Origin: Methanotorris igneus Kol 5
Lineage (GTDB): Archaea > AGJL01 > Methanococci > Methanococcales > Methanococcaceae
Direction: 5' to 3'
DNA: 64,000 nucleotides
Assembly (NCBI RefSeq): GCF_000214415.1
Contig: NC_015562.1
Coordinates: 62,001 to 126,000 of the forward strand
In this document: one piece after another, positions 1-64,000 of the stretch
Position numbering within the stretch: position 1 is the first letter of the stretch
Layout: every line of letters starts with the position of its first letter
The notes under the pieces: generated by a model
Told to the model about the DNA's origin: nothing
The model's input: only the letters and a program-made list of their open reading frames with translations
Database searches by the model: none
Translations under genes and position numbers: made by a program

Positions 1-90
1 TCCAATAATTACATACTCTTCTTCTTTTATTGGTATTTGTTGTGGGAGTTCTTTATTTCCAACAAATATTCTTTTTATTTTTCTAAGCAT
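1..90 (-). CDS. 5' end of an unidentified gene, cut by the window edge
   Basis: About 30 codons read leftwards off the edge, beginning MLRKIKRIFVGN and reaching EEEYVIIG. A GGAGGG ribosome site lies a few bases before the ATG at 90, which favours this start over an in-frame ATG at 105. The fragment is too short to assign a family. The final YVIIG could begin a nucleotide-binding fold, but that is a guess. Confidence 0.6.
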   Translation of the reverse strand, partial: MLRKIKRIFVGNKELPQQIPIKEEEYVIIG

Positions 91-285
91 AATTTTCCCT
101 CCCATGTAACCATCTTAACAATATAAACATTTACAATAACTTTTGCCATCCCCTTATTTTAAACTTTTGGATATTGTTAAAAGTTTAAATAAATCATCAG
201 GCGAACAAAAATCATAGAAAAGTTTAACATAAGGGCAGTAACATAATAGCTTGCATTATAACTGACTAAAAACTTCAATAAAATG

Positions 286-426
286 TATAGTTGTCTGCCT
301 TACTTCTTCATTAAATTATAAGGTATGATTGACCTTTATTTGGAATTTTATAATTGATTTATCATCCTTTTAAAAAATAAATGGCAAAACAAAGTTTTGC
401 CGTATAAATTCGTAATGACTGTAGTG
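286..426. repeat. MITE-like TIR element, copy 1 (right end decayed)
   Basis: The left end reads ATAGTTGTCTGCC. The body matches the copies at 37392-37540 and, inverted, 29220-29362, including the shared phrases AAATTATAAGG and CCTTTATTTGGAATTTTA and a GGCAAAACAAAGTTTTGCC palindrome near the right end. The right terminus is degenerate (CGTAATGACTGTAG). This element fills most of the gene-free stretch 91-429; the rest is AT-rich with no feature that I can see. Confidence 0.75.
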
Positions 427-429
427 CCG

Positions 430-846
430 TTATTCCACTACAAGGGAAACGCCTATAAATATCAATATAGCCCCAATCCAAACTTTAACAGATGGCATCT
501 TACCCAAAATAAGTGTTGATAACATTATTGTCACAAATGGGTATATACTTGATATAACAACAACCTTTGATGGAGAGGACATTGATAAACCCTTATAGAA
601 AAAATACTGTCCAGTAATACCAGCAATTAACGATACCAAAGTTAAATAAATAAGAACCCTATAGTCAATCTTCATTGTCATTATCTTTCCAGTTGAAGCA
701 AATATTAGAGAAATTATTATAAAGTCCATTAATGATTTAATAAATATAGCTGTTGATGAGTCAGTTAATTCTAAGGCTTTTTTCTCAATTATTGGACATA
801 GGCCCCAACATAACGCAGCTAACAATGCAAAAAATTCACCTTTCAT
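430..846 (-). CDS. Half-size EamA/DMT-family membrane transporter
   Basis: This is a protein of about 138 residues with four hydrophobic segments (near residues 3-20, 30-50, 60-80, 110-137), the size of a single EamA repeat; most family members carry two repeats and ten helices. Family members export metabolites or drugs across the cell membrane, and the small ones are thought to act as dimers. The substrate cannot be told from sequence. I start at the ATG at 846 because GGTGATAAA lies directly before it; ten upstream in-frame codons are probably leader. It is divergent from pgk and its end nearly touches the MITE-like copy at 286-426. Confidence 0.75.
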   Translation of the reverse strand: MKGEFFALLAALCWGLCPIIEKKALELTDSSTAIFIKSLMDFIIISLIFASTGKIMTMKIDYRVLIYLTLVSLIAGITGQYFFYKGLSMSSPSKVVVISSIYPFVTIMLSTLILGKMPSVKVWIGAILIFIGVSLVVE

Positions 847-994
847 TTTATCACCCATTAGTCGAAAAAATAACAATAAAAAATAAATAATGACAATACT
901 TCAATAATAAATTATCAATTTAATTTTTATCGATTATTATATTTCAGCCAATTAGAATTATGTAATGGACTAAATAACAACAAGGAGGGAAATG

Positions 995-2245
995 ATGTTC
1001 CTAACTTTAGACGATTTTGATCTTGATGGAAAAACTGTTTTGTTGAGAGTGGATATAAACAGCCCAATAGATTTGAACACAGGCGTTGTTTTAGATGATA
1101 CAAGAATTAGGGCATGTAAAGAAACAATTGAAGAACTCTGCAATAAAAATGCGAGGGTAGTTATTCTTGCTCACCAAAGTAGGCCAGGAAAAAAGGACTT
1201 TACAACCTTAGAAATGCATGCAGAAAAACTCTCTGAGGTTTTGGATAGAGAAGTTAGATACATAGATGACATATTTGGTTCTTATGCAAGGAACGCTATA
1301 AAGAATATGAAAGATGGGGAAATAATACTACTTGAGAATGTAAGGTTCCTTGCAGAGGAAGTTTTGAAAGATTGGAAAAAATGGAAGGACATAACTCCAA
1401 AAAAGCAAGCAGAGACACATTTAGTAAAGAAATTATATCCATTGTGTGATTATTTTGTAAACGATGCGTTTGCAGCTGCACATAGAGCACAACCATCTTT
1501 AGTAGGATTTGCATATTATTTACCAATGATTGCTGGAAGAATTATGGAAAAAGAATTGAGTATTTTAGGAAAAGTATTAAAAAATCCTGAAAGACCTTGT
1601 ATCTTTGTTTTGGGTGGAGCCAAAGCAGATGACAGTATAAAAGTAATGAAAAATGTTTTAAAAAATGGATCAGCAGATAAGGTATTAACAACAGGAATTG
1701 TGGCAAACATCTTCTTAATAGCAAAGGGCTACAAACTGGGTGTAAATGAGAAGATTATTGAGGATATGGGATTAAAAGACCAAATAGGTATTGCAAAGGA
1801 ATTGTTGGATAAGTATGAGGACAAAATTATAACTCCAATAGATGCGGCTCTAAATATTGATGGAGAGAGGAAAGAAATTGATTTAGATATGGATATTGAA
1901 GTAGAATATCCAATCCACGATATTGGAGAAAAGACGATTGAATTATACAATGAGATTATTAAAGATGCAAAAACAATAGTTGCCAATGGGCCAGCAGGAG
2001 TGTTTGAAAACAAAAACTTCCTAAAAGGAACAGCGGAAATATTAAACAGCATCGCAAACTCCAACGCATTTTCCGTTATTGGAGGAGGACATTTATCTGC
2101 TGCTGCAGAGTTAATTGGTGTTGCTGATAAAATAGGACATATAAGTACTGGAGGAGGAGCGTGCCTCGAGTTCTTAGCAGGAGAAGAATTGCCTGTTATT
2201 ACTATGTTGGAGAAATCTTACCAAAAGTATAAAGGACAAATTTAA
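995..2245 (+). CDS. pgk: Phosphoglycerate kinase
   Basis: It interconverts 1,3-bisphosphoglycerate plus ADP with 3-phosphoglycerate plus ATP in cytoplasmic glycolysis/gluconeogenesis. The substrate motif LRVDINSP lies near residues 19-26, the loop GGAKADDS near 206, and the nucleotide-binding GGGHLSAA and [11 protein letters not shown] motifs close the C-terminal domain. At 416 residues it is full length for an archaeal enzyme. Two ATGs abut at 992 and 995; GGAGG at 984-988 is better spaced from the second. It stands alone with its own promoter, divergent from the transporter on its left. Confidence 0.96.
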
Positions 2246-2412
2246 TTCTTAACTTTCTACCTTATTGCTCTATTATTTATTCAATATCATGTCAATATCA
2301 ATAAATCAATAAAATTTATAATGCAAAAATCCAAATTTAAAAAATCGAAAGTTTTAAAAATGGTAGTATTAAAAATCATAAGAATTGTATTATCAATGAA
2401 AAAGGGGATTTT

Positions 2413-3384
2413 ATGAATTTGAAAAAATTGGCAGAAGAGATAAAAAATTTTGAAGGTGTTATAAGAAAAAAGGAAATTAAGAATGTTGTTAGTAATTTTG
2501 TTTTTGAGGAGGAGTATGATTTTGATATCATTGTTGATTTTGGTGATGATGCGGCAGTTGTTGGAATTGATGGAGAAAATGCAATTTTATTAGCAGCAGA
2601 TGGAATCTGGGGTAAATTATTGGAGGCAGACCCTTGGTGGGCTGGCTATTGCTCGGTATTGGTTAATGCAAATGACATCGCTGCTATGGGAGGTAAACCA
2701 GTAGCAATGACAAACATCATAAGCATTAAGGATTGCGATATTGGAAGAGAAGTGTTGAGTGGAGTTAAAGAAGGTGTTAAAAAATTCGGCATTCCTATGG
2801 TTGGTGGACATACACATCCTGATGCACAGTGTAATGTTTTAGATGTCTCCATTACGGGTATCGTTAAGAAGGACTGTATATTGAGGAGTGACAATGCAAA
2901 GGTTGGAGATAAAATTATTTTTGCCTATGATTTGGATGGAAAATTGCATGAGAAATTTAAACTCAACTGGGATACAACAACAATGAAACCAAAAAAGATT
3001 GTTAGAGAGCAGTTAAGGGCATTAACCATTATTGGAGAGGAAAAACTCGCAAACTCCTGCAAAGATATAAGCAATCCGGGAGCAATTGGAACGTTAGGAA
3101 TGCTTTTGGAGGTTTCTAAAAAAGGTGGAGTTGTAGATGTGACAAAAATACCTAAACCAGAAGATATTCCACTAAATCACTGGCTTAAAGTTTATCCAGG
3201 AACTGCATTTGTATTCACCGCAAAGGAAGAAAATGTTAAAAGTATAGTTGAAATCTTGGAAGATGCTAATATCACTGCGGAGGTTTGTGGAGAAGTCATA
3301 AAGGACAGAAAATTAATTATTTCAGATGGAAAAGAAAAAGAAATTGTCTTTGATTTTGAAAAAGAATATATTTGTGGATGTTAA
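2413..3384 (+). CDS. Methanogenesis marker protein 2 (AIR synthase-like)
   Basis: This 323-residue protein has the PurM/ThiL/SelD-like two-domain ATP-binding fold: FGDDAAVVGI near residue 43 and LLAADGIWGK near 62 for the N-terminal domain, NANDIAAMGG near 89 and GGHTHPD near 130. Family members phosphorylate or activate small carboxyl or selenium compounds. The methanogen-specific branch, methanogenesis marker 2, is conserved in methanogens and has no settled reaction. It ends in a Cys-Gly-Cys tail. The start follows GGGGATTTT. It is monocistronic, 168 bases after pgk. Confidence 0.85.
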   Translation: MNLKKLAEEIKNFEGVIRKKEIKNVVSNFVFEEEYDFDIIVDFGDDAAVVGIDGENAILLAADGIWGKLLEADPWWAGYCSVLVNANDIAAMGGKPVAMTNIISIKDCDIGREVLSGVKEGVKKFGIPMVGGHTHPDAQCNVLDVSITGIVKKDCILRSDNAKVGDKIIFAYDLDGKLHEKFKLNWDTTTMKPKKIVREQLRALTIIGEEKLANSCKDISNPGAIGTLGMLLEVSKKGGVVDVTKIPKPEDIPLNHWLKVYPGTAFVFTAKEENVKSIVEILEDANITAEVCGEVIKDRKLIISDGKEKEIVFDFEKEYICGC

Positions 3385-3582
3385 TGTTCCTTGTTGTATT
3401 TAAATGTTACTTAAATCAAAAACTGTGTTGAACTCTAATTTAAAATAACCGTAAATCCTTTTTTATTTTTCTTACGAGGACAATATATGGATTAATTTTA
3501 TCAAATTTATCGAACTATAACACCCATAATAAATTAAAATATTAATTTTTGTTATTTTATTCAATGAGAACTGGTGTCATTT

Positions 3583-3975
3583 ATGTATTTAGTGGTTCCA
3601 GACACAAATTTTTTAATATATGCGTTTAAGCATAAGATAAATTTTGACTATGAATTGGAAAGGGCATTAAATGCAAAGTATAGAGTGGTTATATTAAAGT
3701 GTATCTATGATGAGTTGCAAAAACTTCAAAGGGAACTAAAAGGTAAGGAAAAACTCTCCGTATCTTTGGCATTGAAGATGATTGAAAAATATGGGATAAT
3801 TGACTACAACAAAGGAACATATACAGATGAGATAATTATAAACTTTGCAAAGGAAAATAAGAACGTGATTGTGTGCACAAATGATAAAGAACTAAAAAAC
3901 AAACTTATTGATTTAAACATTCCGATTATATTCGTTAGGCAAAAGAATTACTTTGATGTTATCGGGCTTATATAA
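3583..3975 (+). CDS. PIN-domain ribonuclease-like protein (Fcf1/VapC type)
   Basis: The PIN fold begins at once with VVPDTNFLIYAF, giving the first acidic residue (Asp) of the metal site; Glu in CIYDELQKL and Asp in VCTNDKELK supply the others, so the nuclease site looks intact. The protein has 130 residues, is compact and has no partner antitoxin gene next to it, which favours a housekeeping Fcf1/UTP24-like RNA nuclease over a VapBC toxin. An upstream GTG at 3574 overlaps the ribosome-site GGTG, so I start at the ATG at 3583. The exact substrate is unknown. Confidence 0.8.
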   Translation: MYLVVPDTNFLIYAFKHKINFDYELERALNAKYRVVILKCIYDELQKLQRELKGKEKLSVSLALKMIEKYGIIDYNKGTYTDEIIINFAKENKNVIVCTNDKELKNKLIDLNIPIIFVRQKNYFDVIGLI

Positions 3976-4078
3976 CAAAATTTTTAAATAAAATAACGAA
4001 AAGATAAAATAAAACTCTTTTTAAAATCCATTTAAGTTTTTAATTAAACCACATCAAAAAATAAAAAAAGGTGAAAAC

Positions 4079-4363
4079 ATGGTCTCAAAAGAAGATATAA
4101 TGAATGCGTTAAAAAAAGTTACTGACCCACACATGGGAATTAGCATTGTTGATATGGGGTTAATAAGTGATGTTGAAGTTGATGATGAAGGAAACGTTAA
4201 GTTTACATTAACTCCTACAAACCCTGCATGTATGAGTGTTTTAGGAATGGCAATGCACGCAAAAGAAGTAGTTAAAGGTATTGAAGGCGTAAAAAGTGTA
4301 AAGGTTGAAGTAAAAGGCCACATGATGGAAAAAGAAATAAATGAAATGTTAAATAAAGAGTAA
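4079..4363 (+). CDS. MIP18/DUF59-family Fe-S assembly factor
   Basis: This small 94-residue protein is of the MIP18 (DUF59, SufT/PaaD-like) family. The diagnostic features are VTDPHMGISIVDMGLI near residues 16-31 and the reactive-cysteine segment PTNPACMSVLGMA near residues 44-56. Family proteins help deliver Fe-S clusters to target enzymes in the cytoplasm. The start follows AAGGTGAAAAC. It is a single-gene unit between the PIN gene and hisS; nothing in the context narrows its client proteins. Confidence 0.88.
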   Translation: MVSKEDIMNALKKVTDPHMGISIVDMGLISDVEVDDEGNVKFTLTPTNPACMSVLGMAMHAKEVVKGIEGVKSVKVEVKGHMMEKEINEMLNKE

Positions 4364-4506
4364 TTTTACTTCAATATTATTTTTTGTTAATTTTTAACAA
4401 ATAAGTAAGACACAAACAAAATTAGAAATCTCTCTTAGCTTATTTTTATTGTTAATGCCCTGTATCAACTATATAAATTTAAACAAAACTTTTTTAAGGT
4501 GGAAGA

Positions 4507-5751
4507 ATGTTTCAAAAGCCAAGAGGGACAAGGGACTTTACTCCAGAGGAGATGAAGAAGAGAAGAATTATTGAGAACAAATTGAGGAAAGTTATAGAGA
4601 GTTACAACTACAAGGAAATCTTAACCCCAACTTTTGAGCATTTCGATTTAATTGCAAAGAAAACAGGGGAAGAAATTAGGAAGCAACTCTTTGTATTTAA
4701 AGATCATGGTGGTAGAGAGATGGCGTTAAGGCCAGAACTCACTTCCCCAGTAGCGAGATTTTATATAAATGAGTTAAAGATGTTGCCAAAACCATTAAAA
4801 CTCTACTATTTCGCAAACTGTTTTAGGTATGAGAGACCCCAGGCAGGAAGATATAGAGAGTTCTGGCAGATGGGATGTGAGTTAATTGGGAGTAAAAGTC
4901 CATTAGCAGATGCAGAGATTATAAATCTTGCAATTGAAGGTTTAAAAAGTATAAATATGGATTTTGAGGTTCATATTGGGCATTTGGGAGTTTTAAGAGG
5001 AGTGTTTGATGAAATGGGATTGGATGTTGAAACACAAAATAAGATAAGGCATTTGATTGATAAGGAAGATATAGAAGGGCTTGAGAAGTTTTTAAATGAA
5101 AAAATTGGCGAGGAGAAAAAGGATATTATTTTCAAAGTTTTGGAATATAAGGGAGGAAGGGAAATATTGGAGAAAGTTAAAGAGGACTTAAAAGATTATC
5201 CAAAGGCAATTGAAGCTGTAGAGAATCTTGAAGAGATATTGGATTTTGTAAGGCATGATTATGTTATAAATTTAGGAATTGCAAGAGGGCTCGATTACTA
5301 CACTGGAATGGTATTTGAGATCTATGGAAAAAGAGAGGGGGCAAGGCAGGTTTGTGGTGGAGGAAGGTACGACAACTTAATAGAAACATTCGGAGGAGAG
5401 CCGACACCAGCGGTAGGATTTGCCTATGGATTTGATAGAATTATGCTCAACATTGATGACTTTGAGGTTGAAGAAGAGGCAATATTAATAACCCCAGTGA
5501 AAAAAGATAAGGAATTAATAAAGGCATGCTTGGATATAGCAGATACATTAAGAAAAAACAACAAAATCGTTGAAGTTGAATTGATGGGGAGAAGGTTAAA
5601 TAAAGCCTTAGATTACGCAAACACAAAAGGTATCAAAAAGGTTATAATTGTTGGTAGTAGGGAGTTGAGTGAAGGAAAAGTCACTTTAAAAGACATGATT
5701 AGTGGAGAGCAAAAATTAGTCGATATTGATAAAATAAGTGAAGTTTTATAA
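4507..5751 (+). CDS. hisS: Histidyl-tRNA synthetase
   Basis: This class II synthetase charges tRNA-His. Visible signatures are motif 2 [18 protein letters not shown] near residues 108-125, the histidine-specific [16 protein letters not shown] near 256-271 and motif 3 [15 protein letters not shown] near 299-313, followed by a C-terminal anticodon-binding domain. At 414 residues it is the normal length. It starts with ATG after AAGGTGGAAG. It is a monocistronic gene between the MIP18-like gene and the convergent wtpA. Confidence 0.97.
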
Positions 5752-5889
5752 GTTTTTAAATTTTTATTTTGTTTCTTCCAAAATTTTAAAGCAAATCCTT
5801 AAAAATCGTTTATAGTCATGATAAAATTGAAAACTATGTAAAAAATAAAAATAATAAAAATAAAAGTAATTTTAATTAAGTCCAATTTT

Positions 5890-6978
<1,089 letters not shown>

Positions 6979-7130
6979 CTACAGTGTTAATTAGATTAAA
7001 TTATATTTAAATTTTATGTTAATGTAAATTGATTAACTTCAATTTTATATAAGGAGGAATTATCCCATAAAAATAGGAATTTAAAAAAGAAAAATTCTAA
7101 AAAGAAAAATGAATTTAATAAATTTAGTCC

Positions 7131-8804
7131 TTATTTGTGTGCGAAATAACAGACAACTTCATCATCTTTCTTATTATCGACTCTAACAAACCCAACTCTC
7201 TCAAACTGCACGATTTCACCGACATTGGCTACTTTAAAGTCCTTTTCAGCAACTCCTACATGTTCTTTTGCATCAGTGTCTATTATGGTGGTTTTTACAC
7301 AGTCCTTTACAGGAACCCAATGGATGATTTTTGCCTTATTTTCCCTTGCAATTTTAAAGTCCTTACTATGGTATTTTGCGTAGATAATGTTATCCTCAAC
7401 CTTCTCAATAACGATATTGAACAATTCCATCAACCTATATACCTTCCCTTCTTCCAATTCATCTGAAACATATATTTCCCCATCAAAAATCAATTCCCTT
7501 GTTCCTAACTCCTTGTTATCAGGATGCATTCTTAAATGTAAAACCTCTTTCTCCGCATCTTTAACAATAACCTTCTTTGGATTTTCAACAAAGAAAAACC
7601 TTCTTGCATTTTTGTCAATAAGGTCTTTGTTTATTGCATATAAGTTTTCCCATGAGAATCTAACATCTGCCTGCTTTATGCCAATCTTTTTCATTATCTC
7701 ATATATTGCCTCTGGCTGGATTCCCCTTCTTCTTAATGCCCTCAATGTTCCCAATCTTGGATCATCCCATCCTTTATATATCCCCTCTTTAATCCCTTCA
7801 TACATCTTTGAAGTGCTTAAAACTGTACCCTCAATCTTTAAAATTCCATAATGTAGGTATTCTGGCATCTCCCATCCAAAGTAGTTGTATATGTAAGACT
7901 GCTTTTCAGTATTCACAATGTGGTCTTTCCCTCTCAAAACATGCGTCATTCCAAGTAGATGGTCATCAATTGGAACAGAGAAGTTCATTAATGGGTATAC
8001 GCAATATTTATCCCCTGTTCTTGGGTGTGGTGTTTTTTCAATTCTAAATATTGGGAAATCCCTTATTGATGGATTTTTGTGTTTTATGTCTGTTTTTAAC
8101 CTAACAGCAACATTTTCAACTTCTCCATTTAGCATCTTTTCCCAAAGTTCAAGGTTCTCCTCAACATCTCTCTCCCTACACTTACATGGGATTCCTTTAT
8201 TCCTCAACTCCCTAAACTCTTCTGGGTCGCATTCACAAACATAAGCATGACCCATTTCAATTAACTTTTTCCCATATTCATAGTAAATATCCATTCTGTC
8301 TGATTGGATAACAACCTCATCAACCTTAACCCCTAACCACTCCAAATCTTCTTTAATCATATCGTAGGCCTCTGGCAAAACCCTCTTTGGGTCTGTATCT
8401 TCCAGCCTTAAAATCAACTTCCCTCCGTATTTTTTAACAAAGTAATCATTTAACACTGCTGCCCTCGCATGTCCAAGATGCAAAGGTCCTGATGGGTTTG
8501 GAGCAAATCTCATAATTACTTTTCCTTTTACGTTTTTTAACTCCAAATCTTTATCTTTTTTCTGTCTGCCTTTATCTTCTTCGAGCATCTCTGGTGCAAT
8601 TTCTTTTAATTTTGCTATTTGCTCCTCGACTGATAACTTCTCAACTTCTTTTGCTACCTCTTCTATTATACTCAATACCTCTTTTGCATTTTTTCTATAC
8701 TCTGCATTCTCTGCCAAAAACTTCCCTAAAACTGCCTTTGGGTTTGCTTTTCCATTGTATTTTATTGCATTTTGAAGTACATACTTTAAAACTATGTCTC
8801 TCAA
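7131..8804 (-). CDS. gltX: Archaeal glutamyl-tRNA synthetase
   Basis: This 557-residue class I synthetase is of the GlxRS/archaeal type. An N-terminal helical extension of about 95 residues precedes the HIGH region [17 protein letters not shown] (100-116); a KMSKS-like loop, VLSTSKM, lies near 325-331; a beta-barrel anticodon domain follows. It charges tRNA with glutamate; archaeal members may also misacylate tRNA-Gln for the transamidation route. It starts with TTG placed GGTGA-TAAG-TTG. It converges on nothing and is followed by wtpA on the same strand after about 170 bases. Confidence 0.95.
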
Positions 8805-8883
8805 CTTATCACCATCCTTAATTTAAATATTTTAAATTTTTAAATTTATTGTAGAGAATACTCATCAGATAGTAAGGCATCCC

Positions 8884-8916
8884 ATCCATTTGATGAAACC
8901 TTTTAAAGGTTCATTT
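8884..8916. repeat. Fragment of the GATGAAACC..GGTTCAT hairpin family
   Basis: The palindrome GATGAAACCTTTTAAAGGTT, next to CATCCCATCC, resembles modules in the hairpin blocks at 28.7 and 47.3 kb. It abuts the MITE-like copy beginning at 8917, so two repeat families are joined here. Confidence 0.55.
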
Positions 8917-9080
8917 ATAGTCGTGTGCGGAATTTATACGGCAAAACCTTTGGTTTTGCCATTAATTATGTATTAATAAATTTTTAAATAACTTTTATTC
9001 CTCCTTAAAATTTGAAATAAGGGATGAATCTTTAAGAATTTGTCAATAGCATATTTCCAATTTCTAACGCACACGACTAT
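8917..9080. repeat. MITE-like TIR element, copy 2
   Basis: The ends are perfectly matched: ATAGTCGTGTGCG on the left and CGCACACGACTAT on the right. A GGCAAAACCTTTGGTTTTGCC palindrome sits 20 bases inside the left end. No open reading frame is present. It occupies much of the gltX-carB1 intergenic space (8805-9363). Confidence 0.85.
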
Positions 9081-9167
9081 AGGACTATGTTCTCAACCTA
9101 TAACTATCCATTAAATTTAAAAATGATATGTGCTATATTATGTTGAAGATGTGTTGATGTCATATTG

Positions 9168-9203
9168 CCCAAAATTATATAAATAAAATTTGCGTATTTT
9201 GGG
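9168..9203 (+). promoter_or_regulatory. Candidate carB1 promoter with inverted repeat around the TATA box
   Basis: The arms CCCAAAAT (9168-9175) and ATTTTGGG (9196-9203) are perfect inverted repeats that bracket the TATA-like ATTATATAA. A repressor binding here would block TBP. The leader to carB1 would be about 135 bases, which is long for an archaeon, so another promoter nearer the gene is possible. Confidence 0.4.
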
Positions 9204-9363
9204 ATAAGATTTCAGTTTTAAGGATGATTTATAATTATCGTTTTTTACAGATAATTTCATCAATTAAGTGTTTAGCTTAGAGTATGGACAAAAAATAGAA
9301 TTATTATGGTTATTCATGAAAATTTTGGAATAAGTTCATCAAAAATGCCCTAAAGGTGGAATT

Positions 9364-10812
9364 TTGAAAAGGGAAGATATAAACAAGGTTATGATTTTAG
9401 GTTCTGGGCCTATAGTTATAGGACAGGCAGCAGAGTTCGATTTTTCTGGTTCCCAGGCATGTAAGGCGTTAAGAGAAGAGGGAGTATATACTATTTTAGT
9501 GAATTCCAACCCTGCAACAATCCAAACAGACACAAATATTGCAGATAAGGTTTATTTAGAACCATTACACCCAAAGATTGTTGAGAAGATTATTGAAAAG
9601 GAAAGGCCTGACGCTATATTGCCAACAATGGGAGGTCAGACAGGGCTTAACCTTGCAATGGAGTTGTATAAAAGAGGAGTTTTGGATAAATATGGTGTTG
9701 AGTTGATAGGTTCTAATGCAAGGGTCATTGAAATTTGTGAGGACAGAGCGTTGTTTGATAAAGCAATGAAAGAAATTGGTGAGCCAACAACAAAATCAAA
9801 GGCAGTTAATAGTGTAGAAGAGGCCTTAGAGTTCGTTGAGGAAATTGGTTATCCAGTCATTGTTAGGCCTGCGTTTACATTAGGAGGGACTGGTGGAGGA
9901 ATTGCTCACAATGAGGAGGAACTCATAGAGATTGTCAAAAAAGGTTTAAAATACTCCATAATCAACCAAGTTTTGATTGATGAAAGCGTTTTGGGTTGGA
10001 AAGAGTTTGAGTATGAGGTCATGAGAGACAGAAAAAACACATGTATTATTGTTTGTAACATGGAGAACATTGACCCAATGGGAATACACACAGGAGAAAG
10101 TATTGTCGTTGCTCCAGCACAAACATTGAGTGATGAGTTCCACCAAAAATTGAGAAGTGCTGCATTAAAAATCATTAGGCATTTGGGAATTGAGGGAGGA
10201 TGTAACATTCAGTTTGCAGTAAACAAGGAGATGACTGAGTATAGGGTTATAGAGGTAAACCCAAGGGTCTCAAGGAGCTCAGCATTAGCAAGTAAAGCAA
10301 CTGGATACCCAATAGCAAGAATCGCTGCAAAGATTGCAATAGGTATGACATTGGATGAGATTAGAAATGATGTCACAAAAGAAACACCCGCAAGCTTTGA
10401 GCCGACATTAGATTATGTTGTTGTAAAAATCCCAAGATGGCCATTTGACAAGTTCAGGACAGTAGATAAGAGATTAGGAACAAGTATGAAATCAACTGGA
10501 GAAGTCATGGCAATTGGTAGAAGTTTTGAGGAAGCACTGCAAAAGGCAATTAGAAGCTTGGATATTGGTAGGTTTGGTTTAATTGGGGATGGAAAAGACA
10601 AGGAATACACCGATGAGGAGATTGAAGACATATTGAAGAACCCAACAGATGAGAGAATATTTGTTATTGCTTATGCATTGGATAGAGGTTGGAGTGTTGA
10701 GAAAATAGCAGAGTTAACAAATATTGACGAGTTCTTCATTAGAAAAATCAAGAACATTGTTGATATGAAGAAGGAGTTAGAAAAACTTGGAAAGGAATTA
10801 AAGGGATTATAG
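9364..10812 (+). CDS. carB1: Carbamoyl-phosphate synthase large subunit, N-terminal half
   Basis: This 482-residue protein matches the first half of bacterial CarB: it uses ATP to make carboxyphosphate and the carbamate for pyrimidine and arginine synthesis. It shows [19 protein letters not shown] at the start, an ATP-grasp domain with [12 protein letters not shown] near 160 and [20 protein letters not shown] near 300. It starts with TTG at 9364 after GGTGG. Its partner carB2 lies downstream with a small gene and a MITE-like element between. The stop codon TAG is the first part of that element's terminal ATAG. Confidence 0.95.
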
Positions 10813-10956
10813 TTGTGTGCGTTAGAAATTGAACATAACTTTAATAAAATTTATAAGGCATTAAATACTCAATTTCAAAATTTAAAGGAGGAAAAATGAC
10901 CACTTAAAATTTTATAAGTTTTTATAATAAGTTTAAAAAAATTCGCACACAACTAT
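10809..10956. repeat. MITE-like TIR element, copy 3 (overlaps carB1 stop)
   Basis: The ends are ATAGTTGTGTGCG and CGCACACAACTAT (the right terminus lies at 10944-10956), matched to each other and different from copy 2. The body, with GAACATAACTTTAATAAAAT and a segment reading ATGACCACTTAAAA, recurs inverted in the copy at 33606-33886. It sits between the two carB halves. Confidence 0.85.
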
Positions 10957-10976
10957 AAATGCCTAAATGGGAGATT

Positions 10977-11141
10977 ATGAAAAAAGAAACGAAGATAAAA
11001 ATATTAATTTTTATAAACATTCTAATAGTAGCAATGACTTTGTGGGCTTTGCTAAGAGGAAAGATACTGCTTACTTTGGTAGGAATCGTAGTCCTGATTA
11101 ATGGACTTTTGACATTAAAAAGGGCAAAAGAGGAAAATTAA
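10977..11141 (+). CDS. Small two-helix membrane protein between the carB halves
   Basis: A protein of 54 residues: a short charged start (MKKETKIK), two hydrophobic helices (about residues 9-24 and 28-45) separated by LRGK, and a charged tail LKRAKEEN. GGGAGATT immediately precedes the ATG at 10977, which I prefer to the ATG at 10959 that lies inside the element boundary. No family is recognised. It is 53 bases before carB2 on the same strand, so it may be cotranscribed; a role in carbamoyl-phosphate synthesis is not implied by sequence. Confidence 0.6.
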   Translation: MKKETKIKILIFINILIVAMTLWALLRGKILLTLVGIVVLINGLLTLKRAKEEN

Positions 11142-11194
11142 AAATTAAAATTTTAAAAATTATGAAGAATGAAATCGCTTAAAATGGTGATTAT

Positions 11195-13003
11195 ATGGAA
11201 GATAAATTAAAGAAAATATTGTTAAAGGCAAAGATGATGGGATTCTCTGATGTTCAATTGGCAAATTTGTTAGGAATGAGCGAAAATGAGGTTAGAGAGT
11301 TGAGGAAAAAATATGGAATAACTCCAACTTACAAAATGGTAGATACATGTGCTGCTGAGTTTGAGGCAAAAACCCCATACTACTACTCTGCCTATGAAAA
11401 AATAACCTACAAAGAGCAAGATGAAAGTAATCCATCTCCAAACAAAAAGGTCATCATCCTTGGTTCTGGGCCTATAAGAATAGGACAGGGGGTAGAGTTT
11501 GATTACTCAACAGTTCACGCAATATTTGCCTTAAAAGAAATGGGTATTGAGGCAATTATAATAAACAACAACCCAGAAACCGTCTCAACTGACTACGATA
11601 CATCAGATAAACTTTACTTTGAACCAATAACATTTGAAGATGTAATGAATATTGTTGAAAAAGAGAGGGAAAACGGGGAATTATTGGGAGTTATGGTCCA
11701 ATTTGGTGGACAAACTGCTATAAATTTAGCAATGAAACTTCACAAAGCAGGGGTCAAAATATTAGGAACATCCCCTGAGAGCATAGATTTGGCAGAGGAT
11801 AGGGAGCAGTTCTCCAAACTATTAAAAAAGTTAGGTATCCCACAAGCAGAGGGAGGAACTGCATTTACAGAGGAGGAGGCAATAAAAATTGCAGAGAAGA
11901 TTGGATATCCTGTATTGGTTAGGCCTTCCTATGTCCTTGGTGGAAGAGCAATGCAGATTGTTTATAACACTGAGGAGTTAAAGGACTACATGAGAGAGGC
12001 AGTTAGAGTTTCCCCAGAGCATCCAGTTTTGATTGATAAGTTTTTGGAAGATGCCATTGAGGTTGATGTTGATGCCGTATGTGATGGGGAAGATGTATTT
12101 ATTGGAGCAATAATGGAGCATATTGAGGAAGCAGGAGTGCACAGTGGAGATAGTGCTTGCGTTATTCCGCCACAGACATTGCCTAAGGAGATAATCGACA
12201 CAATAATCGATTACACAACCAAATTGGCAAGGGCTTTGAAGATTGTCGGTTTAATAAATATCCAATATGCAGTTAAAGATGGAAAGGTTTACATCTTAGA
12301 GGCAAATCCAAGAGCATCAAGAACCGTGCCTTATGTAAGTAAATCAATAGGTATTCCACTTGCAAAAATTGCTACAAAGGTAATTATGGGGCAAAAGCTT
12401 AAAGATTTAGGATACGTTGGAATAGCAAAACCAAAATATGTTTCAGTTAAAGAGGCAGTATTCCCATTCCAAAAATTGCCTGGAGTTGACCCAGTTTTAG
12501 GGCCAGAGATGAAATCTACTGGAGAGGCAATAGGTATTGATGCTGACTTCGGTAGGGCATACTACAAATCCCAGTTATCAGCAAACATGGAGTTGCCAAT
12601 GTCAGGAACAGTGTTTATAAGTGTAAAGGATAGAGATAAAAGGCATATTGGGGAAATAGCAAAGAAATTCCATGAATTAGGATTTGAGATATTTGCAACA
12701 AAGGGAACTGCAGAGGTTATAAGAAAAGAAGGCATTCCAGTTAGAGAGGTTAAGAAAATCTCCGAAAGCACAAATGATAATATCTTAACATTAATACAGC
12801 AAGGTAAGATTGATTTGATAATAAACACATCCTCTGGAGATGCTGCAAAAACAGATGGTTACTATATAAGAAGGGCTGCAGTAGAGTTTAATATCCCATA
12901 CATAACAACCATCCAAGGTGCAAGGGCAGCAATTAAGGCAATTGAGGCCGTTAAAGATGGATTGTTGGGAGTTTACTCATTAAATGAAATGGAAGAGAAC
13001 TAA
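11195..13003 (+). CDS. carB2: Carbamoyl-phosphate synthase large subunit, C-terminal half
   Basis: This 602-residue protein carries a short helical oligomerisation segment (residues 1-60), the second ATP-grasp unit (ILGSGPIRIGQGVEFDYS near 87, RPSYVLGGRAMQIVY near 244, EANPRASRTVPYVSKSIG near 370) and a C-terminal MGS-like allosteric domain from about residue 465. This half phosphorylates carbamate to carbamoyl phosphate. Splitting of carB into two genes is known in Methanocaldococcus; here the halves are in the same order and strand. It starts with ATG at 11195. Confidence 0.95.
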   Translation: MEDKLKKILLKAKMMGFSDVQLANLLGMSENEVRELRKKYGITPTYKMVDTCAAEFEAKTPYYYSAYEKITYKEQDESNPSPNKKVIILGSGPIRIGQGVEFDYSTVHAIFALKEMGIEAIIINNNPETVSTDYDTSDKLYFEPITFEDVMNIVEKERENGELLGVMVQFGGQTAINLAMKLHKAGVKILGTSPESIDLAEDREQFSKLLKKLGIPQAEGGTAFTEEEAIKIAEKIGYPVLVRPSYVLGGRAMQIVYNTEELKDYMREAVRVSPEHPVLIDKFLEDAIEVDVDAVCDGEDVFIGAIMEHIEEAGVHSGDSACVIPPQTLPKEIIDTIIDYTTKLARALKIVGLINIQYAVKDGKVYILEANPRASRTVPYVSKSIGIPLAKIATKVIMGQKLKDLGYVGIAKPKYVSVKEAVFPFQKLPGVDPVLGPEMKSTGEAIGIDADFGRAYYKSQLSANMELPMSGTVFISVKDRDKRHIGEIAKKFHELGFEIFATKGTAEVIRKEGIPVREVKKISESTNDNILTLIQQGKIDLIINTSSGDAAKTDGYYIRRAAVEFNIPYITTIQGARAAIKAIEAVKDGLLGVYSLNEMEEN

Positions 13004-13113
13004 GTGCATCAAAAAAAGGTTAAGCAAAATCATAACGGAGTTTAATTGATTTTCTCATATTTTTTTAGATTCCTTTTAAATGCAAAAATATTTTATCAAC
13101 CAATACCTAAACT

Positions 13114-13261
13114 ATAGTTGTTCGCAAATTTTTTTGCATTTATTAGGCATAATGGATTTTTTTGAAAGAACAATATATCAGAATTAAATTTCTAAAACTT
13201 TATTTATCTCTACTTTAAATTTTATTAACCATAATGATCAATTATTAACGCGAACAACTAT
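13114..13261. repeat. MITE-like TIR element, copy 4
   Basis: Left end ATAGTTGTTCGC, right end GCGAACAACTAT: the unusual TTCGC of this copy is matched by GCGAA at its other end. No coding potential. It fills most of the carB2 to FBPase intergenic region. Confidence 0.85.
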
Positions 13262-13293
13262 ATTTTTTATCAAAGTTATTATGGGAGATTAAA

Positions 13294-14049
13294 ATGAAGT
13301 GGAACGAAATTGCATTAAAAATTGCAAAAGACATTGAAAAAGAAATAATGCCACTTTTTGGAAAGGAAGAAGCATCAAAATTTATTGGTTTTAGTCCAAG
13401 TGGGGATCAGACAAAACTCGTTGATAAAAAGGCGGAAGATATTGTTTTAAAACACCTTTTACCTTTGGATGTTAATATAGTTAGTGAAGAAAGTGGGAAT
13501 ATCAACAAGGAAAGTGAATATACGGTTGTTATTGACCCAGTTGATGGTTCTTACAACTTTATCAACGGCATTCCAATTTGTGGGTTTAGTTTTGCAGTGT
13601 TTAAAAAAGATGAACCAATCTACACAATGATTTATGAATTTGTGACCAAGAATGTTTATGAGGGAATCCCAAAAAGAGGGGCTTATCTCAATGGAGAGAA
13701 AATAAAAGTAAGACCACTCAAATTGGAATCAATATCTTTAAGCTTTTATGGAAATCAGAGAATAAACCATATAAAAAATGTTAAGAGAGTTAGGATTTTG
13801 GGAGCTATTGCTATTGAACTTGCCTATATGGCAAAAGGTTCATTGGATGGAATCGTTGACATAAGGAGATATATAAGACCAACGGATATTGTTGCTGGGG
13901 TTGTGATAGCAAAAGAGGCCGGGGCAATAATAACGGATGAAAATGGGGAAGAGCTTAAATTTAGCTTGAGTGCAACAGAGAGATTAAATGTAATTGCAGT
14001 AAATAGCAAAGAACTCTTAGATATTGTTTTAGAAAGTATTCACGAATAA
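13294..14049 (+). CDS. suhB: Bifunctional fructose-1,6-bisphosphatase/inositol monophosphatase
   Basis: A 251-residue phosphatase of the archaeal FBPase IV/IMPase family. The metal site is visible as VSEESG near residues 66-71 and VIDPVDGSYNFINGIP near 79-94, with the third motif region RPTDIVAGVVIAKEAGA near 194-210. It removes phosphate from fructose 1,6-bisphosphate in gluconeogenesis and from inositol 1-phosphate. Its start at ATG 13294 follows GGGAGATT. It is a single-gene unit upstream of nucS. Confidence 0.9.
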   Translation: MKWNEIALKIAKDIEKEIMPLFGKEEASKFIGFSPSGDQTKLVDKKAEDIVLKHLLPLDVNIVSEESGNINKESEYTVVIDPVDGSYNFINGIPICGFSFAVFKKDEPIYTMIYEFVTKNVYEGIPKRGAYLNGEKIKVRPLKLESISLSFYGNQRINHIKNVKRVRILGAIAIELAYMAKGSLDGIVDIRRYIRPTDIVAGVVIAKEAGAIITDENGEELKFSLSATERLNVIAVNSKELLDIVLESIHE

Positions 14050-14181
14050 TTAAGATCTTACTCAACAGAATTTATTTTATTCTTTTTTTTCACTAATTAA
14101 ATTTTTAAAATTTGATCATATTTCATTTTCATTTTGTGTAATTGGGGCGTATTTCTTGTAGAGGGGAGTAATTGAAAGTGT

Positions 14182-15045
14182 GTGGTGTTGGATATGGATT
14201 GTGGAGGCAGTATCGGGAAAGTTAATTATTTAGTTAATCCTAAAGCTGAAGATATCGTCGAGTTACTTGCTTCTGGAATTGTTAATGATAGTATACTTGT
14301 ATTTTTTGCTTTTTGTAGAGTTCGTTATGATGGCAGAGCTAAGAGTGAGTTGGAACCTGGAGATAGGATTATTATTATAAAACCTGATGGTTCTTTTTTG
14401 GTTCACAAAAATACTAAGAGAGAACCTGTAAATTGGCAACCTCCTGGGAGTGTGGTTAGTTGGGAAGTGCATGATGGTAAGTTGGTATTAAAGAGTGTTA
14501 GAAAAAAACCAAGAGAAATTTTACAAGTTGAACTCATCAAAGTATATCATGCATGTAGCTTCCAGTGTGAGGATTACGAAGAGCTCTCATTAACTGGAAG
14601 TGAGGCGGAGATGGCTGAATTAATTTTTGAAAATCCTTCATTGATTGAAGATGGGTTTAAGCCGTTATTCAAAGAAAAACAAATTAATCATGGTATAATT
14701 GATATTTTGGGTAAGGATAAGAGTGGAAGATGGGTTGTTATTGAGTTGAAGAGGAGGAGGGCTGATTTGCAGGCGGTTAGTCAATTAAAAAGGTATGTTG
14801 AGTGTTTGAAGTATGAATATGGTGAAGGCAATATTAGGGGAATCCTTGTCGCTCCATCATTAACGTCTGGAGCTAAAAAACTTTTGGAAGAAGAAAATCT
14901 TGAGTTTAGGGAATTAAAACCACCTAAAAAAGAAAGATTAAAAGAAAATAAACAAACAACACTTGATTTTTATGGTTATGCTAATAATTTAAATAATTTG
15001 TCCAGTTTTCAAATCCATAGGAGTGATAGAAAAATAAAGAACTAA
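14182..15045 (+). CDS. nucS: Endonuclease NucS/EndoMS (mismatch-type DNA nuclease)
   Basis: A 287-residue protein: N-terminal beta-rich DNA-binding and dimer domain (to about residue 120), then a RecB-like nuclease domain with HGIIDILGKD and VVIELKRRRADLQAVSQLKRYV near 170-205, which carries the D...ExK catalytic set. NucS cuts branched DNA and, in Thermococcales, mismatched DNA. Near residue 258 comes KQTTLDFYG, a PCNA-binding PIP-box-like motif, followed by about 20 extra residues. It starts with GTG at 14182; the ribosome site GGGGAG is rather distant, so a slightly different start is possible. Confidence 0.9.
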   Translation: MVLDMDCGGSIGKVNYLVNPKAEDIVELLASGIVNDSILVFFAFCRVRYDGRAKSELEPGDRIIIIKPDGSFLVHKNTKREPVNWQPPGSVVSWEVHDGKLVLKSVRKKPREILQVELIKVYHACSFQCEDYEELSLTGSEAEMAELIFENPSLIEDGFKPLFKEKQINHGIIDILGKDKSGRWVVIELKRRRADLQAVSQLKRYVECLKYEYGEGNIRGILVAPSLTSGAKKLLEEENLEFRELKPPKKERLKENKQTTLDFYGYANNLNNLSSFQIHRSDRKIKN

Positions 15046-15134
15046 TTTTTACCACTTAATTTTTAGATTATTAGATTATTACTGTCATTTAAAATTTAAA
15101 AACTGGCTAAAAAAGAAAGAAAAACAAATAAAAA

Positions 15135-15166
15135 ATACGGCAAAACCTAAGGGTTTTGCCATTAAT
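15135..15166. repeat. Stand-alone GGCAAAACC palindrome module
   Basis: TACGGCAAAACC-taag-GGTTTTGCCATTAA, placed directly after the 3' end of the minus-strand aldolase gene. A transcript would form a 9-bp hairpin, but the same module occurs in many unrelated places, so I read it as a mobile repeat rather than a terminator. Confidence 0.75.
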
Positions 15167-15169
15167 TTT

Positions 15170-16090
15170 TTATCCTTCGTAAATTTTTAGTGCCTCTTCA
15201 ACGGTTTTATTTTCAACGGTAATTGCATAAATAGCATTGCACATCCTTATTGCTTCATCAAGAGGTTTTTGATGAATATTTCTTCCTGTTGCATTTCCTG
15301 CAGCGCCACTAACGTGTATTTGCTCATATAACCTCTGCAAAAATGCCTTAACATCTACACTTGGTCCTCCAGCACATAGCACTTTTGTTCTTCCTGCTGC
15401 TAATACCGCCTCTTTAAACGCTTCTGCTGCATTTTTACATTCTGGATAATTTACTTTAACAAAATCTGCTCCTAAACATGCTGCAACTCCTGCAGCCCCT
15501 GCTATTAAATGAGGATCTTTTTCATTTTTAACTGCCTTGCCTCTTGGGTAAGACCAAATAATTGCTATTAAGCCGTGTTTGTGAGCTTCATATACGATTC
15601 TTGAAGCCTCAGCGAACATGATGTGCTCATATTCACTACCGGGATAGATTGTATAACCCACTCCTAATATATTAAGCCCTGAATTGTTTTGAAACTCGAC
15701 GACATCCTTTACATCAATCAAAGCCCTACTTATTGGATCTCTTTGGGATGTTTTAACCAAATGGGTTTTTGAATTTATTTTAACAATATATGGCACCTTT
15801 CTATAATCCATACCGTATCTCGCTATTAATCCCAACTGAGTAGCAAATGCTCCAATTTTTGCCTTACTGGCAATTCTAAAAAGGTGTTCTGGGTCAGCAT
15901 CATCTTTTGCTATCCCCTCCCCATAGAAGTCATCATTTAAATGTTCCATTTTTTGATCTCCAGCAAACAACATTACTCTACCAGTATTTTTTGTGAGCTC
16001 TAAATAATTTTCTATGTATTTTTTTCTTGCAGATTCTGGAACATCAAGTGGCACTATAACATCTTTTTTGCCCATTCTGTTTTTTCCCAT
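15170..16090 (-). CDS. Class I fructose-bisphosphate aldolase (DhnA type)
   Basis: This 306-residue TIM-barrel aldolase is of the archaeal DhnA/FbaB family. VMLFAGDQKMEHLNDDF lies near residues 39-55 and the Schiff-base lysine is in ADFVKVNYPE near residue 210; GGPSVD and SGAAGNATGRNIHQ form the phosphate site. It condenses dihydroxyacetone phosphate with glyceraldehyde 3-phosphate. Related methanogen paralogues make 6-deoxy-5-ketofructose phosphate or ADH for aromatic synthesis, so the substrate assignment is by similarity only. The start has GGGGT-AAAT-ATG. Confidence 0.85.
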   Translation of the reverse strand: MGKNRMGKKDVIVPLDVPESARKKYIENYLELTKNTGRVMLFAGDQKMEHLNDDFYGEGIAKDDADPEHLFRIASKAKIGAFATQLGLIARYGMDYRKVPYIVKINSKTHLVKTSQRDPISRALIDVKDVVEFQNNSGLNILGVGYTIYPGSEYEHIMFAEASRIVYEAHKHGLIAIIWSYPRGKAVKNEKDPHLIAGAAGVAACLGADFVKVNYPECKNAAEAFKEAVLAAGRTKVLCAGGPSVDVKAFLQRLYEQIHVSGAAGNATGRNIHQKPLDEAIRMCNAIYAITVENKTVEEALKIYEG

Positions 16091-16301
16091 ATTTACCCCA
16101 CATTTAAATTATTTGAATTTACAATTTTTTGGAATTTATATATTGTTATATTTTAATTACAGCAAATATATATATTTTTGTATATAAAGTTATAATTGAC
16201 CATAAATAGAGTGCATGATTACAATATAATTTAATGAATTATCAAAAATAACTAAAGTAAAGTAAAACTTAAAAATGAAAATCGCTTAGGGGTTGAATTG
16301 C

Positions 16302-17861
16302 ATGAAACCAACGGCTTATTTTTGTATGGAATTTGCCATCGATCAACCATTAAAAACATACGCTGGGGGGTTAGGATTTTTAGCAGGCTCTCATTTTAGG
16401 GCTGCTAAAAGATTAGGCTTACCTTTAGTTGGAGTTTCCATACTTTGGAGTTATGGATATTATGACCAAGTTAGGGATAGAGAAGGTAGAATGAAAGTGG
16501 AATATGTAAGAAAATACTATGATTTCTTGACAGATATTAAATTAAAAGTTCCAGTAACCATAAATGGAGCTACAGTTTGGGTTAAAGCCTACAAACTTGA
16601 AGAAGACGTTTTTGGCACTTGTCCAATATATTTTTTAACAACTGACATACCTGAAAATGACTACCTTTCAAGGACAATTTCTTATCACTTATACGATAGC
16701 AATAACTTAACACATATAGCCCAAGAAATAGTCCTTGGAATTGGAGGATATAAGGTTATCAAAGAATGTGAAAATGTCAAATTATTCCATCTAAATGAGC
16801 CACATGGTCTACCACTTGCATTTAAAATGCTTGAAGATTATGGTTTGGATTATGTTAGAGAACATTTGGTTTTTACTACTCACACACCAATGCCCGAAGG
16901 TAATGAAACACAAGATATAAACTTACTTAAAAACATGGGATTCTTTAGTAATGTAGATATCAAAACTGCAGAAAAATTGGGAGGAAATCCATTTAATTTA
17001 ACCGTTGCAGCATTAAGAATGTCCAAAAGAGCAAATGCAGTTTCAAAACAACATAAAAAAACTACAGACCAAATGTGGAGTTGGGTAAAAGATAAATGTG
17101 AAATAATCAGTATAACAAACGCTCAAGACAGGCATTATTGGCAAGATAAAATCATAAAAGAGGCTGCAGAAAATTACGACTATGAGAAATTGAGAGAGAG
17201 AAAAATGGAATTGAAAAAAATGCTTTTTGGGGAGGTTGCAGACCAAACTGGAAAAATTTTTGATCCAAATGTGATGACTGTTGTGTGGGCAAGGAGATTT
17301 GTAGAGTATAAGAGACCATATTTGCCATTGTATGATGAAAAAAGATTAAGGAAGCTATTAGAAAGTAACAAGATGCAGATAATTTGGGCTGGAAAACCAC
17401 ATCCAAACGATTCACAAGGGCAAATGACCTTTAACTGGATAGTATCAAAAACAAGAGAAATGAAAAATGCTGCCATACTTACTGGATATGAGTTAAAGCT
17501 AAGCAAGTTATTAAAAATGGGTTCTGATATCTGGTTGAATACACCAAGGAAACCTTGTGAGGCCTCAGGAACTTCTGGAATGACGGCATCGATGAATGGT
17601 TCAATCCACATGAGCACATTAGATGGCTGGCATGTAGAATGGGCTGAAATGTATCCGGATGATAGTTTTACAATTGGTGATGGAGTAAATACTGATGATG
17701 CTTATGAAGCTGATTGCATGTATAAAGAATTGGAAAAAGCTGCTAAAATGTATGATTCTGACGCGTGGTGGGAAAAAGTTGCAAACTGTGTTAACCATAT
17801 TGTTGAATATTTTGATGCGGAGAGAATGGTAAAAGAATATGCTGAAAAAATGTATAAGTAG
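16302..17861 (+). CDS. GT35 alpha-glucan phosphorylase homologue lacking the usual PLP lysine
   Basis: A 519-residue protein with the catalytic-domain hallmarks of glycogen/maltodextrin phosphorylase: AYFCMEFAID..YAGGLGFLAGSHFRAAKRLGLPLVGVS at the N-terminus, HLNEPHG near 161, WARRFVEYKRPYL near 326, and KPCEASGTSGMTASMNG near 414-430. In this last motif family members have GMK, with Lys holding pyridoxal phosphate; here the codon is ACG (Thr). The N-terminal DUF3417-like domain found in bacterial relatives is missing. It is probably involved in glycogen use or synthesis, with the reaction uncertain. I prefer the ATG at 16302 over the TTG at 16293. Confidence 0.8.
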   Translation: MKPTAYFCMEFAIDQPLKTYAGGLGFLAGSHFRAAKRLGLPLVGVSILWSYGYYDQVRDREGRMKVEYVRKYYDFLTDIKLKVPVTINGATVWVKAYKLEEDVFGTCPIYFLTTDIPENDYLSRTISYHLYDSNNLTHIAQEIVLGIGGYKVIKECENVKLFHLNEPHGLPLAFKMLEDYGLDYVREHLVFTTHTPMPEGNETQDINLLKNMGFFSNVDIKTAEKLGGNPFNLTVAALRMSKRANAVSKQHKKTTDQMWSWVKDKCEIISITNAQDRHYWQDKIIKEAAENYDYEKLRERKMELKKMLFGEVADQTGKIFDPNVMTVVWARRFVEYKRPYLPLYDEKRLRKLLESNKMQIIWAGKPHPNDSQGQMTFNWIVSKTREMKNAAILTGYELKLSKLLKMGSDIWLNTPRKPCEASGTSGMTASMNGSIHMSTLDGWHVEWAEMYPDDSFTIGDGVNTDDAYEADCMYKELEKAAKMYDSDAWWEKVANCVNHIVEYFDAERMVKEYAEKMYK

Positions 17862-18092
17862 TAATTCTTATTTATTTTTAGTTTTATAATTTTTAAATTT
17901 ATCAAATAACTGCCAAAAATAAACATAAGTTTAATGCATAATAACTTATGTGTCTTTTAATACAACTTCTTTATTTCTTATAAGAAATATTGAGCAATAT
18001 TTTTTTCTTAAAATGCTAATAATATGCAAAAAAATCAAAAATTTTATATAGTTGTTTTTTACTTAACTCATGTTGTTAAAGGGGGTGATACT

Positions 18093-19238
18093 ATTAAAAA
18101 ATATGTAATATTATTGAGTTCTATCCTTATTGCAGGGGTTTTATTTAGTGGTTGCATGCAAAACGAGACCAAAACTGAAACCCCAACATTAAAAGTTGCC
18201 TACCTTCCAACAGACCACCATGCAGCATTATTTGTCGCTGCTAAGGAAGGAAATTTATTTAAGGATAAGTATGGTATATACATGAAAGAAATCGAACCAA
18301 AGAAAAAATATGAACTATATGAAAATGGCAAAAAGGTTGCTGATGTTGAGTTAGTTCAAGTTGTTGAAGGTGGAGCAAAGATAATGACCTTAATGGCACA
18401 AAACCAAATTGACATTGGATTAAATGGGGTTCCACCAGCGGTTTTTGCAATAGATAAAGGAACAAAGGCAAAGATTATTAGTGCTTTGCAGGGAGAAGGT
18501 TCAGCAGTTGTAATAAGGAAGGATATTCCAGCAAATAATTGGGAAGAGTTCATAAACTGGATAAAAGAACAACACGCAAATGGAAAGCAAGTTAAAATAG
18601 GTTACCCATTACCTATTTCAATACAGTACGTTATGATAAAAAAAGCCCTTGAAGCAGAAGGTATAACATACACTGAAGATCCAAATAACAAAGAAGCTAT
18701 GGTTTTATTAATAAACTGTAAAGGACAAAAATCCATGCCACAAATGCTTTCCCAAAAAGAACTCGATGCGGTAATTGCATGGGAACCAACGCCAGAAGTT
18801 TTAAAAACAGAAGGCATAGGAAAACCTATAGTTTATAGCAAAGACTTACCACCAAAAGGAATGTGGAAAGACCACCCATGTTGTGTAATTGCTGCATCAG
18901 AAGATGCTTTAAATAACAAGAGAGATGCTGTAAAGGCGTTCTTAAAACTCATAGTATTGGCAACAAAAGAAATTAATGAAAACAAAGAATTGGTTATAAA
19001 AGATAGTGCAGAATGGCTTGGAGTTGATGAGAAAGTTGAAGAAGAATCAATACCAAACATGAAATTTGACACAAACCCAGAACCATTGAAAGAAGGAACA
19101 TACTTATTCGTTGATGTAATGAACAAACAAGGAGCAATGGATGGAAAACTTAAAGGTGTAAGTAACAAGAGTGAAATTGATAATATCTTGTTTGACTTCA
19201 GCATTTACAACGAGATAATGAAAGAGTTAAATGAATAA
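18093..19238 (+). CDS. ABC transporter solute receptor lipoprotein (SsuA/TauA/NMT1-like), AUU start
   Basis: The signal peptide IKKYVILLSSILIAGVLFSGC ends at lipid-anchor Cys21; the mature part has the periplasmic-binding type II fold (LKVAYLPTDHHAALFVAAKEG, NQIDIGLNGVPPAVFAIDKGTKAKII, LDAVIAWEPTPEVL). Relatives bind nitrate, sulfonates, taurine or pyrimidine precursors; the ligand here is unknown. No permease genes are adjacent. The only start fitting the ribosome site is ATT at 18093 (GGTGA-TACT-ATT). The in-frame ATG at 18024 lies upstream of the TATA-like TTTTATATAG, so it is probably not transcribed. Confidence 0.85.
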   Translation: MKKYVILLSSILIAGVLFSGCMQNETKTETPTLKVAYLPTDHHAALFVAAKEGNLFKDKYGIYMKEIEPKKKYELYENGKKVADVELVQVVEGGAKIMTLMAQNQIDIGLNGVPPAVFAIDKGTKAKIISALQGEGSAVVIRKDIPANNWEEFINWIKEQHANGKQVKIGYPLPISIQYVMIKKALEAEGITYTEDPNNKEAMVLLINCKGQKSMPQMLSQKELDAVIAWEPTPEVLKTEGIGKPIVYSKDLPPKGMWKDHPCCVIAASEDALNNKRDAVKAFLKLIVLATKEINENKELVIKDSAEWLGVDEKVEEESIPNMKFDTNPEPLKEGTYLFVDVMNKQGAMDGKLKGVSNKSEIDNILFDFSIYNEIMKELNE

Positions 19239-19290
19239 TTTCTCTTCTTTTATTTTTCTTTGTTTTTCTTTCTTTTTTATAAAATGGGGT
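19239..19290 (+). terminator. T-rich archaeal terminator
   Basis: Runs of T (CTTTTATTTTTCTTTG, then TTTTTCTTTCTTTTTT) begin eight bases after the stop codon of the solute receptor gene. Oligo-T without a hairpin is the usual archaeal termination signal. Confidence 0.55.
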
Positions 19291-19341
19291 TTAAGTTTAG
19301 TCAATTTATTCTATTTTTTTCGAATTAACAGCAAGTTATTT

Positions 19342-19475
19342 ATAGTTGTGTGTTAAAAATGGCAAGTAAATTCTTTTAAATTTAAGATTAAATTTTTCTC
19401 TGCTTAGAATTTTTATGCCAATACATTGCATTATAAAATTTTACTTTTAATTAACAATAATTCTACACACCATAT
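19342..19475. repeat. MITE-like TIR element, copy 5 (degenerate right end)
   Basis: The left end reads ATAGTTGTGTG; the right end CTACACACCATAT is an eroded match. No open frame. This accounts for the middle of the gene-free stretch 19239-19546, the rest being a T-rich terminator and the dys leader. Confidence 0.65.
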
Positions 19476-19537
19476 TCTAAGAACTTATAGCAATTTACAA
19501 CAACATTGAAATTTTTTAAATGTTCACAAATTTTTGA

Positions 19538-20560
<1,023 letters not shown>

Positions 20561-20783
20561 AAAATATAAAAATTATAGTTTCGGACAAAAATATTTGGAA
20601 TATTAGGCATCATTAAAATTTTTTAAAAGTCAAGTTGTATCAATAGATACAAAAAGAAAAATATAAATGGATTAAAAACTTCAAATACTAACACACTTTT
20701 ACTAAGTTTTATTTTAATGATTTTGGCAATGAGAATCTTATAACTTTAATTTTAAAAACTTAATAAAAACTATAAAAATCCAT

Positions 20784-21836
20784 TTAGAAGTATTTGTCTA
20801 AATCTTTTATGCATGAAACAACTAATTCAACAGTTTTTTCCACATCTCTCTTATCGATAACTTCAACTGGTGTGTGGATGTATCTTGCTGGGATAGAAAT
20901 TACTCCAGTTGGGATACCATCCCTTGTTAAATGGATTGCTGTAGCGTCTGTTGTTCCACCTTCACCGACTTCATATTGAACTGGAATATCATATTTTTTG
21001 GAGATATCTCTTATCATGTCCAATACCTTTGGATGAGTGATCAATCCTCTCCCTGCTGCATCAACTATCCCCACAACAGGCCCTTTTCCTAATTCAACTG
21101 GTGCATCTTCCATCTTTATTCCCGGATGGTCTCCACAGATGGTAACATCCAACGCCAAAGCAACATCTGGATTTATTCCAAAGGCAGATGTCCTTGCCCC
21201 TTTTAAACCAACTTCTTCCTGGACTGTTCCTACTGCATAAACTTGGCAGTTCAAGTCCTCATCTTTAATTCTCCTCATAACTTCCAATAAAACTGCACAT
21301 CCTACCCTATCATCAAATGCTTTGCATGTAAATCTGTTTTTCCCTAACTCATTGAATTCTGACTTGAATGTAACCCATGTTCCTATCTCAACACCCATTT
21401 CAATTGCCTCTTCCCTACTCTCTGCCCCAATGTCAATAAACATATCCTCATATTTAATAAGTTTGTTTCTCTCGCTTTCTTTCATTTTGTGTGGTGGTTT
21501 TGAACCTAAAACCCCAATAATATCTCCCTTATTTCCATGAACAATGACCTTTTGGTTTAGGATCATCTGGTCATTTATGCCCCCAATTTTTGTGAACTTC
21601 AAGAATCCTTTTTCATCAATGTATTTAACCATTAACCCAATCTCATCCATGTGTGCAGCAAGCATTATCTTTGGCCCTTTATCTCCCTTTCTCGCAATTA
21701 AATTCCCAAATTTGTCCACGTAGATTTCATCAACCATTGGCTCAAGCTCTTTTTTCATTAACTCTCTGACTCTATGTTCTCTTCCAGAAATTCCTTTTTC
21801 CTCTGCAAGCTTTTTTAAATATTCAACTACCCTCAT
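20784..21836 (-). CDS. M42-family aminopeptidase (tetrahedral/FrvX type)
   Basis: A 350-residue metallopeptidase with the co-catalytic metal-site motifs [14 protein letters not shown] near residues 60-73, [15 protein letters not shown] near 173-187, [15 protein letters not shown] near 204-218 and [12 protein letters not shown] near 228-239. M42 enzymes form large dodecameric shells that trim peptides in the cytoplasm downstream of the proteasome. Two ATGs overlap (21839, 21836) after GGTGAT; the second has better spacing. Upstream on the same strand, 100 bases away, is ksgA. Confidence 0.9.
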
Positions 21837-21936
21837 CATATCACCACTTTTTATTGTTTGTTAATTTTTATTTAAAAATTAATTTAAAAATTAAATTTAA
21901 ACTTTGCCAAAAATTTTAATTCATCGAGAACTGTGG

Positions 21937-22731
21937 TCATTTATAACGCAAATGATTGTACAATAGATTACTTAGATTGCCAATCTCTTTTGGGCTCAAT
22001 TTAAAAACTCTTTCATCAACATTAAAGTCAATATTTTCTAAGATTTCTTTTATTTTTTCCCTCTCAACGCCCAATTCATGGCATGAATTTATCAACGCTC
22101 TCCTAACTGTTTTATTCTTATGCTGGAACAAAGCCCTTAAAACATTCTCAAAAAATTCCTCATCTTCAACTTTAAATAATGGCTCTCTCTTAACTATTTT
22201 CACTATTGCAGAATTTACCTTTGGCCTTGGAGAGAAAGCAGAAGGTGGAACTTTGCATATAAATTCAATATCTGCCTTGTATTGAACAGCAACACTTAAT
22301 CTTCCGTAATCCTTTGTTCCTTCTTTTGCTACCATTCTTTTAGCAAACTCATACTGATACATCAAAACAGCAACATCAAAATCAGTTTTTAATAATTTGA
22401 ATGTTATAGGAGAGGATATTTGGTAAGGCAGATTAGCAACAACCTTATTAAACCCTAATTCATCAAAATTAACTTTTAACGCATCTCCCCAAATGACATC
22501 AACATTGTCATACTCTCTCGTTATTTTTTCCGCGTATGGTCTTAATTTTTCATCTATTTCAATAACATATACTTTTTTGGCATTTTTAGCAAGTTCTTCT
22601 GTTAAAATCCCTCTGCCCAACCCAATTTCTAAAACTACATCATCTTTAGTTAAATTTGCAGCATCCACGGCCTTTTTAACGAAATTCTTGTCTATTAAAA
22701 AACACTGTCCTAATTTCTTAGATGGTTTTAT
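21937..22731 (-). CDS. ksgA: rRNA adenine N6,N6-dimethyltransferase KsgA/Dim1, apparent AUA start
   Basis: It dimethylates two adjacent adenines at the 3' end of 16S rRNA during small-subunit maturation. The full protein needs the N-terminal [21 protein letters not shown], whose only well-placed initiator is ATA at 22731, five bases after GGGGGA. The first conventional codon, GTG at 22668, would delete the conserved LGQCFL motif. SAM-binding [15 protein letters not shown] lies near residues 33-47 and catalytic NLPYQISSP near 100-108. It follows top6B on the same strand with 129 bases between. Confidence 0.9.
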
Positions 22732-22860
22732 AGTAATCCCCCATTTTTTATTTATTTTTGAAAATCTACAAAAAACAAAATAAAATTAAGTTAAATGAGT
22801 TTAATATAAGTTTAGTATTAAGTTAAGTAAGTTAGCAATTAGCAATAAGTGTGTTAATTA

Positions 22861-24831
22861 TTATTTCAAGAGCTGCACGACCTTTTCCTCTATGTCCTCT
22901 ACTGGTTTGCCTACTATGTTCGCTAATGCTTCTGCAAATATCTTTGCATATTTCATTACATATTTTCTCTTTTTCTCTTCTTCTTGCTCTCTTCTTATTC
23001 TTGATAGGTGGTGTTCAAGTTCCCTCGCACAAATCATCAATGCTTGCCTTATCTCGTTGAATATCTCTTCATTTTCATTTTCACTGCAGGCAACTGCCTG
23101 TTTTCCAGCAGAAGTGTATGGGACGTGTGTAGAGATTAAGTTGACAAACACTGTTATTGGCACATCTTCCCCTCTAAGTCCATACCTCTTCCAATTAATG
23201 CTTTTAACTGCCTTAGTTAATCCACATCCACCAGCATCAAATAATAGAGGAACGTGGTTTGCAAATCTCATAATTTCCATTTTTTTACCTTCATCAGATT
23301 GCCTTCCAGCATCCCCACCATACGCTATCGCTACTTCAACAGCGAAAGGAATTCCTCCCTTGTAGGTTTTTGGGTTCCTTGTTATTGCCTTAACAAAGTC
23401 AGGATTTAGTAAAGATTTGAGAGACTTTTCAATATTCTCTGCCCCTATAGGTCTTAAACCACTTGTTGAAGGTGCTATAAAGTCCATATCTTGGAGACAT
23501 CTTACAATAATCTCTGCATCTTCCCAAGTTAATTCCTTGGGATTCTTTGATAATATATTTTTAATTTCTCCTTTAAATCTCTCCAATTCTTCGTCAGAGA
23601 CCATGCCTTTTTCTTTCAATGCCTTTACGAACTCTTCTGGTGATTTTGTTATGTGCTTCAATCTCTTTCTAAATTCTTCCATAGTGGATGCAGATAGGAA
23701 ATTCTTCTCTGCATAATCTATGAAGTTTTCTGGTTTCTTCTTAAAGTGGTGTTTTATCTCCTTTATCTTTTCTTCATCAAATTTGTCAAATAAATATTCC
23801 ATTATCATATACTTTAAAATAAACCTTTTAAGTTCATCCAAACTTTCTGGGAGGAAGTTTATAACATCTTTTAATTGTTTTATCTCTTCTTCATCAATAT
23901 ATTCTTTGAACTTGCTAATGTAATCATCGATATTGACATTTAAATAACAATTTACCACAATGCTCCAAAATACACTATTTCTATAATTTTCCAATAATTT
24001 GTCCCTTAACATGTAATTTTCCAAATCTTTAATCCTTTTAGATGAAAATCTTGAGAGTTCTTGAACAAGCATACTTGAAACTTTTTTTGATGATGTCTTT
24101 CTTGATATGTAGAGGAGTTCATCAGGTGTTAAACCATATGGGTGTGGTTTCATCTCCTCTGGTCTTTTTGGGATTTCATGGGATACTCTATCAAATACTA
24201 CAATATCCTCTGGGTCCTTCAAAGTTATCTTTGCATGCGGAGTTGCTAAACTAATTCTCCTCAAGTATTCATAAGGTCCATATTCTCCTCTATTGTAAGT
24301 AACCTCCTTAAATTCACCCTCAACCCTTGTTCCTCTCCAATTCCCTTTTCTTGTTTTGTGGGATACAACCTCCCCTTCATTTTTTTCAACACTCATCTTT
24401 ATTTCCATTTCGTGAATTACTCCATCTCCAGTTGAGGTCGTAATTTTTAATGGCTTTCCTGTGGTCATTTGAGCAAACAACAAAACCCCTGCAGCCCCTA
24501 TACCTTGCTGCCCTCTTGATTGGACAAGCCTATGCATCTTAGAACCAGCAAGCATCTTACCAAAGACCTTTGGAACAAACTCGGGTGGAATTCCAGGTCC
24601 ATTATCTTCAACAATGACTTTGTAGTGGTCAGTTCCTAACTTCTCTATCTCTACTTTAACATCCGGTAAAATTTCTGCCTCTTCACATGCATCTAAGCTA
24701 TTTGTTACCAATTCATGAACAATTGTGGTCATACTTCTTAATTTTCCACTATATCCAAGCATGTGCCTATTTTTCCTAAAAAATTCCGCTACTGAATGTT
24801 CTTTAAATTCTTCAAATAAGTTCTCTGCCAT
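22861..24831 (-). CDS. top6B: DNA topoisomerase VI subunit B
   Basis: The ATPase subunit of the type IIB topoisomerase that relaxes and decatenates DNA. The GHKL ATP site is plain: [13 protein letters not shown] near residues 39-51, [13 protein letters not shown] near 74-86 and [16 protein letters not shown] near 103-118. A helix-two-turn-helix region and the transducer domain follow; near residue 520, [13 protein letters not shown] contains the switch-lysine region. At 656 residues it includes an inserted helical segment around 300-420. Subunit A is not in this window. It starts with ATG at GGTGA-TGAC-ATG. Confidence 0.96.
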
Positions 24832-25007
24832 GTCATCACCATAAACATTGAGTTATGAAAATTACAAAAAATAAAACAAAAATCAAATCAATTAAAATAA
24901 ACATAATCATAATTAACATAAATAATTAATGGTTTAATACATAAAATAGTTAACTATCAAAAAATATAATTTAAAAAAATTAAAAAATAGAAAATAGATT
25001 AGAAAGA

Positions 25008-26195
25008 TTATTCATTCCATGTTATTTGTCCTTCGCTCCACTTACCTACAACTTTAATATCATATTCTCCATCGACTTTTACAACCTTCCAAATTTCATA
25101 ATCTTGTGGGACATCTCCATTTTCATCAAATGTCTTTTTACCACTTGCTCCAATGTAGTCTTTACTTACCTCATACAATGCCTTTTTAATTGCCTCTCCA
25201 TCATAACTTTCTGCTTTCGCAACAGCCAATATTGCCAATTTTGTAGCATCGTATGTAGTGTCACAGAACAATCCTGGCTCAAAGCCAAACTTAGCTTTGT
25301 ATGCCTCTGCGAATTTCTTGTATGTTTCTGTGTCTTTTGGTGAGTATGGTCTTGTTCCAATCATACCAACCATGTATTCAGCAACTTCTGGGTCTTTAAA
25401 CATTGCCTTATCAGCAATACCTTCTGATGATAACCACTGTGCTTTTATTCCTGCAATTCTTGCATCTTTTAATAATTTTGTTGCTGATTCAACATAACCT
25501 ACTAAGATTACTGCATCTGGGTTGTATTCTTTTATTTGTTGAATTTCTGCTTTGTAATCTGCTGCATTAGGATTGTATGGTATTGTTTTTGCTTCTCCTT
25601 TAAAGTTTTTCTCTATTTCTTCTGCCATACCTAAACCATAGTCGTTGTTAATTGCTAATATTACAATCTTTTTGAATCCTAAATTGGTTGCCAAATCTGC
25701 CAATGCTCTACCCTGCAATGCATCGCTACCAACGGTTCTAAATATGAAGTTATTTGGATCTACTTCTTTTGAGCTTATTTTTGCTAAAGTTGCTGATGGT
25801 GAGATTACAACAACCTTCTTAGCGTTTGCAAGGTTTGCAATTGCCAATGTTTCTGATGATGTCATTGGACCAACAATAATTTTAACTCCTTCAAGGTTTA
25901 CCAAATCATTGAATGCCTTAACAGCAGCATCTGGCTGGGTTTGGCTATCTCTTTCTATTAAAATTACCTTAATCTTTTTTCCATCAATTTCTTTTCCATC
26001 AAGTTCATCTTTTGCAAGTTCAGCAGCTTTTAACATTTTTTCTCCAATTGGTCCCAAATCTCCAGTTTGGTCTAAAATAACACCAACTTTTACTTCTTTC
26101 TCTGCTCCTCCTGCTTCTTTATTTTGGTCTACGCATCCGCAGAGTATTGTTGCTATTGCTAATAACCCCACTACAAAAAATGCTATCTTTTTAAT
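25008..26195 (-). CDS. Branched-chain amino-acid type ABC receptor lipoprotein (LivJ-like), AUU start
   Basis: The signal peptide IKKIAFFVVGLLAIATILCGC ends in lipid-anchor Cys21. The mature receptor is a type I periplasmic-binding fold (VGVILDQTGDLGPIGEKMLKA, IIVGPMTSSETLAIANLA, LAINNDYGLGMAEEI). Relatives bind branched-chain amino acids, amides or urea; the ligand is not evident. No transporter subunits flank it. The best start is ATT at 26195 with GGTGA-GAGC-ATT; the nearest normal codon, GTG at 26171, is too far from the ribosome site and would remove the positively charged signal-peptide start. Confidence 0.87.
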   Translation of the reverse strand: MKKIAFFVVGLLAIATILCGCVDQNKEAGGAEKEVKVGVILDQTGDLGPIGEKMLKAAELAKDELDGKEIDGKKIKVILIERDSQTQPDAAVKAFNDLVNLEGVKIIVGPMTSSETLAIANLANAKKVVVISPSATLAKISSKEVDPNNFIFRTVGSDALQGRALADLATNLGFKKIVILAINNDYGLGMAEEIEKNFKGEAKTIPYNPNAADYKAEIQQIKEYNPDAVILVGYVESATKLLKDARIAGIKAQWLSSEGIADKAMFKDPEVAEYMVGMIGTRPYSPKDTETYKKFAEAYKAKFGFEPGLFCDTTYDATKLAILAVAKAESYDGEAIKKALYEVSKDYIGASGKKTFDENGDVPQDYEIWKVVKVDGEYDIKVVGKWSEGQITWNE

Positions 26196-26304
26196 GCTCT
26201 CACCCCCTAAATATTAAATAACTAAAATGTGGGATTATATAAATATATCGAAAATGTTTCTTTTTAGGAACAAAACTTGACACAAAATGAATGAAAAAAT
26301 AAAA

Positions 26305-26368
26305 ATATTTGGCAAAACTGAAAGTTTTGCCGTATGTCTTTTGGCAAAACCCAATGGGTTTTGTCGTA
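26305..26368. repeat. Two tandem GGCAAAAC palindrome modules
   Basis: GGCAAAACTGAAAGTTTTGCC and GGCAAAACCCAATGGGTTTTG lie in tandem, each followed by GTAT. They sit just after the 3' end of the geranylgeranyl reductase gene, an arrangement also seen at 32513-32575. Confidence 0.8.
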
Positions 26369-26370
26369 TA

Positions 26371-27522
26371 TTACCTGAACTTTAAGAAACCTTTGAAATA
26401 GTTTTCAAAAACATATCTTACAACATCAGAGGGCTTATCCATATCTCCATATTCGTTAATATACTCCACCAAACCACTATTTTTTATAAAGTTTAGGAGT
26501 TTGTCTATTTGGTTGTTGCTCATTTTTAAAAATATCTTCCTAATTTTTAAGCCTCTATCTATTTCTCTTCCAATTTCTTTTTTCCAAAGTTTTTCATAAT
26601 TTTTTAGATAATTTAAATCGTAGTCGTTTGATAGATACTCATCAACAATCTTCCCACAAATCTTTGCACATTTTGCTCCGTAATATAGGCCTCCCCCTGT
26701 TAGTGGTTTAACCTGCCCAGCGGCATCCCCAACCAAAAGAACATTATTTTTTACTGTCTTTGAATAACCTATAGGTAAAGTACCCACTGAAAATTCTGTA
26801 ATAGTTGCATTTTTGAGTATTTCCTTTGCTGTTGGATGGTTATTTATGAAATCCAATAATTTTTTGTAACAATTGCCTTTATCACACAATCCCACTCTAA
26901 CCCTATCTTTTCCCATTGGAATAATCCAAATAAAAAACTCCTTACTATAATCTTTGTCAATAAACACATGGACAAAATCATCATCAACATTCACATTAAC
27001 CATTTCAAACTGACAACTTGATAAAATCTCCCTATTTTTATTATTAACCAACCCAACTGATTTTCCTATGGTGGATTTTGCCCCATCAGCTCCGATGATG
27101 ACTTTTGGTGATATCTCAAACTCTTCTCCCATATGGTTTAGGATTAATTTATACTTATTTTCCTCAATTTTTATTCTTCCATATGTTTTTAACAAAAAAT
27201 CAACACGTTTCGATGCCCTTATTGCAATATCTTTGTCCATAACTTTTCTTTCAAAAACATAAGCTCTTATTTCTTCATTTCCAATATTTACGGTTGTGTT
27301 CTTTGCATGTATATATGCCCCCCTAATTTTATTTACACAACCTTTTGGATTTCCTAATTCCTCAACCCCTTTTTTACTTATCAACCCCGCACACTGCAAA
27401 GGAACCCCTATACTCTGATGCTCCTCAACGATAAGGACGTTGTGGTTTTTTATACTTTCCCCTGTTATGCATCCAATGGGGCCTCCTCCAACAATAACAA
27501 CATCGTATTTTTCCAAATCCAT
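26371..27522 (-). CDS. Geranylgeranyl reductase-family FAD protein
   Basis: A 383-residue flavoprotein of the digeranylgeranylglycerophospholipid reductase family, which saturates the isoprenoid chains of archaeal membrane lipids. Dinucleotide-binding VVIVGGGPIGCITGESI begins near residue 7; IIGADGAKSTIGKSVG lies near 146-161 and NVLLVGDAAGQVKPLTGGGLYYGAKCA near 261-287. Methanogens often have several paralogues, so the physiological substrate is not certain. GGAGGATATT-ATG supports the start at 27522. It is divergent from cbiE. Confidence 0.85.
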   Translation of the reverse strand: MDLEKYDVVIVGGGPIGCITGESIKNHNVLIVEEHQSIGVPLQCAGLISKKGVEELGNPKGCVNKIRGAYIHAKNTTVNIGNEEIRAYVFERKVMDKDIAIRASKRVDFLLKTYGRIKIEENKYKLILNHMGEEFEISPKVIIGADGAKSTIGKSVGLVNNKNREILSSCQFEMVNVNVDDDFVHVFIDKDYSKEFFIWIIPMGKDRVRVGLCDKGNCYKKLLDFINNHPTAKEILKNATITEFSVGTLPIGYSKTVKNNVLLVGDAAGQVKPLTGGGLYYGAKCAKICGKIVDEYLSNDYDLNYLKNYEKLWKKEIGREIDRGLKIRKIFLKMSNNQIDKLLNFIKNSGLVEYINEYGDMDKPSDVVRYVFENYFKGFLKFR

Positions 27523-27623
27523 AATATCCTCCAAAGGTTTATTTATCTAAAAAACTCAAAAATAAATTTAAAAATCTATCTAACCTTTTTTACTTTAATT
27601 AATATAAAAATAGTGGTGATTTT

Positions 27624-28253
27624 ATGATATATATTGTTGGTATTGGCCCAGGAGATAAGAGGTATTTAACATTAATGGCTATTGAAATTGTAAAAAATTC
27701 GGATATGGTTGTTGGAAGTAAGAGGGCTTTGGAATTATTTGATATTGAAGAAGATAAAAAATGCTATCTAACAAAAAATTTGAGGGAAGAACTCAAGGAA
27801 ATAATAAACTCTACAAAAAACAAAAACATCAACATCGCCATTTTATCTACTGGCGACCCATGTTTTAGTGGGTTGTTAAAGACGATATTGAGTTTAGGAG
27901 TTAGGAAGGAGGATATCGAAGTAATATCTGGAATCTCATCCATCCAAATTGCAGCGGCAAAATTAAAAATATCTTGGGAGGATTATGAGATAATAACACT
28001 CCACGGGAAAGAAGAGAATAGAAAGAAGTTGCTAAATTTAATAAAAAACAATCAAAAAGTTATTTTTTTACCAAACAATTTAAAAGAAGACATAGAATAT
28101 CTAATAAATAACGGTGTAAATCCAGAGAAAGAGATGACTGTTTGTGAAAATTTAACCTATGAGAATGAAAGAATAGTTAGAGATTCTCTAAAAAATTTGT
28201 TAAAAATGGATTTTTCCTATTTATGTGTTTGTGTTTTGGAGGGAGATGAATGA
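27624..28253 (+). CDS. cbiE: Cobalt-precorrin-7 C5-methyltransferase (CbiE)
   Basis: A 209-residue tetrapyrrole methylase for anaerobic cobalamin synthesis. The SAM/substrate-binding signature IVGIGPGDKRYLTLMAIEIV opens the protein, with LSTGDPCFSGLLK near 75-87 and the family motif VISGISSIQIAAAKLKISWEDYEIITLHGKE near 101-131. Methanogens need corrinoid for the Mtr methyltransferase. It overlaps the next gene crcB by four bases (ATGA), so the two are translationally coupled, although fluoride export is not an evident partner of B12 synthesis. Confidence 0.92.
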   Translation: MIYIVGIGPGDKRYLTLMAIEIVKNSDMVVGSKRALELFDIEEDKKCYLTKNLREELKEIINSTKNKNINIAILSTGDPCFSGLLKTILSLGVRKEDIEVISGISSIQIAAAKLKISWEDYEIITLHGKEENRKKLLNLIKNNQKVIFLPNNLKEDIEYLINNGVNPEKEMTVCENLTYENERIVRDSLKNLLKMDFSYLCVCVLEGDE

Positions 28254-28621
28254 GGGAATTATTGCTAATTGGCATTGGTGGGTTTATTGGAGCAATATTG
28301 AGGTATGTTATAGGAGGTATTGTACCAGTTAAATTTGGATTACCGACGGGAACACTAACTGTAAATTTGATAGGAAGTTTTATTCTTGGATTTTTTATGT
28401 ATTCGTCCCTATTTTATATATCAAGCGATGCAAAGTTCTTTATCGCTACGGGGTTTTGCGGGGCATTGACAACATTCTCAACATTCTCCTATGAAACATT
28501 TACATTGATAGAGGAAGGGTTATTAGTCAAGGCAATAGCAAATATCCTAATAAATGTTTTGGGATGTTTATTTATGGTGTATGTTGGAAGAACATTCTCA
28601 TTAATGGTATTTAATGGGTGA
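28250..28621 (+). CDS. crcB: Fluoride channel CrcB/Fluc
   Basis: A 123-residue protein with four hydrophobic helices and the family signatures GGFIGAILRYVIGG (residues 9-22), GTLTVNLIGSFILGFFMY (34-51, with the conserved Asn) and GFCGALTTFSTFSYETF (71-87, the phenylalanine-box region). Dual-topology dimers let toxic fluoride leave the cell. It overlaps cbiE by ATGA. Downstream comes first a broken start, then an intact DUF190 gene, a family often found with crcB. I saw no fluoride riboswitch ahead of it. Confidence 0.92.
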   Translation: MRELLLIGIGGFIGAILRYVIGGIVPVKFGLPTGTLTVNLIGSFILGFFMYSSLFYISSDAKFFIATGFCGALTTFSTFSYETFTLIEEGLLVKAIANILINVLGCLFMVYVGRTFSLMVFNG

Positions 28622-28626
28622 TTTAG

Positions 28627-28662
28627 ATGATAAAGGCAAAGTTATTGAGGATTAATCTGAAA
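28627..28662 (+). pseudogene. Truncated 5' end of a second DUF190 gene
   Basis: Six bases after crcB, GGGTGATTTAG-ATG begins twelve codons, MIKAKLLRINLK, before repeat DNA takes over. The intact DUF190 gene at 28900 begins MIKAKLLRIYLR with the same ribosome site. Over the first nine codons there are four base differences, all silent third-position changes. That pattern suggests two genes that diverged while coding, one of which was later destroyed by the inserted hairpin block. Confidence 0.7.
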
Positions 28663-28884
28663 CTTTTAAAAAGTTGAATGAAAAACCTTTCAGTTTTCAT
28701 AGCCCAAACCTTACGGTTTGGTTTCATCAAAACAGGATGCACTGACTTGAAACCTTTAAAAAAGGTTTCATCCAAATCGGATGCACTACCTCGCTACGCT
28801 CGGTAGTGCCTCTTAGCTTTTTATAAGAAACTTTTAAAAAGTTCATCAAAGGGATGCATTGCTTTACTTCGTTCGGCAATGCCT
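28663..28884. repeat. Hairpin repeat block A
   Basis: A chain of palindromes: CCAAACC-ttac-GGTTTGG, GAAACCTTTAAAAAAGGTTTC, GCACTACC-loop-GGTAGTGC and GCATTGC-loop-GCAATGC, the last two with loops of the CTCGCTACGCTC / TTCGTTC kind. It resembles the block at 47248-47503 (shared phrases such as CATCAAAGGGATGCATTGCTT). It lies between the truncated and the intact DUF190 gene. Confidence 0.8.
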
Positions 28885-28899
28885 CATAGGGGTGATTAG

Positions 28900-29214
28900 A
28901 TGATAAAAGCAAAATTGTTGAGAATTTATTTGAGGGAAAATGATAGGCATGGAGATGAACCTCTATACAAATACATCATCAGAATCTTAAAAGAAAACAA
29001 CATCTCTGGTGCAACAGTGTTCAAAGGCATGTGTGGTTATGGAGTTAGGGGAATTTCAAGGGTCGATATTTTGCGACTATCTATGAACTTGCCTGTTGTG
29101 ATTGAATGTGTTGATAAGGAGGAGAATATATCAAAAGTTCTACCAAAAATTATTGATGTTGTTGGAGATAACGGACTTGTATATGTTATGGATGTGGAGG
29201 TTTATAAAAAATAG
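28900..29214 (+). CDS. DUF190 protein (PII-like fold)
   Basis: A 104-residue protein of the DUF190 family: MIKAKLLRIYLRENDRHGDEPLYKYIIRILKENNISGATVFKGMCGYGVRG-type N-terminal half followed by a beta strand ending in YVMDVEVYKK. The fold resembles PII signal proteins; the biochemical role is unsettled, but the family commonly neighbours crcB, as here. GGTGATTAG precedes the ATG. The gene is now separated from crcB by a truncated paralogue start and a hairpin repeat block. Confidence 0.85.
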   Translation: MIKAKLLRIYLRENDRHGDEPLYKYIIRILKENNISGATVFKGMCGYGVRGISRVDILRLSMNLPVVIECVDKEENISKVLPKIIDVVGDNGLVYVMDVEVYKK

Positions 29215-29219
29215 AAATT

Positions 29220-29362
29220 ATAGTTGTTTGCCAATTTTATACGGCAAAACTTTGTTTTGCCATTTATTTTTTAAAAGAACAACAAATCAACCACAAAATT
29301 CCAAATAAAGGTTAATTATCCCTTATAATTTAATGGAGATTTCGTTCATTAGTAAGGCAAAA
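29220..29362. repeat. MITE-like TIR element, copy 6 (inverted, right end decayed)
   Basis: The left end reads ATAGTTGTTTGCC, then a GGCAAAACTTTGTTTTGCC palindrome. The body is the reverse complement of the copies at 286 and 37392, down to GAACGAAATCTCCATT read backwards. The right end has lost its terminal repeat. It occupies the left half of the gene-free stretch before amtB. Confidence 0.8.
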
Positions 29363-29441
29363 TGTTTTGAATCTTAAAAATTTTTTATAATTTTTTAATG
29401 ATTGTGTATAATTATGGCACTAAATTACACATATTCATAAT

Positions 29442-29490
29442 CTTTATATACAATAAAACAAATTATAGGAAATCGGAAACAATCTTCCGA
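29442..29490 (+). promoter_or_regulatory. amtB-glnK promoter with NrpR operator
   Basis: TATA-like CTTTATATAC at 29442-29451 is followed about 25 bases on by TCGGAA-N6-TTCCGA (29473-29490). This is the established methanogen nitrogen operator GGAA-N6-TTCC bound by the repressor NrpR, placed to overlap the transcription start. It implies repression when fixed nitrogen is plentiful. A second small inverted repeat, CCTTG...CAAGG (29501-29525), lies just before the ribosome site. Confidence 0.88.
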
Positions 29491-29535
29491 TAGCCGGATA
29501 CCTTGTATGAAAAATACCAACAAGGGTGGTAGTTT

Positions 29536-30786
29536 ATGGCAACTGCAGACTTGTTTCAAAATGCAGCAGATATAAACTCAATTGTGCAGGCTTTAACAGC
29601 AATGGCTAATGCAAGTGATGTGTTCTTCCTTGTTGTCATGGGAGTCCTTGTCTTCATGATGCAATGGGGCTTTGCAATGCTTGAAGGAGGGCAAGTTAGG
29701 AAGAAAAATGTTAACAATGTTATGATGAAAAACATGGTTGATTGGTTCATTGGTTGTGTTTCATGGTTATTTATTGGAGGAGTTCTTTGTGCTTCAATAA
29801 ATCCAGCTGACTTCATAAGCTGGTGGCAGCAAATATTTGGAACAAACTGGGCAAACAATGGTATTGACTTAGCAAACTGGTTCTTTGGTCTTGTCTTCTG
29901 TGCAACAGCAGCAACAATTGTCTCTGGAGGGGTTGCAGAGAGAATTAAATTCAGTGCTTACGTTTTAATTTCAATAATCATTACGGCGTTCTTGTATCCA
30001 TTCTTCGTTTACTTAGGTCCATGGGGAGCAGGAATTATAAATTGGCATGACTATGCAGGAAGTTTAATTGTTCACGGTTTAGGTGGATTCTTAGCATTAG
30101 GGGCTATTGCAGCAGTAGGTCCAAGAGTTGGAAGATTCAAAGATGGAAAACCAGTTCCAATTTTAGGGCACAACATCCCAATGGCTGTCTTTGGGGCATT
30201 AGCATTGGCAATTGGTTGGTATGGATTCAACGTAGGAAGTTCATTAGCATTGGGTGACATTAGTGGATTAGTTTGTGCAACAACAACTTTAGCAATGGCT
30301 GGAGGAGGAATTGGGGCATTAATTGCATCTAAGAAAGATGTCCTCTTCACAGCAAACGGTATTGTTGCTGGTTTAGTAGCAATTTGTTCAGGAACTGATG
30401 TAGTAAGTCCAATAGGAGGTTTGTTAATTGGATTAATTGCTGGACTTCAAGTTCCAATAGTATTCAGATTGCTTGAAAATGCTGGACTGGATGATGTTTG
30501 TGGTGTTGTTCCAGTTCACGGAACAGCAGGAGTTGTTGGAGCAATATTAGCAGGAATATTGGGAATGGAAGCATTAGGTGGAGCGGGTGGTGTAAGCTTA
30601 GTTGAGCAAATAATCGCATCAGTTGTAACAATAATATATGGAACTGCATTAGGTTTCATCATTGCTAAAATAGCAGGAGTTATATGTGGTGGATTAAGAG
30701 TTAGTGAAGAAGAAGAATTTAAAGGTCTTGACTTAGCAGAACATAAAATGCCGGCTTACCCAGAAGAAGAAACATCAGTAGCCTAA
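29536..30786 (+). CDS. amtB: Ammonium transporter AmtB
   Basis: A 416-residue membrane protein with about eleven hydrophobic helices. Conserved features are MQWGFAMLEGGQVRKKNV near residues 42-59, the pore histidine regions LIVHGLGGFLALGA near 178-191 and VVPVHGTAGVVGAILAG near 321-337, and EFKGLDLAEHKMPAYPE at the cytoplasmic tail. It conducts ammonium into the cell and is plugged by GlnK, which is encoded 31 bases downstream. Expression is predicted to be controlled by NrpR. Confidence 0.96.
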   Translation: MATADLFQNAADINSIVQALTAMANASDVFFLVVMGVLVFMMQWGFAMLEGGQVRKKNVNNVMMKNMVDWFIGCVSWLFIGGVLCASINPADFISWWQQIFGTNWANNGIDLANWFFGLVFCATAATIVSGGVAERIKFSAYVLISIIITAFLYPFFVYLGPWGAGIINWHDYAGSLIVHGLGGFLALGAIAAVGPRVGRFKDGKPVPILGHNIPMAVFGALALAIGWYGFNVGSSLALGDISGLVCATTTLAMAGGGIGALIASKKDVLFTANGIVAGLVAICSGTDVVSPIGGLLIGLIAGLQVPIVFRLLENAGLDDVCGVVPVHGTAGVVGAILAGILGMEALGGAGGVSLVEQIIASVVTIIYGTALGFIIAKIAGVICGGLRVSEEEEFKGLDLAEHKMPAYPEEETSVA

Positions 30787-30805
30787 ATCTCTAAATTAAT
30801 TTTAG

Positions 30806-31156
<351 letters not shown>

Positions 31157-31263
31157 TTTGGTTGCTTTTGTTTAAACTTAATTTTTTTTTAACAAAATTA
31201 AAATTAATGATTAATATTATTTTTTTATTAAAACAAAAGTATAATTTAAATTTAGGTGGTATC

Positions 31264-31425
31264 ATGAATATTAGTGTATCATTTACGCAAAAAATAGATA
31301 AAAAAGGGAAAATAACGATTCCAGCCTCTATCAGAAAAAAATTTAATCTTGAAACCGATGACCTCGTTGAGGTGGAAATTAAAAAAGTATTTAAAAAAGA
31401 TAAATGTTATGAAAACGCCGAATGA
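31264..31425 (+). CDS. AbrB/SpoVT-type small DNA-binding protein
   Basis: A 53-residue swapped-hairpin AbrB domain: VSFTQKIDKKGKITIPASIRKKFNLETDDLVEVEI, with the family core GKITIPASIRKKF. The basic tail KKVFKKDKCYENAE is short. Such proteins are regulators or antitoxins; no toxin gene is next to it. GGTGGTATC-ATG fixes the start at 31264. It is 107 bases after glnK in the same direction and could be read through from that operon, but a separate role is as likely. Confidence 0.75.
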   Translation: MNISVSFTQKIDKKGKITIPASIRKKFNLETDDLVEVEIKKVFKKDKCYENAE

Positions 31426-31624
31426 ACTTTGTTAGATTGAAGATATAAATAATTGGATATAGTTAGATTAGAATATTTGAATATCAATTTAGTAATATTA
31501 ATTGAGCATTTTATAATATTTGCATGTGATATTTTCTCACAAATTCTTATTTGGGATAAATTGGGATAAGTTTTTTTATATATTTCATACAAATATAGGA
31601 GATATTCTTTTGAATGGTGGGCGC

Positions 31625-32485
31625 ATGAGATATATGAAGATTATGATACCTAAGAAATTCCTAAATATCGTTGAAGAAATACTAAAAAAGAACAATGCTT
31701 ACTCAATTTCAATAATCGAACCTTTGAAATCATCAATTGAAAATGGGATAATAATAACATGCAATGCAGAAGCAAAAGATGCTGAGAAGATAGTTTTAGA
31801 ATTGAAGAAGTTGGGTTTGGGGGAAAAGGGGCATGGAAGCATTACCATAATGCCAGCAAACATTACCTTTTCATGTAGGGAGGAAGGTTTAGCATCAACA
31901 AGTTTGTCTGCATTGGAGCTGTATTATAAAGCAAAATCTATGGTAAAGATAACAAAAAATGTCTTAATTAAAGTTGTCTTAGCAAGTATAATGGGAACTA
32001 TTGGAATTATTGAGCATAACATCCCAACATTAATTGGGGCAATGATTATTGCTCCTTTAGTAGATACAGTTATGGGTAGTGCTATAGGAACAGTGTTGGG
32101 CGATAGAGAACTTTTTATTGAGGGGATGAAAAAGGAGCTTCTATGTGCGGGAATTGTTACTGTATGTGCATTTGTTACGGGATTATTTTTTGTTTCTAAG
32201 GATTTGGTTTTGGAATATCTCTCAGAAACTTCAATAGCGCTAAGTTCAATAGTTGCCATTATTGCAGGGATTTCTGGGGGAATGAGTATTGCAAGTGGAA
32301 AGGAGTATGAGATAATAGGGGTTACAATTGACGTTTCAATATTAATTCCTGCATTATTGATGGGAATGGCACTTGCTACGATGGATTTGAATTTAATATA
32401 TACAACATCTATATTATTAATATTAAACATTGTATTATTAGACATTGGTGGTTATATTGGGTTGAAATATAAGATGAAACGCTAA
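31625..32485 (+). CDS. DUF389 membrane protein (TIGR00341 family)
   Basis: A 286-residue protein: a cytoplasmic ferredoxin-like N-terminal part (residues 1-95, [16 protein letters not shown]...), then about six hydrophobic helices beginning [39 protein letters not shown] (the DUF389 signature) and including [44 protein letters not shown]. Function is unknown in this family. GGTGGGCGC precedes the ATG at 31625; upstream in-frame ATG codons are in AT-rich non-coding DNA. A MITE-like element starts three bases after its stop codon. Confidence 0.82.
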
Positions 32486-32488
32486 ATT

Positions 32489-32598
32489 ATAGTCGTGTGC
32501 GTTAGAAAGGTTTTTTGGCAAAATCCAAGGGATTTTGCCGTATATCTTTTGGCAAAACCCTTTGGGTTTTACCGTATATTAATTTCGCACACGACTAT
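32489..32598. repeat. MITE-like TIR element, copy 7 (short)
   Basis: The ends match: ATAGTCGTGTGCGTTAGAAA and TTTCGCACACGACTAT. The interior consists almost only of two GGCAAAA palindromes (GGCAAAATCCAAGGGATTTTG and GGCAAAACCCTTTGGGTTTT), so most of the original body has been lost or replaced. Confidence 0.85.
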
Positions 32599-32653
32599 AA
32601 ATCAAGATACTTTTATTCTTTATTTTTTTACTTTATCTTATTTGATTGTAAAA

Positions 32654-33541
32654 TCACCAACCAATATTCAACAACTTTCCATCATAAACCATTACTGCAT
32701 CCCCAATCATATAGACTCCATCGTTTTTAACCTCTATTTCTAAATCTCCACCATCTAAGTGAGCTAAAACCTTGTTTTTTGTTTTTCCAAGTTTATTGGC
32801 AATGATTACTGATGCTGTTGTTCCAGTTCCGCATGCTGTTGTATATCCCGCTCCTCTCTCCCATGTTAATATCCTTATTTCATTACCATTCAAAACTTCA
32901 ACAAAATGCACGTTTATTCTCTCTGGGAAAACTTTGTGGTATTCAATTTCTTTTCCAATAACATCCAAATGCTTTCTTGCGAAATCTAAATCAATGCCAT
33001 TATCTTCAACAAAAATTACCGCATGTGGATTTCCAACATTTACAACACTCAATTTTACCTTTTTTAGGTATGGGTTGTTGAGTTCAATCTCCCCATTTAT
33101 AAATTCATCATTTTCATCATAACCCTCAATTTTCATTGGGATATCTTTTAATTTGAATTTCGGAACGCCCATATAGACTTTTATTTTTTTAACTTCATTA
33201 TTTTCGATTTCCATCTCAGATATTCTTAAACCACCCTTAGTCTCAACCCTTAGAGGATTCTTTTTTAATATTCTCTCATATACATATTTTGAAAAACACC
33301 TAATCCCATTCCCACACATCTCTGCCTCAGAACCATCACTGTTGAAAATCCTAAACCTTACATCAAATTCATCACTTGTTGGTTTTTGGATGAAGATGAC
33401 TCCATCAGCCCCAACTGAAAATCCTCTTCTACAAATTTTTTTAGAAAATTCGCTTTTTTCTTCCTCTTTTACAACTTCCCCATCAAACTCATTTATAACT
33501 ATATAGTCATTTCCCAAAGCATGCATTTTTGTGAATTCCAT
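32654..33541 (-). CDS. dapF: Diaminopimelate epimerase
   Basis: It converts LL- to meso-diaminopimelate, the last step before lysine. The two catalytic cysteines are visible in AEMCGNGIRCFSKYV (near residues 75-89) and GAGYTTACGTGTTASVIIANKLG (near 220-242). MEFTKMHALGNDYIVIN gives the standard N-terminus. I start at the ATG at 33541 (GGTGA-ATAGC-ATG); an upstream GTG is part of the ribosome site. Length (295) is normal. It stands alone between repeat elements. Confidence 0.94.
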   Translation of the reverse strand: MEFTKMHALGNDYIVINEFDGEVVKEEEKSEFSKKICRRGFSVGADGVIFIQKPTSDEFDVRFRIFNSDGSEAEMCGNGIRCFSKYVYERILKKNPLRVETKGGLRISEMEIENNEVKKIKVYMGVPKFKLKDIPMKIEGYDENDEFINGEIELNNPYLKKVKLSVVNVGNPHAVIFVEDNGIDLDFARKHLDVIGKEIEYHKVFPERINVHFVEVLNGNEIRILTWERGAGYTTACGTGTTASVIIANKLGKTKNKVLAHLDGGDLEIEVKNDGVYMIGDAVMVYDGKLLNIGW

Positions 33542-33605
33542 GCTATTCACCTTTAATGTTTAATTTGAATATTTAAATTTACATTTAACCATAAAAAATA
33601 CAAAA

Positions 33606-33886
33606 ATATATACGGCAAAACCTCTGGTTTTGCCGTTAATTTTTAAGTGGTCATTATTCCCTTTTAAATTTTTAAAATTAAGTGTTTAATACCCCATAAA
33701 TTTTATTGAAGTTATGTTCATCGAAGCGAAGCTTCGAGCAGCATCCACTGCAACCTATGGTTGCAGGGAAGTTGAATAACCGTAGGTTATTCAACTAAAT
33801 CTTTGATTTCGCCTAATCGAACCGAAGGTTCGAGCAGCGAAAACTCCTGTGGAGTTTTCGCCTAAACTCTTAGCGCACACGACTAT
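33606..33886. repeat. MITE-like element (copy 8) with a hairpin block inserted inside
   Basis: The right end is GCGCACACGACTAT. Its body (33645-33718) is the reverse complement of the body of copy 3 at 10809-10956. Between the two, 33720-33868, lies a chain of five palindromes: TCGAAGCGAAGCTTCGA, CTGCAACCTATGGTTGCAG, GTTGAATAACC/GGTTATTCAAC, TCGAACCGAAGGTTCGA and GCGAAAACTCC/GGAGTTTTCGC. The outer left end is replaced by a GGCAAAACC module. It accounts for the gene-free stretch 33542-33945. Confidence 0.8.
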
Positions 33887-33945
33887 AAGTGAAACTTAAG
33901 GTTTTCACAACTTTCTTTACATTACCGAAAAATGCAAAAATAATT

Positions 33946-34194
33946 TTATACTTTCTTGGTTATCTTTGATTCATCTATTACGACAACATCTTTTATGGCA
34001 TTTACAATTTTGAATGGGATTAATGTGTAGTTCTCATCATTTGGAGGAATTGGACTTTGCGGTGAAGGTTCAACACTCAATGAAATAACCTTACCAGTTT
34101 CTTCATCTATAATTATATCTTCAACAGTTCCAATAATACTTCCTAAATTTCCAACGATGGACCTTCCAAATAGTGCCCTAATTGGCATCTTCAT
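33946..34194 (-). CDS. PRC-barrel domain protein
   Basis: An 82-residue PRC-barrel: MPIRALFGRSIVGNLGSIIGTVEDIIIDEETGKVISLSVEP, then YTLIPFKIVNAIKDVVVIDESKI. Archaeal single-domain PRC proteins of this size are widespread; relatives have been linked to cell division and RNA processing. It starts 10 bases after cobY ends on the same strand, so it is probably cotranscribed, but a link to cobalamin is not implied. Confidence 0.85.
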   Translation of the reverse strand: MKMPIRALFGRSIVGNLGSIIGTVEDIIIDEETGKVISLSVEPSPQSPIPPNDENYTLIPFKIVNAIKDVVVIDESKITKKV

Positions 34195-34204
34195 AATTTC
34201 CCAC

Positions 34205-34789
34205 CTACTTTTTTAATAACTTCTCAACAAGTACTTTATCTTCCCAAGTATTCACGTTTATTAATACCTCATCAACTACCATAGCCTCTTCTATCTGCTC
34301 CCCAGATTTTGGACTTATGATATTAATCCCCGCTGGAATATACCCCTTTATCTCCATTGTAGGATTCCCAGGATAGTTGTCTTTTTTTACCATTACACAT
34401 AAAGCCTCTACTTTATTATTAATGCCTTTAATGTGTAGGTAATAATTTATAATATTATTAATAGTTTTCGGTTTAATTGTTGGAATATCGGATGAAATAA
34501 CTAAAAAAGGTGACGAAAAATATTTTATTGCCTGGTTCAAATCCTCAACATACCCATTTCCAGAAGTTTTTATTAAAATTATGTCTTTAATTTCATCATA
34601 TTTTTCTTTTATGTATTGTTCTGTTTTTGGTGTGTTTTTGGATACTGCAACAAATATCTTCTCAACATTCGACTGTAGAAGTGCCTCAACAACATAATCT
34701 ATCATGTATTTTCCATTTATCTCTATTAATGGCTTTTCCACATATCCCATACGACTTCCTTTTCCTCCAGCCATCACCAACGCATCCAT
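34205..34789 (-). CDS. cobY: GTP:adenosylcobinamide-phosphate guanylyltransferase CobY
   Basis: A 194-residue nucleotidyltransferase of the archaeal CobY type: the GTP-binding signature MDALVMAGGKGSRMGYVEKPLIEINGKYMIDYVV at the N-terminus, VISSDIPTIKPKTINNII near 97-114 and PTMEIKGYIPAGINIISPKSGEQIEEAMVVDEVLINVNTWED towards the end. It replaces bacterial CobU in nucleotide-loop assembly of cobalamin. It is upstream of the PRC-barrel gene with 10 bases between and divergent from mch. Confidence 0.92.
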   Translation of the reverse strand: MDALVMAGGKGSRMGYVEKPLIEINGKYMIDYVVEALLQSNVEKIFVAVSKNTPKTEQYIKEKYDEIKDIILIKTSGNGYVEDLNQAIKYFSSPFLVISSDIPTIKPKTINNIINYYLHIKGINNKVEALCVMVKKDNYPGNPTMEIKGYIPAGINIISPKSGEQIEEAMVVDEVLINVNTWEDKVLVEKLLKK

Positions 34790-34967
34790 ATTTTCACATG
34801 TCTAAATTTATTGGACATATTCGTAATCATTCAAAAGTTTCTTTATATTGCCCTAATGATTTAATATATAGTTATTCCCGAATTCAAATCAAAAATTATA
34901 AAAATTATAAAAATGCTATAAAAGAGTGTTATCCAAAAAGGGAATTAAAAATTTTTTAGGTGGGAGA

Positions 34968-35948
34968 ATGTTAAGTGTAAACTTAAAAGCTTTTGAAATT
35001 GTCAAAAAGATGATGGAAAATGCAGAAGAATTAAATATTGCAGTTAAGAAATTGGAAAACGGAGCTACTGTTTTAGATTGCGGGGTTAATGTTCCTGGAA
35101 GTTGGGAAGCAGGAAAGTTATTTACAAAAATTTGTTTGGGTGGATTGGCTCACGTAGGTATCTCATTGAGCCCATGCGAATGTAATGGTTTAAACTTACC
35201 TCATGTTAAAGTAAAAACCTCCCACCCAGCAATTGCTACATTAGGAGCTCAAAAAGCAGGATGGGCTATTAAAGTTGGAAAATACTTTGCAATGGGTTCA
35301 GGTCCTGCAAGAGCTTTGGCAAAAAAACCAAAAGAAACATACGAAGAGATAGGATATGAAGACGATGCAGATATTGCTGTTCTTTGCTTAGAGGCAAGTG
35401 CATTGCCAAATGAAGAAGTTGCTGAATATGTAGCAAATCAATGTAATGTGGAGCCATCAAATGTCTATTTATTAGTTGCTCCAACAGCATCATTAGTCGG
35501 TTCAATACAAATTAGCGGTAGAGTTGTTGAAAACGGAACCTACAAGATGTTAGAGGTTTTAGATTTCGATGTTAAAAAAGTTAAATTTGCTGCTGGAATT
35601 GCTCCAATTGCTCCAATCATTGGAGATGACTTTGCAATGATGGGAGCAACAAACGACATGGTTTTATATGGAGGAAGAACATTCTACTACATTGAGAGCG
35701 ATGAAAACGATGATATAGAGGCATTATGCAAAGCGTTACCATCCTGCACATCAGCAGATTATGGAAAACCATTCATGGAAGTATTTAAGGCAGCAAACTA
35801 CGACTTCTACAAAATAGACAAGGGAATGTTCGCTCCTGCTGTAGTAACAATTAACGACATGAGAACAGGAAAAGTCTACACCTATGGAGAGATAAATGTA
35901 GAAGTTCTTAAAAAATCATTAAAAATTGTAGAGTTGAAAAAAGAATAA
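34968..35948 (+). CDS. mch: Methenyl-tetrahydromethanopterin cyclohydrolase
   Basis: It interconverts formyl- and methenyl-H4MPT in the CO2-reduction pathway of methanogenesis. The 326-residue protein shows [48 protein letters not shown] near residues 32-64, and [13 protein letters not shown] near 107-119. Length is normal. The ATG at 34968 follows AGGTGGGAGA; 14 upstream in-frame codons are probably leader. It has its own promoter and ends in a long T-rich terminator. Confidence 0.96.
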
Positions 35949-36018
35949 TTTTTAACTTTGTCTTTAGTTCTAATTCTTTTTCTTTTTTTATTTTATTTTT
36001 ATTTAATTTATTTTTTAT
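35949..36018 (+). terminator. T-rich terminator after mch
   Basis: Repeated oligo-T runs (AATTTTTAACTTTG through CTTTTTCTTTTTTTATTT) follow the mch stop codon and fill the short gap to the convergent DUF166 gene. Confidence 0.6.
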
Positions 36019-36024
36019 TTGGAG

Positions 36025-36807
36025 TTAGATTAGCTTTCCACAATTTCCAGAGCAGAATTTATTTTCACATTTGTATTTATTTAGTGCCTTTTCTATGCTT
36101 TCAATTGCAATATATCCTGCCTCATGTAGGATGGTATCTCCCAACTCCTTATCATACTCCATACTTCCTAAACATGGGTAGTTGTGGTGAGCATTGGCAA
36201 TCTCCTCTTTTAAACCTTTAATTTCTTTGTTTTTTATTCTCTTTGCGATATAGTAGGTCTCTCCACAAGGAGCGGAGATTTTAACCTTAACATCTTTAAT
36301 AGTGTGTCTTTCAACCTCTATCTCCAATTCCGGCTTTCCTATTCTGAAGTAATCGATAAATTTGTTTATGGTTTCATTTCTCTCTTTTTTCTCCAATGAG
36401 CAGAATGGTTTTGGATTTTCAAATTCTATATTATAATCCTTACACATTCTCTTTAAATCTCTCCTCAGTGCGGGAGATAAATCATGTGGTGTCTCAGAAG
36501 GAACTATTAAAGCTTTATAATTTTTTTCTTTTAATAACAATGGAAGTTCATACAACAAATCCTCATGTAGTTGGGCAATGCAAACATCTCCCTCTGGAAG
36601 TTCTGGGAGGTATTCGTAAGGGTCATCTATGAATTCCTCCTTAGTCTCTTTTATAACAACATTTTTTACATCATCCTTAAAACTCCAATCTCCTCTGCAG
36701 TTGTAGCAATCCTCACATATCTTACAAAAATCTGGCTCGTTTAACAAATTTTTATAGAATTTTTCCATTCTATTATTTCCTTCATGATAGATAAATACTG
36801 CTTTCAT
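36025..36807 (-). CDS. DUF166 family protein (thymidylate synthase-like fold)
   Basis: A 260-residue protein of the methanogen DUF166 family. It is rich in paired cysteines: CKICEDCYNCRGDW near residues 28-41, APCGETYYIAKRI near 184-196, HNYPCLGSMEYD near 213-224 and CENKFCSGNCGKL at the C-terminus, suggesting metal or Fe-S binding. The family has been compared with thymidylate synthase; its reaction is not established. GGTGATAGT-ATG gives the start. It lies 43 bases downstream of arsC on the same strand. Confidence 0.75.
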   Translation of the reverse strand: MKAVFIYHEGNNRMEKFYKNLLNEPDFCKICEDCYNCRGDWSFKDDVKNVVIKETKEEFIDDPYEYLPELPEGDVCIAQLHEDLLYELPLLLKEKNYKALIVPSETPHDLSPALRRDLKRMCKDYNIEFENPKPFCSLEKKERNETINKFIDYFRIGKPELEIEVERHTIKDVKVKISAPCGETYYIAKRIKNKEIKGLKEEIANAHHNYPCLGSMEYDKELGDTILHEAGYIAIESIEKALNKYKCENKFCSGNCGKLI

Positions 36808-36850
36808 ACTATCACCTGCAATAATTTAAATTTGAATAAATTTTAATGGA

Positions 36851-37237
36851 CTAAATGTCTTTTAAGGAATTTGTAAGTTCTTTAACCTTCTCTTCAATTT
36901 CATCCCTAATTTTTCTATAAACTTCAATATCTTTCCCTGCAGGGTCTTCAATATTCCAACTTATATGTTTTTTTGCTGGAACAAATGGGCATTTATCCAA
37001 ACATCCCATTGTAACAACAACGTCAAAATTTCCAACCTCTCTAACAACCTCATCTATTGTTTGAGGTTTTTGTTTTGCGTTTAAATTTTTTTCTTTTAAA
37101 ACTTCAACAACCTTTTCATCAACACCATCGGTTTTTTCCAATCCTGCACTATATGCATTTAGTCCATATTTCTTCCCAAATGCTTCTGCCATTATACTTC
37201 TTCTTTTATTATGTACACAAACAAACAAAACCTTCAT
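36851..37237 (-). CDS. arsC: Arsenate reductase-like low-molecular-weight phosphatase (ArsC)
   Basis: A 128-residue LMW-phosphatase fold: the phosphate loop C7VHNKRRS14 gives the Cys-x5-Arg motif, and TMGCLDKCPFVP near 77-88 gives the Cys-x3-Cys pair used for redox relay in thioredoxin-linked ArsC. SWNIEDPAGKD carries the catalytic acid. Probable role: reduce arsenate to arsenite. The remains of an acr3 arsenite exporter end 10 bases upstream, so this was an ars operon and may now lack its local pump. Confidence 0.85.
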   Translation of the reverse strand: MKVLFVCVHNKRRSIMAEAFGKKYGLNAYSAGLEKTDGVDEKVVEVLKEKNLNAKQKPQTIDEVVREVGNFDVVVTMGCLDKCPFVPAKKHISWNIEDPAGKDIEVYRKIRDEIEEKVKELTNSLKDI

Positions 37238-37246
37238 ATTTCCCCT

Positions 37247-37391
37247 TTAATTCCACTTTGTCTTATTTGCAATCCAGACAAGTGTCAACATCAATGGAAC
37301 CTCACAAGAACTCCAACAACTGTTGCAAGTGCAGCCCACTGTTGAGCCCAGATAATGTTATCTCAACTGCAACTGCAAGTTCAAAGAAATT
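37247..37391 (-). pseudogene. 3' remnant of an Acr3/ArsB arsenite exporter
   Basis: Read on the minus strand, three frames joined in order give FFELAVAVEITLSGLNSG, AALATVVGVLV and EVPLMLTLVWIANKTKWN-stop. This is the conserved C-terminal helix region of Acr3 exporters. The frames join if one base has been lost in a G run (GTGGGGCT to GTGGGCT) and another near GTTGAGG. Everything upstream is missing and the break coincides with the end of the MITE-like element at 37392. It sits 10 bases before arsC, as in intact acr3-arsC operons. Confidence 0.85.
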
Positions 37392-37540
37392 ATAGCTGTT
37401 TGCTTTACTAATGAACGAAATCTCCATTAAATTATAAGGGATAATTAACCTTTATTTGGAATTTTATGGTTGATTTATTGTTCTTTTAAAAAATAAATGG
37501 CAAAACAAAGTTTTGCCGTATAAAATTGGCAAACAACTAT
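37392..37540. repeat. MITE-like TIR element, copy 9
   Basis: The ends are ATAGCTGTTTGC and GGCAAACAACTAT, with a GGCAAAACAAAGTTTTGCC palindrome near the right end. It is the best preserved member of the subfamily that includes copies at 286 and 29220. It abuts the broken end of the acr3 remnant. With that remnant it explains the stretch 37238-37592. Confidence 0.85.
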
Positions 37541-37592
37541 AATTCTAATATATTTAAAAAATTTAAATTTATGAATTGAATGAGAGTTTTGT

Positions 37593-38351
37593 TTATAACC
37601 TGTAAAATTCCTTTGCGTTTTTGTAGATTGAGTTAATTATCTTTTCTTCCTCAACACCAATTTTTTTCATATACAACTTAGTTCTTGGTAATGCGTAGAT
37701 ATCTGCCTTTAAACTTCCCAAATCACTGCTTAAAATGAATTTTTTGTCATAGTTCTTTATTATCTCTGCCGCTTCTTCATGGCTTATTTTCATTGATGGT
37801 TGGACAGTTAAACCAACATAAACATCCCTATCGATTAAATCTACTGTCTCTTTGTTTATGTGGTCAATCATAACCAAATCATCCTTTATTTTAACTTCAT
37901 CTAAAATTTTTAGGATTTCAATTAATGCCTCCTTCTTATTCTTCTCTGGTGTGTGGACTATTATCGGCATGTTGTAATCTTTAGCCAAAATCAACTGCTC
38001 TCTTAAAAGGTTTTTCTCATCCTCTGTTAAATAATGTAGTCCTGTCTCCCCAATAGCAACGACATTCTCATTCTCTAAAAATTCGGGAAGTTTTTTTATT
38101 AAGATTTCCCAATTCTTTGGATATCCCATAGGATGAACTCCCAATGCGACCTTAACTTCAACTCCAGCCATTTTTCCTCTTTTTACTTCTAAATTAATCA
38201 ATCTATCCCAATGGTCTAAATAAACCTCTGGAACACTCATTTTGTATGGATCATGAGAGCAAGTTATGATTGTTTCAATTCCACTCAATGCCATTTTTTC
38301 CAAATCCTCAAAACTCCTAACATCCAAATGCGTATGCGCATCTATCATCAT
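37593..38351 (-). CDS. TatD-family metal-dependent hydrolase
   Basis: A 252-residue TIM-barrel amidohydrolase-superfamily protein: MIDAHTHLDV opens with the HxH metal pair, ALGVHPMGYPKNW near 92-104, AIGETGLHYLTEDEKNLLREQLILAKDYNMPIIVHTPEK near 120-160, and ILSSDLGS near 214-221. The motifs are those of TatD nucleases/hydrolases, although archaeal members are poorly characterised. GGAGGTGGAATTCT precedes the ATG at 38351. It is the last gene of a leftward series starting with the 114-residue gene. Confidence 0.82.
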   Translation of the reverse strand: MMIDAHTHLDVRSFEDLEKMALSGIETIITCSHDPYKMSVPEVYLDHWDRLINLEVKRGKMAGVEVKVALGVHPMGYPKNWEILIKKLPEFLENENVVAIGETGLHYLTEDEKNLLREQLILAKDYNMPIIVHTPEKNKKEALIEILKILDEVKIKDDLVMIDHINKETVDLIDRDVYVGLTVQPSMKISHEEAAEIIKNYDKKFILSSDLGSLKADIYALPRTKLYMKKIGVEEEKIINSIYKNAKEFYRL

Positions 38352-38436
38352 AGAATTCCACCTCCCTATAGTAATCTCCAAATACAAAAATAATACAAAA
38401 AATTAAATAAAAATTAATAAAAAATAGTTTTGGACT

Positions 38437-38781
38437 TTATTGTTTTAAGTAATGGTAGAATCTCTCATCACTTGTAAGGCAGTGTATTGTTGTCTGTCTA
38501 ATTCCAAAGGTCATTCCACTCTCTTTTATAAGTTTTTTCTCTAATTCAATAGTTTCTTTTAAAATCTCTTTTATGTCCCCCTCCAACTCAACTTTTATGT
38601 TTGGCTTCTCCCCAATATACATAAGATATTTTTCATAAAGCGCCTCTACATCCTCCATTTGGCTAACTGCAATATCGTTATATAACTCATTTTTATATTG
38701 CTCTATTGATTTAAATCTACACATTAAAGAGAGTTTTATTTTATTGGAGATTATTTTTTCCATTAGTTCTTTTAGTTCCAT
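38437..38781 (-). CDS. Unidentified 114-residue helical protein
   Basis: I do not recognise this family. The sequence is mainly charged helix (MELKELMEKIISNKIKLSLMC, DIKEILKETIELEKKLIKESG) with two cysteines, in LMCRFKS and TIHCLTSDERF near the end. GGTGGGAAT-ATG gives a clear start. Its promoter carries the 17-bp sequence also found before hcp and the CGGC-protein gene, which ties it to the redox block. It is followed by the TatD gene after about 85 bases. Confidence 0.75.
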   Translation of the reverse strand: MELKELMEKIISNKIKLSLMCRFKSIEQYKNELYNDIAVSQMEDVEALYEKYLMYIGEKPNIKVELEGDIKEILKETIELEKKLIKESGMTFGIRQTTIHCLTSDERFYHYLKQ

Positions 38782-38833
38782 ATTCCCACCTTTAACTAAA
38801 AAATTAAACCAACAATATTTTACTTTAAGATTG

Positions 38834-38850
38834 TATAAAAAGATTTTTGA
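38834..38850 (-). promoter_or_regulatory. Shared 17-bp promoter element, site 1
   Basis: In gene direction: TCAAAAATCTTTTTATA, containing a TATA box and the bases where BRE would be, 53 bases before the 114-residue gene. It is identical to sites at 43081-43097 and 44325-44341. Confidence 0.65.
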
Positions 38851-38926
38851 TATCTTTTGATTTGGAAAATGAATAAAAAGTATTTCTTTAAAAAAGTGAT
38901 AATGATATAATTAATATGAAAAAATA

Positions 38927-39283
38927 TTAAAATGTGATTATTTCATCATACTCATTTAATATGTCTTTTAATTTGTCAGATTTTATTATCTCAACGCCAT
39001 CTATGATATCTTCAATTTCCCTCTCTTTTAAATCTTCCTCAATGCAATAAATCTTGCACACAAAGGTCTGCAAATTGTTTATAACGTCAATAATTGACGG
39101 CATTTCTATTGTCTCTGGTTTTTGGTTGGATTTGGCGTTATAAACTCCATCGTGCATTAAAACAACATCCGATTTCTCAATAATTCCACTGGCGATTTGA
39201 GAGAGTGCAAACATCAAACCTGCAAATGAGTCTTCACTCCCGTAAGGTGGTTTTAAAATTAGAGTAATTAGTGATTTAACCAT
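38927..39283 (-). CDS. DsrF/TusC-like sulfur-relay protein
   Basis: A 118-residue DsrE-superfamily member: MVKSLITLILKPPYGSEDSFAGLMFALSQIASG is typical of DsrF/TusC subunits, and VVLMHDGVYNAK follows. It lacks the active cysteine of DsrE, as usual for this subunit; Cys occurs only in FVCKIYCIEEDL. DsrEFH/TusBCD complexes pass persulfide sulfur between carriers. The ATG at 39283 fits the ribosome site (GGTG a few bases upstream); a GTG at 39292 is part of it. It is the last gene of the relay operon. Confidence 0.75.
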   Translation of the reverse strand: MVKSLITLILKPPYGSEDSFAGLMFALSQIASGIIEKSDVVLMHDGVYNAKSNQKPETIEMPSIIDVINNLQTFVCKIYCIEEDLKEREIEDIIDGVEIIKSDKLKDILNEYDEIITF

Positions 39284-39288
39284 TGTTT

Positions 39289-39645
39289 TCACCTTGTTAA
39301 TGTAATAACCTTATCACTATCAACTATAAATTGGGACAAATCATTGGTCAAACTCCCTATTTTACACCCATCAATGGCATCTTCCTCATATATCCCCCTC
39401 GCATTTGCGCAAGTGCTACATGCAGCAACTTTCAATCCTTTTTCCATAAGATTTCTGCAAATCTTTTCTATGTTTGGGAATCTTTTTGGATTTTGGCCTT
39501 TTTTAATAACCGTAACCCCCTCCCCATAGCAGAATAAATTTACATTATAACCTTTTTTTAAAGCAGCATCAGCCAATTTCAGAGCGAAGTTAGGGTCCAT
39601 ATTCATCATAGAACCTGATTTTAGGATAATAGTTAATGTTTTCAT
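39289..39645 (-). CDS. DsrE/TusD-like sulfur-relay protein with CxxC
   Basis: A 118-residue DsrE-fold protein: LTIILKSGSMMNMDPNFALKLADAALKKGYNVNLFCYGEGV, then the probable persulfide-carrying motif GLKVAACSTCANARGI near residues 71-86. Two cysteines in CSTC distinguish it from the single-Cys TusD of E. coli. It partners the DsrF-like and DsrH-like neighbours, which flank it within ten bases, so a heteromeric complex is likely. Confidence 0.8.
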   Translation of the reverse strand: MKTLTIILKSGSMMNMDPNFALKLADAALKKGYNVNLFCYGEGVTVIKKGQNPKRFPNIEKICRNLMEKGLKVAACSTCANARGIYEEDAIDGCKIGSLTNDLSQFIVDSDKVITLTR

Positions 39646-39654
39646 GGTTCCACC

Positions 39655-39942
39655 TTAAAGTGATATTACTTTTGAATACTTCTCCATAATTAAATCCACA
39701 GCAGTTTCGTAATCAATTAATTCCACATTCTCAATGCTATCAAATCCCCTCGCAAGAACATCATCTTGCATTGCATATATTTTATAACCTTTTTTCAATA
39801 ATTCGTCTCTAACTTTTGATACTGTTGCATAATATATAGCATCCTCTGCAAGGAGAACTCCATCATTCCCATCTCTCAATCTCTCCATAAGTTCAATAGC
39901 GTTACATTCAAATGGAGATTTTAAAAGAATGAATAAAACCAT
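39655..39942 (-). CDS. DsrH/TusB-like sulfur-relay protein
   Basis: A 95-residue protein with the DsrH/TusB layout: LFILLKSPFECNAIELMERLRDGNDGVLLAEDAIYYATVS, KGYKIYAMQDDVLARGF and YETAVDLIMEKYSKVISL. DsrH usually has one active cysteine near the middle or end; here the only Cys is residue 13, so its catalytic role is doubtful and it may be structural. It is spaced 4 and 9 bases from its operon neighbours. Confidence 0.78.
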   Translation of the reverse strand: MVLFILLKSPFECNAIELMERLRDGNDGVLLAEDAIYYATVSKVRDELLKKGYKIYAMQDDVLARGFDSIENVELIDYETAVDLIMEKYSKVISL

Positions 39943-39946
39943 TTAA

Positions 39947-40363
39947 TCACCCTATAAAAAGTTGAATCTTTGCATCCATTGCAATATCTAAAAATTTTGT
40001 AGCACCAACAACTTCAACTCCCTCAATTAAATCTTCCTTTTTTATTCCCATAACGCTCATGGAAGTGCTACATGCATAGAGATTAACCCCTAAATCAATA
40101 GCTTGCTGTCTCATCTCTTCAAAACTTCCAATATTCACTTTTTTCATTTTCTTCTCCATCATTTTTACCCCAAAATTTCCAAACAATCTATAAATCCCTG
40201 GAAGTTTTGGCTTTGCATCCTTCTTCAAAATCTCCAATCCAAAAAATGTAAAGAAGATATGTACTTCCATTCCCATTGTGGCCCCAATAGTTCCAAGGAT
40301 AAAAGCCATCATTGCTTTATCAAATGTCCCCTCCGAAACAACAAGTGCCATTTTATCTGTCAT
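39947..40363 (-). CDS. DsrE2-type (DrsE_2) sulfurtransferase-like protein
   Basis: A 138-residue DsrE2 protein: MALVVSEGTFDKAMMAFILGTIGATMGMEVHIFFTFFGLEIL shows the hydrophobic, membrane-associating helix typical of the family, and NLYACSTSMSVMGIKKEDLIEGVEVVGATKFL near residues 96-127 holds the conserved Cys. DsrE2 commonly sits beside TusA and exchanges persulfide sulfur with it; tusA is the preceding gene. GGTGA-TATT-ATG defines the start. Confidence 0.85.
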   Translation of the reverse strand: MTDKMALVVSEGTFDKAMMAFILGTIGATMGMEVHIFFTFFGLEILKKDAKPKLPGIYRLFGNFGVKMMEKKMKKVNIGSFEEMRQQAIDLGVNLYACSTSMSVMGIKKEDLIEGVEVVGATKFLDIAMDAKIQLFIG

Positions 40364-40410
40364 AATATCACCAAAAAAATAGAATAGAAAATATAATAAA
40401 AAAGGAGAGG

Positions 40411-40629
40411 TTATTTTTTCCTAATTTTAAACCTCAAAACCCCTCCCTCTTCGGACATTTCAATTAATTCATTTCCAGTCCTTTTACACCATGCAGGAAC
40501 GTCTTCCTTTGCCCCCATATCATCAGCAATAAGTTCTAAAACCTCCCCCTCTTTTAATTCCTTCATTTTTTTAGCTAACTCCACAATTGGCATTGGACAC
40601 TGCAGTCCCCTTGCATCAAGTGTTTCCAT
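40411..40629 (-). CDS. tusA: TusA/SirA-family sulfur carrier
   Basis: A 72-residue protein with METLDARGLQCPMPIVELAKKMKELKEGEVLELIADD: the Cys in GLQCPMP carries persulfide sulfur in TusA. It closes with GNELIEMSEEGGVLRFKIRKK. The longer open frame starting at 40767 overlaps the ferredoxin gene; GGTGGAAA before the ATG at 40629 sets the real start. It lies 10 bases after the ferredoxin and before DsrE2, suggesting the order donor-carrier-acceptor. Confidence 0.9.
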   Translation of the reverse strand: METLDARGLQCPMPIVELAKKMKELKEGEVLELIADDMGAKEDVPAWCKRTGNELIEMSEEGGVLRFKIRKK

Positions 40630-40639
40630 TTTTCCACCT

Positions 40640-40825
40640 TTAATCTTCAACTTTAACAGCATTTGTTGGACATACATCCATACAAACTCCACATCCGGAG
40701 CAGTCCTCTTCTCTTGCAACAACAACTTTATCTCCTTGAATCTCAAAAACTTCCATTGGGCAAGCATTTACACACTCTGCACATTCTGGACCCTTACATA
40801 AGTCGTAGTTTATTGTTACTTTCAC
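40640..40825 (-). CDS. 2[4Fe-4S]-type ferredoxin heading the sulfur-relay operon
   Basis: A 61-residue ferredoxin. The second cluster motif is complete, CSGCGVCMDVCP (residues 43-54). The first is CKGPECAECVNACP (residues 11-24) with a two-residue insertion between the first two cysteines. GTG start at GGTGA-TAGT-GTG. It is the first of six close-packed genes with TusA, DsrE2, DsrH, DsrE and DsrF, so it could bring electrons for persulfide reduction. A Ptr2-like site lies in its promoter. Confidence 0.88.
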   Translation of the reverse strand: MKVTINYDLCKGPECAECVNACPMEVFEIQGDKVVVAREEDCSGCGVCMDVCPTNAVKVED

Positions 40826-40872
40826 ACTATCACCCCATTTTAATTTTTGTTTTTTTGTTATTTAATGTTTTT

Positions 40873-40887
40873 GTCCGATTTTCGTTC
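40873..40887 (-). promoter_or_regulatory. Ptr2-like site upstream of the sulfur-relay operon
   Basis: GTCCGATTTTCGTTC shares CGATTTTCGT with the published Ptr2 consensus GGACGATTTTCGTCC. A TATA-like CATTAAATAA lies a few bases downstream in gene direction, as expected for an upstream activating site. Confidence 0.6.
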
Positions 40888-40895
40888 TTTTAAGT

Positions 40896-41246
40896 TTATT
40901 CACACTTTATTGCTTCCTCTGGAGCGTTTAATTTCTTTGGGTGAGGGGCTTTTATAACAAAGAACTCCAACACATCAGAGTTTAAGTTTTGGATGAGCAT
41001 CTTTACATTAAATGGAACATACACAATAGTCCCTTCTTTATAGTTGTGTGGTTCTTGGTCTTCCAAAGTTAGGGTCATTTCCCCCTTAACGATTATTAAA
41101 TGCACATAAGAGTTTGAATAATGCTTAGGCATTTGCTCTCCCTTTGGAAGAACGATATGGTTGATTTGAACATGCTCGGTATTGACAATTTTTTCAACAA
41201 CCTTTGTTGTAGCATCCTTCTTAAACTCATAAACTTTTTCTATCAT
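40896..41246 (-). CDS. Single cupin-domain protein
   Basis: A 116-residue cupin: NHIVLPKGEQMPKHYSNSYVHLIIVKGEMTLTL gives motif 1 with its histidines, and NYKEGTIVYVPFNVKMLIQN gives motif 2. Metal-binding His/Glu positions look partly conserved. Small cupins of this kind sense or bind a ligand in anaerobe redox gene clusters; the ligand is unknown. It lies between hcp (75 bases upstream) and the sulfur-relay ferredoxin, all on one strand. Confidence 0.82.
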   Translation of the reverse strand: MIEKVYEFKKDATTKVVEKIVNTEHVQINHIVLPKGEQMPKHYSNSYVHLIIVKGEMTLTLEDQEPHNYKEGTIVYVPFNVKMLIQNLNSDVLEFFVIKAPHPKKLNAPEEAIKCE

Positions 41247-41321
41247 AATATACCGCCCTTAAAATTTTTAGAAAATTTAGTTATAAAGTATAAAGAAAGT
41301 TTTTAAGGAAATATTGGGGAT

Positions 41322-42968
41322 TTACCCAACTAATCTCTTAATATCTTCATCAACTGTTGAGATTGTTGAAATTCCAAACTTCTCGACTAATACTTTTGCT
41401 ACATTTGGTGATAAGAAAGCAGGTAACGTAGGACCTAATACTATATTCTTAACTCCTAAGTAGAGCAATGCCAATAATACAGCTACTGCTTTTTGCTCAT
41501 ACCATGCAATGTTGTAAGCAATTGGGAGTTCATTTATGTCCTCTAACCCAAGAACTTCTTTCAACTTCAATGCAACTACTGCTAATGAATAGCTGTCGTT
41601 ACACTGCCCAGCATCTAATACTCTTGGGATTCCATCTATGTCTCCTAAGTCTAATTTAATGAATCTATATTTTGCACAACCACATGTTAATATAACTGTG
41701 TCTTTTGGTAATTTTTTAGCAAATTCGGTGTAGTATTCTCTTGTCTTGTGTCTTCCATCACATCCAGCCATTACAACGAATTTTCTTATCTTTCCACTCT
41801 TGACTGCTTCAATTATCTTATCTGCCAATGCTAAAACTTGGTTGTGTGCAAATCCTCCAACAATCTTACCATTTTCGAGTGGTGTTGGTGGCTTACATTT
41901 CTTAGCATGTTCAATAACTTCTGAGAAGTCTTTTGTTCCATCTTCTCTGACAGGAATTCTCTTCAATCCTGGATATCCAACAGCCCCAGTGACATAAACT
42001 CTATCTTTGTATGAGTCTTTTGGTGGAACTAAACAGTTTGTTGTCATGATTATTGGGCCGTTAAACTTCTCGAATTCTTCTGTTTGGAATGGCCATGAAC
42101 CTCCGTAGTTTCCTACGAAGTGATCGTATTTCTTAAAGAATGGATAGTAGTGTGCTGGTAACATCTCACAGTGTGTATAGACATCTACTCCAGTTCCCTT
42201 AGTTTGCTCTAATAACTGCTCTAAGTCTTTCAAGTCGTGACCACTAATTAATATTCCTGGTCTGTCTCTAACTCCTAAGTTAACTTCTGTTATTTCTGGG
42301 TGTCCGTAGGTTTCAGTGTTTGCTTTGTCTAATAATGCCAATGTATCTACTGCATACTTACCTGTTTCCATTGCTAAATTGAATAACTCATCAGCATCTT
42401 TACTATCAACAAGTTTTGTCATTGCTTTAACTATAAATTTGTGGATTTCCTCATTGTTATAGCCGAGATGCATTGCATGGCTTAAATATGCCCCAATTCC
42501 CTTAATTCCATAAGTTATGAGTTCTTTTAAAGACCTTATATCCTCATTATCCTCTGCTAATACACTAACTTCTTTTGCCAATGATAATTCTATGATGTCA
42601 TCATCATTTTCATAATTCCAGGTAGCACAGTGAGGGAGTTCTTCTTTGTTTAAGTTTGTTTTTTCAATGATTTTTTCTCTCAATTCAACTCCTTTCTTTA
42701 TGTAATCCATTACATCTTTATCATCAAAATTGACATTTGTTATTGTTACGAATAATGCCTTTGGTATGTATTCCATAACCTCATCATCTAAGTAGTTACT
42801 TTTCTCACATACGTAGCATAAACCTTTTATAGTATAAACTAATAAATCTTGGAGGTCTGCTACAATATCCTTCTTCCCACAAACCCCCGCTATTGTACAT
42901 CCTTCATTCCTTGCAGCCTCTTGGCATTGGAAACAAAACATTTTTGTTGGTCTTGGTGTGTAACCCAT
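41322..42968 (-). CDS. hcp: Hybrid cluster protein (Hcp)
   Basis: A 548-residue Hcp. The N-terminal Fe-S cysteine set reads [23 protein letters not shown] (near residues 10-32), and the hybrid 4Fe-2O-2S cluster ligands occur in GISTGHD-like [61 protein letters not shown] and [10 protein letters not shown]. Hcp reduces hydroxylamine in vitro and NO in vivo. GGTGAAAAT-ATG defines the start. Its promoter carries the shared 17-bp element. Ferredoxin-like and CGGC-protein genes lie upstream. Confidence 0.95.
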
Positions 42969-43080
42969 ATTTTCACCTCAATATTTTATAATCTACAAAT
43001 ATTTTATTTGTATACCGCCCAATCTTTACTAAAAGATTTCTTAGATTGGTGCTTTACAATAATTATTTTCTATTTCATAT

Positions 43081-43097
43081 TATAAAAAGATTTTTGA
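43081..43097 (-). promoter_or_regulatory. Shared 17-bp promoter element, site 2 (hcp)
   Basis: TCAAAAATCTTTTTATA in gene direction, identical to sites 1 and 3, 113 bases before hcp. Closer to the gene is the palindrome ACAAATAAAATATTTGT, a second possible control site. Confidence 0.65.
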
Positions 43098-43187
43098 TCA
43101 TTTACATTTTGTGATATGGGCAATTAGTATTGAAATTAGTAGATATCTTCGATATAATTGTTATGAATAATTTTAGTTTTAGTATTA

Positions 43188-43874
43188 TCATAACGCTTTT
43201 CCATCGATTGAAATGATATGCCTTTTTATTTCACAATCAAGTCCATCAAGTGCTTTTTTTACCAAAGCATACAATCCATGACAGCAAGGAACGCTCATTA
43301 TAACAACATCAACTTTTTTAATGTTATTGAGTTTGACGATTGCCCTTATTTTCTCTGCATATTCGGAAGTATCATCCAACTTAGGACATCCAATGGCAAG
43401 AACTTTCCCTTTTAGGAATTTTTTATGGAAGTTTGCATATGCAAATGGAACACAATCTGCTGAAATAACGAGTTCGGCATTTTTAAAATATGGAGCCATT
43501 GGATTTAATAAATGGAGTTGTATAGGCCAGTTTGTTAATTCTGAGCCCATCTCTACATTATCGTCTTCGTCTGATTTCCTATCCCTTTTCAACGTCATTG
43601 CCATTGAACCTGGGCATTTATGTCCTGAATGTGAATGATGCTCATCAACTTCCACTTCTTCTTTTATTATTTTTATTGCATCAACTGGACATACGTCCAA
43701 ACATGAGCCTATTCCATCGCAATAAATTTCTCTCTCTTTGTTAACCTTAACCTTTTTAGTTTTTGGGTCTGGAATTAGAATATTTTCTTCACATGCTTTA
43801 ATACATAGCCCACACTCTTCATAACCAATACATTTATCCTGGTCAACTTCGACTCTATATCTTGTTATTTTCAT
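43188..43874 (-). CDS. Ferredoxin-domain protein with C-terminal cysteine domain, Hcp neighbour
   Basis: A 228-residue protein: a two-cluster ferredoxin domain (CIGYEECGLCIKACEEN near 12-28; CDGIGSCLDVCPVDAI near 47-62), a His-rich linker DEHHSHSGHKCPGS, and a C-terminal domain with SADCVPFAYANFHKKF, IGCPKLDD and SVPCCHGLYALV. Proteins of this layout often accompany hcp in anaerobes and are plausible electron donors to it. GGTGATATTT-ATG sets the start at 43874. It follows the CGGC-protein gene by 68 bases, probably in one operon. Confidence 0.8.
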   Translation of the reverse strand: MKITRYRVEVDQDKCIGYEECGLCIKACEENILIPDPKTKKVKVNKEREIYCDGIGSCLDVCPVDAIKIIKEEVEVDEHHSHSGHKCPGSMAMTLKRDRKSDEDDNVEMGSELTNWPIQLHLLNPMAPYFKNAELVISADCVPFAYANFHKKFLKGKVLAIGCPKLDDTSEYAEKIRAIVKLNNIKKVDVVIMSVPCCHGLYALVKKALDGLDCEIKRHIISIDGKAL

Positions 43875-43942
43875 AAATATCACCATTTAAACATTCAAAT
43901 TTATCTAAGTATTAAAAAATTATTAAAAGTTAAAAGCTCAAT

Positions 43943-44263
43943 TTAGAAGTGGGAACCAATTACAACTTTTGCTCCCATCTTTTCAACTTCTTCTTTCAAT
44001 TCTTCAGCGTATATACATTTTGGTTTAAGTGCACTCATACATGTTGCAAAATGAACGACTTCTACCCCATGTTTTTCTATTAATTGTTTTATTTGGTTTA
44101 ATCCCAATCTTCCTGGGCATCCTCCGCATGTTATTATGGTTACAAGTTCAACATTGTCGTAGTCTTTAAATGTGTCTTTTTTGTTTAATGCTGCTGTAAC
44201 ACAACCTACTGCAGGACATGTCTTTGCTGCACTGTCACATCTTAAAATTGCTACTTTTGTCAC
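43943..44263 (-). CDS. CGGC-domain protein
   Basis: A 106-residue protein of the CGGC family (PF08821 type): AILRCDSAAKTCPAVGCVTAALNKKD, then ELVTIITCGGCPGRLGLNQIKQLIEKHGVEVVHFATCMSALKPKC. The Cys-Gly-Gly-Cys and four further cysteines suggest metal or Fe-S binding; function is not established. It starts with GTG at GGTGA-AACG-GTG. It is first in the unit with the ferredoxin-domain gene and carries the 17-bp promoter element. Confidence 0.85.
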   Translation of the reverse strand: MTKVAILRCDSAAKTCPAVGCVTAALNKKDTFKDYDNVELVTIITCGGCPGRLGLNQIKQLIEKHGVEVVHFATCMSALKPKCIYAEELKEEVEKMGAKVVIGSHF

Positions 44264-44324
44264 CGTTTCACCCCGTATTTTATTTTTTATTTTTAGTCAT
44301 CAAATTATACAGTGTATTCAATAA

Positions 44325-44341
44325 TATAAAAAGATTTTTGA
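44325..44341 (-). promoter_or_regulatory. Shared 17-bp promoter element, site 3 (CGGC gene)
   Basis: TCAAAAATCTTTTTATA in gene direction, 62 bases before the CGGC-protein gene, identical to sites 1 and 2. Confidence 0.65.
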
Positions 44342-44622
44342 CCTTTTTAACTCAAAAAAATATATAATTATTATTTCTTTACTTAAGTAAAGTTAATATA
44401 ACTATTATGAAAAATAATTAAAAAAAGTAATAAAATTTGAAGATTTAAATAATTAAATAAAATTGTTCCATAAAAATAAAAGTAGGCATATTCTACTTAG
44501 GAAAATAACATTCAATTCTAAAAATTTATAATCTTAAATTTATAAAGTTAATAGATAATAATTATTCAAAATTTCCAAAAAGTTCATAAACATGGTGTAG
44601 AAAATTTCGCAATTAACTATAA
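44342..44622. other. AT-rich intergenic DNA, possible eroded repeat end
   Basis: Very AT-rich with no reading frame of note. TTTCGCAATTAACTATAA near 44605-44621 resembles the right terminus of the MITE-like family, but I find no matching left end. Confidence 0.4.
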
Positions 44623-45030
44623 TTAAAACACAATAACTTTATCGTATATTTTCCCATCAATTTTTGAAATTTCATCATAAAATTCGGATATTTTCTTTGC
44701 ATCACCGTCAACAACAAAAATTTCTACCTTTTTATTTTTTCCACATGAAGTTGTTATATATGATTGGTTTATTGATTTAACTACCTCATTATACTCAAAA
44801 TATAGCCTACTCATTTTTTCCATTGACTCTTTTGTTGGAGTATAAACAACAATAATAATCCCACTAATATTCCCTTCCTTATCTAATGAGTTACTTTCTA
44901 AAACATGCTTTCTCACTGCATCTCTTATTAATTCACTTCTACTTGAATACCCTTTCTTTTTAACAACATTATCTATCTCTTTTAAAAGATATTTTGAAAA
45001 TGATATGCTGATTCTTTCAACGTTTACCAT
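44623..45030 (-). CDS. NikR-like ribbon-helix-helix regulator without nickel ligands
   Basis: A 135-residue protein with the NikR layout: an RHH domain (VERISISFSKYLLKEIDNVVKKKGYSSRSELIRDAVRKHVLE, residues 4-45) and a C-terminal ACT-like domain (GIIIVVYTPTKESMEKMSRLYFEY...KKVEIFVVDGDAKKISEFYDEISKI). In NikR the metal is held by histidines after VYDH and in HVHLDH plus a Cys; here those places read VYTPT and YITTSCGKN, with no histidine. It probably senses something else. It lies upstream of the CGGC/Hcp genes, same strand. Confidence 0.82.
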   Translation of the reverse strand: MVNVERISISFSKYLLKEIDNVVKKKGYSSRSELIRDAVRKHVLESNSLDKEGNISGIIIVVYTPTKESMEKMSRLYFEYNEVVKSINQSYITTSCGKNKKVEIFVVDGDAKKISEFYDEISKIDGKIYDKVIVF

Positions 45031-45059
45031 AATCTCACTTGAAAATCTCTTTCTAAAAG

Positions 45060-45072
45060 TACTCTAAGAGTA
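45060..45072 (-). promoter_or_regulatory. Candidate autoregulatory operator of the NikR-like gene
   Basis: TACTCTAAGAGTA is a perfect 6-1-6 palindrome 30 bases before the start codon, just downstream of the TATA-like CATAAAATTC, so it should overlap the transcription start. A good place for autorepression by the RHH protein. Confidence 0.5.
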
Positions 45073-45118
45073 GAATTTTATGAAAAATGCTTATGGCTAA
45101 ATTTAAATTTAAAGTTTA

Positions 45119-45440
45119 GAGGGTGGTGCACAATTAAAAAATTTAAATATAATGAGGCAAAAATAGAATACAAAAAGTGATAAAAATCGAATGGTGAATA
45201 CCCATAGACGCCGTTAAGATAGTTATAACTTCGATAGATAAATACCTTACTGATAAAATCGAACAACCAAAACGTAGGGGACTTAAGGATTATGATTTAG
45301 TTTTGGAGTTAAGGTTGCTGGTTTATGTGGTTTTAAAAGGATTGTATTATACGAGAGAATTGGTGAGGTATTTAAAGAAGTATTATAAAAAACCAGATTA
45401 TGAATAGATTCTGGACAAATGTAAAAGGTTTTAAGAAAAA
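45119..45440 (+). mobile_element. Decayed insertion-sequence fragment with transposase N-terminus
   Basis: The left end GAGGGTGGTGCACAATTAAA recurs at 56692. About 100 bases in, a frame reads AVKIVITSIDKYLTDKIEQPKRRGLKDYDLVLELRLLVYVVLKGLYYTRELVRYLKKYYKKPDYE before a stop, with an earlier stop interrupting the start. The pattern (PKRRGxxxY..LxLxxLVY) looks like the N-terminus of a DDE-type transposase of methanococcal insertion sequences; the catalytic part is missing. Confidence 0.7.
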
Positions 45441-45481
45441 ATACGTTTAAGGATTGAAGACGTTAATAACTGCCCGTTCTG

Positions 45482-45650
45482 GTTATCCGCTACTTTTGAA
45501 ACATACGAAACTGTCGTAGCGGATAACATTCCACCCTCCCATCTTCATTGGGTGGCTTTCGGGGGGAACGGAAACTCCCCACATCTTCAAGGCTCTCAAC
45601 AGTCTCCATTCGGGCTTAAGACCCCACATATCGGAGACTGCATATCCACA
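45482..45650 (-). ncRNA. Candidate structured RNA (GC-rich, four stems, own promoter)
   Basis: In an AT-rich genome this stretch is about half G+C. Reading leftwards, a strong TATA (TTTTTATATATC, 45670-45682) lies about 25 bases before the putative 5' end. Stems follow in order: CAGTCTCC/GGAGACTG (8 bp), GGGGA/TCCCC (5 bp), CCACCC/GGGTGG (6 bp), and GTTATCCGCTAC/GTAGCGGATAAC (12 bp, 22-base loop). No family is recognised. Alternatives are an IS605-type end or guide RNA, since one frame (WGLKPEWRLLRALKMWG) is open. Confidence 0.55.
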
Positions 45651-45858
45651 AACAATTAATATTTTTCATGATATATAAAAATTACGCTACTCGAAAATAC
45701 ACAAACTTTGCGCTTGTTGCTATCTATGAAACAGCCCATTAGGAAGGCAGTCGAATATTCCTTATTCAATTTAGAAAGTTTTGTCACTGACTATACATTA
45801 TGTTTTCAATACTAATTACTAATTAAATCTAAAAATTAATTTTATATTATTGGATTGC

Positions 45859-47073
45859 TTATTTTTTGGTTTTGTTCAACGAATTAATGTATTCAACAAC
45901 CTTCATAACACCCATCGCAATGCCTTCAACCTCAATTCCACCTTTTCCTTTTGCTCCGTCTCCTACCAAATATAACTTATCATTTACAATATTATCCAAA
46001 TCTGTTCCATTTGATGCATGATTTACTGGCCATTCATCCCTATAAGATTGGATATGCAATATCTCATAATCTTTGCCGTTAAATAACCTCTCAATATCCT
46101 CAAGGCCTAAATCAATCTCCTTTTTTACGTTGTTTGTTAGTTGTGTTTGGTGTGTCATAACTAAATGGTAACCCTCAGGAGCGAGAGATTTATCCACATT
46201 GGTTACTTGGTTTAAGCCATTAATCCTCTCGCACTCAGGAGTGAAAAGAACTCCATTATGCTTTATTAATCCCTCTTTTGTAGCAACGCATATCTTTATT
46301 CCTTTTGATGGTCTTGGCTCTTTTCCTTTTATTATCTTTACATTTGAGATTTTTTCTGTTAGTTTTGGAGATAGATTGCTAACAACAACATCAAACTCCT
46401 CGTTGAGTTCCTCTCCAATAACGTAGGCTTTATCATCTTCAATTTCAATGCTTTTCACTTCACACTCAACCTTTATAATACCATTATTATTTTTTATAGC
46501 CCTAACGAGTTCATCAATAACTCCCTTACAACCTCCAATTGGAATTCCAGGTCCTCCAAACTTATGGTAGTTTTTTGCTATCTCAATAATCTCTTCCATC
46601 GGTGTTTCGTAGGCAGTTAAACTCAATGCCCATCCAGTAAATGCATTTCCAACCTTTAACGCCAAATCTACACTTTCCAAAAACTCTCCAAAAGACATAC
46701 TTTTATCAACATTACCTATTTTTAAATTTGCTGCCATTTTTAGAGCTTTTAATTTATCTTTCAAACCTACAAGGTTGAAAAGGTCTTTGTATGCATAATC
46801 TTTGCCATTCACCCTAAAAAGTCCATCTGGATTTGAATTTATTATTTTAACATTACATCCACATTCTCTCAACAATCTCGCCAAATATCCATCATTTCCA
46901 TGTGGAATCATGTGTAAAGCTCCAGTAGTTAGTTGAAATCCTTTATATTCAATATTTGTAAATCTACCTCCAACAAAGGGCAATTTCTCAAAAATAACAA
47001 CATCGTGGTTCTTTGATAATAAGGCAGCAGTTAAAAGTCCGCCTAAACCACCACCAACGATACCAATTCTCAT
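45859..47073 (-). CDS. CrtI/phytoene desaturase-like FAD oxidoreductase
   Basis: A 404-residue flavoprotein: MRIGIVGGGLGGLLTAALLSKNHDVVIFEKLPFVGGRFTNIEYKGFQLTTGALHMIPHG is the classic FAD-binding N-terminus of the CrtI/amine-oxidase superfamily, and LYLVGDGAKGKGGIEVEGIAMGVMKVVEYI the C-terminal FAD-contact region. Substrate unknown; methanogen members may act on isoprenoids. I start at the ATG at 47073 after GAGGGATAAT; 37 upstream in-frame codons lack a good ribosome site. The region upstream (47184-47503) is a repeat block. Confidence 0.83.
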   Translation of the reverse strand: MRIGIVGGGLGGLLTAALLSKNHDVVIFEKLPFVGGRFTNIEYKGFQLTTGALHMIPHGNDGYLARLLRECGCNVKIINSNPDGLFRVNGKDYAYKDLFNLVGLKDKLKALKMAANLKIGNVDKSMSFGEFLESVDLALKVGNAFTGWALSLTAYETPMEEIIEIAKNYHKFGGPGIPIGGCKGVIDELVRAIKNNNGIIKVECEVKSIEIEDDKAYVIGEELNEEFDVVVSNLSPKLTEKISNVKIIKGKEPRPSKGIKICVATKEGLIKHNGVLFTPECERINGLNQVTNVDKSLAPEGYHLVMTHQTQLTNNVKKEIDLGLEDIERLFNGKDYEILHIQSYRDEWPVNHASNGTDLDNIVNDKLYLVGDGAKGKGGIEVEGIAMGVMKVVEYINSLNKTKK

Positions 47074-47183
47074 ATTATCCCTCATAAAGTCATAATGCTG
47101 TATTATTGTTTGAAACTGTTTAATTATACATGGACATTTATGAACATTTATGAGTAAAAGATTGTCAAGATAAACATTCTTCA

Positions 47184-47503
47184 TTTCGCTCAGAACCCCT
47201 TTATAGATTTTAACACGTCATATAACCCAACACATCCAGTAATCATCTCATCGAAACTTTTAAAAAGTTTCATCAAAGGGATGCATTGCTTCGCTTCGCT
47301 CAGCAATGCCTCTTAGCTTCTATATGAAACCTTTAAAAGAAGCTTTAAAAAAGTTAAGCAAAACCTGTCGGTTTTGCAGCTCGAAGCTTCGCTTCGATTT
47401 CATCAAAAAGGATGCACTGCCTCGCTTCACTCGGCAGTGCCTCTTAATAAGGCACGAGTAAACCAATTTCTTTTCTATGTTAGATTTCTTTTAGGATGCT
47501 TCG
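47184..47503. repeat. Hairpin repeat block B with a 64-bp duplicated gene end
   Basis: 47184-47247 is an exact copy of 47504-47567, which is the 3' end of the DUF1786 gene (last 18 codons and stop). Between the copies lie hairpins like those of block A: GCATTGCTTCGCTTCGCTCAGCAATGC, CTCGAAGCTTCGCTTCGA-like and GCACTGCCTCGCTTCACTC-GGCAGTGC, plus AAACCTTTAAAAGAAGC. With the upstream leader it fills 47074-47509. Confidence 0.85.
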
Positions 47504-47509
47504 TTTCGC

Positions 47510-48517
47510 TCAGAACCCCTTTATAGATTTTAACACGTCATATAACCCAACACATCCAGTAATCATCACATCTCCACCCGGATAGGCGTATTTTCCATAA
47601 TCTTTAAACATCTCTCTATTTGGTCCAGCAATTAAAATTTCTTCGGGATTTATGCTGTCTAAAACCACGGCCCCATGGCCATTATCATTAAATATCTCTT
47701 CGTTTGTTAATGTTCCATTTGCCAATTTATCGACAATGTTTTTTAATTTTTTAGGGGTTAAAAGTCTTGTGTGATGCTCAAATAACCCCATAATTTTTCC
47801 ATCTTTTATAGAAACTCCTAACGTATGACCATTACCAATATCCAAACCAATAAATTCATCAATGCCATTTTCCTTTGCATAGTTTAAAATTCCACATATA
47901 GAGGCGATCTTACTATCCATTACAAATCCTTTGTAGTTGTTCTCTTTTAATGTTTCTAAGATTGCATCAAACCTTGAAAAATAATCTGTTTTTTCTTCAA
48001 AGTAAAATTTATACGGGTCTTTTGTTTCTTTTAACTTATTTTCAAAATATTTGAACCTTGTAATTCTGTCACTCTGCCCCTTAACAAAACCATGGTCTTG
48101 GCACGCCACACACACAAAGTCAGGATTAAATTCCTTACCTATTGATGTGAATATATTTTTTAGCATGTCAAAATCCAAATCTCTAAAAATGACGTTTGGG
48201 TTCTCTATACTTTCTTTAATTATTATTCCCTTCTTTTTTACCTCTTCCAAATCATCCCTTATCGTTCTTGCTGCATTTTCTGATATCTCAACTTTAAACC
48301 CTTTTTTTATATGCTCACTTATTGCCTTATTTACGGGGCCCCCTCCCATTATAACTCCATCTATCTTTAAATCTTCATTCATTTTCTTTATCTTTTCTGC
48401 CAAAATTACTGTCGGAGATGGGAGAATTAGCTTTATGGAGTTCTCAATATTTTTGTTGGTGTCTATGTATAGAATATCTTGTGTCCCTTTTCCAATATCT
48501 ATGCACAAAACTTCCAT
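47510..48517 (-). CDS. DUF1786 protein (ASKHA ATPase-like)
   Basis: A 335-residue protein of the archaeal DUF1786 family: MEVLCIDIGKGTQDILYIDTNKN at the N-terminus resembles the phosphate-1 motif of actin/hexokinase-type ATPases, DGVIMGGGPVNKAI follows near 55-68, and EFIGLDIGNGHTLGVSIKDGKIMGLFEHHT near 217-246 resembles the second phosphate motif. GGAGPN-like ILIAGPNREMF and PGGDVMITGCVGL close it. Role unknown. GGTGA-TAAG-ATG sets the start at 48517. Its 3' end is duplicated in the adjacent repeat block. Confidence 0.82.
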   Translation of the reverse strand: MEVLCIDIGKGTQDILYIDTNKNIENSIKLILPSPTVILAEKIKKMNEDLKIDGVIMGGGPVNKAISEHIKKGFKVEISENAARTIRDDLEEVKKKGIIIKESIENPNVIFRDLDFDMLKNIFTSIGKEFNPDFVCVACQDHGFVKGQSDRITRFKYFENKLKETKDPYKFYFEEKTDYFSRFDAILETLKENNYKGFVMDSKIASICGILNYAKENGIDEFIGLDIGNGHTLGVSIKDGKIMGLFEHHTRLLTPKKLKNIVDKLANGTLTNEEIFNDNGHGAVVLDSINPEEILIAGPNREMFKDYGKYAYPGGDVMITGCVGLYDVLKSIKGF

Positions 48518-48698
48518 CTTATCACCCAAATGATTTATAGAAAAAATATATATGCTGTAAGGCATAAAATTAAAAGCACAAATCGACCCTATTTGAAATT
48601 TTTTACATGATTAATTATTCTTTCAAAAATTTTGTTATGGTTGAACAAGTGATAAAAATCCCACAAATGACTATAAACTAAATTAAGGAGAGGGTTTT

Positions 48699-49271
48699 AT
48701 GAGTATGGATAATTTATTCAGGTTTAGTAAAAAGGAATTAATTGATTTGGTAGTATCTACTTTTGCAATTGCTATAATATTTGCATGGCCAAGAGGATTT
48801 TCATTTGATTTGTGGTTTTTTATCTTACTTATTATTTATTTATTTACTGTTGGAACTGGGTTTATATTGCACGAGTTGGCACATAGAACAGTTGCAAGGC
48901 ATTTTGGGGCATGGAGTGAATTTAGAGCATGGTATGAAGGTTTGGCATTAGGACTTATATTAAAAATAATACTTGGTTTTACGTTTATTGCTCCTGGGGC
49001 AGTTTATATATATAAAGATTACCTCACAACCGAAGAAAATGGGATTATAGCATTAGCAGGGCCGTTAACAAACATTGCGTTAGCATTTTTATTTTTAATA
49101 TTAAACATCCCAATAATTTCTGATATAGGATATTATGTCAATCTATTCCTTGCAGCATTTAACATGTTGCCTATTCCCCCATTTGATGGTTCAAAGGTTA
49201 TACACTGGAATATTTTAGTTTGGGCAATTGTTGCAATCCCTCTGTTCTTATGGGCATTTGGACTTTTCTAA
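48699..49271 (+). CDS. M50-family site-2-protease-like membrane metallopeptidase
   Basis: A 190-residue membrane protein with the zinc motif HELAH in GFILHELAHRTVARHFGAWSEFRAWYEG near residues 56-83, a NPxDG-type third ligand in FNMLPIPPFDGSKVIHWN near 153-170, and five to six hydrophobic helices. It is shorter than typical site-2 proteases and close to the stripped-down archaeal form. It may cut membrane proteins such as anchored regulators; no substrate is adjacent. The ATG at 48699 follows GGAGAGGGTTTT. Confidence 0.85.
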   Translation: MSMDNLFRFSKKELIDLVVSTFAIAIIFAWPRGFSFDLWFFILLIIYLFTVGTGFILHELAHRTVARHFGAWSEFRAWYEGLALGLILKIILGFTFIAPGAVYIYKDYLTTEENGIIALAGPLTNIALAFLFLILNIPIISDIGYYVNLFLAAFNMLPIPPFDGSKVIHWNILVWAIVAIPLFLWAFGLF

Positions 49272-49469
49272 ATGAAACTTAAAAAAATGTTTAGCAAAAC
49301 CAAAATGATTTTCTCATAGGATACTGCAATCTATAGTTGTTGGCGTCATAAATCATTATCTTAAATTTTAATTTAAGGCCTGTTTAACGAATTCTATGTT
49401 TAAATTGAAGTAGGTTATTGTTTTTAATTGCAGAACGGCCTTACTAAATATTTAATTTTGCAGGGGTAG

Positions 49470-50024
49470 ATGACCTTGGAAAAAAATACAAGATTCGTTA
49501 AATTCGCAGAGATTGTCTCAAAGGCATTTCCTTTTTTAGCCATAGCAGCCTTTCCGTGTATAATGTCGGATATTAAGGATTTGGTAACTTTAGCATTGAT
49601 TCCAGCTATAATTTGGATTTTGTGGGCAAAAATTAGAAATCAAAAATGGGATATTCCAGATAGAAATGAAAGGATGATCCCACTAATTATAATGGCAATA
49701 TATGGTCTTATATTAGTTATTATTGAACCAAGTTTCCTATCAAAATTTTATTTAACTAATATTTTATCTATATTAATAATAACCTCATTCTGGAAGATAA
49801 GCATACATTGTTATGGACTCTCAGCAATAATAACAGCTCTAATCAAGTCAAATCAAATTTGTGGAGATTTGCCATATATAATAATTTTTATCTATCTTGG
49901 GTTCCTCATATTTACGATGTGGTCACGTATATATTTGGAGAAACACACGCCCTTACAAGTTATTATGGGGACTTTATTGGGATTTGGGCAAAATTTGATA
50001 TTTTTATATTTCTTTGCTAATTAA
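49470..50024 (+). CDS. PAP2-like membrane protein
   Basis: A 184-residue protein with about six hydrophobic helices. The C-terminal MWSRIYLEKHTPLQVIMGTLLGFG resembles the last PAP2 motif (SR-x5-H-x3-D/Q), in which Arg and His act on lipid phosphate; here the usual Asp is Gln. Upstream, KISIHCYG could stand for the middle PSGH-type motif. Probably a lipid or isoprenoid phosphatase relative; activity uncertain. The start, ATG at 49470 or TTG five codons in, is not decided by the GGGG upstream. tyrA follows after 20 bases. Confidence 0.65.
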   Translation: MTLEKNTRFVKFAEIVSKAFPFLAIAAFPCIMSDIKDLVTLALIPAIIWILWAKIRNQKWDIPDRNERMIPLIIMAIYGLILVIIEPSFLSKFYLTNILSILIITSFWKISIHCYGLSAIITALIKSNQICGDLPYIIIFIYLGFLIFTMWSRIYLEKHTPLQVIMGTLLGFGQNLIFLYFFAN

Positions 50025-50044
50025 AAAGTGTTTGGAGGCATATT

Positions 50045-51373
50045 ATGAAAAACTACAAAATTTCAATAATTGGAGGTACTGATGGTCTTGGAAAATGGTT
50101 TGCCAAATATTTAAGAAATAAGGGCTTTGATGTGACCGTTACAGGGAGGGATATAGCAAAGGGAAAAAGTGTTGAGAAAGAGTTAGGAGTCAAATTTACA
50201 AACAATAACATAGAGGCTGCAAAAGAAGGAGATATTGTTATCATAGCGGTTCCAATAAATGTTACTGAAAGAGTTATAAAAGAAGTTGCTCCGCACGTTA
50301 GAGAAGGTTGTTTGCTGATGGATATAACATCAATAAAAGAAATCCCCTCAAAGACAATGGAAGAGTATGCAAAAGAAGGGGTTACTGTTATTCCAACACA
50401 CCCAATGTTTGGTCCTTCCACCCCATCCCTAATGAGGCAGGTTGTTATATTAACTCCTTCTGAAAAACACATGAAAAGTGAATGGTTTAGAAAGGTTAAA
50501 GATTTCCTTGAAAAGGAAGGAGCAAGGGTAATTATAATAAAACCAGAAGAACATGATAGAATTATGGGAGTTGTGCAAGGATTAACGCATTTTGCGTACA
50601 TCTCATTGGGGGCAACATTAAAGGAATTAGGGGTTAATATAAAGGAATCAAGGAAATACGCGTCTCCAATTTACGAATTGATGATATATATAATTGGGAG
50701 GATTATTGGGCAGAATCCATACCTATATGCAGATATCCAAATGCATAACCCACAAATAAAGCATATTCATGAAACATTCATAAGTCAGTGTAATTTGATA
50801 AAAAGTATTGTAGAAAAGAAGGATAGAGAAGGATTTGTAAAATTAATGAAAGAAGCGGCAAAGCACTTTGGAAATGAGGCAAAAAGGGGGGTAAGTTATT
50901 CAGATAAGGCAGTATTTGCACTAACAAAGGAAATGGAAAAACTATCAAAAATGAAAGGAAAAGAAGTAGGGTTAAAGCATATTTACTCAGGAAATGTTCA
51001 TTATGGTATTTTAAAGGATGTTGATGGAGACTACATAATAATTGAGAAAAATGGAAAAGAAATAAAGCTCAGCACATCAAATGTCATGGTTATGGAAGAG
51101 GAGGAATTAAAAAAATGGAAAAATGAAAATCTGCCAAAATACTACAGGGATATTTCTATATTGTTTAAGAAGGAGGTTAATGAAAATATCATCTTAGATT
51201 TGCTAAAAAACAAATTTGATATTGAAATTATAGACGTCTATGAGGGAGAAAAAATAGAAGAAGGGTTTAAAAGCATAACTTTCAGAATCTATGCGTTTGA
51301 AAATGTTGAGGAAAAAGAAAAAGAATTTTTAAAGATTATAGAAAATATTGGGGGAAGAAGGAGATTTAAATAA
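50045..51373 (+). CDS. tyrA: Prephenate dehydrogenase with C-terminal FDX-ACB-like domain
   Basis: A 442-residue protein. Residues 1-165 bind NAD(P) (ISIIGGTDGLGKWFAKYLRNKGFDVTVTGR) and include THPMFGP; 165-285 is the dimerising dehydrogenase domain (GVVQGLTHFAYISLGATL). It makes 4-hydroxyphenylpyruvate for tyrosine. Past about residue 300 comes a small beta-barrel-like stretch (GNVHYGILKDVDGDYIIIEKNG), then residues 363-442 read KYYRDISILFKKEV...EIIDVYEGEKIEEGFKSITFRIYAF, matching the FDX-ACB domain of PheRS beta. It is 20 bases after the PAP2-like gene. Confidence 0.9.
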   Translation: MKNYKISIIGGTDGLGKWFAKYLRNKGFDVTVTGRDIAKGKSVEKELGVKFTNNNIEAAKEGDIVIIAVPINVTERVIKEVAPHVREGCLLMDITSIKEIPSKTMEEYAKEGVTVIPTHPMFGPSTPSLMRQVVILTPSEKHMKSEWFRKVKDFLEKEGARVIIIKPEEHDRIMGVVQGLTHFAYISLGATLKELGVNIKESRKYASPIYELMIYIIGRIIGQNPYLYADIQMHNPQIKHIHETFISQCNLIKSIVEKKDREGFVKLMKEAAKHFGNEAKRGVSYSDKAVFALTKEMEKLSKMKGKEVGLKHIYSGNVHYGILKDVDGDYIIIEKNGKEIKLSTSNVMVMEEEELKKWKNENLPKYYRDISILFKKEVNENIILDLLKNKFDIEIIDVYEGEKIEEGFKSITFRIYAFENVEEKEKEFLKIIENIGGRRRFK

Positions 51374-51492
51374 AATTTACTATTTTCGTTTTATTTTTAC
51401 TGATATGAGACTTACAAAACAGTTGGTTAAGGTTCGACATTATCAAATAGTATAATTTAAAATCAATGACACCAACCACACGATCTGCTGTG

Positions 51493-51702
51493 TTATTTTT
51501 CATTCTTTTTTACTAAAACCTGTATGGCATTTGTAGGACATCTTCCAGCACAGAATTTACAGTTATGGCAATATTCAACAGAATAAGCGTAATACTTCCC
51601 ATCTTCATCTTTTTTCCAAATTAATGGGCCTTTTGGGCATACATCATAGCATTTTCCACATCCGATACATTTTTCTCTATCTACGATAATTTCAACAGCC
51701 AT
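51493..51702 (-). CDS. 2[4Fe-4S] ferredoxin, divergent from the Lrp regulator
   Basis: A 69-residue ferredoxin: CIGCGKCYDVCPKGP near residues 12-26 and CHNCKFCAGRCPTNAI near 45-60 provide two cubane clusters. I start at the ATG at 51702 after GTGATAAC; the longer frame runs into the promoter. It is divergent from the Lrp/Ptr2-like gene with 140 bases between. In M. jannaschii Ptr2 activates ferredoxin and rubredoxin genes, so this pair is the likely equivalent. Confidence 0.88.
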   Translation of the reverse strand: MAVEIIVDREKCIGCGKCYDVCPKGPLIWKKDEDGKYYAYSVEYCHNCKFCAGRCPTNAIQVLVKKNEK

Positions 51703-51781
51703 GTTATCACTTTTTCTAATTGCTTTATTTAAAAATTTTAATAAAAAACTATATAATAAATTACGATTTATATTACTTTCT

Positions 51782-51796
51782 GGGCGAATATCAGAT
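51782..51796 (-). promoter_or_regulatory. Ptr2-like site in the ferredoxin/lrp intergenic region
   Basis: GGGCGAATATCAGAT is followed, in ferredoxin direction, by the TATA-like AATATAAAT six to eight bases downstream. A second partial match, GTGCGAATTTGGGGG (51824-51838), overlaps the lrp ribosome site and could serve autoregulation. Confidence 0.6.
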
Positions 51797-51842
51797 AATA
51801 TAGCACTAAATTTAAACACAATTGTGCGAATTTGGGGGTGAC

Positions 51843-52268
51843 ATGTTGGATGCAAAGGACATGAAGATATTAGAGATCCTTATGAAAGATGGAAGGAAGC
51901 CATTTACAGAAATTGCGAAAGAGTTGAATACAAGTGAAAGTTCTATTAGAAAAAGGGTAAGAAAAATGGAAAAAGAAGGAATAATAAAAGGTTACATTGC
52001 AGTAATAGATCCATCAAAGATAGGATATAATGTTGTCGCTTTGACCGGATTTGATACTGACCCCCAGAATTTTTTAATGGTAGCAAAAAAATTGTGCGAA
52101 TTTGAGGAAGTAAAGAAAGTATATACTTCAACAGGAGACCACATGATAATGGCCGAGATTTGGGCAAAAGATGGGCAAGAGCTGACAAATATAATATTTA
52201 ACAAGATTGGAAAGATAGAGGGTATAAAAAAGGTATGTCCAGCGATTATTTTGGAGCAGTTAAAATAA
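51843..52268 (+). CDS. Lrp/AsnC-family regulator, Ptr2-like
   Basis: A 141-residue protein: winged-helix DNA-binding domain [55 protein letters not shown] (residues 2-56), then an RAM ligand/assembly domain ([48 protein letters not shown]). Length and divergence from a ferredoxin gene fit the methanogen activator Ptr2, which recruits TBP. The ATG at 51843 is very close to GGGGGTGAC; TTG at 51846 is the alternative. Likely regulator of the rubrerythrin/hemerythrin/FprA genes that follow. Confidence 0.85.
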
Positions 52269-52334
52269 AAATAAATTAATTAATAAAAAATTAATTTAGA
52301 AATAAATTAGAAATAAAAAATTATTTAAGAGAAA

Positions 52335-52760
52335 TTATTTGAAGTATCTGTCTAATATCCCTTTTAACATTTTTGCATGTCTTGCTTCATCTCTTGAACT
52401 TTCATCAAAGAAGTCATGAGCTGGATCAATACCTAATTCTTTTGCTTTGGTTGCAGCAGCTTTTTTCTCTTTGTTTGCCATACATTCTCCTTTTAACATC
52501 ATTTCAATGTTCTCTTTTAAATTCTCTGAGATAATTCCATTCATCTCAGCAAAGTGTGCAGCGTGTTCAGCCTCTTCCATTGCAATTCTCATTAAAACTT
52601 CAGCAACCTCTGGCAATCCTTCTCTTTGTGCCTGTCTTGCCATTGCTAAGTATAACCCAACTTCTTTACACTCCCCCTCAAAGTTTGCTTGGACTTCTTT
52701 TTCTAACTCTGTTCCTTTTGTTACTCCTATTTTGTGTTCATTTATTAACTCCAACTCCAT
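52335..52760 (-). CDS. Rubrerythrin-family ferritin-like protein
   Basis: A 141-residue diiron four-helix protein: [50 protein letters not shown] has the ExxxE/ExxH ligands of the first half and [25 protein letters not shown] the second. It lacks the C-terminal rubredoxin domain of classical rubrerythrin. Such proteins reduce peroxide in anaerobes; a rubredoxin or ferredoxin would supply electrons. The start is ATG after GGTGAGAAT. A Ptr2-like site lies before its TATA box. Confidence 0.88.
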
Positions 52761-52833
52761 ATTCTCACCTAAAATCTTTTTATTGATTGTTTACATTTTA
52801 ACTAATTTATGGTTAGAATATATATTATTAACG

Positions 52834-52848
52834 GTTCGAATTTCATTA
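52834..52848 (-). promoter_or_regulatory. Ptr2-like site upstream of the rubrerythrin gene
   Basis: GTTCGAATTTCATTA; in gene direction it reads GAAATTCGAACCGTTAA and runs into TATA-like AATATATATTC. The CCGTTAA beside it is shared with the hemerythrin promoter. Confidence 0.65.
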
Positions 52849-52892
52849 AAAATTATACTAAATAATTCAAAATTTGGAATAATATTGGTTAA

Positions 52893-53333
52893 TTAATCTA
52901 TGATGATAGGGTCTTCATCAATAGTAATACCTTTCTCTTTAAACCACTCTCCATAATCCTTATCGGGCTTTCCAATGTGCATAGTTAACCATCCCACCAA
53001 GAAAGATAAGGCACTTCTAAAATCCTCCTCTGAACCTTTTTCAATCTCTGGAAGTAATTTCTCTATAACTGTTTTAACAAATATTTCATGTGTTTTTTTA
53101 TGCCTTTCTAAATTTGGATATCCATACTTTTCCATAATTTCCTCTTCGTGTTTGAAATGTTTTGCAGCGTATTCTACAACTCTCTTTTTTAGAATATTTT
53201 TTGCTTCATCTTTATTTCCTTTTTCCAATAGGTTATAAATTTCATTTAATGTTTTTACTAAAAATTTATGTTCTTCATCAAATGCCCTAATACCTGTTTC
53301 TAAAGATTTATCCCACTTAATAATTTCTTTCAT
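52893..53333 (-). CDS. Bacteriohemerythrin-type oxygen-binding protein
   Basis: A 146-residue hemerythrin: [60 protein letters not shown] and [14 protein letters not shown] carry the diiron ligands (H in EEH, HxxxE, HxxxH, HxxxxD). It binds O2 reversibly and may hand it to FprA. GGTGATGGCT precedes the ATG at 53333. It sits between rubrerythrin and fprA, all on the same strand with separate promoters. Confidence 0.92.
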
Positions 53334-53381
53334 AGCCATCACCAAATTTAATTTATTATTAACTCAAATATGTACTTAACG

Positions 53382-53396
53382 GTGCGATTTTGAAAC
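53382..53396 (-). promoter_or_regulatory. Ptr2-like site upstream of the hemerythrin gene
   Basis: GTGCGATTTTGAAAC; in gene direction CAAAATCGCACCGTTAA precedes the TATA-like GTACATATTT. Confidence 0.6.
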
Positions 53397-53549
53397 CTTA
53401 AAATATAAATGATGGTAAAAGTAGCGTAAAAATAAATTTAAATATATAAATATTATGGAATTAAAATATTCTAAAAATAAAAATAAAATAAATTATTACC
53501 ATAAAATAATAATAAAAATGAAATAGAGATAAAAAATGAGAAAAAATAA

Positions 53550-54773
53550 TTATTGTTCTTTTATTTTTGCAGCCAATCTTTTACCCATGTTGTAGCATTT
53601 CTCTAATTCATCCTCTGTTGGGACATAGTAGAGTTCATATTCATCCAAAACCTCAAATCCACATTCTTTAAGTTCTTCTGCAAGTTTTTTAACTGCTCCA
53701 CCTTCGCCCCCCATTGAACCAAATACAAGAGCCAATCTCTTTCTACCTGTTCTGTTGAATCTCAACCCTCTAAGGTAGTATATTAAGTCCCCCATACTTG
53801 GGTATGGCTCATCGTATATTGTTGGAATTCCAAAGAGAACTGCCTTACTATCTAAGATATCCTTAACAATTTCACTTCTTTCATCTTCATGCAAGTAGTA
53901 CATAACAACATCTACTCCCCCACTAATTAAACCTTCTGCAAATGCGTGTGCCATTTTTTGGGTTGAGTAGTGCATTGTGTCATAGACAATTGTAACTTTG
54001 TCTTTACATTTTCCTGTAGCCCAGTCTGCATAGGCATTTATAACTTTCATTGGATCTGTCCAGATTTGTCCATGTGAAGGAGCAATCATTTTTATCTTCT
54101 CAAGCAATCCAAGTTCTTTTACTTCTTCAAACTTTTTCAAGACCAATTTTGATAATGGTGTTATTAGGTTTGCATAGAACTTTTTAGTAGCATCCATTAA
54201 AACATACTCCGGAATTTCATGGTCAAATCTCTTTGTGAAGCAAAGGTGTTGCCCAAATGCATCGTTTGAGAATAAAATTCCTTCTTCTGCGTAGAATGTA
54301 AACATACTATCTGGCCAGTGTAATAACGGAGCTTCTAAGAATACTAATGTTTTTCCACCTAAATCTACCTTGTCTAATGATTTAACAACTTTAAATGGTG
54401 CATCTTTTAATGATGGGTAGTGTTTTTTAAGTCCCTCAACTGCAACCTCAGTACAGTATATTGGTGCTTCTGGGAATTTTTTGTGGATTTCTGGTAAAGC
54501 TCCACTGTGATCTTTTTCTACGTGGTTTTGAATAATTACATCAATCTTAAATTCCCTCCCCTCTTTTTCAAATGCGTCTTTTATCCTCCCCCACATTTGA
54601 GCGGAAGTTCCAGGGTATGTGTTATCTATTAAAGCAACTTTCTCTTCTCCGAACACAAGGTATGCATTGTAGGTTGTTCCTTTTAAGGTATAGCCGTGGT
54701 ATTTTCTAATGTCCCAATCTAAGACCCCTACCCAATATACTCCATCTGCAATTTTTACAGCATCTGCTTTCAT
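53550..54773 (-). CDS. fprA: F420H2 oxidase / flavodiiron protein FprA
   Basis: A 407-residue A-type flavoprotein: an N-terminal metallo-beta-lactamase domain with the diiron motif NHVEKDHSG near residues 77-85, then a C-terminal flavodoxin domain ([49 protein letters not shown]). In methanogens it reduces O2 to water with coenzyme F420H2. GGTGAAATTA-ATG sets the start at 54773. Together with hemerythrin and rubrerythrin it forms an oxygen-defence group sharing a promoter element. Confidence 0.95.
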
Positions 54774-54875
54774 TAATTTCACCAACCATGTCTAATTATT
54801 CATTTTTTCAATATTTTATTGTTTAATATTTTGTACATTAGTATTGTTATTTTTTATAACTATATTATACTTGTG

Positions 54876-54890
54876 GTACGAAATTCGTTT
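54876..54890 (-). promoter_or_regulatory. Ptr2-like site upstream of fprA
   Basis: GTACGAAATTCGTTT, containing the perfect palindrome ACGAAATTCGT except its centre. In gene direction CGAATTTCGTACC is followed by TATA-like AGTATAATATAG. Confidence 0.7.
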
Positions 54891-54930
54891 TTATTATGTA
54901 ATATTAGTTCAAGTATTCGGTGATGTAGTG

Positions 54931-55512
54931 TTAATCTTTTACAATTTCTATTTTGAAGTAACAGGCATCGTACCCTTGGCCCATACATTTTATTTCATCA
55001 ACTACCACAGTTTTATTTAGTATGCATTCCAACGCTCCCGCAAGTAATCCAGCGTCAAAATAACAAATTGGTTCATTAACTTCCAAACTATCACACATTG
55101 CACATTCCCTTACTTTTAAAATAAATGGTTTCCTACTTTCAATCTCCAAAATTCCCAAATTGTTTTTTCTAAAAAATGTTTTTAACTCTCTAATGTTTTT
55201 TGGTTTTAAAAATTTTCCAAATTCGTATCCTATCTCATATAGTGTTATTTCTGAACCTCTTTCTTTAATTTTTTTTATTACTATATATGCCATAACCCTA
55301 AAAAGCTCTAATGGAATATATTCTTTAATTTTTCTGTCTGTATATTTTCTTTCGTCAAAAGTCATTTTTTCTTTATCAAATCCCTTTTTTAAATGCTCAA
55401 CTACTTCATTGATCAATTCATCATCATCTGGTAAATCATCTGTCTCTTTATCTACCAGAATCTCTCTAAAAATCTCACTCATCTCCCTATTTAATTTCAG
55501 TTGGATATGCAA
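54931..55512 (-). CDS. V4R-domain protein
   Basis: A 193-residue protein whose last 60 residues carry the V4R (4-vinyl-reductase-like) cysteine pattern: VRECAMCDSLEVNEPICYFDAGLLAGALECILNKTVVVDEIKCMGQGYDACYFKIE. The V4R domain binds hydrophobic or aromatic ligands or metal. The N-terminal part is helical and acidic. A TTG at 55512 fits GGTGG-GAGA-TTG; the ATG ten codons in has no spaced ribosome site. It lies upstream of fprA on the same strand. A weak Ptr2-like match, GACGAATGTGGAC, lies near 55566. Confidence 0.75.
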   Translation of the reverse strand: MHIQLKLNREMSEIFREILVDKETDDLPDDDELINEVVEHLKKGFDKEKMTFDERKYTDRKIKEYIPLELFRVMAYIVIKKIKERGSEITLYEIGYEFGKFLKPKNIRELKTFFRKNNLGILEIESRKPFILKVRECAMCDSLEVNEPICYFDAGLLAGALECILNKTVVVDEIKCMGQGYDACYFKIEIVKD

Positions 55513-55636
55513 TCTCCCACCTTTTAAATTATGTTAAGCCGTTTGAAACTGTTTAATTTTTCATTGACGAATGTGGACATTAATGTATTTTCGTTTTCGA
55601 AATTTTTATATAATGAGTTTATATACATGTAACTAT

Positions 55637-55895
55637 AAGGATGATGCCTCTGATGAAGGTGGATACTGGAGACCTAAGGAGGCGGACTTTACTGAGTGTT
55701 AAATCTATGGGCGGAGCTGGAGTTCTCCCGGAGCGAAGCGACGGGAACTTAAAAACCGTTAGGTTTTTATGTCCGTGACAGGGATGGAGACCGATGATAT
55801 GTTCCCGATGAACCCAGAGGGAACTGAGGCTGATGACATCCAAGTCCAACGTGGACATTTGTCTATGATTGTTCACGTTGGACAGACCCCTGTAA
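55637..55895 (+). ncRNA. Candidate structured RNA (GC-rich, own promoter)
   Basis: A GC-rich stretch behind the BRE/TATA sequence CGAAATTTTTATATAATG (TATA at 55605-55612, about 25-30 bases upstream). Stems: TCCCG/CGGGA (55726-55746), AAAAACC/GGTTTTT (55751-55768), GTTCCC/GGGAAC (55801-55824) and GTCCAACGTGGAC/GTTCACGTTGGAC (55844-55883). CTGAGGCTGATGA resembles box D'/C' of C/D RNAs. Short frames on both strands show no known protein. Family unknown; an IS remnant is the main alternative. The rest of 55513-56079 is AT-rich. Confidence 0.5.
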
Positions 55896-56079
55896 AATGT
55901 CATTCCAAACATCAATTCACAACTACAAATCTAATACTTTCATCAATAAAAATAACTTAAATATAAACTTAAATAAATTAAACTTAAATAAATAATAACT
56001 TATCTATACTTTTTTCGCATAAATTCTAAAAAAATAGACGAATTTCGAAAAAATTAAAAGAAAATTTAAAGAAGATTAA

Positions 56080-56442
56080 TTACTTTTTATAAAATTTTAA
56101 CAAATCAAAAACACTCAGCGTTCCAACAACTTCATCATTATTATTAACAACAGGATATGCAATGTCTTCATTTTTAATCATCTCTTCTATAATCTCTTCT
56201 GTTAATTCATCTTCTTCTTTTAAAACTTTTATTTCATCAATAAACAGCATTAAATCCTCAATTTTTGAATGTTTACATCCTGCAAGTAAATCAAGAGTCG
56301 TTATCCACCCCACAAGTTTTCCATCCTCCACAACTGGAGCATAGTTTTTTCTTTTTTTGTAGAGCATCTGCACAACCTCTCCTCCAATATCATTTGGAGA
56401 GAGTTCTATAAATTCCTTATTCATAACTTCTTTAATTTTCAT
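56080..56442 (-). CDS. Two-CBS-domain protein
   Basis: A 120-residue tandem CBS module: MKIKEVMNKEFIELSPNDIGGEVVQMLYKKRKNYAPVVEDGKLVGWITTLDLLAG, then ELTEEIIEEMIKNEDIAYPVVNNNDEVVGTLSVFDLLKFYK. CBS pairs bind adenine nucleotides or SAM and act as sensors. The ATG at 56442 overlaps by 11 bases the end of a truncated membrane-protein gene, suggesting it was once translated in a hydrogenase-type operon. Confidence 0.85.
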   Translation of the reverse strand: MKIKEVMNKEFIELSPNDIGGEVVQMLYKKRKNYAPVVEDGKLVGWITTLDLLAGCKHSKIEDLMLFIDEIKVLKEEDELTEEIIEEMIKNEDIAYPVVNNNDEVVGTLSVFDLLKFYKK

Positions 56443-56540
56443 TATTATCATCCCCTTTTAACCTCCTGCTTATCAATATACCCATTATTATTGCAAAAGG
56501 CACAAACAACGCTGCTAAAAAGTAAGGATCCTGGGTTACT
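56432..56540 (-). pseudogene. 3' remnant of a small membrane-protein gene
   Basis: The minus strand reads VTQDPYFLAALFVPFAIIMGILISRRLKGDDNNEN-stop, a single hydrophobic helix with a charged tail, overlapping the CBS start codon. Upstream the frame runs straight into the MITE-like end at 56541 and a stop, with no start codon or ribosome site. It is probably the tail of the gene that followed the 80-residue hydrogenase-type subunit. Confidence 0.7.
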
Positions 56541-56660
56541 ATAGTCGTGTGCGAAATTGATACGGCAAAATCCCTTGGATTTTGCCATTAATCCATACGA
56601 CAAAACCCAGGTTTTGCTATTAATTTTTAAACTTATTTATACATTAACGAATTTTGAATA
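56541..56660. repeat. MITE-like TIR element, copy 10 (left end only)
   Basis: The left terminus is ATAGTCGTGTGCGAAATTG, then two palindromes, GGCAAAATCCCTTGGATTTTGCC and GACAAAACCCAGGTTTTG. The right terminus is missing and the DNA passes into an insertion-sequence end at 56692. Confidence 0.75.
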
Positions 56661-56691
56661 GCAACAATTCTTCCTTTAAATTGATATAAGA

Positions 56692-56752
56692 CGAGGGTGG
56701 TACATAATTAAAAAATTTAAATATAATGGGATAAAAATAAGATACAAAAAGT
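56692..56752 (+). mobile_element. Solo insertion-sequence end
   Basis: About 60 bases almost identical to 45119-45179: GAGGGTGGTACATAATTAAA, then a TTTAAATATAATG core and ATACAAAAAGTGAT. No transposase follows. Confidence 0.75.
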
Positions 56753-56803
56753 GATTATATAAACTATGCACTACCCTTATAATTATCAATTAATTTATTC
56801 AAT

Positions 56804-57046
56804 TTATTCGTCAATTCTTTGAGTTCTTCTAACGGTAAAGGCGAAAAATGCGGGCAAGACAGCCCCTCCAAGGATTGCCTCTGTTAAAGCAACATCTGGA
56901 GCAAGAAGAACATAATACAAATAAGCAAGACCCAATCCACCTAATCCAGTGAAAACCACACACTTAATCAAATCTTTCTGCAATAACGCTGAAATATAGG
57001 AGAGAACTATTATGGCCATAATAACATAAGCAACAAAGTCCTCCAT
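56804..57046 (-). CDS. Small membrane subunit of Ehb/Mbh/Mrp type (DUF4040-like)
   Basis: An 80-residue protein with two to three hydrophobic helices: FVAYVIMAIIVLSYISALLQKDLIKCVVFTGLGGLGLAYLYYVLLAPDVALTEAILGGAVLPAFFAFTVRR. The segment LAPDVALTEAILGGA is the hallmark of the MbhD/MnhB-type subunit of energy-converting hydrogenases such as EhbD. The next gene of such an operon is reduced to a fragment here. Other hydrogenase subunits are not in this window. GGTGAAAAA-ATG sets the start. Confidence 0.75.
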   Translation of the reverse strand: MEDFVAYVIMAIIVLSYISALLQKDLIKCVVFTGLGGLGLAYLYYVLLAPDVALTEAILGGAVLPAFFAFTVRRTQRIDE

Positions 57047-57134
57047 TTTTTCACCATTTTTAAATAATCTTTGAATTTAATTTAATGTGTCATCAGATTT
57101 ATAAATTTTTTATGTTGTTTAAGGAGGTGTTAGT

Positions 57135-58289
57135 ATTAAGTTCAAATATTACGCAACACTTCCACCAGGGCTTGAAAAAATCTCATCAGATGAAATCGAG
57201 GAGCTTGGTGGAAGAATTTTCAGGATAAAAGAGGGTAAGGGAAGAATATTTTTTGAAGGGGATTTTGAATTAATTCCTAAAGTTAATTATCTATCAAGAA
57301 CAATAGAAAGGACTATAATTTTATTAAAACTTGAAGAGTTTGAGAATATAACTCTTGACGATATATATAAAAGTGTCTATGAGATTGATTGGACTGAATG
57401 GATAAGGGAAGAGCAGGCATTTGCAATAAGACCATTAAGGGCGGGAGAGCATGATTTTACATCCATAGATGTTGGTAGGGTTGCAGGACAGGCGGTTATA
57501 GATGCATACAAGAATGCAAAAGGTGTTAGGCTTAAGGTGAATTTAGACAATCCAGACGTCATTATTAGGGTTGATGTAATTTTTAATGAGCTAATTATTG
57601 GGATTGACACTACTGGAGATGAAGGGTTACATAGGAGAGGATATAGAGCATATAACCACCCAGCACATTTAAATGCATCGATTGCATCTGCATTGGTAAA
57701 ACTCTCCAATTGGAAAGATGATGAGATTTTATTAGACCCTATGTGTGGGAGTGGAACAATTTTGGTAGAGGCGGCAATGATCAAAAGGAACATCCCCCCA
57801 GGGAAATTTAGGGACGATTTTGCATTTATAAAAATATTTGGTAGGGAAGCGTTAGATGAGATAAAAAGTCAAATTGTTGAAAATAAAAAAATGCTAAAAC
57901 TTTATGGTGTTGAGAAATTTAAAAAGCACATAAGTGGGGCTGTAAAAAATGCAGAGAATGTTGGCGTTGTAGATACAATAAAATTTATCGAAGGAGATGC
58001 AACAGAACTGGAAAAAATTGATTATTTGAAGGATGGAGTAGATGTTGTTATCACAAATCCCCCTTATGGTATAAGAATTGGTGGTAAAAAGATGGTTAGA
58101 AATTTATACAACAACTTCTTAAATTCATTGAAAAAGATAACTCATGATGATTCAAGAATAATAATCATTACTGCAGAGGACAAAATTTTAAGAAATGCAG
58201 CGATAAACAACAACTACAAAATAAAAGAGGAATTTAGAGTTATGTATGGAGGGTTAGATACGGTTGTATTTGTCCTTAAGAATGAATAA
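57135..58289 (+). CDS. THUMP-domain tRNA (guanine-N2) methyltransferase Trm14/TrmN-like, AUU start
   Basis: A 384-residue protein: IKFKYYATLPPGLEKISSDEIEELGG starts a ferredoxin-like/THUMP RNA-binding half (to about residue 165), then a Rossmann methyltransferase with DPMCGSGTILVEAA near 201-214 and catalytic NPPYGIR near 308-314. Trm14 makes m2G6 in tRNA. The first in-frame ATG (57537) would remove the whole THUMP half. GGAGGTGT-TAGT-ATT at 57135 is the only start that fits. The downstream DUF63 gene begins 11 bases after its stop. Confidence 0.88.
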   Translation: MKFKYYATLPPGLEKISSDEIEELGGRIFRIKEGKGRIFFEGDFELIPKVNYLSRTIERTIILLKLEEFENITLDDIYKSVYEIDWTEWIREEQAFAIRPLRAGEHDFTSIDVGRVAGQAVIDAYKNAKGVRLKVNLDNPDVIIRVDVIFNELIIGIDTTGDEGLHRRGYRAYNHPAHLNASIASALVKLSNWKDDEILLDPMCGSGTILVEAAMIKRNIPPGKFRDDFAFIKIFGREALDEIKSQIVENKKMLKLYGVEKFKKHISGAVKNAENVGVVDTIKFIEGDATELEKIDYLKDGVDVVITNPPYGIRIGGKKMVRNLYNNFLNSLKKITHDDSRIIIITAEDKILRNAAINNNYKIKEEFRVMYGGLDTVVFVLKNE

Positions 58290-58300
58290 TGGAGGATAAT

Positions 58301-59110
58301 ATGCTATCTGCTATAAAAGAATTTATCTACGAATACTACATCAAACCAATGATAGAAGGAAGTGGATACAACCTCGTTCAGGAAATTACCTATGGTATTT
58401 TTCTCACATTTATGGTTTACATTTTCTATAAAGCATGTGTGAAATTAAGAGTTGCAATTGATGAAAAATTTGCCCAAACTACTGTTTTTTATGTTGTTCT
58501 AATTTCCCTAATGAGGGCATTGGTGGATGCAGGAGTTATAGAGAGAAGTTTTTTTACAATAACTCCGGGAATTGTCATTTTAATTGGAAGTTATTATATG
58601 GCTTCAATTTTGATATCAGGAGTCTTGTTGAGGGAGAGGTATTATAAGTTGGCAATTCCTTTTGCTTTGTTGCCTATAATTTACTTTTTGCCAGATTTTT
58701 TAAATAGAATTGTGCATTGGGAAGCATTATTGTATGTTTCTTTGATATTATTCCCAACATATATCCTTACAGTATTTATAATCAAAAAAACAAAAATTGA
58801 AAATAAGATTATCTCCTCAAAAATAGATAAATATGCTATATTTTCTCAATTAGTGGATGCTTCAGCAACGGCAGTAGGGATAGGAATTTATGGATATTGG
58901 GAACAGCACCCCATCCCAAGGTTTTTCATGGATATGTTTGGGGCATATGTGATGATACCTTTAAAATTGGCTGTTGTGTTAATTGCTTTATATTTAATAA
59001 ATGAAGAAGTGGATAACAAAGACCTGAAAAATATCCTAAAAATAACCATAATGTGCTTAGGATTAGCCCCTGGATTAAGGAATCTGCTAAGAACTATAAT
59101 GGGCGTGTAA
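58301..59110 (+). CDS. DUF63 integral membrane protein
   Basis: A 269-residue archaeal membrane protein with about eight hydrophobic helices. IKEFIYEYYIKPMIEGSGYNLVQEITYGIFLTFMVYIFYKACVKLRVAIDE is typical of DUF63, and QLVDASATAVGIGIYGYWEQHPIPRFFMD near 185-215 is its most conserved part. Function unknown. I start at the ATG at 58301 because GGAGGATAAT precedes it; an ATG at 58289 overlaps that ribosome site. Probably cotranscribed with the methyltransferase. Confidence 0.83.
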   Translation: MLSAIKEFIYEYYIKPMIEGSGYNLVQEITYGIFLTFMVYIFYKACVKLRVAIDEKFAQTTVFYVVLISLMRALVDAGVIERSFFTITPGIVILIGSYYMASILISGVLLRERYYKLAIPFALLPIIYFLPDFLNRIVHWEALLYVSLILFPTYILTVFIIKKTKIENKIISSKIDKYAIFSQLVDASATAVGIGIYGYWEQHPIPRFFMDMFGAYVMIPLKLAVVLIALYLINEEVDNKDLKNILKITIMCLGLAPGLRNLLRTIMGV

Positions 59111-59131
59111 AAAATTTGAAGTCGGGAAATT

Positions 59132-59938
59132 ATGTTATTTTTAATTTTTATTTTGCTTGGTGTTGTTGTCGGAATATTATCTGGATTACTTGGAGTTGGT
59201 GGGGGATTTATAGTAGTTCCTGCCTTAATTTATGCATTTGATTATCTAAATATTTCAGAGGAATTTGCTGTGAAGATGGCGTTTGGCACGAGTTTGTTTG
59301 TTGTATTCATCACTTCCCTTGTTGGAGCATATAAGCACAGCAAACTCAAAAATGTCGATTGGAAATCAGCAGTAATAATGGGCATAATGGGGATGATTGG
59401 TTCCTACATTAGCGGAACTATTGTTGTTAACTATTTGAGTGGGGAATTATTGAGAACTATATTTGGAATCGTCCTAATTGCAATCTCAATAAATATGATA
59501 AACTATCCAAAAATTAAAGAGGTTGGGGATTTTGTAAGGCCCAATTTAATTTATCTCCTTATCAGCGGATTTTTAATTGGAATTTTTACAGGAATGGTTG
59601 GTTTAGGGGGAGGAGTTATGGCAATTCCAGTTATGGTTTTGTTTTTAAAGTTTCCAATAAAAAAAGCCATTGGAACATCCCTTGGAATGATAATCTTGAC
59701 ATCATTTGGGGGGCTAATACCCTATTTAAGTGCAGATCCTAACATTAATCTTTCCCAAAGTTTATATTGTGTGGGTTATGTATCTCTTCTTGTTGGGTTG
59801 TGTATTGCGATACCAAGTGCAACATTTTCTTCTTATGGTGTTAAACTATCAACGAAGTTAGATGTAAGAGTATTGAGGAGAATATTTGGGGTTATTTTAT
59901 TTTTGGTAGGGCTTGATTTGATTCTTAACATTAACTAA
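59132..59938 (+). CDS. TauE/SafE-family membrane transporter
   Basis: A 268-residue protein with about eight helices and two related halves, each with the family glycine motif: VVGILSGLLGVGGGFIVVPALIYA near residues 11-34 and IGIFTGMVGLGGGVMAIPVMVLFLKFPIKKAIGTS near 149-183. Members export sulfite, sulfoacetate or similar sulfur-containing anions. Substrate unknown here. It starts 21 bases after the DUF63 gene, same strand, so a three-gene unit with the methyltransferase is likely. Confidence 0.87.
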   Translation: MLFLIFILLGVVVGILSGLLGVGGGFIVVPALIYAFDYLNISEEFAVKMAFGTSLFVVFITSLVGAYKHSKLKNVDWKSAVIMGIMGMIGSYISGTIVVNYLSGELLRTIFGIVLIAISINMINYPKIKEVGDFVRPNLIYLLISGFLIGIFTGMVGLGGGVMAIPVMVLFLKFPIKKAIGTSLGMIILTSFGGLIPYLSADPNINLSQSLYCVGYVSLLVGLCIAIPSATFSSYGVKLSTKLDVRVLRRIFGVILFLVGLDLILNIN

Positions 59939-59964
59939 CGATAAAAATTTATACCACTTTGTAT

Positions 59965-60084
59965 ATAGTCGTCTGCGAAATTGCTTAAGAATTATTATAA
60001 TTGTGCAAAATTTTACTAAATTCTGAATAAAAAATAAACTTAATGATAAAATTGGGATTTTATACGTTCTAAGCAGATGATTAT
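59965..60084. repeat. MITE-like TIR element, copy 11
   Basis: Left ATAGTCGTCTGCG, right AAGCAGATGATTAT: the copy-specific TCTGC is matched by GCAGA. It abuts the next copy with no spacer. Confidence 0.8.
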
Positions 60085-60228
60085 ATAGTTGTTTGCGAAA
60101 TTTATTGGAATTTATTTATATACCTTAAATTTTTAAATGATTGTTATAATTCTTAAAATTTTAAAATAAGTCAAATATCTTCCATAAATTTATTGGAATT
60201 ATGTCCTACATCTAACGTAAACAACTAT
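60085..60228. repeat. MITE-like TIR element, copy 12
   Basis: Left ATAGTTGTTTGCG, right CGTAAACAACTAT. Directly tandem with copy 11. The two copies account for nearly all of the gene-free stretch 59939-60291. Confidence 0.85.
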
Positions 60229-60291
60229 AATTCACGTCTATAAAAAATTATTAAGATTATTGGATAACTTTAATTTAATTTTGGTGATAAT

Positions 60292-61509
60292 ATGATTCAA
60301 AAATGTATTAGATGTGGAAAAGAGTACGATTTCGATGAGATAATTTACACCTGCGAATGTGGTGGTTTGTTAGAGATTGTTTATGATTATGAGGCAATAA
60401 AGGAAAAGGTATCAAAAGAAACATTAAGAAAGAGAGAAATTGGAGTTTGGAGATACTTGGAATATATGCCTGTAAAAGACCCAAAAAAGATCGTCACCCT
60501 TCATGAAGGAGGGACTCCTTTATACAAATGTGACAACCTTGCAAAAGAGTTGGGATTGAAAGAATTATATGTAAAAAATGAAGGAGCAAATCCAACTGGA
60601 AGTTTTAAGGATAGAGGAATGACTGTTGGTGTAACAAGGGCTAATGAACTTGGAGTTAAAGTTGTAGGATGTGCATCAACTGGAAACACATCTGCTTCAT
60701 TGGCAGCATATTCAGCAAGAAGTGGTAAAAAATGTATTGTTCTATTGCCAGAAGGGAAAGTAGCATTGGGAAAACTTGCTCAAGCAATGTTCTATGGAGC
60801 AAAGGTTATTCAAATTAAAGGGAACTTTGATGATGCTTTGGAGATGGTCAGAGAACTTGCAGAGAAGAAACTTCTATATTTGCTCAATTCAGTTAACCCA
60901 TTTAGATTAGAAGGGCAAAAAACTATTGGATTTGAGATTTGCGACCAGTTAAACTGGGAGGTTCCAGATAGGGTAATTTTACCAGTAGGGAATGCAGGAA
61001 ATATCTCCGCTATATGGAAAGGATTTAAGGAGTTTAGAGAAACAGGAATTATTGATGAACTCCCAAAAATGACTGGAATTCAGGCAGAGGGTGCAAAGCC
61101 AATAGTTGACGCAGTTAAAAAGGGAGCAAAAGAAATTATTCCAGAGGAACATCCAGAGACAATAGCAACAGCAATAAGGATTGGAAATCCAGTAAATGCA
61201 CCAAAGGCATTGGATGCAATATACTCATCAGGAGGAACAGCAGAATCTGTCACAGATGAGGAAATAATACACGCTCAAAAATTATTAGCAAGAACAGAGG
61301 GGATTTTTGTTGAGCCAGCGTCTGCCTCATCAATCGCTGGTTTGATAAAATTGTTAGACATGGGTGTTATTGATAGGGATGAGAGAATTGTCTGTATAAC
61401 AACAGGACATGGATTAAAAGACCCAGATGCGGCAATAAGGGCAAGTGAAAAACCAATTGAAATTGAATGTGACATAAAAGTTTTAGAAAAATTGTTGATG
61501 GAATTGTAA
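60292..61509 (+). CDS. thrC: Threonine synthase
   Basis: A 405-residue PLP enzyme making threonine from O-phosphohomoserine. An N-terminal zinc-ribbon-like segment, CIRCGKEYDFDEIIYTCECGG (residues 4-24), precedes the PLP-lysine motif PTGSFKDRGMTVG near 100-112 and the phosphate loop PVGNAGNISAIWKGF near 231-245. Length and layout match archaeal ThrC. GGTGATAAT-ATG sets the start. Single gene between repeats and leuD. Confidence 0.95.
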   Translation: MIQKCIRCGKEYDFDEIIYTCECGGLLEIVYDYEAIKEKVSKETLRKREIGVWRYLEYMPVKDPKKIVTLHEGGTPLYKCDNLAKELGLKELYVKNEGANPTGSFKDRGMTVGVTRANELGVKVVGCASTGNTSASLAAYSARSGKKCIVLLPEGKVALGKLAQAMFYGAKVIQIKGNFDDALEMVRELAEKKLLYLLNSVNPFRLEGQKTIGFEICDQLNWEVPDRVILPVGNAGNISAIWKGFKEFRETGIIDELPKMTGIQAEGAKPIVDAVKKGAKEIIPEEHPETIATAIRIGNPVNAPKALDAIYSSGGTAESVTDEEIIHAQKLLARTEGIFVEPASASSIAGLIKLLDMGVIDRDERIVCITTGHGLKDPDAAIRASEKPIEIECDIKVLEKLLMEL

Positions 61510-61597
61510 TAGATTTCCTTTGTAAAAGTTAAAAGAAGATAGACATCCTTAAAATTCAAAATGGGTTAATTAACAATAACTTAATAAACTTAAATTA

Positions 61598-61622
61598 GGA
61601 GTTTGTCAATTTCTAACGCATC
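61598..61622. repeat. Right-end remnant of the MITE-like family
   Basis: TTTGTCAATTTCTAACGCA matches the inner right side of copy 2 (9040-9070), but the terminal ACACGACTAT is missing. Confidence 0.45.
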
Positions 61623-61654
61623 CAATATTAAAAATAAAAAAAGAGGTGAGATAG

Positions 61655-62161
61655 ATGGTAGAGAAAGTTATAAAAGGTAGGGCATGGGTGTTTGGAGATA
61701 ACATTGATACAGATGCAATATTGCCAGCAAGATATTTAGTATATACAACAGAAGAAGAACTTGCAAAATTCGCTATGACTGGGGCAGATCCTGATTTTCC
61801 AAAAAAAGTTAAAAAAGGAGACATCATTGTTGGAGGTAAAAACTTCGGTTGTGGTTCAAGTAGAGAACACGCTCCAATTGGATTAAAAGGAGCTGGAATA
61901 TCATTAGTTATTGCTGAGAGTTTTGCAAGGATTTTCTATAGAAATGCAATAAACATTGGATTACCTTTATTAGAATGTAAAGACATAACAAAACACGTTA
62001 AAGAAGGAGATATATTAGAGGTGGATTTAGACAAAGGTATAATAAAGAACTTAACTACTGGAGAGGAGTTAAAAGCACAAAAACTCCCAGAATTCATGAT
62101 GGAAATCTTGAACGATGGGGGATTAATGCCACACTTGAAGAAAAAATTAGGATTGGCATAA
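61655..62161 (+). CDS. leuD: 3-Isopropylmalate dehydratase small subunit
   Basis: A 168-residue swivel-domain protein: WVFGDNIDTDAILPARYLVY (residues 11-30), GGKNFGCGSSREHAPIGLKGAG and FARIFYRNAINIGLPLLEC. With a LeuC-type subunit it isomerises 2- to 3-isopropylmalate in leucine synthesis. In M. jannaschii the loop YLVY marks the isopropylmalate enzyme and YLRT the homoaconitase paralogue; here the loop is YLVY (27-30), so I call leuD, not hacB. GAGGTGAGATAG precedes the ATG. Confidence 0.92.
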   Translation: MVEKVIKGRAWVFGDNIDTDAILPARYLVYTTEEELAKFAMTGADPDFPKKVKKGDIIVGGKNFGCGSSREHAPIGLKGAGISLVIAESFARIFYRNAINIGLPLLECKDITKHVKEGDILEVDLDKGIIKNLTTGEELKAQKLPEFMMEILNDGGLMPHLKKKLGLA

Positions 62162-62390
62162 ATAATAATTTTTTAAGATTTATCAATTTTTATTCTTTTT
62201 ATCTTTTTGAGTATAAGTTTTTTTGATTTTTATTTATACATTTAAATGTTTAGATTTTTGATTAATGCTCATCCGCAAACATCATTACTTATAGCAAACA
62301 AGTTTTACCATTGATAATTTTTATATGCTACCTGCAAAACCACAATAACAACACATCATTTATATGAGTAATCTTGAATGAACATGAGTG
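62162..62390. other. AT-rich gap between leuD and the kinase gene
   Basis: T-rich runs just after leuD probably end its transcript. I see no reading frame, repeat copy or clear promoter in the rest. Confidence 0.5.
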
Positions 62391-64000
62391 TTAAGATTTA
62401 AAGCCCAATCTAATCTTATGGATTATGACTTCTGCTTTTTTTACTATTTCATAAGGTATTGGGATGTTGTTTTCCACCCTGTATTTTACCGCTTCTTTTA
62501 GTTTTAGTAGTTCCTCTTTAACCTCTCCTTTTGCATAGTGGATTAAATCTCCAATGTATTTGTATGCTTCCACTCCGTTGTTGATTTTTAGGTTTAATAG
62601 TATTAAGTCCCCGCAGTAATAGGCACTTCTTGAAAAGTCCTTTGTAGTTATGGATTTAGACAACTCCTCTTTAAATGTGATTTGTAAATATTTCGCTAAA
62701 TCTTTTTGTAATTCTAATACAGATTGGTATCTATCCTCTGGTTTTTTATTCAGGCATTTAAGGATTATTTTATTCAGTGTGTCATCTATCTCTGGGTTTA
62801 TTTCCTTTGGCGGTGTTGGTTTCTTTGTTAAAATGTTCATATCAATTTCCCTTAAATTATCTCCTTTAAACGGTAGTTGATTAGTTGTTAATTGATAAAA
62901 GATAACTCCCAACTGCCAAATATCCGTTCTTTCGTCTTCTATTTCCTTACGTATTTGCTCCGGTGCTGCGTAGTAAGGAGTAAAGCCGCCTCTTGTTGTT
63001 GAAGTAGATTGAGATATAACCTTTGAAAGCCCCCAATCGGAGATTTTAGGTATTCCATCTTTTAGAAGGATATTGTGTGGTTTTAGGTCTCTATGAATTA
63101 TGCCCTTAGAGTGTACATACTTTAAACCCTCTGCGATGTTGAATATTAGGAAAGATATTTCTCTTAGGGATAATTTTTTAGTTTTCATATATTCATTTAA
63201 GTCCGCATCGCAGAGTTCCATTTCAATATAAGGGATTGGGAAAACGTTGTAATCATAAACCTTGACAATATTTGGGTGGTCTAAACTACTCCAAATCTTT
63301 AGTTCGTTTATAAACGATTTTCCTGTCTGTGGGTCTAAGGATATAGGTATTTTTATTGCTACGGGTAGGTTGTCTTTTATCCTAACTGCTTTGAAAACTC
63401 TCGCAAAGCCCCCCTGCCCAATAAGTTCAACATCTTTATAGTTCTGTGCGAGTTCATAAGGTAGTGAAGACGCTGGGTAGGGTTTAGGCGTAAATTGCTC
63501 AGGTGTTTTTGGAGTGTATTGGATATTTTCTAAGTTTATCTCTTCAATGTCAATTAGTTCAACAGTTTTTTCAGGTTTTTCTTCTGATAGTAGTATGTCA
63601 TTTAACCGCCTTATGTTTTCGTTGATTAGGTTTTTTAGGTTGTTTAGTTTATTTCTAAATCTAACTATTTTTAGTTTTACAGCGTAGTCCTCAATGTCAT
63701 TTAACTCTTTTAATGCGTTTTTATACACCTCTCTACTTTTAAAGTATTCTTTCTTTTTATAAAGTAGATTTGCCTTTGCTATTGTATTTTTCTCTAAGTT
63801 GTTTATTTTTAGTTCTATAATCCTATCTGCTATTAATCTTTGCAACTCTCTCAGATTATCCTTATAATGTTTTATTTCCTTTTCAATTTTATATGATTCG
63901 TTTAGTAGGTTCTCTAACCTTGTTATGTTATTGTTGTTCTTTTCATACTCCTCTTTTAGGTATTTTATTTTTAAAGAGTCAGTGTTTCTTTCTGTTTTGT
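62391..64000 (-). CDS. Hanks-type serine/threonine protein kinase, 5' end beyond the window
   Basis: The frame is open to the window edge (at least 535 residues). The N-terminal part is helical/coiled coil (residues rich in K, E, N, L), including a TPR-like LYKKKEYFKSREVYKNALKEL. The kinase domain shows LIGQGGFARVFKAV, VAIKIP, catalytic IIHRDLKPHNILL, DWG in place of DFG, and YYAAPEQIRKEIEDERTDIWQLGVIFYQLTT. All catalytic residues are present, so it should be active. About 80 helical residues follow. A TTG at 63845 is only the first possible internal start. Confidence 0.9.
   Translation of the reverse strand, partial: KTERNTDSLKIKYLKEEYEKNNNNITRLENLLNESYKIEKEIKHYKDNLRELQRLIADRIIELKINNLEKNTIAKANLLYKKKEYFKSREVYKNALKELNDIEDYAVKLKIVRFRNKLNNLKNLINENIRRLNDILLSEEKPEKTVELIDIEEINLENIQYTPKTPEQFTPKPYPASSLPYELAQNYKDVELIGQGGFARVFKAVRIKDNLPVAIKIPISLDPQTGKSFINELKIWSSLDHPNIVKVYDYNVFPIPYIEMELCDADLNEYMKTKKLSLREISFLIFNIAEGLKYVHSKGIIHRDLKPHNILLKDGIPKISDWGLSKVISQSTSTTRGGFTPYYAAPEQIRKEIEDERTDIWQLGVIFYQLTTNQLPFKGDNLREIDMNILTKKPTPPKEINPEIDDTLNKIILKCLNKKPEDRYQSVLELQKDLAKYLQITFKEELSKSITTKDFSRSAYYCGDLILLNLKINNGVEAYKYIGDLIHYAKGEVKEELLKLKEAVKYRVENNIPIPYEIVKKAEVIIHKIRLGFKS

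Follow-up and report, generated by a model that had tools for sequence, protein, structure and literature searches.

A clade of GT35 proteins found in archaea and three bacterial groups lacks the lysine that holds pyridoxal phosphate (PLP) in glycogen phosphorylases, and its members are usually the only phosphorylase-type enzyme of the cell. The member described here is encoded in the window, a stretch of 64,000 nucleotides from Methanotorris igneus Kol 5, and is, judging by its sequence, a shortened relative of glycogen phosphorylase. Textbooks characterize these enzymes by the attachment of PLP to a single invariant lysine, and a clade without that residue implies that the lysine is dispensable, that it has moved or that another donor is used. 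The reading we favor, to which we give an even chance, is that the protein degrades glycogen as an alpha-glucan phosphorylase and belongs to a separate GT35 subfamily, which lost the lysine a single time and rebuilt its pocket around Lys405, Glu397 and Ser401.

Loss of the PLP lysine in a GT35 clade

The gene, its probable translation signal and the codon at the PLP-lysine position are as follows:
16302..17861, + strand: Lys-less GT35 (TIGR02094) protein of 519 aa, from ATG 16302 to the stop codon at 17859-17861
16288..16293, + strand: AGGGGT, a Shine-Dalgarno-like element and probable ribosome-binding site, as read from the sequence
17583..17585, + strand: Thr428 (ACG), aligned with the PLP lysine (MalP K646)

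Because of the AGGGGT at 16288-16293, ATG 16302 is the likely start codon in preference to the upstream TTG at 16293. Membership of the protein in GT35/TIGR02094 is solid, with profile scores of 388.7 bits for TIGR02094 (cut-off 191.7) and 64.4 bits for PF00343 (cut-off 27), and we found no second GT35 in the window's genome. The AF2 model of the 519-aa protein (pLDDT 90.9, pTM 0.89) predicts a GT-B fold of the phosphorylase kind. In a Foldseek comparison with the PDB the best matches were to Segatella copri glycogen phosphorylase (9l6i/20yr), and the further matches among those listed were glycogen, maltodextrin and starch phosphorylases only. The divergent neighbor on the minus strand (window 15170-16090), separated by ~210 bases of intergenic DNA, encodes an archaeal class I fructose-bisphosphate aldolase. 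It was not seen at the related loci looked at, and we found no conserved gene neighborhood around the Lys-less gene in Methanococcales.

The motif of the protein reads PRKPCEASGTSGMTASMNG (EASGTSGMT), with threonine at the position of the E. coli MalP PLP lysine, K646 (PMC11046441). The original prediction of threonine at this position (ACG near 17582), with the neighboring motif residues kept, was borne out. A search of the proteins of GTDB genomes returned 46 loci, 44 of which encode short proteins, mostly of ~520-590 aa, from Methanococcales, Campylobacterota, Bacteroidota and Akkermansia; all 44 are without the lysine. Within the window's phylum, exactly one copy is present in 30 of 36 genomes, and the lysine is absent from all 30 proteins, which are from Methanococcales. 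Threonine, whose universality in Methanococcales had been raised as a check, is nearly so (29 Thr, 1 Ser). The same position is T in 60, S in 22 and A in 4 of 86 non-redundant Lys-less relatives, and T in 14 and S in 1 of 15 held-out Lys-less proteins (15/15 without Lys). All ~60 Lys-type TIGR02094 proteins examined, drawn from Bacteroidota and from the phylum to which a Caldimicrobium genome belongs, keep the PLP lysine, even with Glu or Gln replacing the preceding Met, as do five of five classical phosphorylases examined (Bacteroidota). The claim that PLP cannot form its usual Schiff base here likewise holds, as a trait of the whole subfamily that extends beyond Methanococcales. Several Bacteroidota genomes carry two Lys-less copies.

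A sequencing error, a pseudogene or decayed copy, and a single-genome oddity are ruled out by the Thr, Ser or Ala found throughout the relatives and by a dN/dS of 0.034 (0.025/0.726) against a congeneric genome. The Lys-less gene is under strong purifying selection within the genus.

A tree of 102 proteins places the whole Lys-less set on the same side of one branch (SH-aLRT 99, stem length ~1), and therefore one loss of the lysine suffices. MalP sits on a very long branch in this tree, so that the clade may either be nested within the Lys-type proteins or lie alongside them, and the root may separate the Lys-less clade from the rest of GT35. Since both Lys-type groups and MalP carry the lysine, loss is the simpler reading, and we favor the view that it was probably lost once, in a distinct GT35 subfamily.

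Active site and cofactor pocket

The active-site and pocket features of the protein are as follows:
16365..16376, + strand: GGLG loop (residues 22-25), phosphate/glucose loop of GT35, invariant in the clade and in Lys-type proteins
16881..16883, + strand: His194, aligned with MalP H346 (rabbit His377), glucose binding, invariant
17118..17126, + strand: Asn273-Ala274-Gln275, Asn-Gly-Val/Ile in Lys-type proteins, a clade-specific change beside the glucose-site Asn
17292..17297, + strand: Arg331-Arg332, aligned with MalP K534-R535, ligands of the PLP phosphate and substrate phosphate
17310..17312, + strand: Lys337, matching MalP K540, phosphate ligand, invariant in both groups
17484..17516, + strand: Gly395-Tyr396-Glu397...Ser401...Lys405, PLP-pocket helix (MalP D613, Y614, C615, A619, I623)
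17559..17561, + strand: Glu420, matching MalP E638 (rabbit Glu672), conserved active-site Glu, invariant

The residues that serve glucose and the two phosphates (His194, Asn273, Arg332, Lys337, Lys365, Glu420, Thr424 and GGLG) are conserved in both the Lys-less and the Lys-type groups. Clade-specific positions, fixed within each group and different between them, were found from 86 Lys-less and 32 Lys-type proteins, and a held-out set of 15 Lys-less and 30 Lys-type Bacteroidota proteins, unused in finding the positions, served as the test. S30, W49, Q275, K301, P366, G395, E397, S401 and K405 were present in 15/15 held-out Lys-less and 0/30 held-out Lys-type proteins, and four of them (G395, E397, S401 and K405) are also invariant in all 86 Lys-less proteins of the first set. 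Lys405 thus occurs in 101/101 Lys-less and 0/62 Lys-type proteins, the latter having mostly Val, Ile or Thr at this position. In the AF2 model these four residues lie on a turn and helix 398-407, with Lys405 one helix turn past Ser401 on the same face. The cofactor pocket has changed in concert, with G395, E397, S401 and the new invariant Lys405 on one helix and A274 and Q275 in addition. This joint change of several pocket positions would fit a protein that has ceased to bind PLP just as well.

The pocket-helix positions match residues 648-650 and 653 of rabbit phosphorylase, which we take to contact PLP, and from these presumed contacts and helix periodicity Lys405 may reach into the PLP pocket. 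Because Lys405 shares a face with Ser401 and replaces what is mostly Val or Ile in Lys-type proteins, it is the leading candidate for a lysine that was relocated or serves as a substitute. A PLP lysine conserved elsewhere in the subfamily had been named as the observation that would count against the original prediction; such a candidate exists at the sequence level only, in the form of an invariant lysine on the pocket-lining helix face that may be a PLP ligand. Another lysine considered, as the replacement or as the lysine of the GT5 KxGGL motif, was Lys18, where the first Lys-type set has Pro. It was dropped because the held-out Bacteroidota Lys-type proteins have Arg or Gln there and one Lys-less member has Arg; the loop carrying it is poorly modelled by AF2.

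Phosphorylase and synthase genes of the carrying genomes

We selected 29 genomes solely for carrying the Lys-less gene. Apart from two Nitratiruptor-type genomes, none of them has a Lys-type TIGR02094 protein (27/29), and a TIGR02093-type phosphorylase over the cut-off was found in none of the 29. An even draw of 118 Bacteroidota genomes, with the center genome included among the carriers, gave 15 with the Lys-less form, none of which has another GT35, and 103 without it, 87 of which have a Lys-type or classical GT35 (Fisher p ~3e-10 with the center left out, a value inflated by ignoring shared ancestry). This pattern is replacement of other phosphorylases by the Lys-less form, and the Lys-less clade occupies the phosphorylase slot of its genomes.

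The Nitratiruptor-type genomes have a Lys-type protein, a Lys-less protein and a GT5 together and, because they keep both forms, the two are not simply interchangeable. At Arcobacter and Sulfuricurvum loci the Lys-less gene is grouped with glgA and glgB. One Nitratiruptor-type cluster (L011) comprises a Lys-type GT35, pgm, pgi, the Lys-less GT35, a nucleotidyltransferase-phosphomannomutase fusion, two GH57 and a GT5, and a short CBM48-like (glycogen-binding-like) protein is encoded in the Nitratiruptor-type cluster (L009/L010). At Chitinophagales-type loci (L033, L034, L035, L038, L039, L042 and L047), Hsp20-like small proteins flank the Lys-less gene and several of the loci also encode an FtsH-like protease, which suggests stress-linked surroundings.

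An intact GT5 glycogen synthase (L195) is present in the window's genome, in which we found no GT3 (PF05693) match, and most genomes carrying the Lys-less gene have a GT5 or GT3 synthase. The exceptions without a full synthase are Pontibacter and one MAG (a short GT5-like protein only), one incomplete methanogen, and Akkermansia, where a GT4-like protein and a GH57 lie side by side. Five Methanococcales genomes, three of them 96-99% complete, lack both the Lys-less gene and GT5, and in methanogens the gene tends to be lost together with the synthase. The Lys-less gene is present, and no GT5 was found, in three Methanococcus-like genomes (G048-G050) of 97-98% completeness. These three also keep a GT4-like protein, and one of their Lys-less genes (L133) has a longer branch. 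In the Methanococcales GT5 synthases of the window's genome (L195) and of a Methanocaldococcus (L200), Ser replaces the lysine of the bacterial KxGGL motif. Bacteroidota genomes with the Lys-less gene also encode a GT5-like protein of 270-330 aa that has the N-terminal domain only. We set aside this short protein (e.g. G009:C21, L199) as a partner subunit of the Lys-less protein; it looks unrelated because in Pontibacter its GG loop is lost and panC adjoins.

Because seven of seven genomes of genus g2 (Methanococcus by inference) have only the Lys-less form, MMP1220 of M. maripaludis probably belongs to the Lys-less clade. Glycogen phosphorylase activity was reportedly measured in M. maripaludis extracts by Yu et al. 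in 1994. Glycogen breakdown in this organism has been credited to the glycogen phosphorylase MMP1220 in a review (PMC4902934), which is the only publication we found on MMP1220 in the searchable literature; there we found none on MJ1631 and no report of a Lys-less GT35 clade. Where methanogen genes (such as MMP1220) and those of many Bacteroidota are routinely annotated as 'glycogen phosphorylase', the annotation rests on a protein without the cofactor anchor.

Candidate reactions and comparison with known enzymes

Occupation of the phosphorylase slot points to glycogen breakdown, and the pocket residues indicate that the cofactor is held differently from usual. In a degradative phosphorylase of this kind, PLP or another phosphate-bearing ligand would still sit in the pocket, held by the retained phosphate ligands (the GGLG loop, Arg331, Lys337 and Thr424). 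PLP could be attached through a Schiff base to Lys405 from the neighboring helix or bound non-covalently, and its phosphate would still serve as acid/base for the attack of inorganic phosphate on the terminal glucose. The data show a single clade without the lysine, catalytic residues kept, a pocket altered in concert and a place in the phosphorylase slot of the genomes; from these we infer the cofactor, what Lys405 does and which reaction is catalyzed.

The original prediction had offered non-covalent use of PLP or a different glucosyl transfer, such as glycogen synthesis from a nucleotide sugar, and either may be right. A nucleotide-sugar-dependent alpha-glucan glucosyltransferase, with a nucleotide in the place of PLP, would build chains or trim them with NDP in reverse. 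Loss of the PLP lysine and the rebuilt pocket fit such an enzyme, as does the descent of GT35 from an NDP-sugar enzyme, with PLP replacing a nucleoside monophosphate, that has been proposed (PMC11046441). Gly-Tyr in the pocket helix, like Ser401, is reminiscent of GT5 synthases (GY....LSH..AGSD); at these positions Lys-type proteins have mostly Asp/Asn-Tyr and Ala. PF08323 (GT5) matches 16 of 41 Lys-less and 1 of 40 Lys-type proteins, and PF00534 matches 13 and 1 of the same sets; the PF08323 matches of some bacterial clade members are weak, and the 519-aa protein has no match to this profile at E 10. The G048-G050 genomes, with the Lys-less gene and no GT5, also favor this reading. However, most carriers already have a GT5 or GT3 synthase, and an NDP-sugar enzyme would leave them with no phosphorylase at all. 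The Lys-less and Lys-type groups are not clearly separated by their profile-profile scores against GT5, phosphorylases come first in Foldseek, and all phosphate-site residues are phosphorylase-like, though some are common to GT5. We consider this reading, the main rival of the phosphorylase, unlikely. The synthase idea is weakened by the intact GT5 in the window's genome, the GT5 or GT3 of most carriers and the replacement of other phosphorylases. The core of the original interpretation stands, and the interpretation as a whole is partly supported.

The phosphorylase-slot evidence would serve equally well for a PLP-free phosphorylase-like or transglucosylating enzyme, in which another anion, a bound nucleotide or the Glu397 and Lys405 side chains transfer the proton, and the new charged, invariant residues of the pocket would suit it. 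That the ligands of the PLP phosphate have been kept speaks for a phosphate of some kind remaining in the pocket, and we know of no GT35 enzyme that works without PLP, which makes this enzyme improbable. A catalytically dead or regulatory glycogen-binding protein would explain the loss of a residue considered essential, but it is very hard to reconcile with a dN/dS of 0.034, with catalytic residues kept across archaea and bacteria, and with a protein that is usually the sole GT35 of its genome.

We hold more tentatively, at somewhat less than an even chance, that this is a GT35 lineage working without PLP on the usual lysine by means of either a nucleotide (with NDP-glucose as donor or acceptor) or a relocated lysine. 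If so, the lineage would stand naturally between glycogen synthases that use nucleotide sugars and phosphorylases that use PLP, as an intermediate or as a reversal. Whether the lysine is dispensable, has moved or has given way to another donor, the answer matters for the proposed replacement of a nucleotide by PLP in an ancestral NDP-sugar enzyme (PMC11046441).

The closest known systems are the Lys-type TIGR02094 proteins (e.g. Segatella copri glycogen phosphorylase, PDB 9l6i), which are ~33% identical across the whole core and align with the clade in hhalign at probability 100 and E ~1e-129. They share its fold and its catalytic, glucose and phosphate residues, but all those examined have the PLP lysine, and they typically carry D/N395, D/N397, A401, V/I405, G274 and V/I275 (numbering of the window's protein). 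Their long forms have an N-terminal DUF3417 domain, which the clade lacks. Classical phosphorylases (TIGR02093, E. coli MalP/GlgP, rabbit muscle GP) have the GT-B fold, the EASGT motif, the GGLG loop and the RR/KR...YK phosphate site in common with the clade, but are ~800 aa long, compared with 519 aa for the clade member, and carry the PLP lysine (MalP K646). To GT3 glycogen synthases we found no profile similarity. The GT5 glycogen and starch synthases (GlgA) are, like the clade, retaining GT-B glucan enzymes, with a Gly-Tyr helix motif in common and weak Pfam similarity to some clade members; they differ as NDP-glucose enzymes with an EPCG motif, where the clade protein reads EASG.
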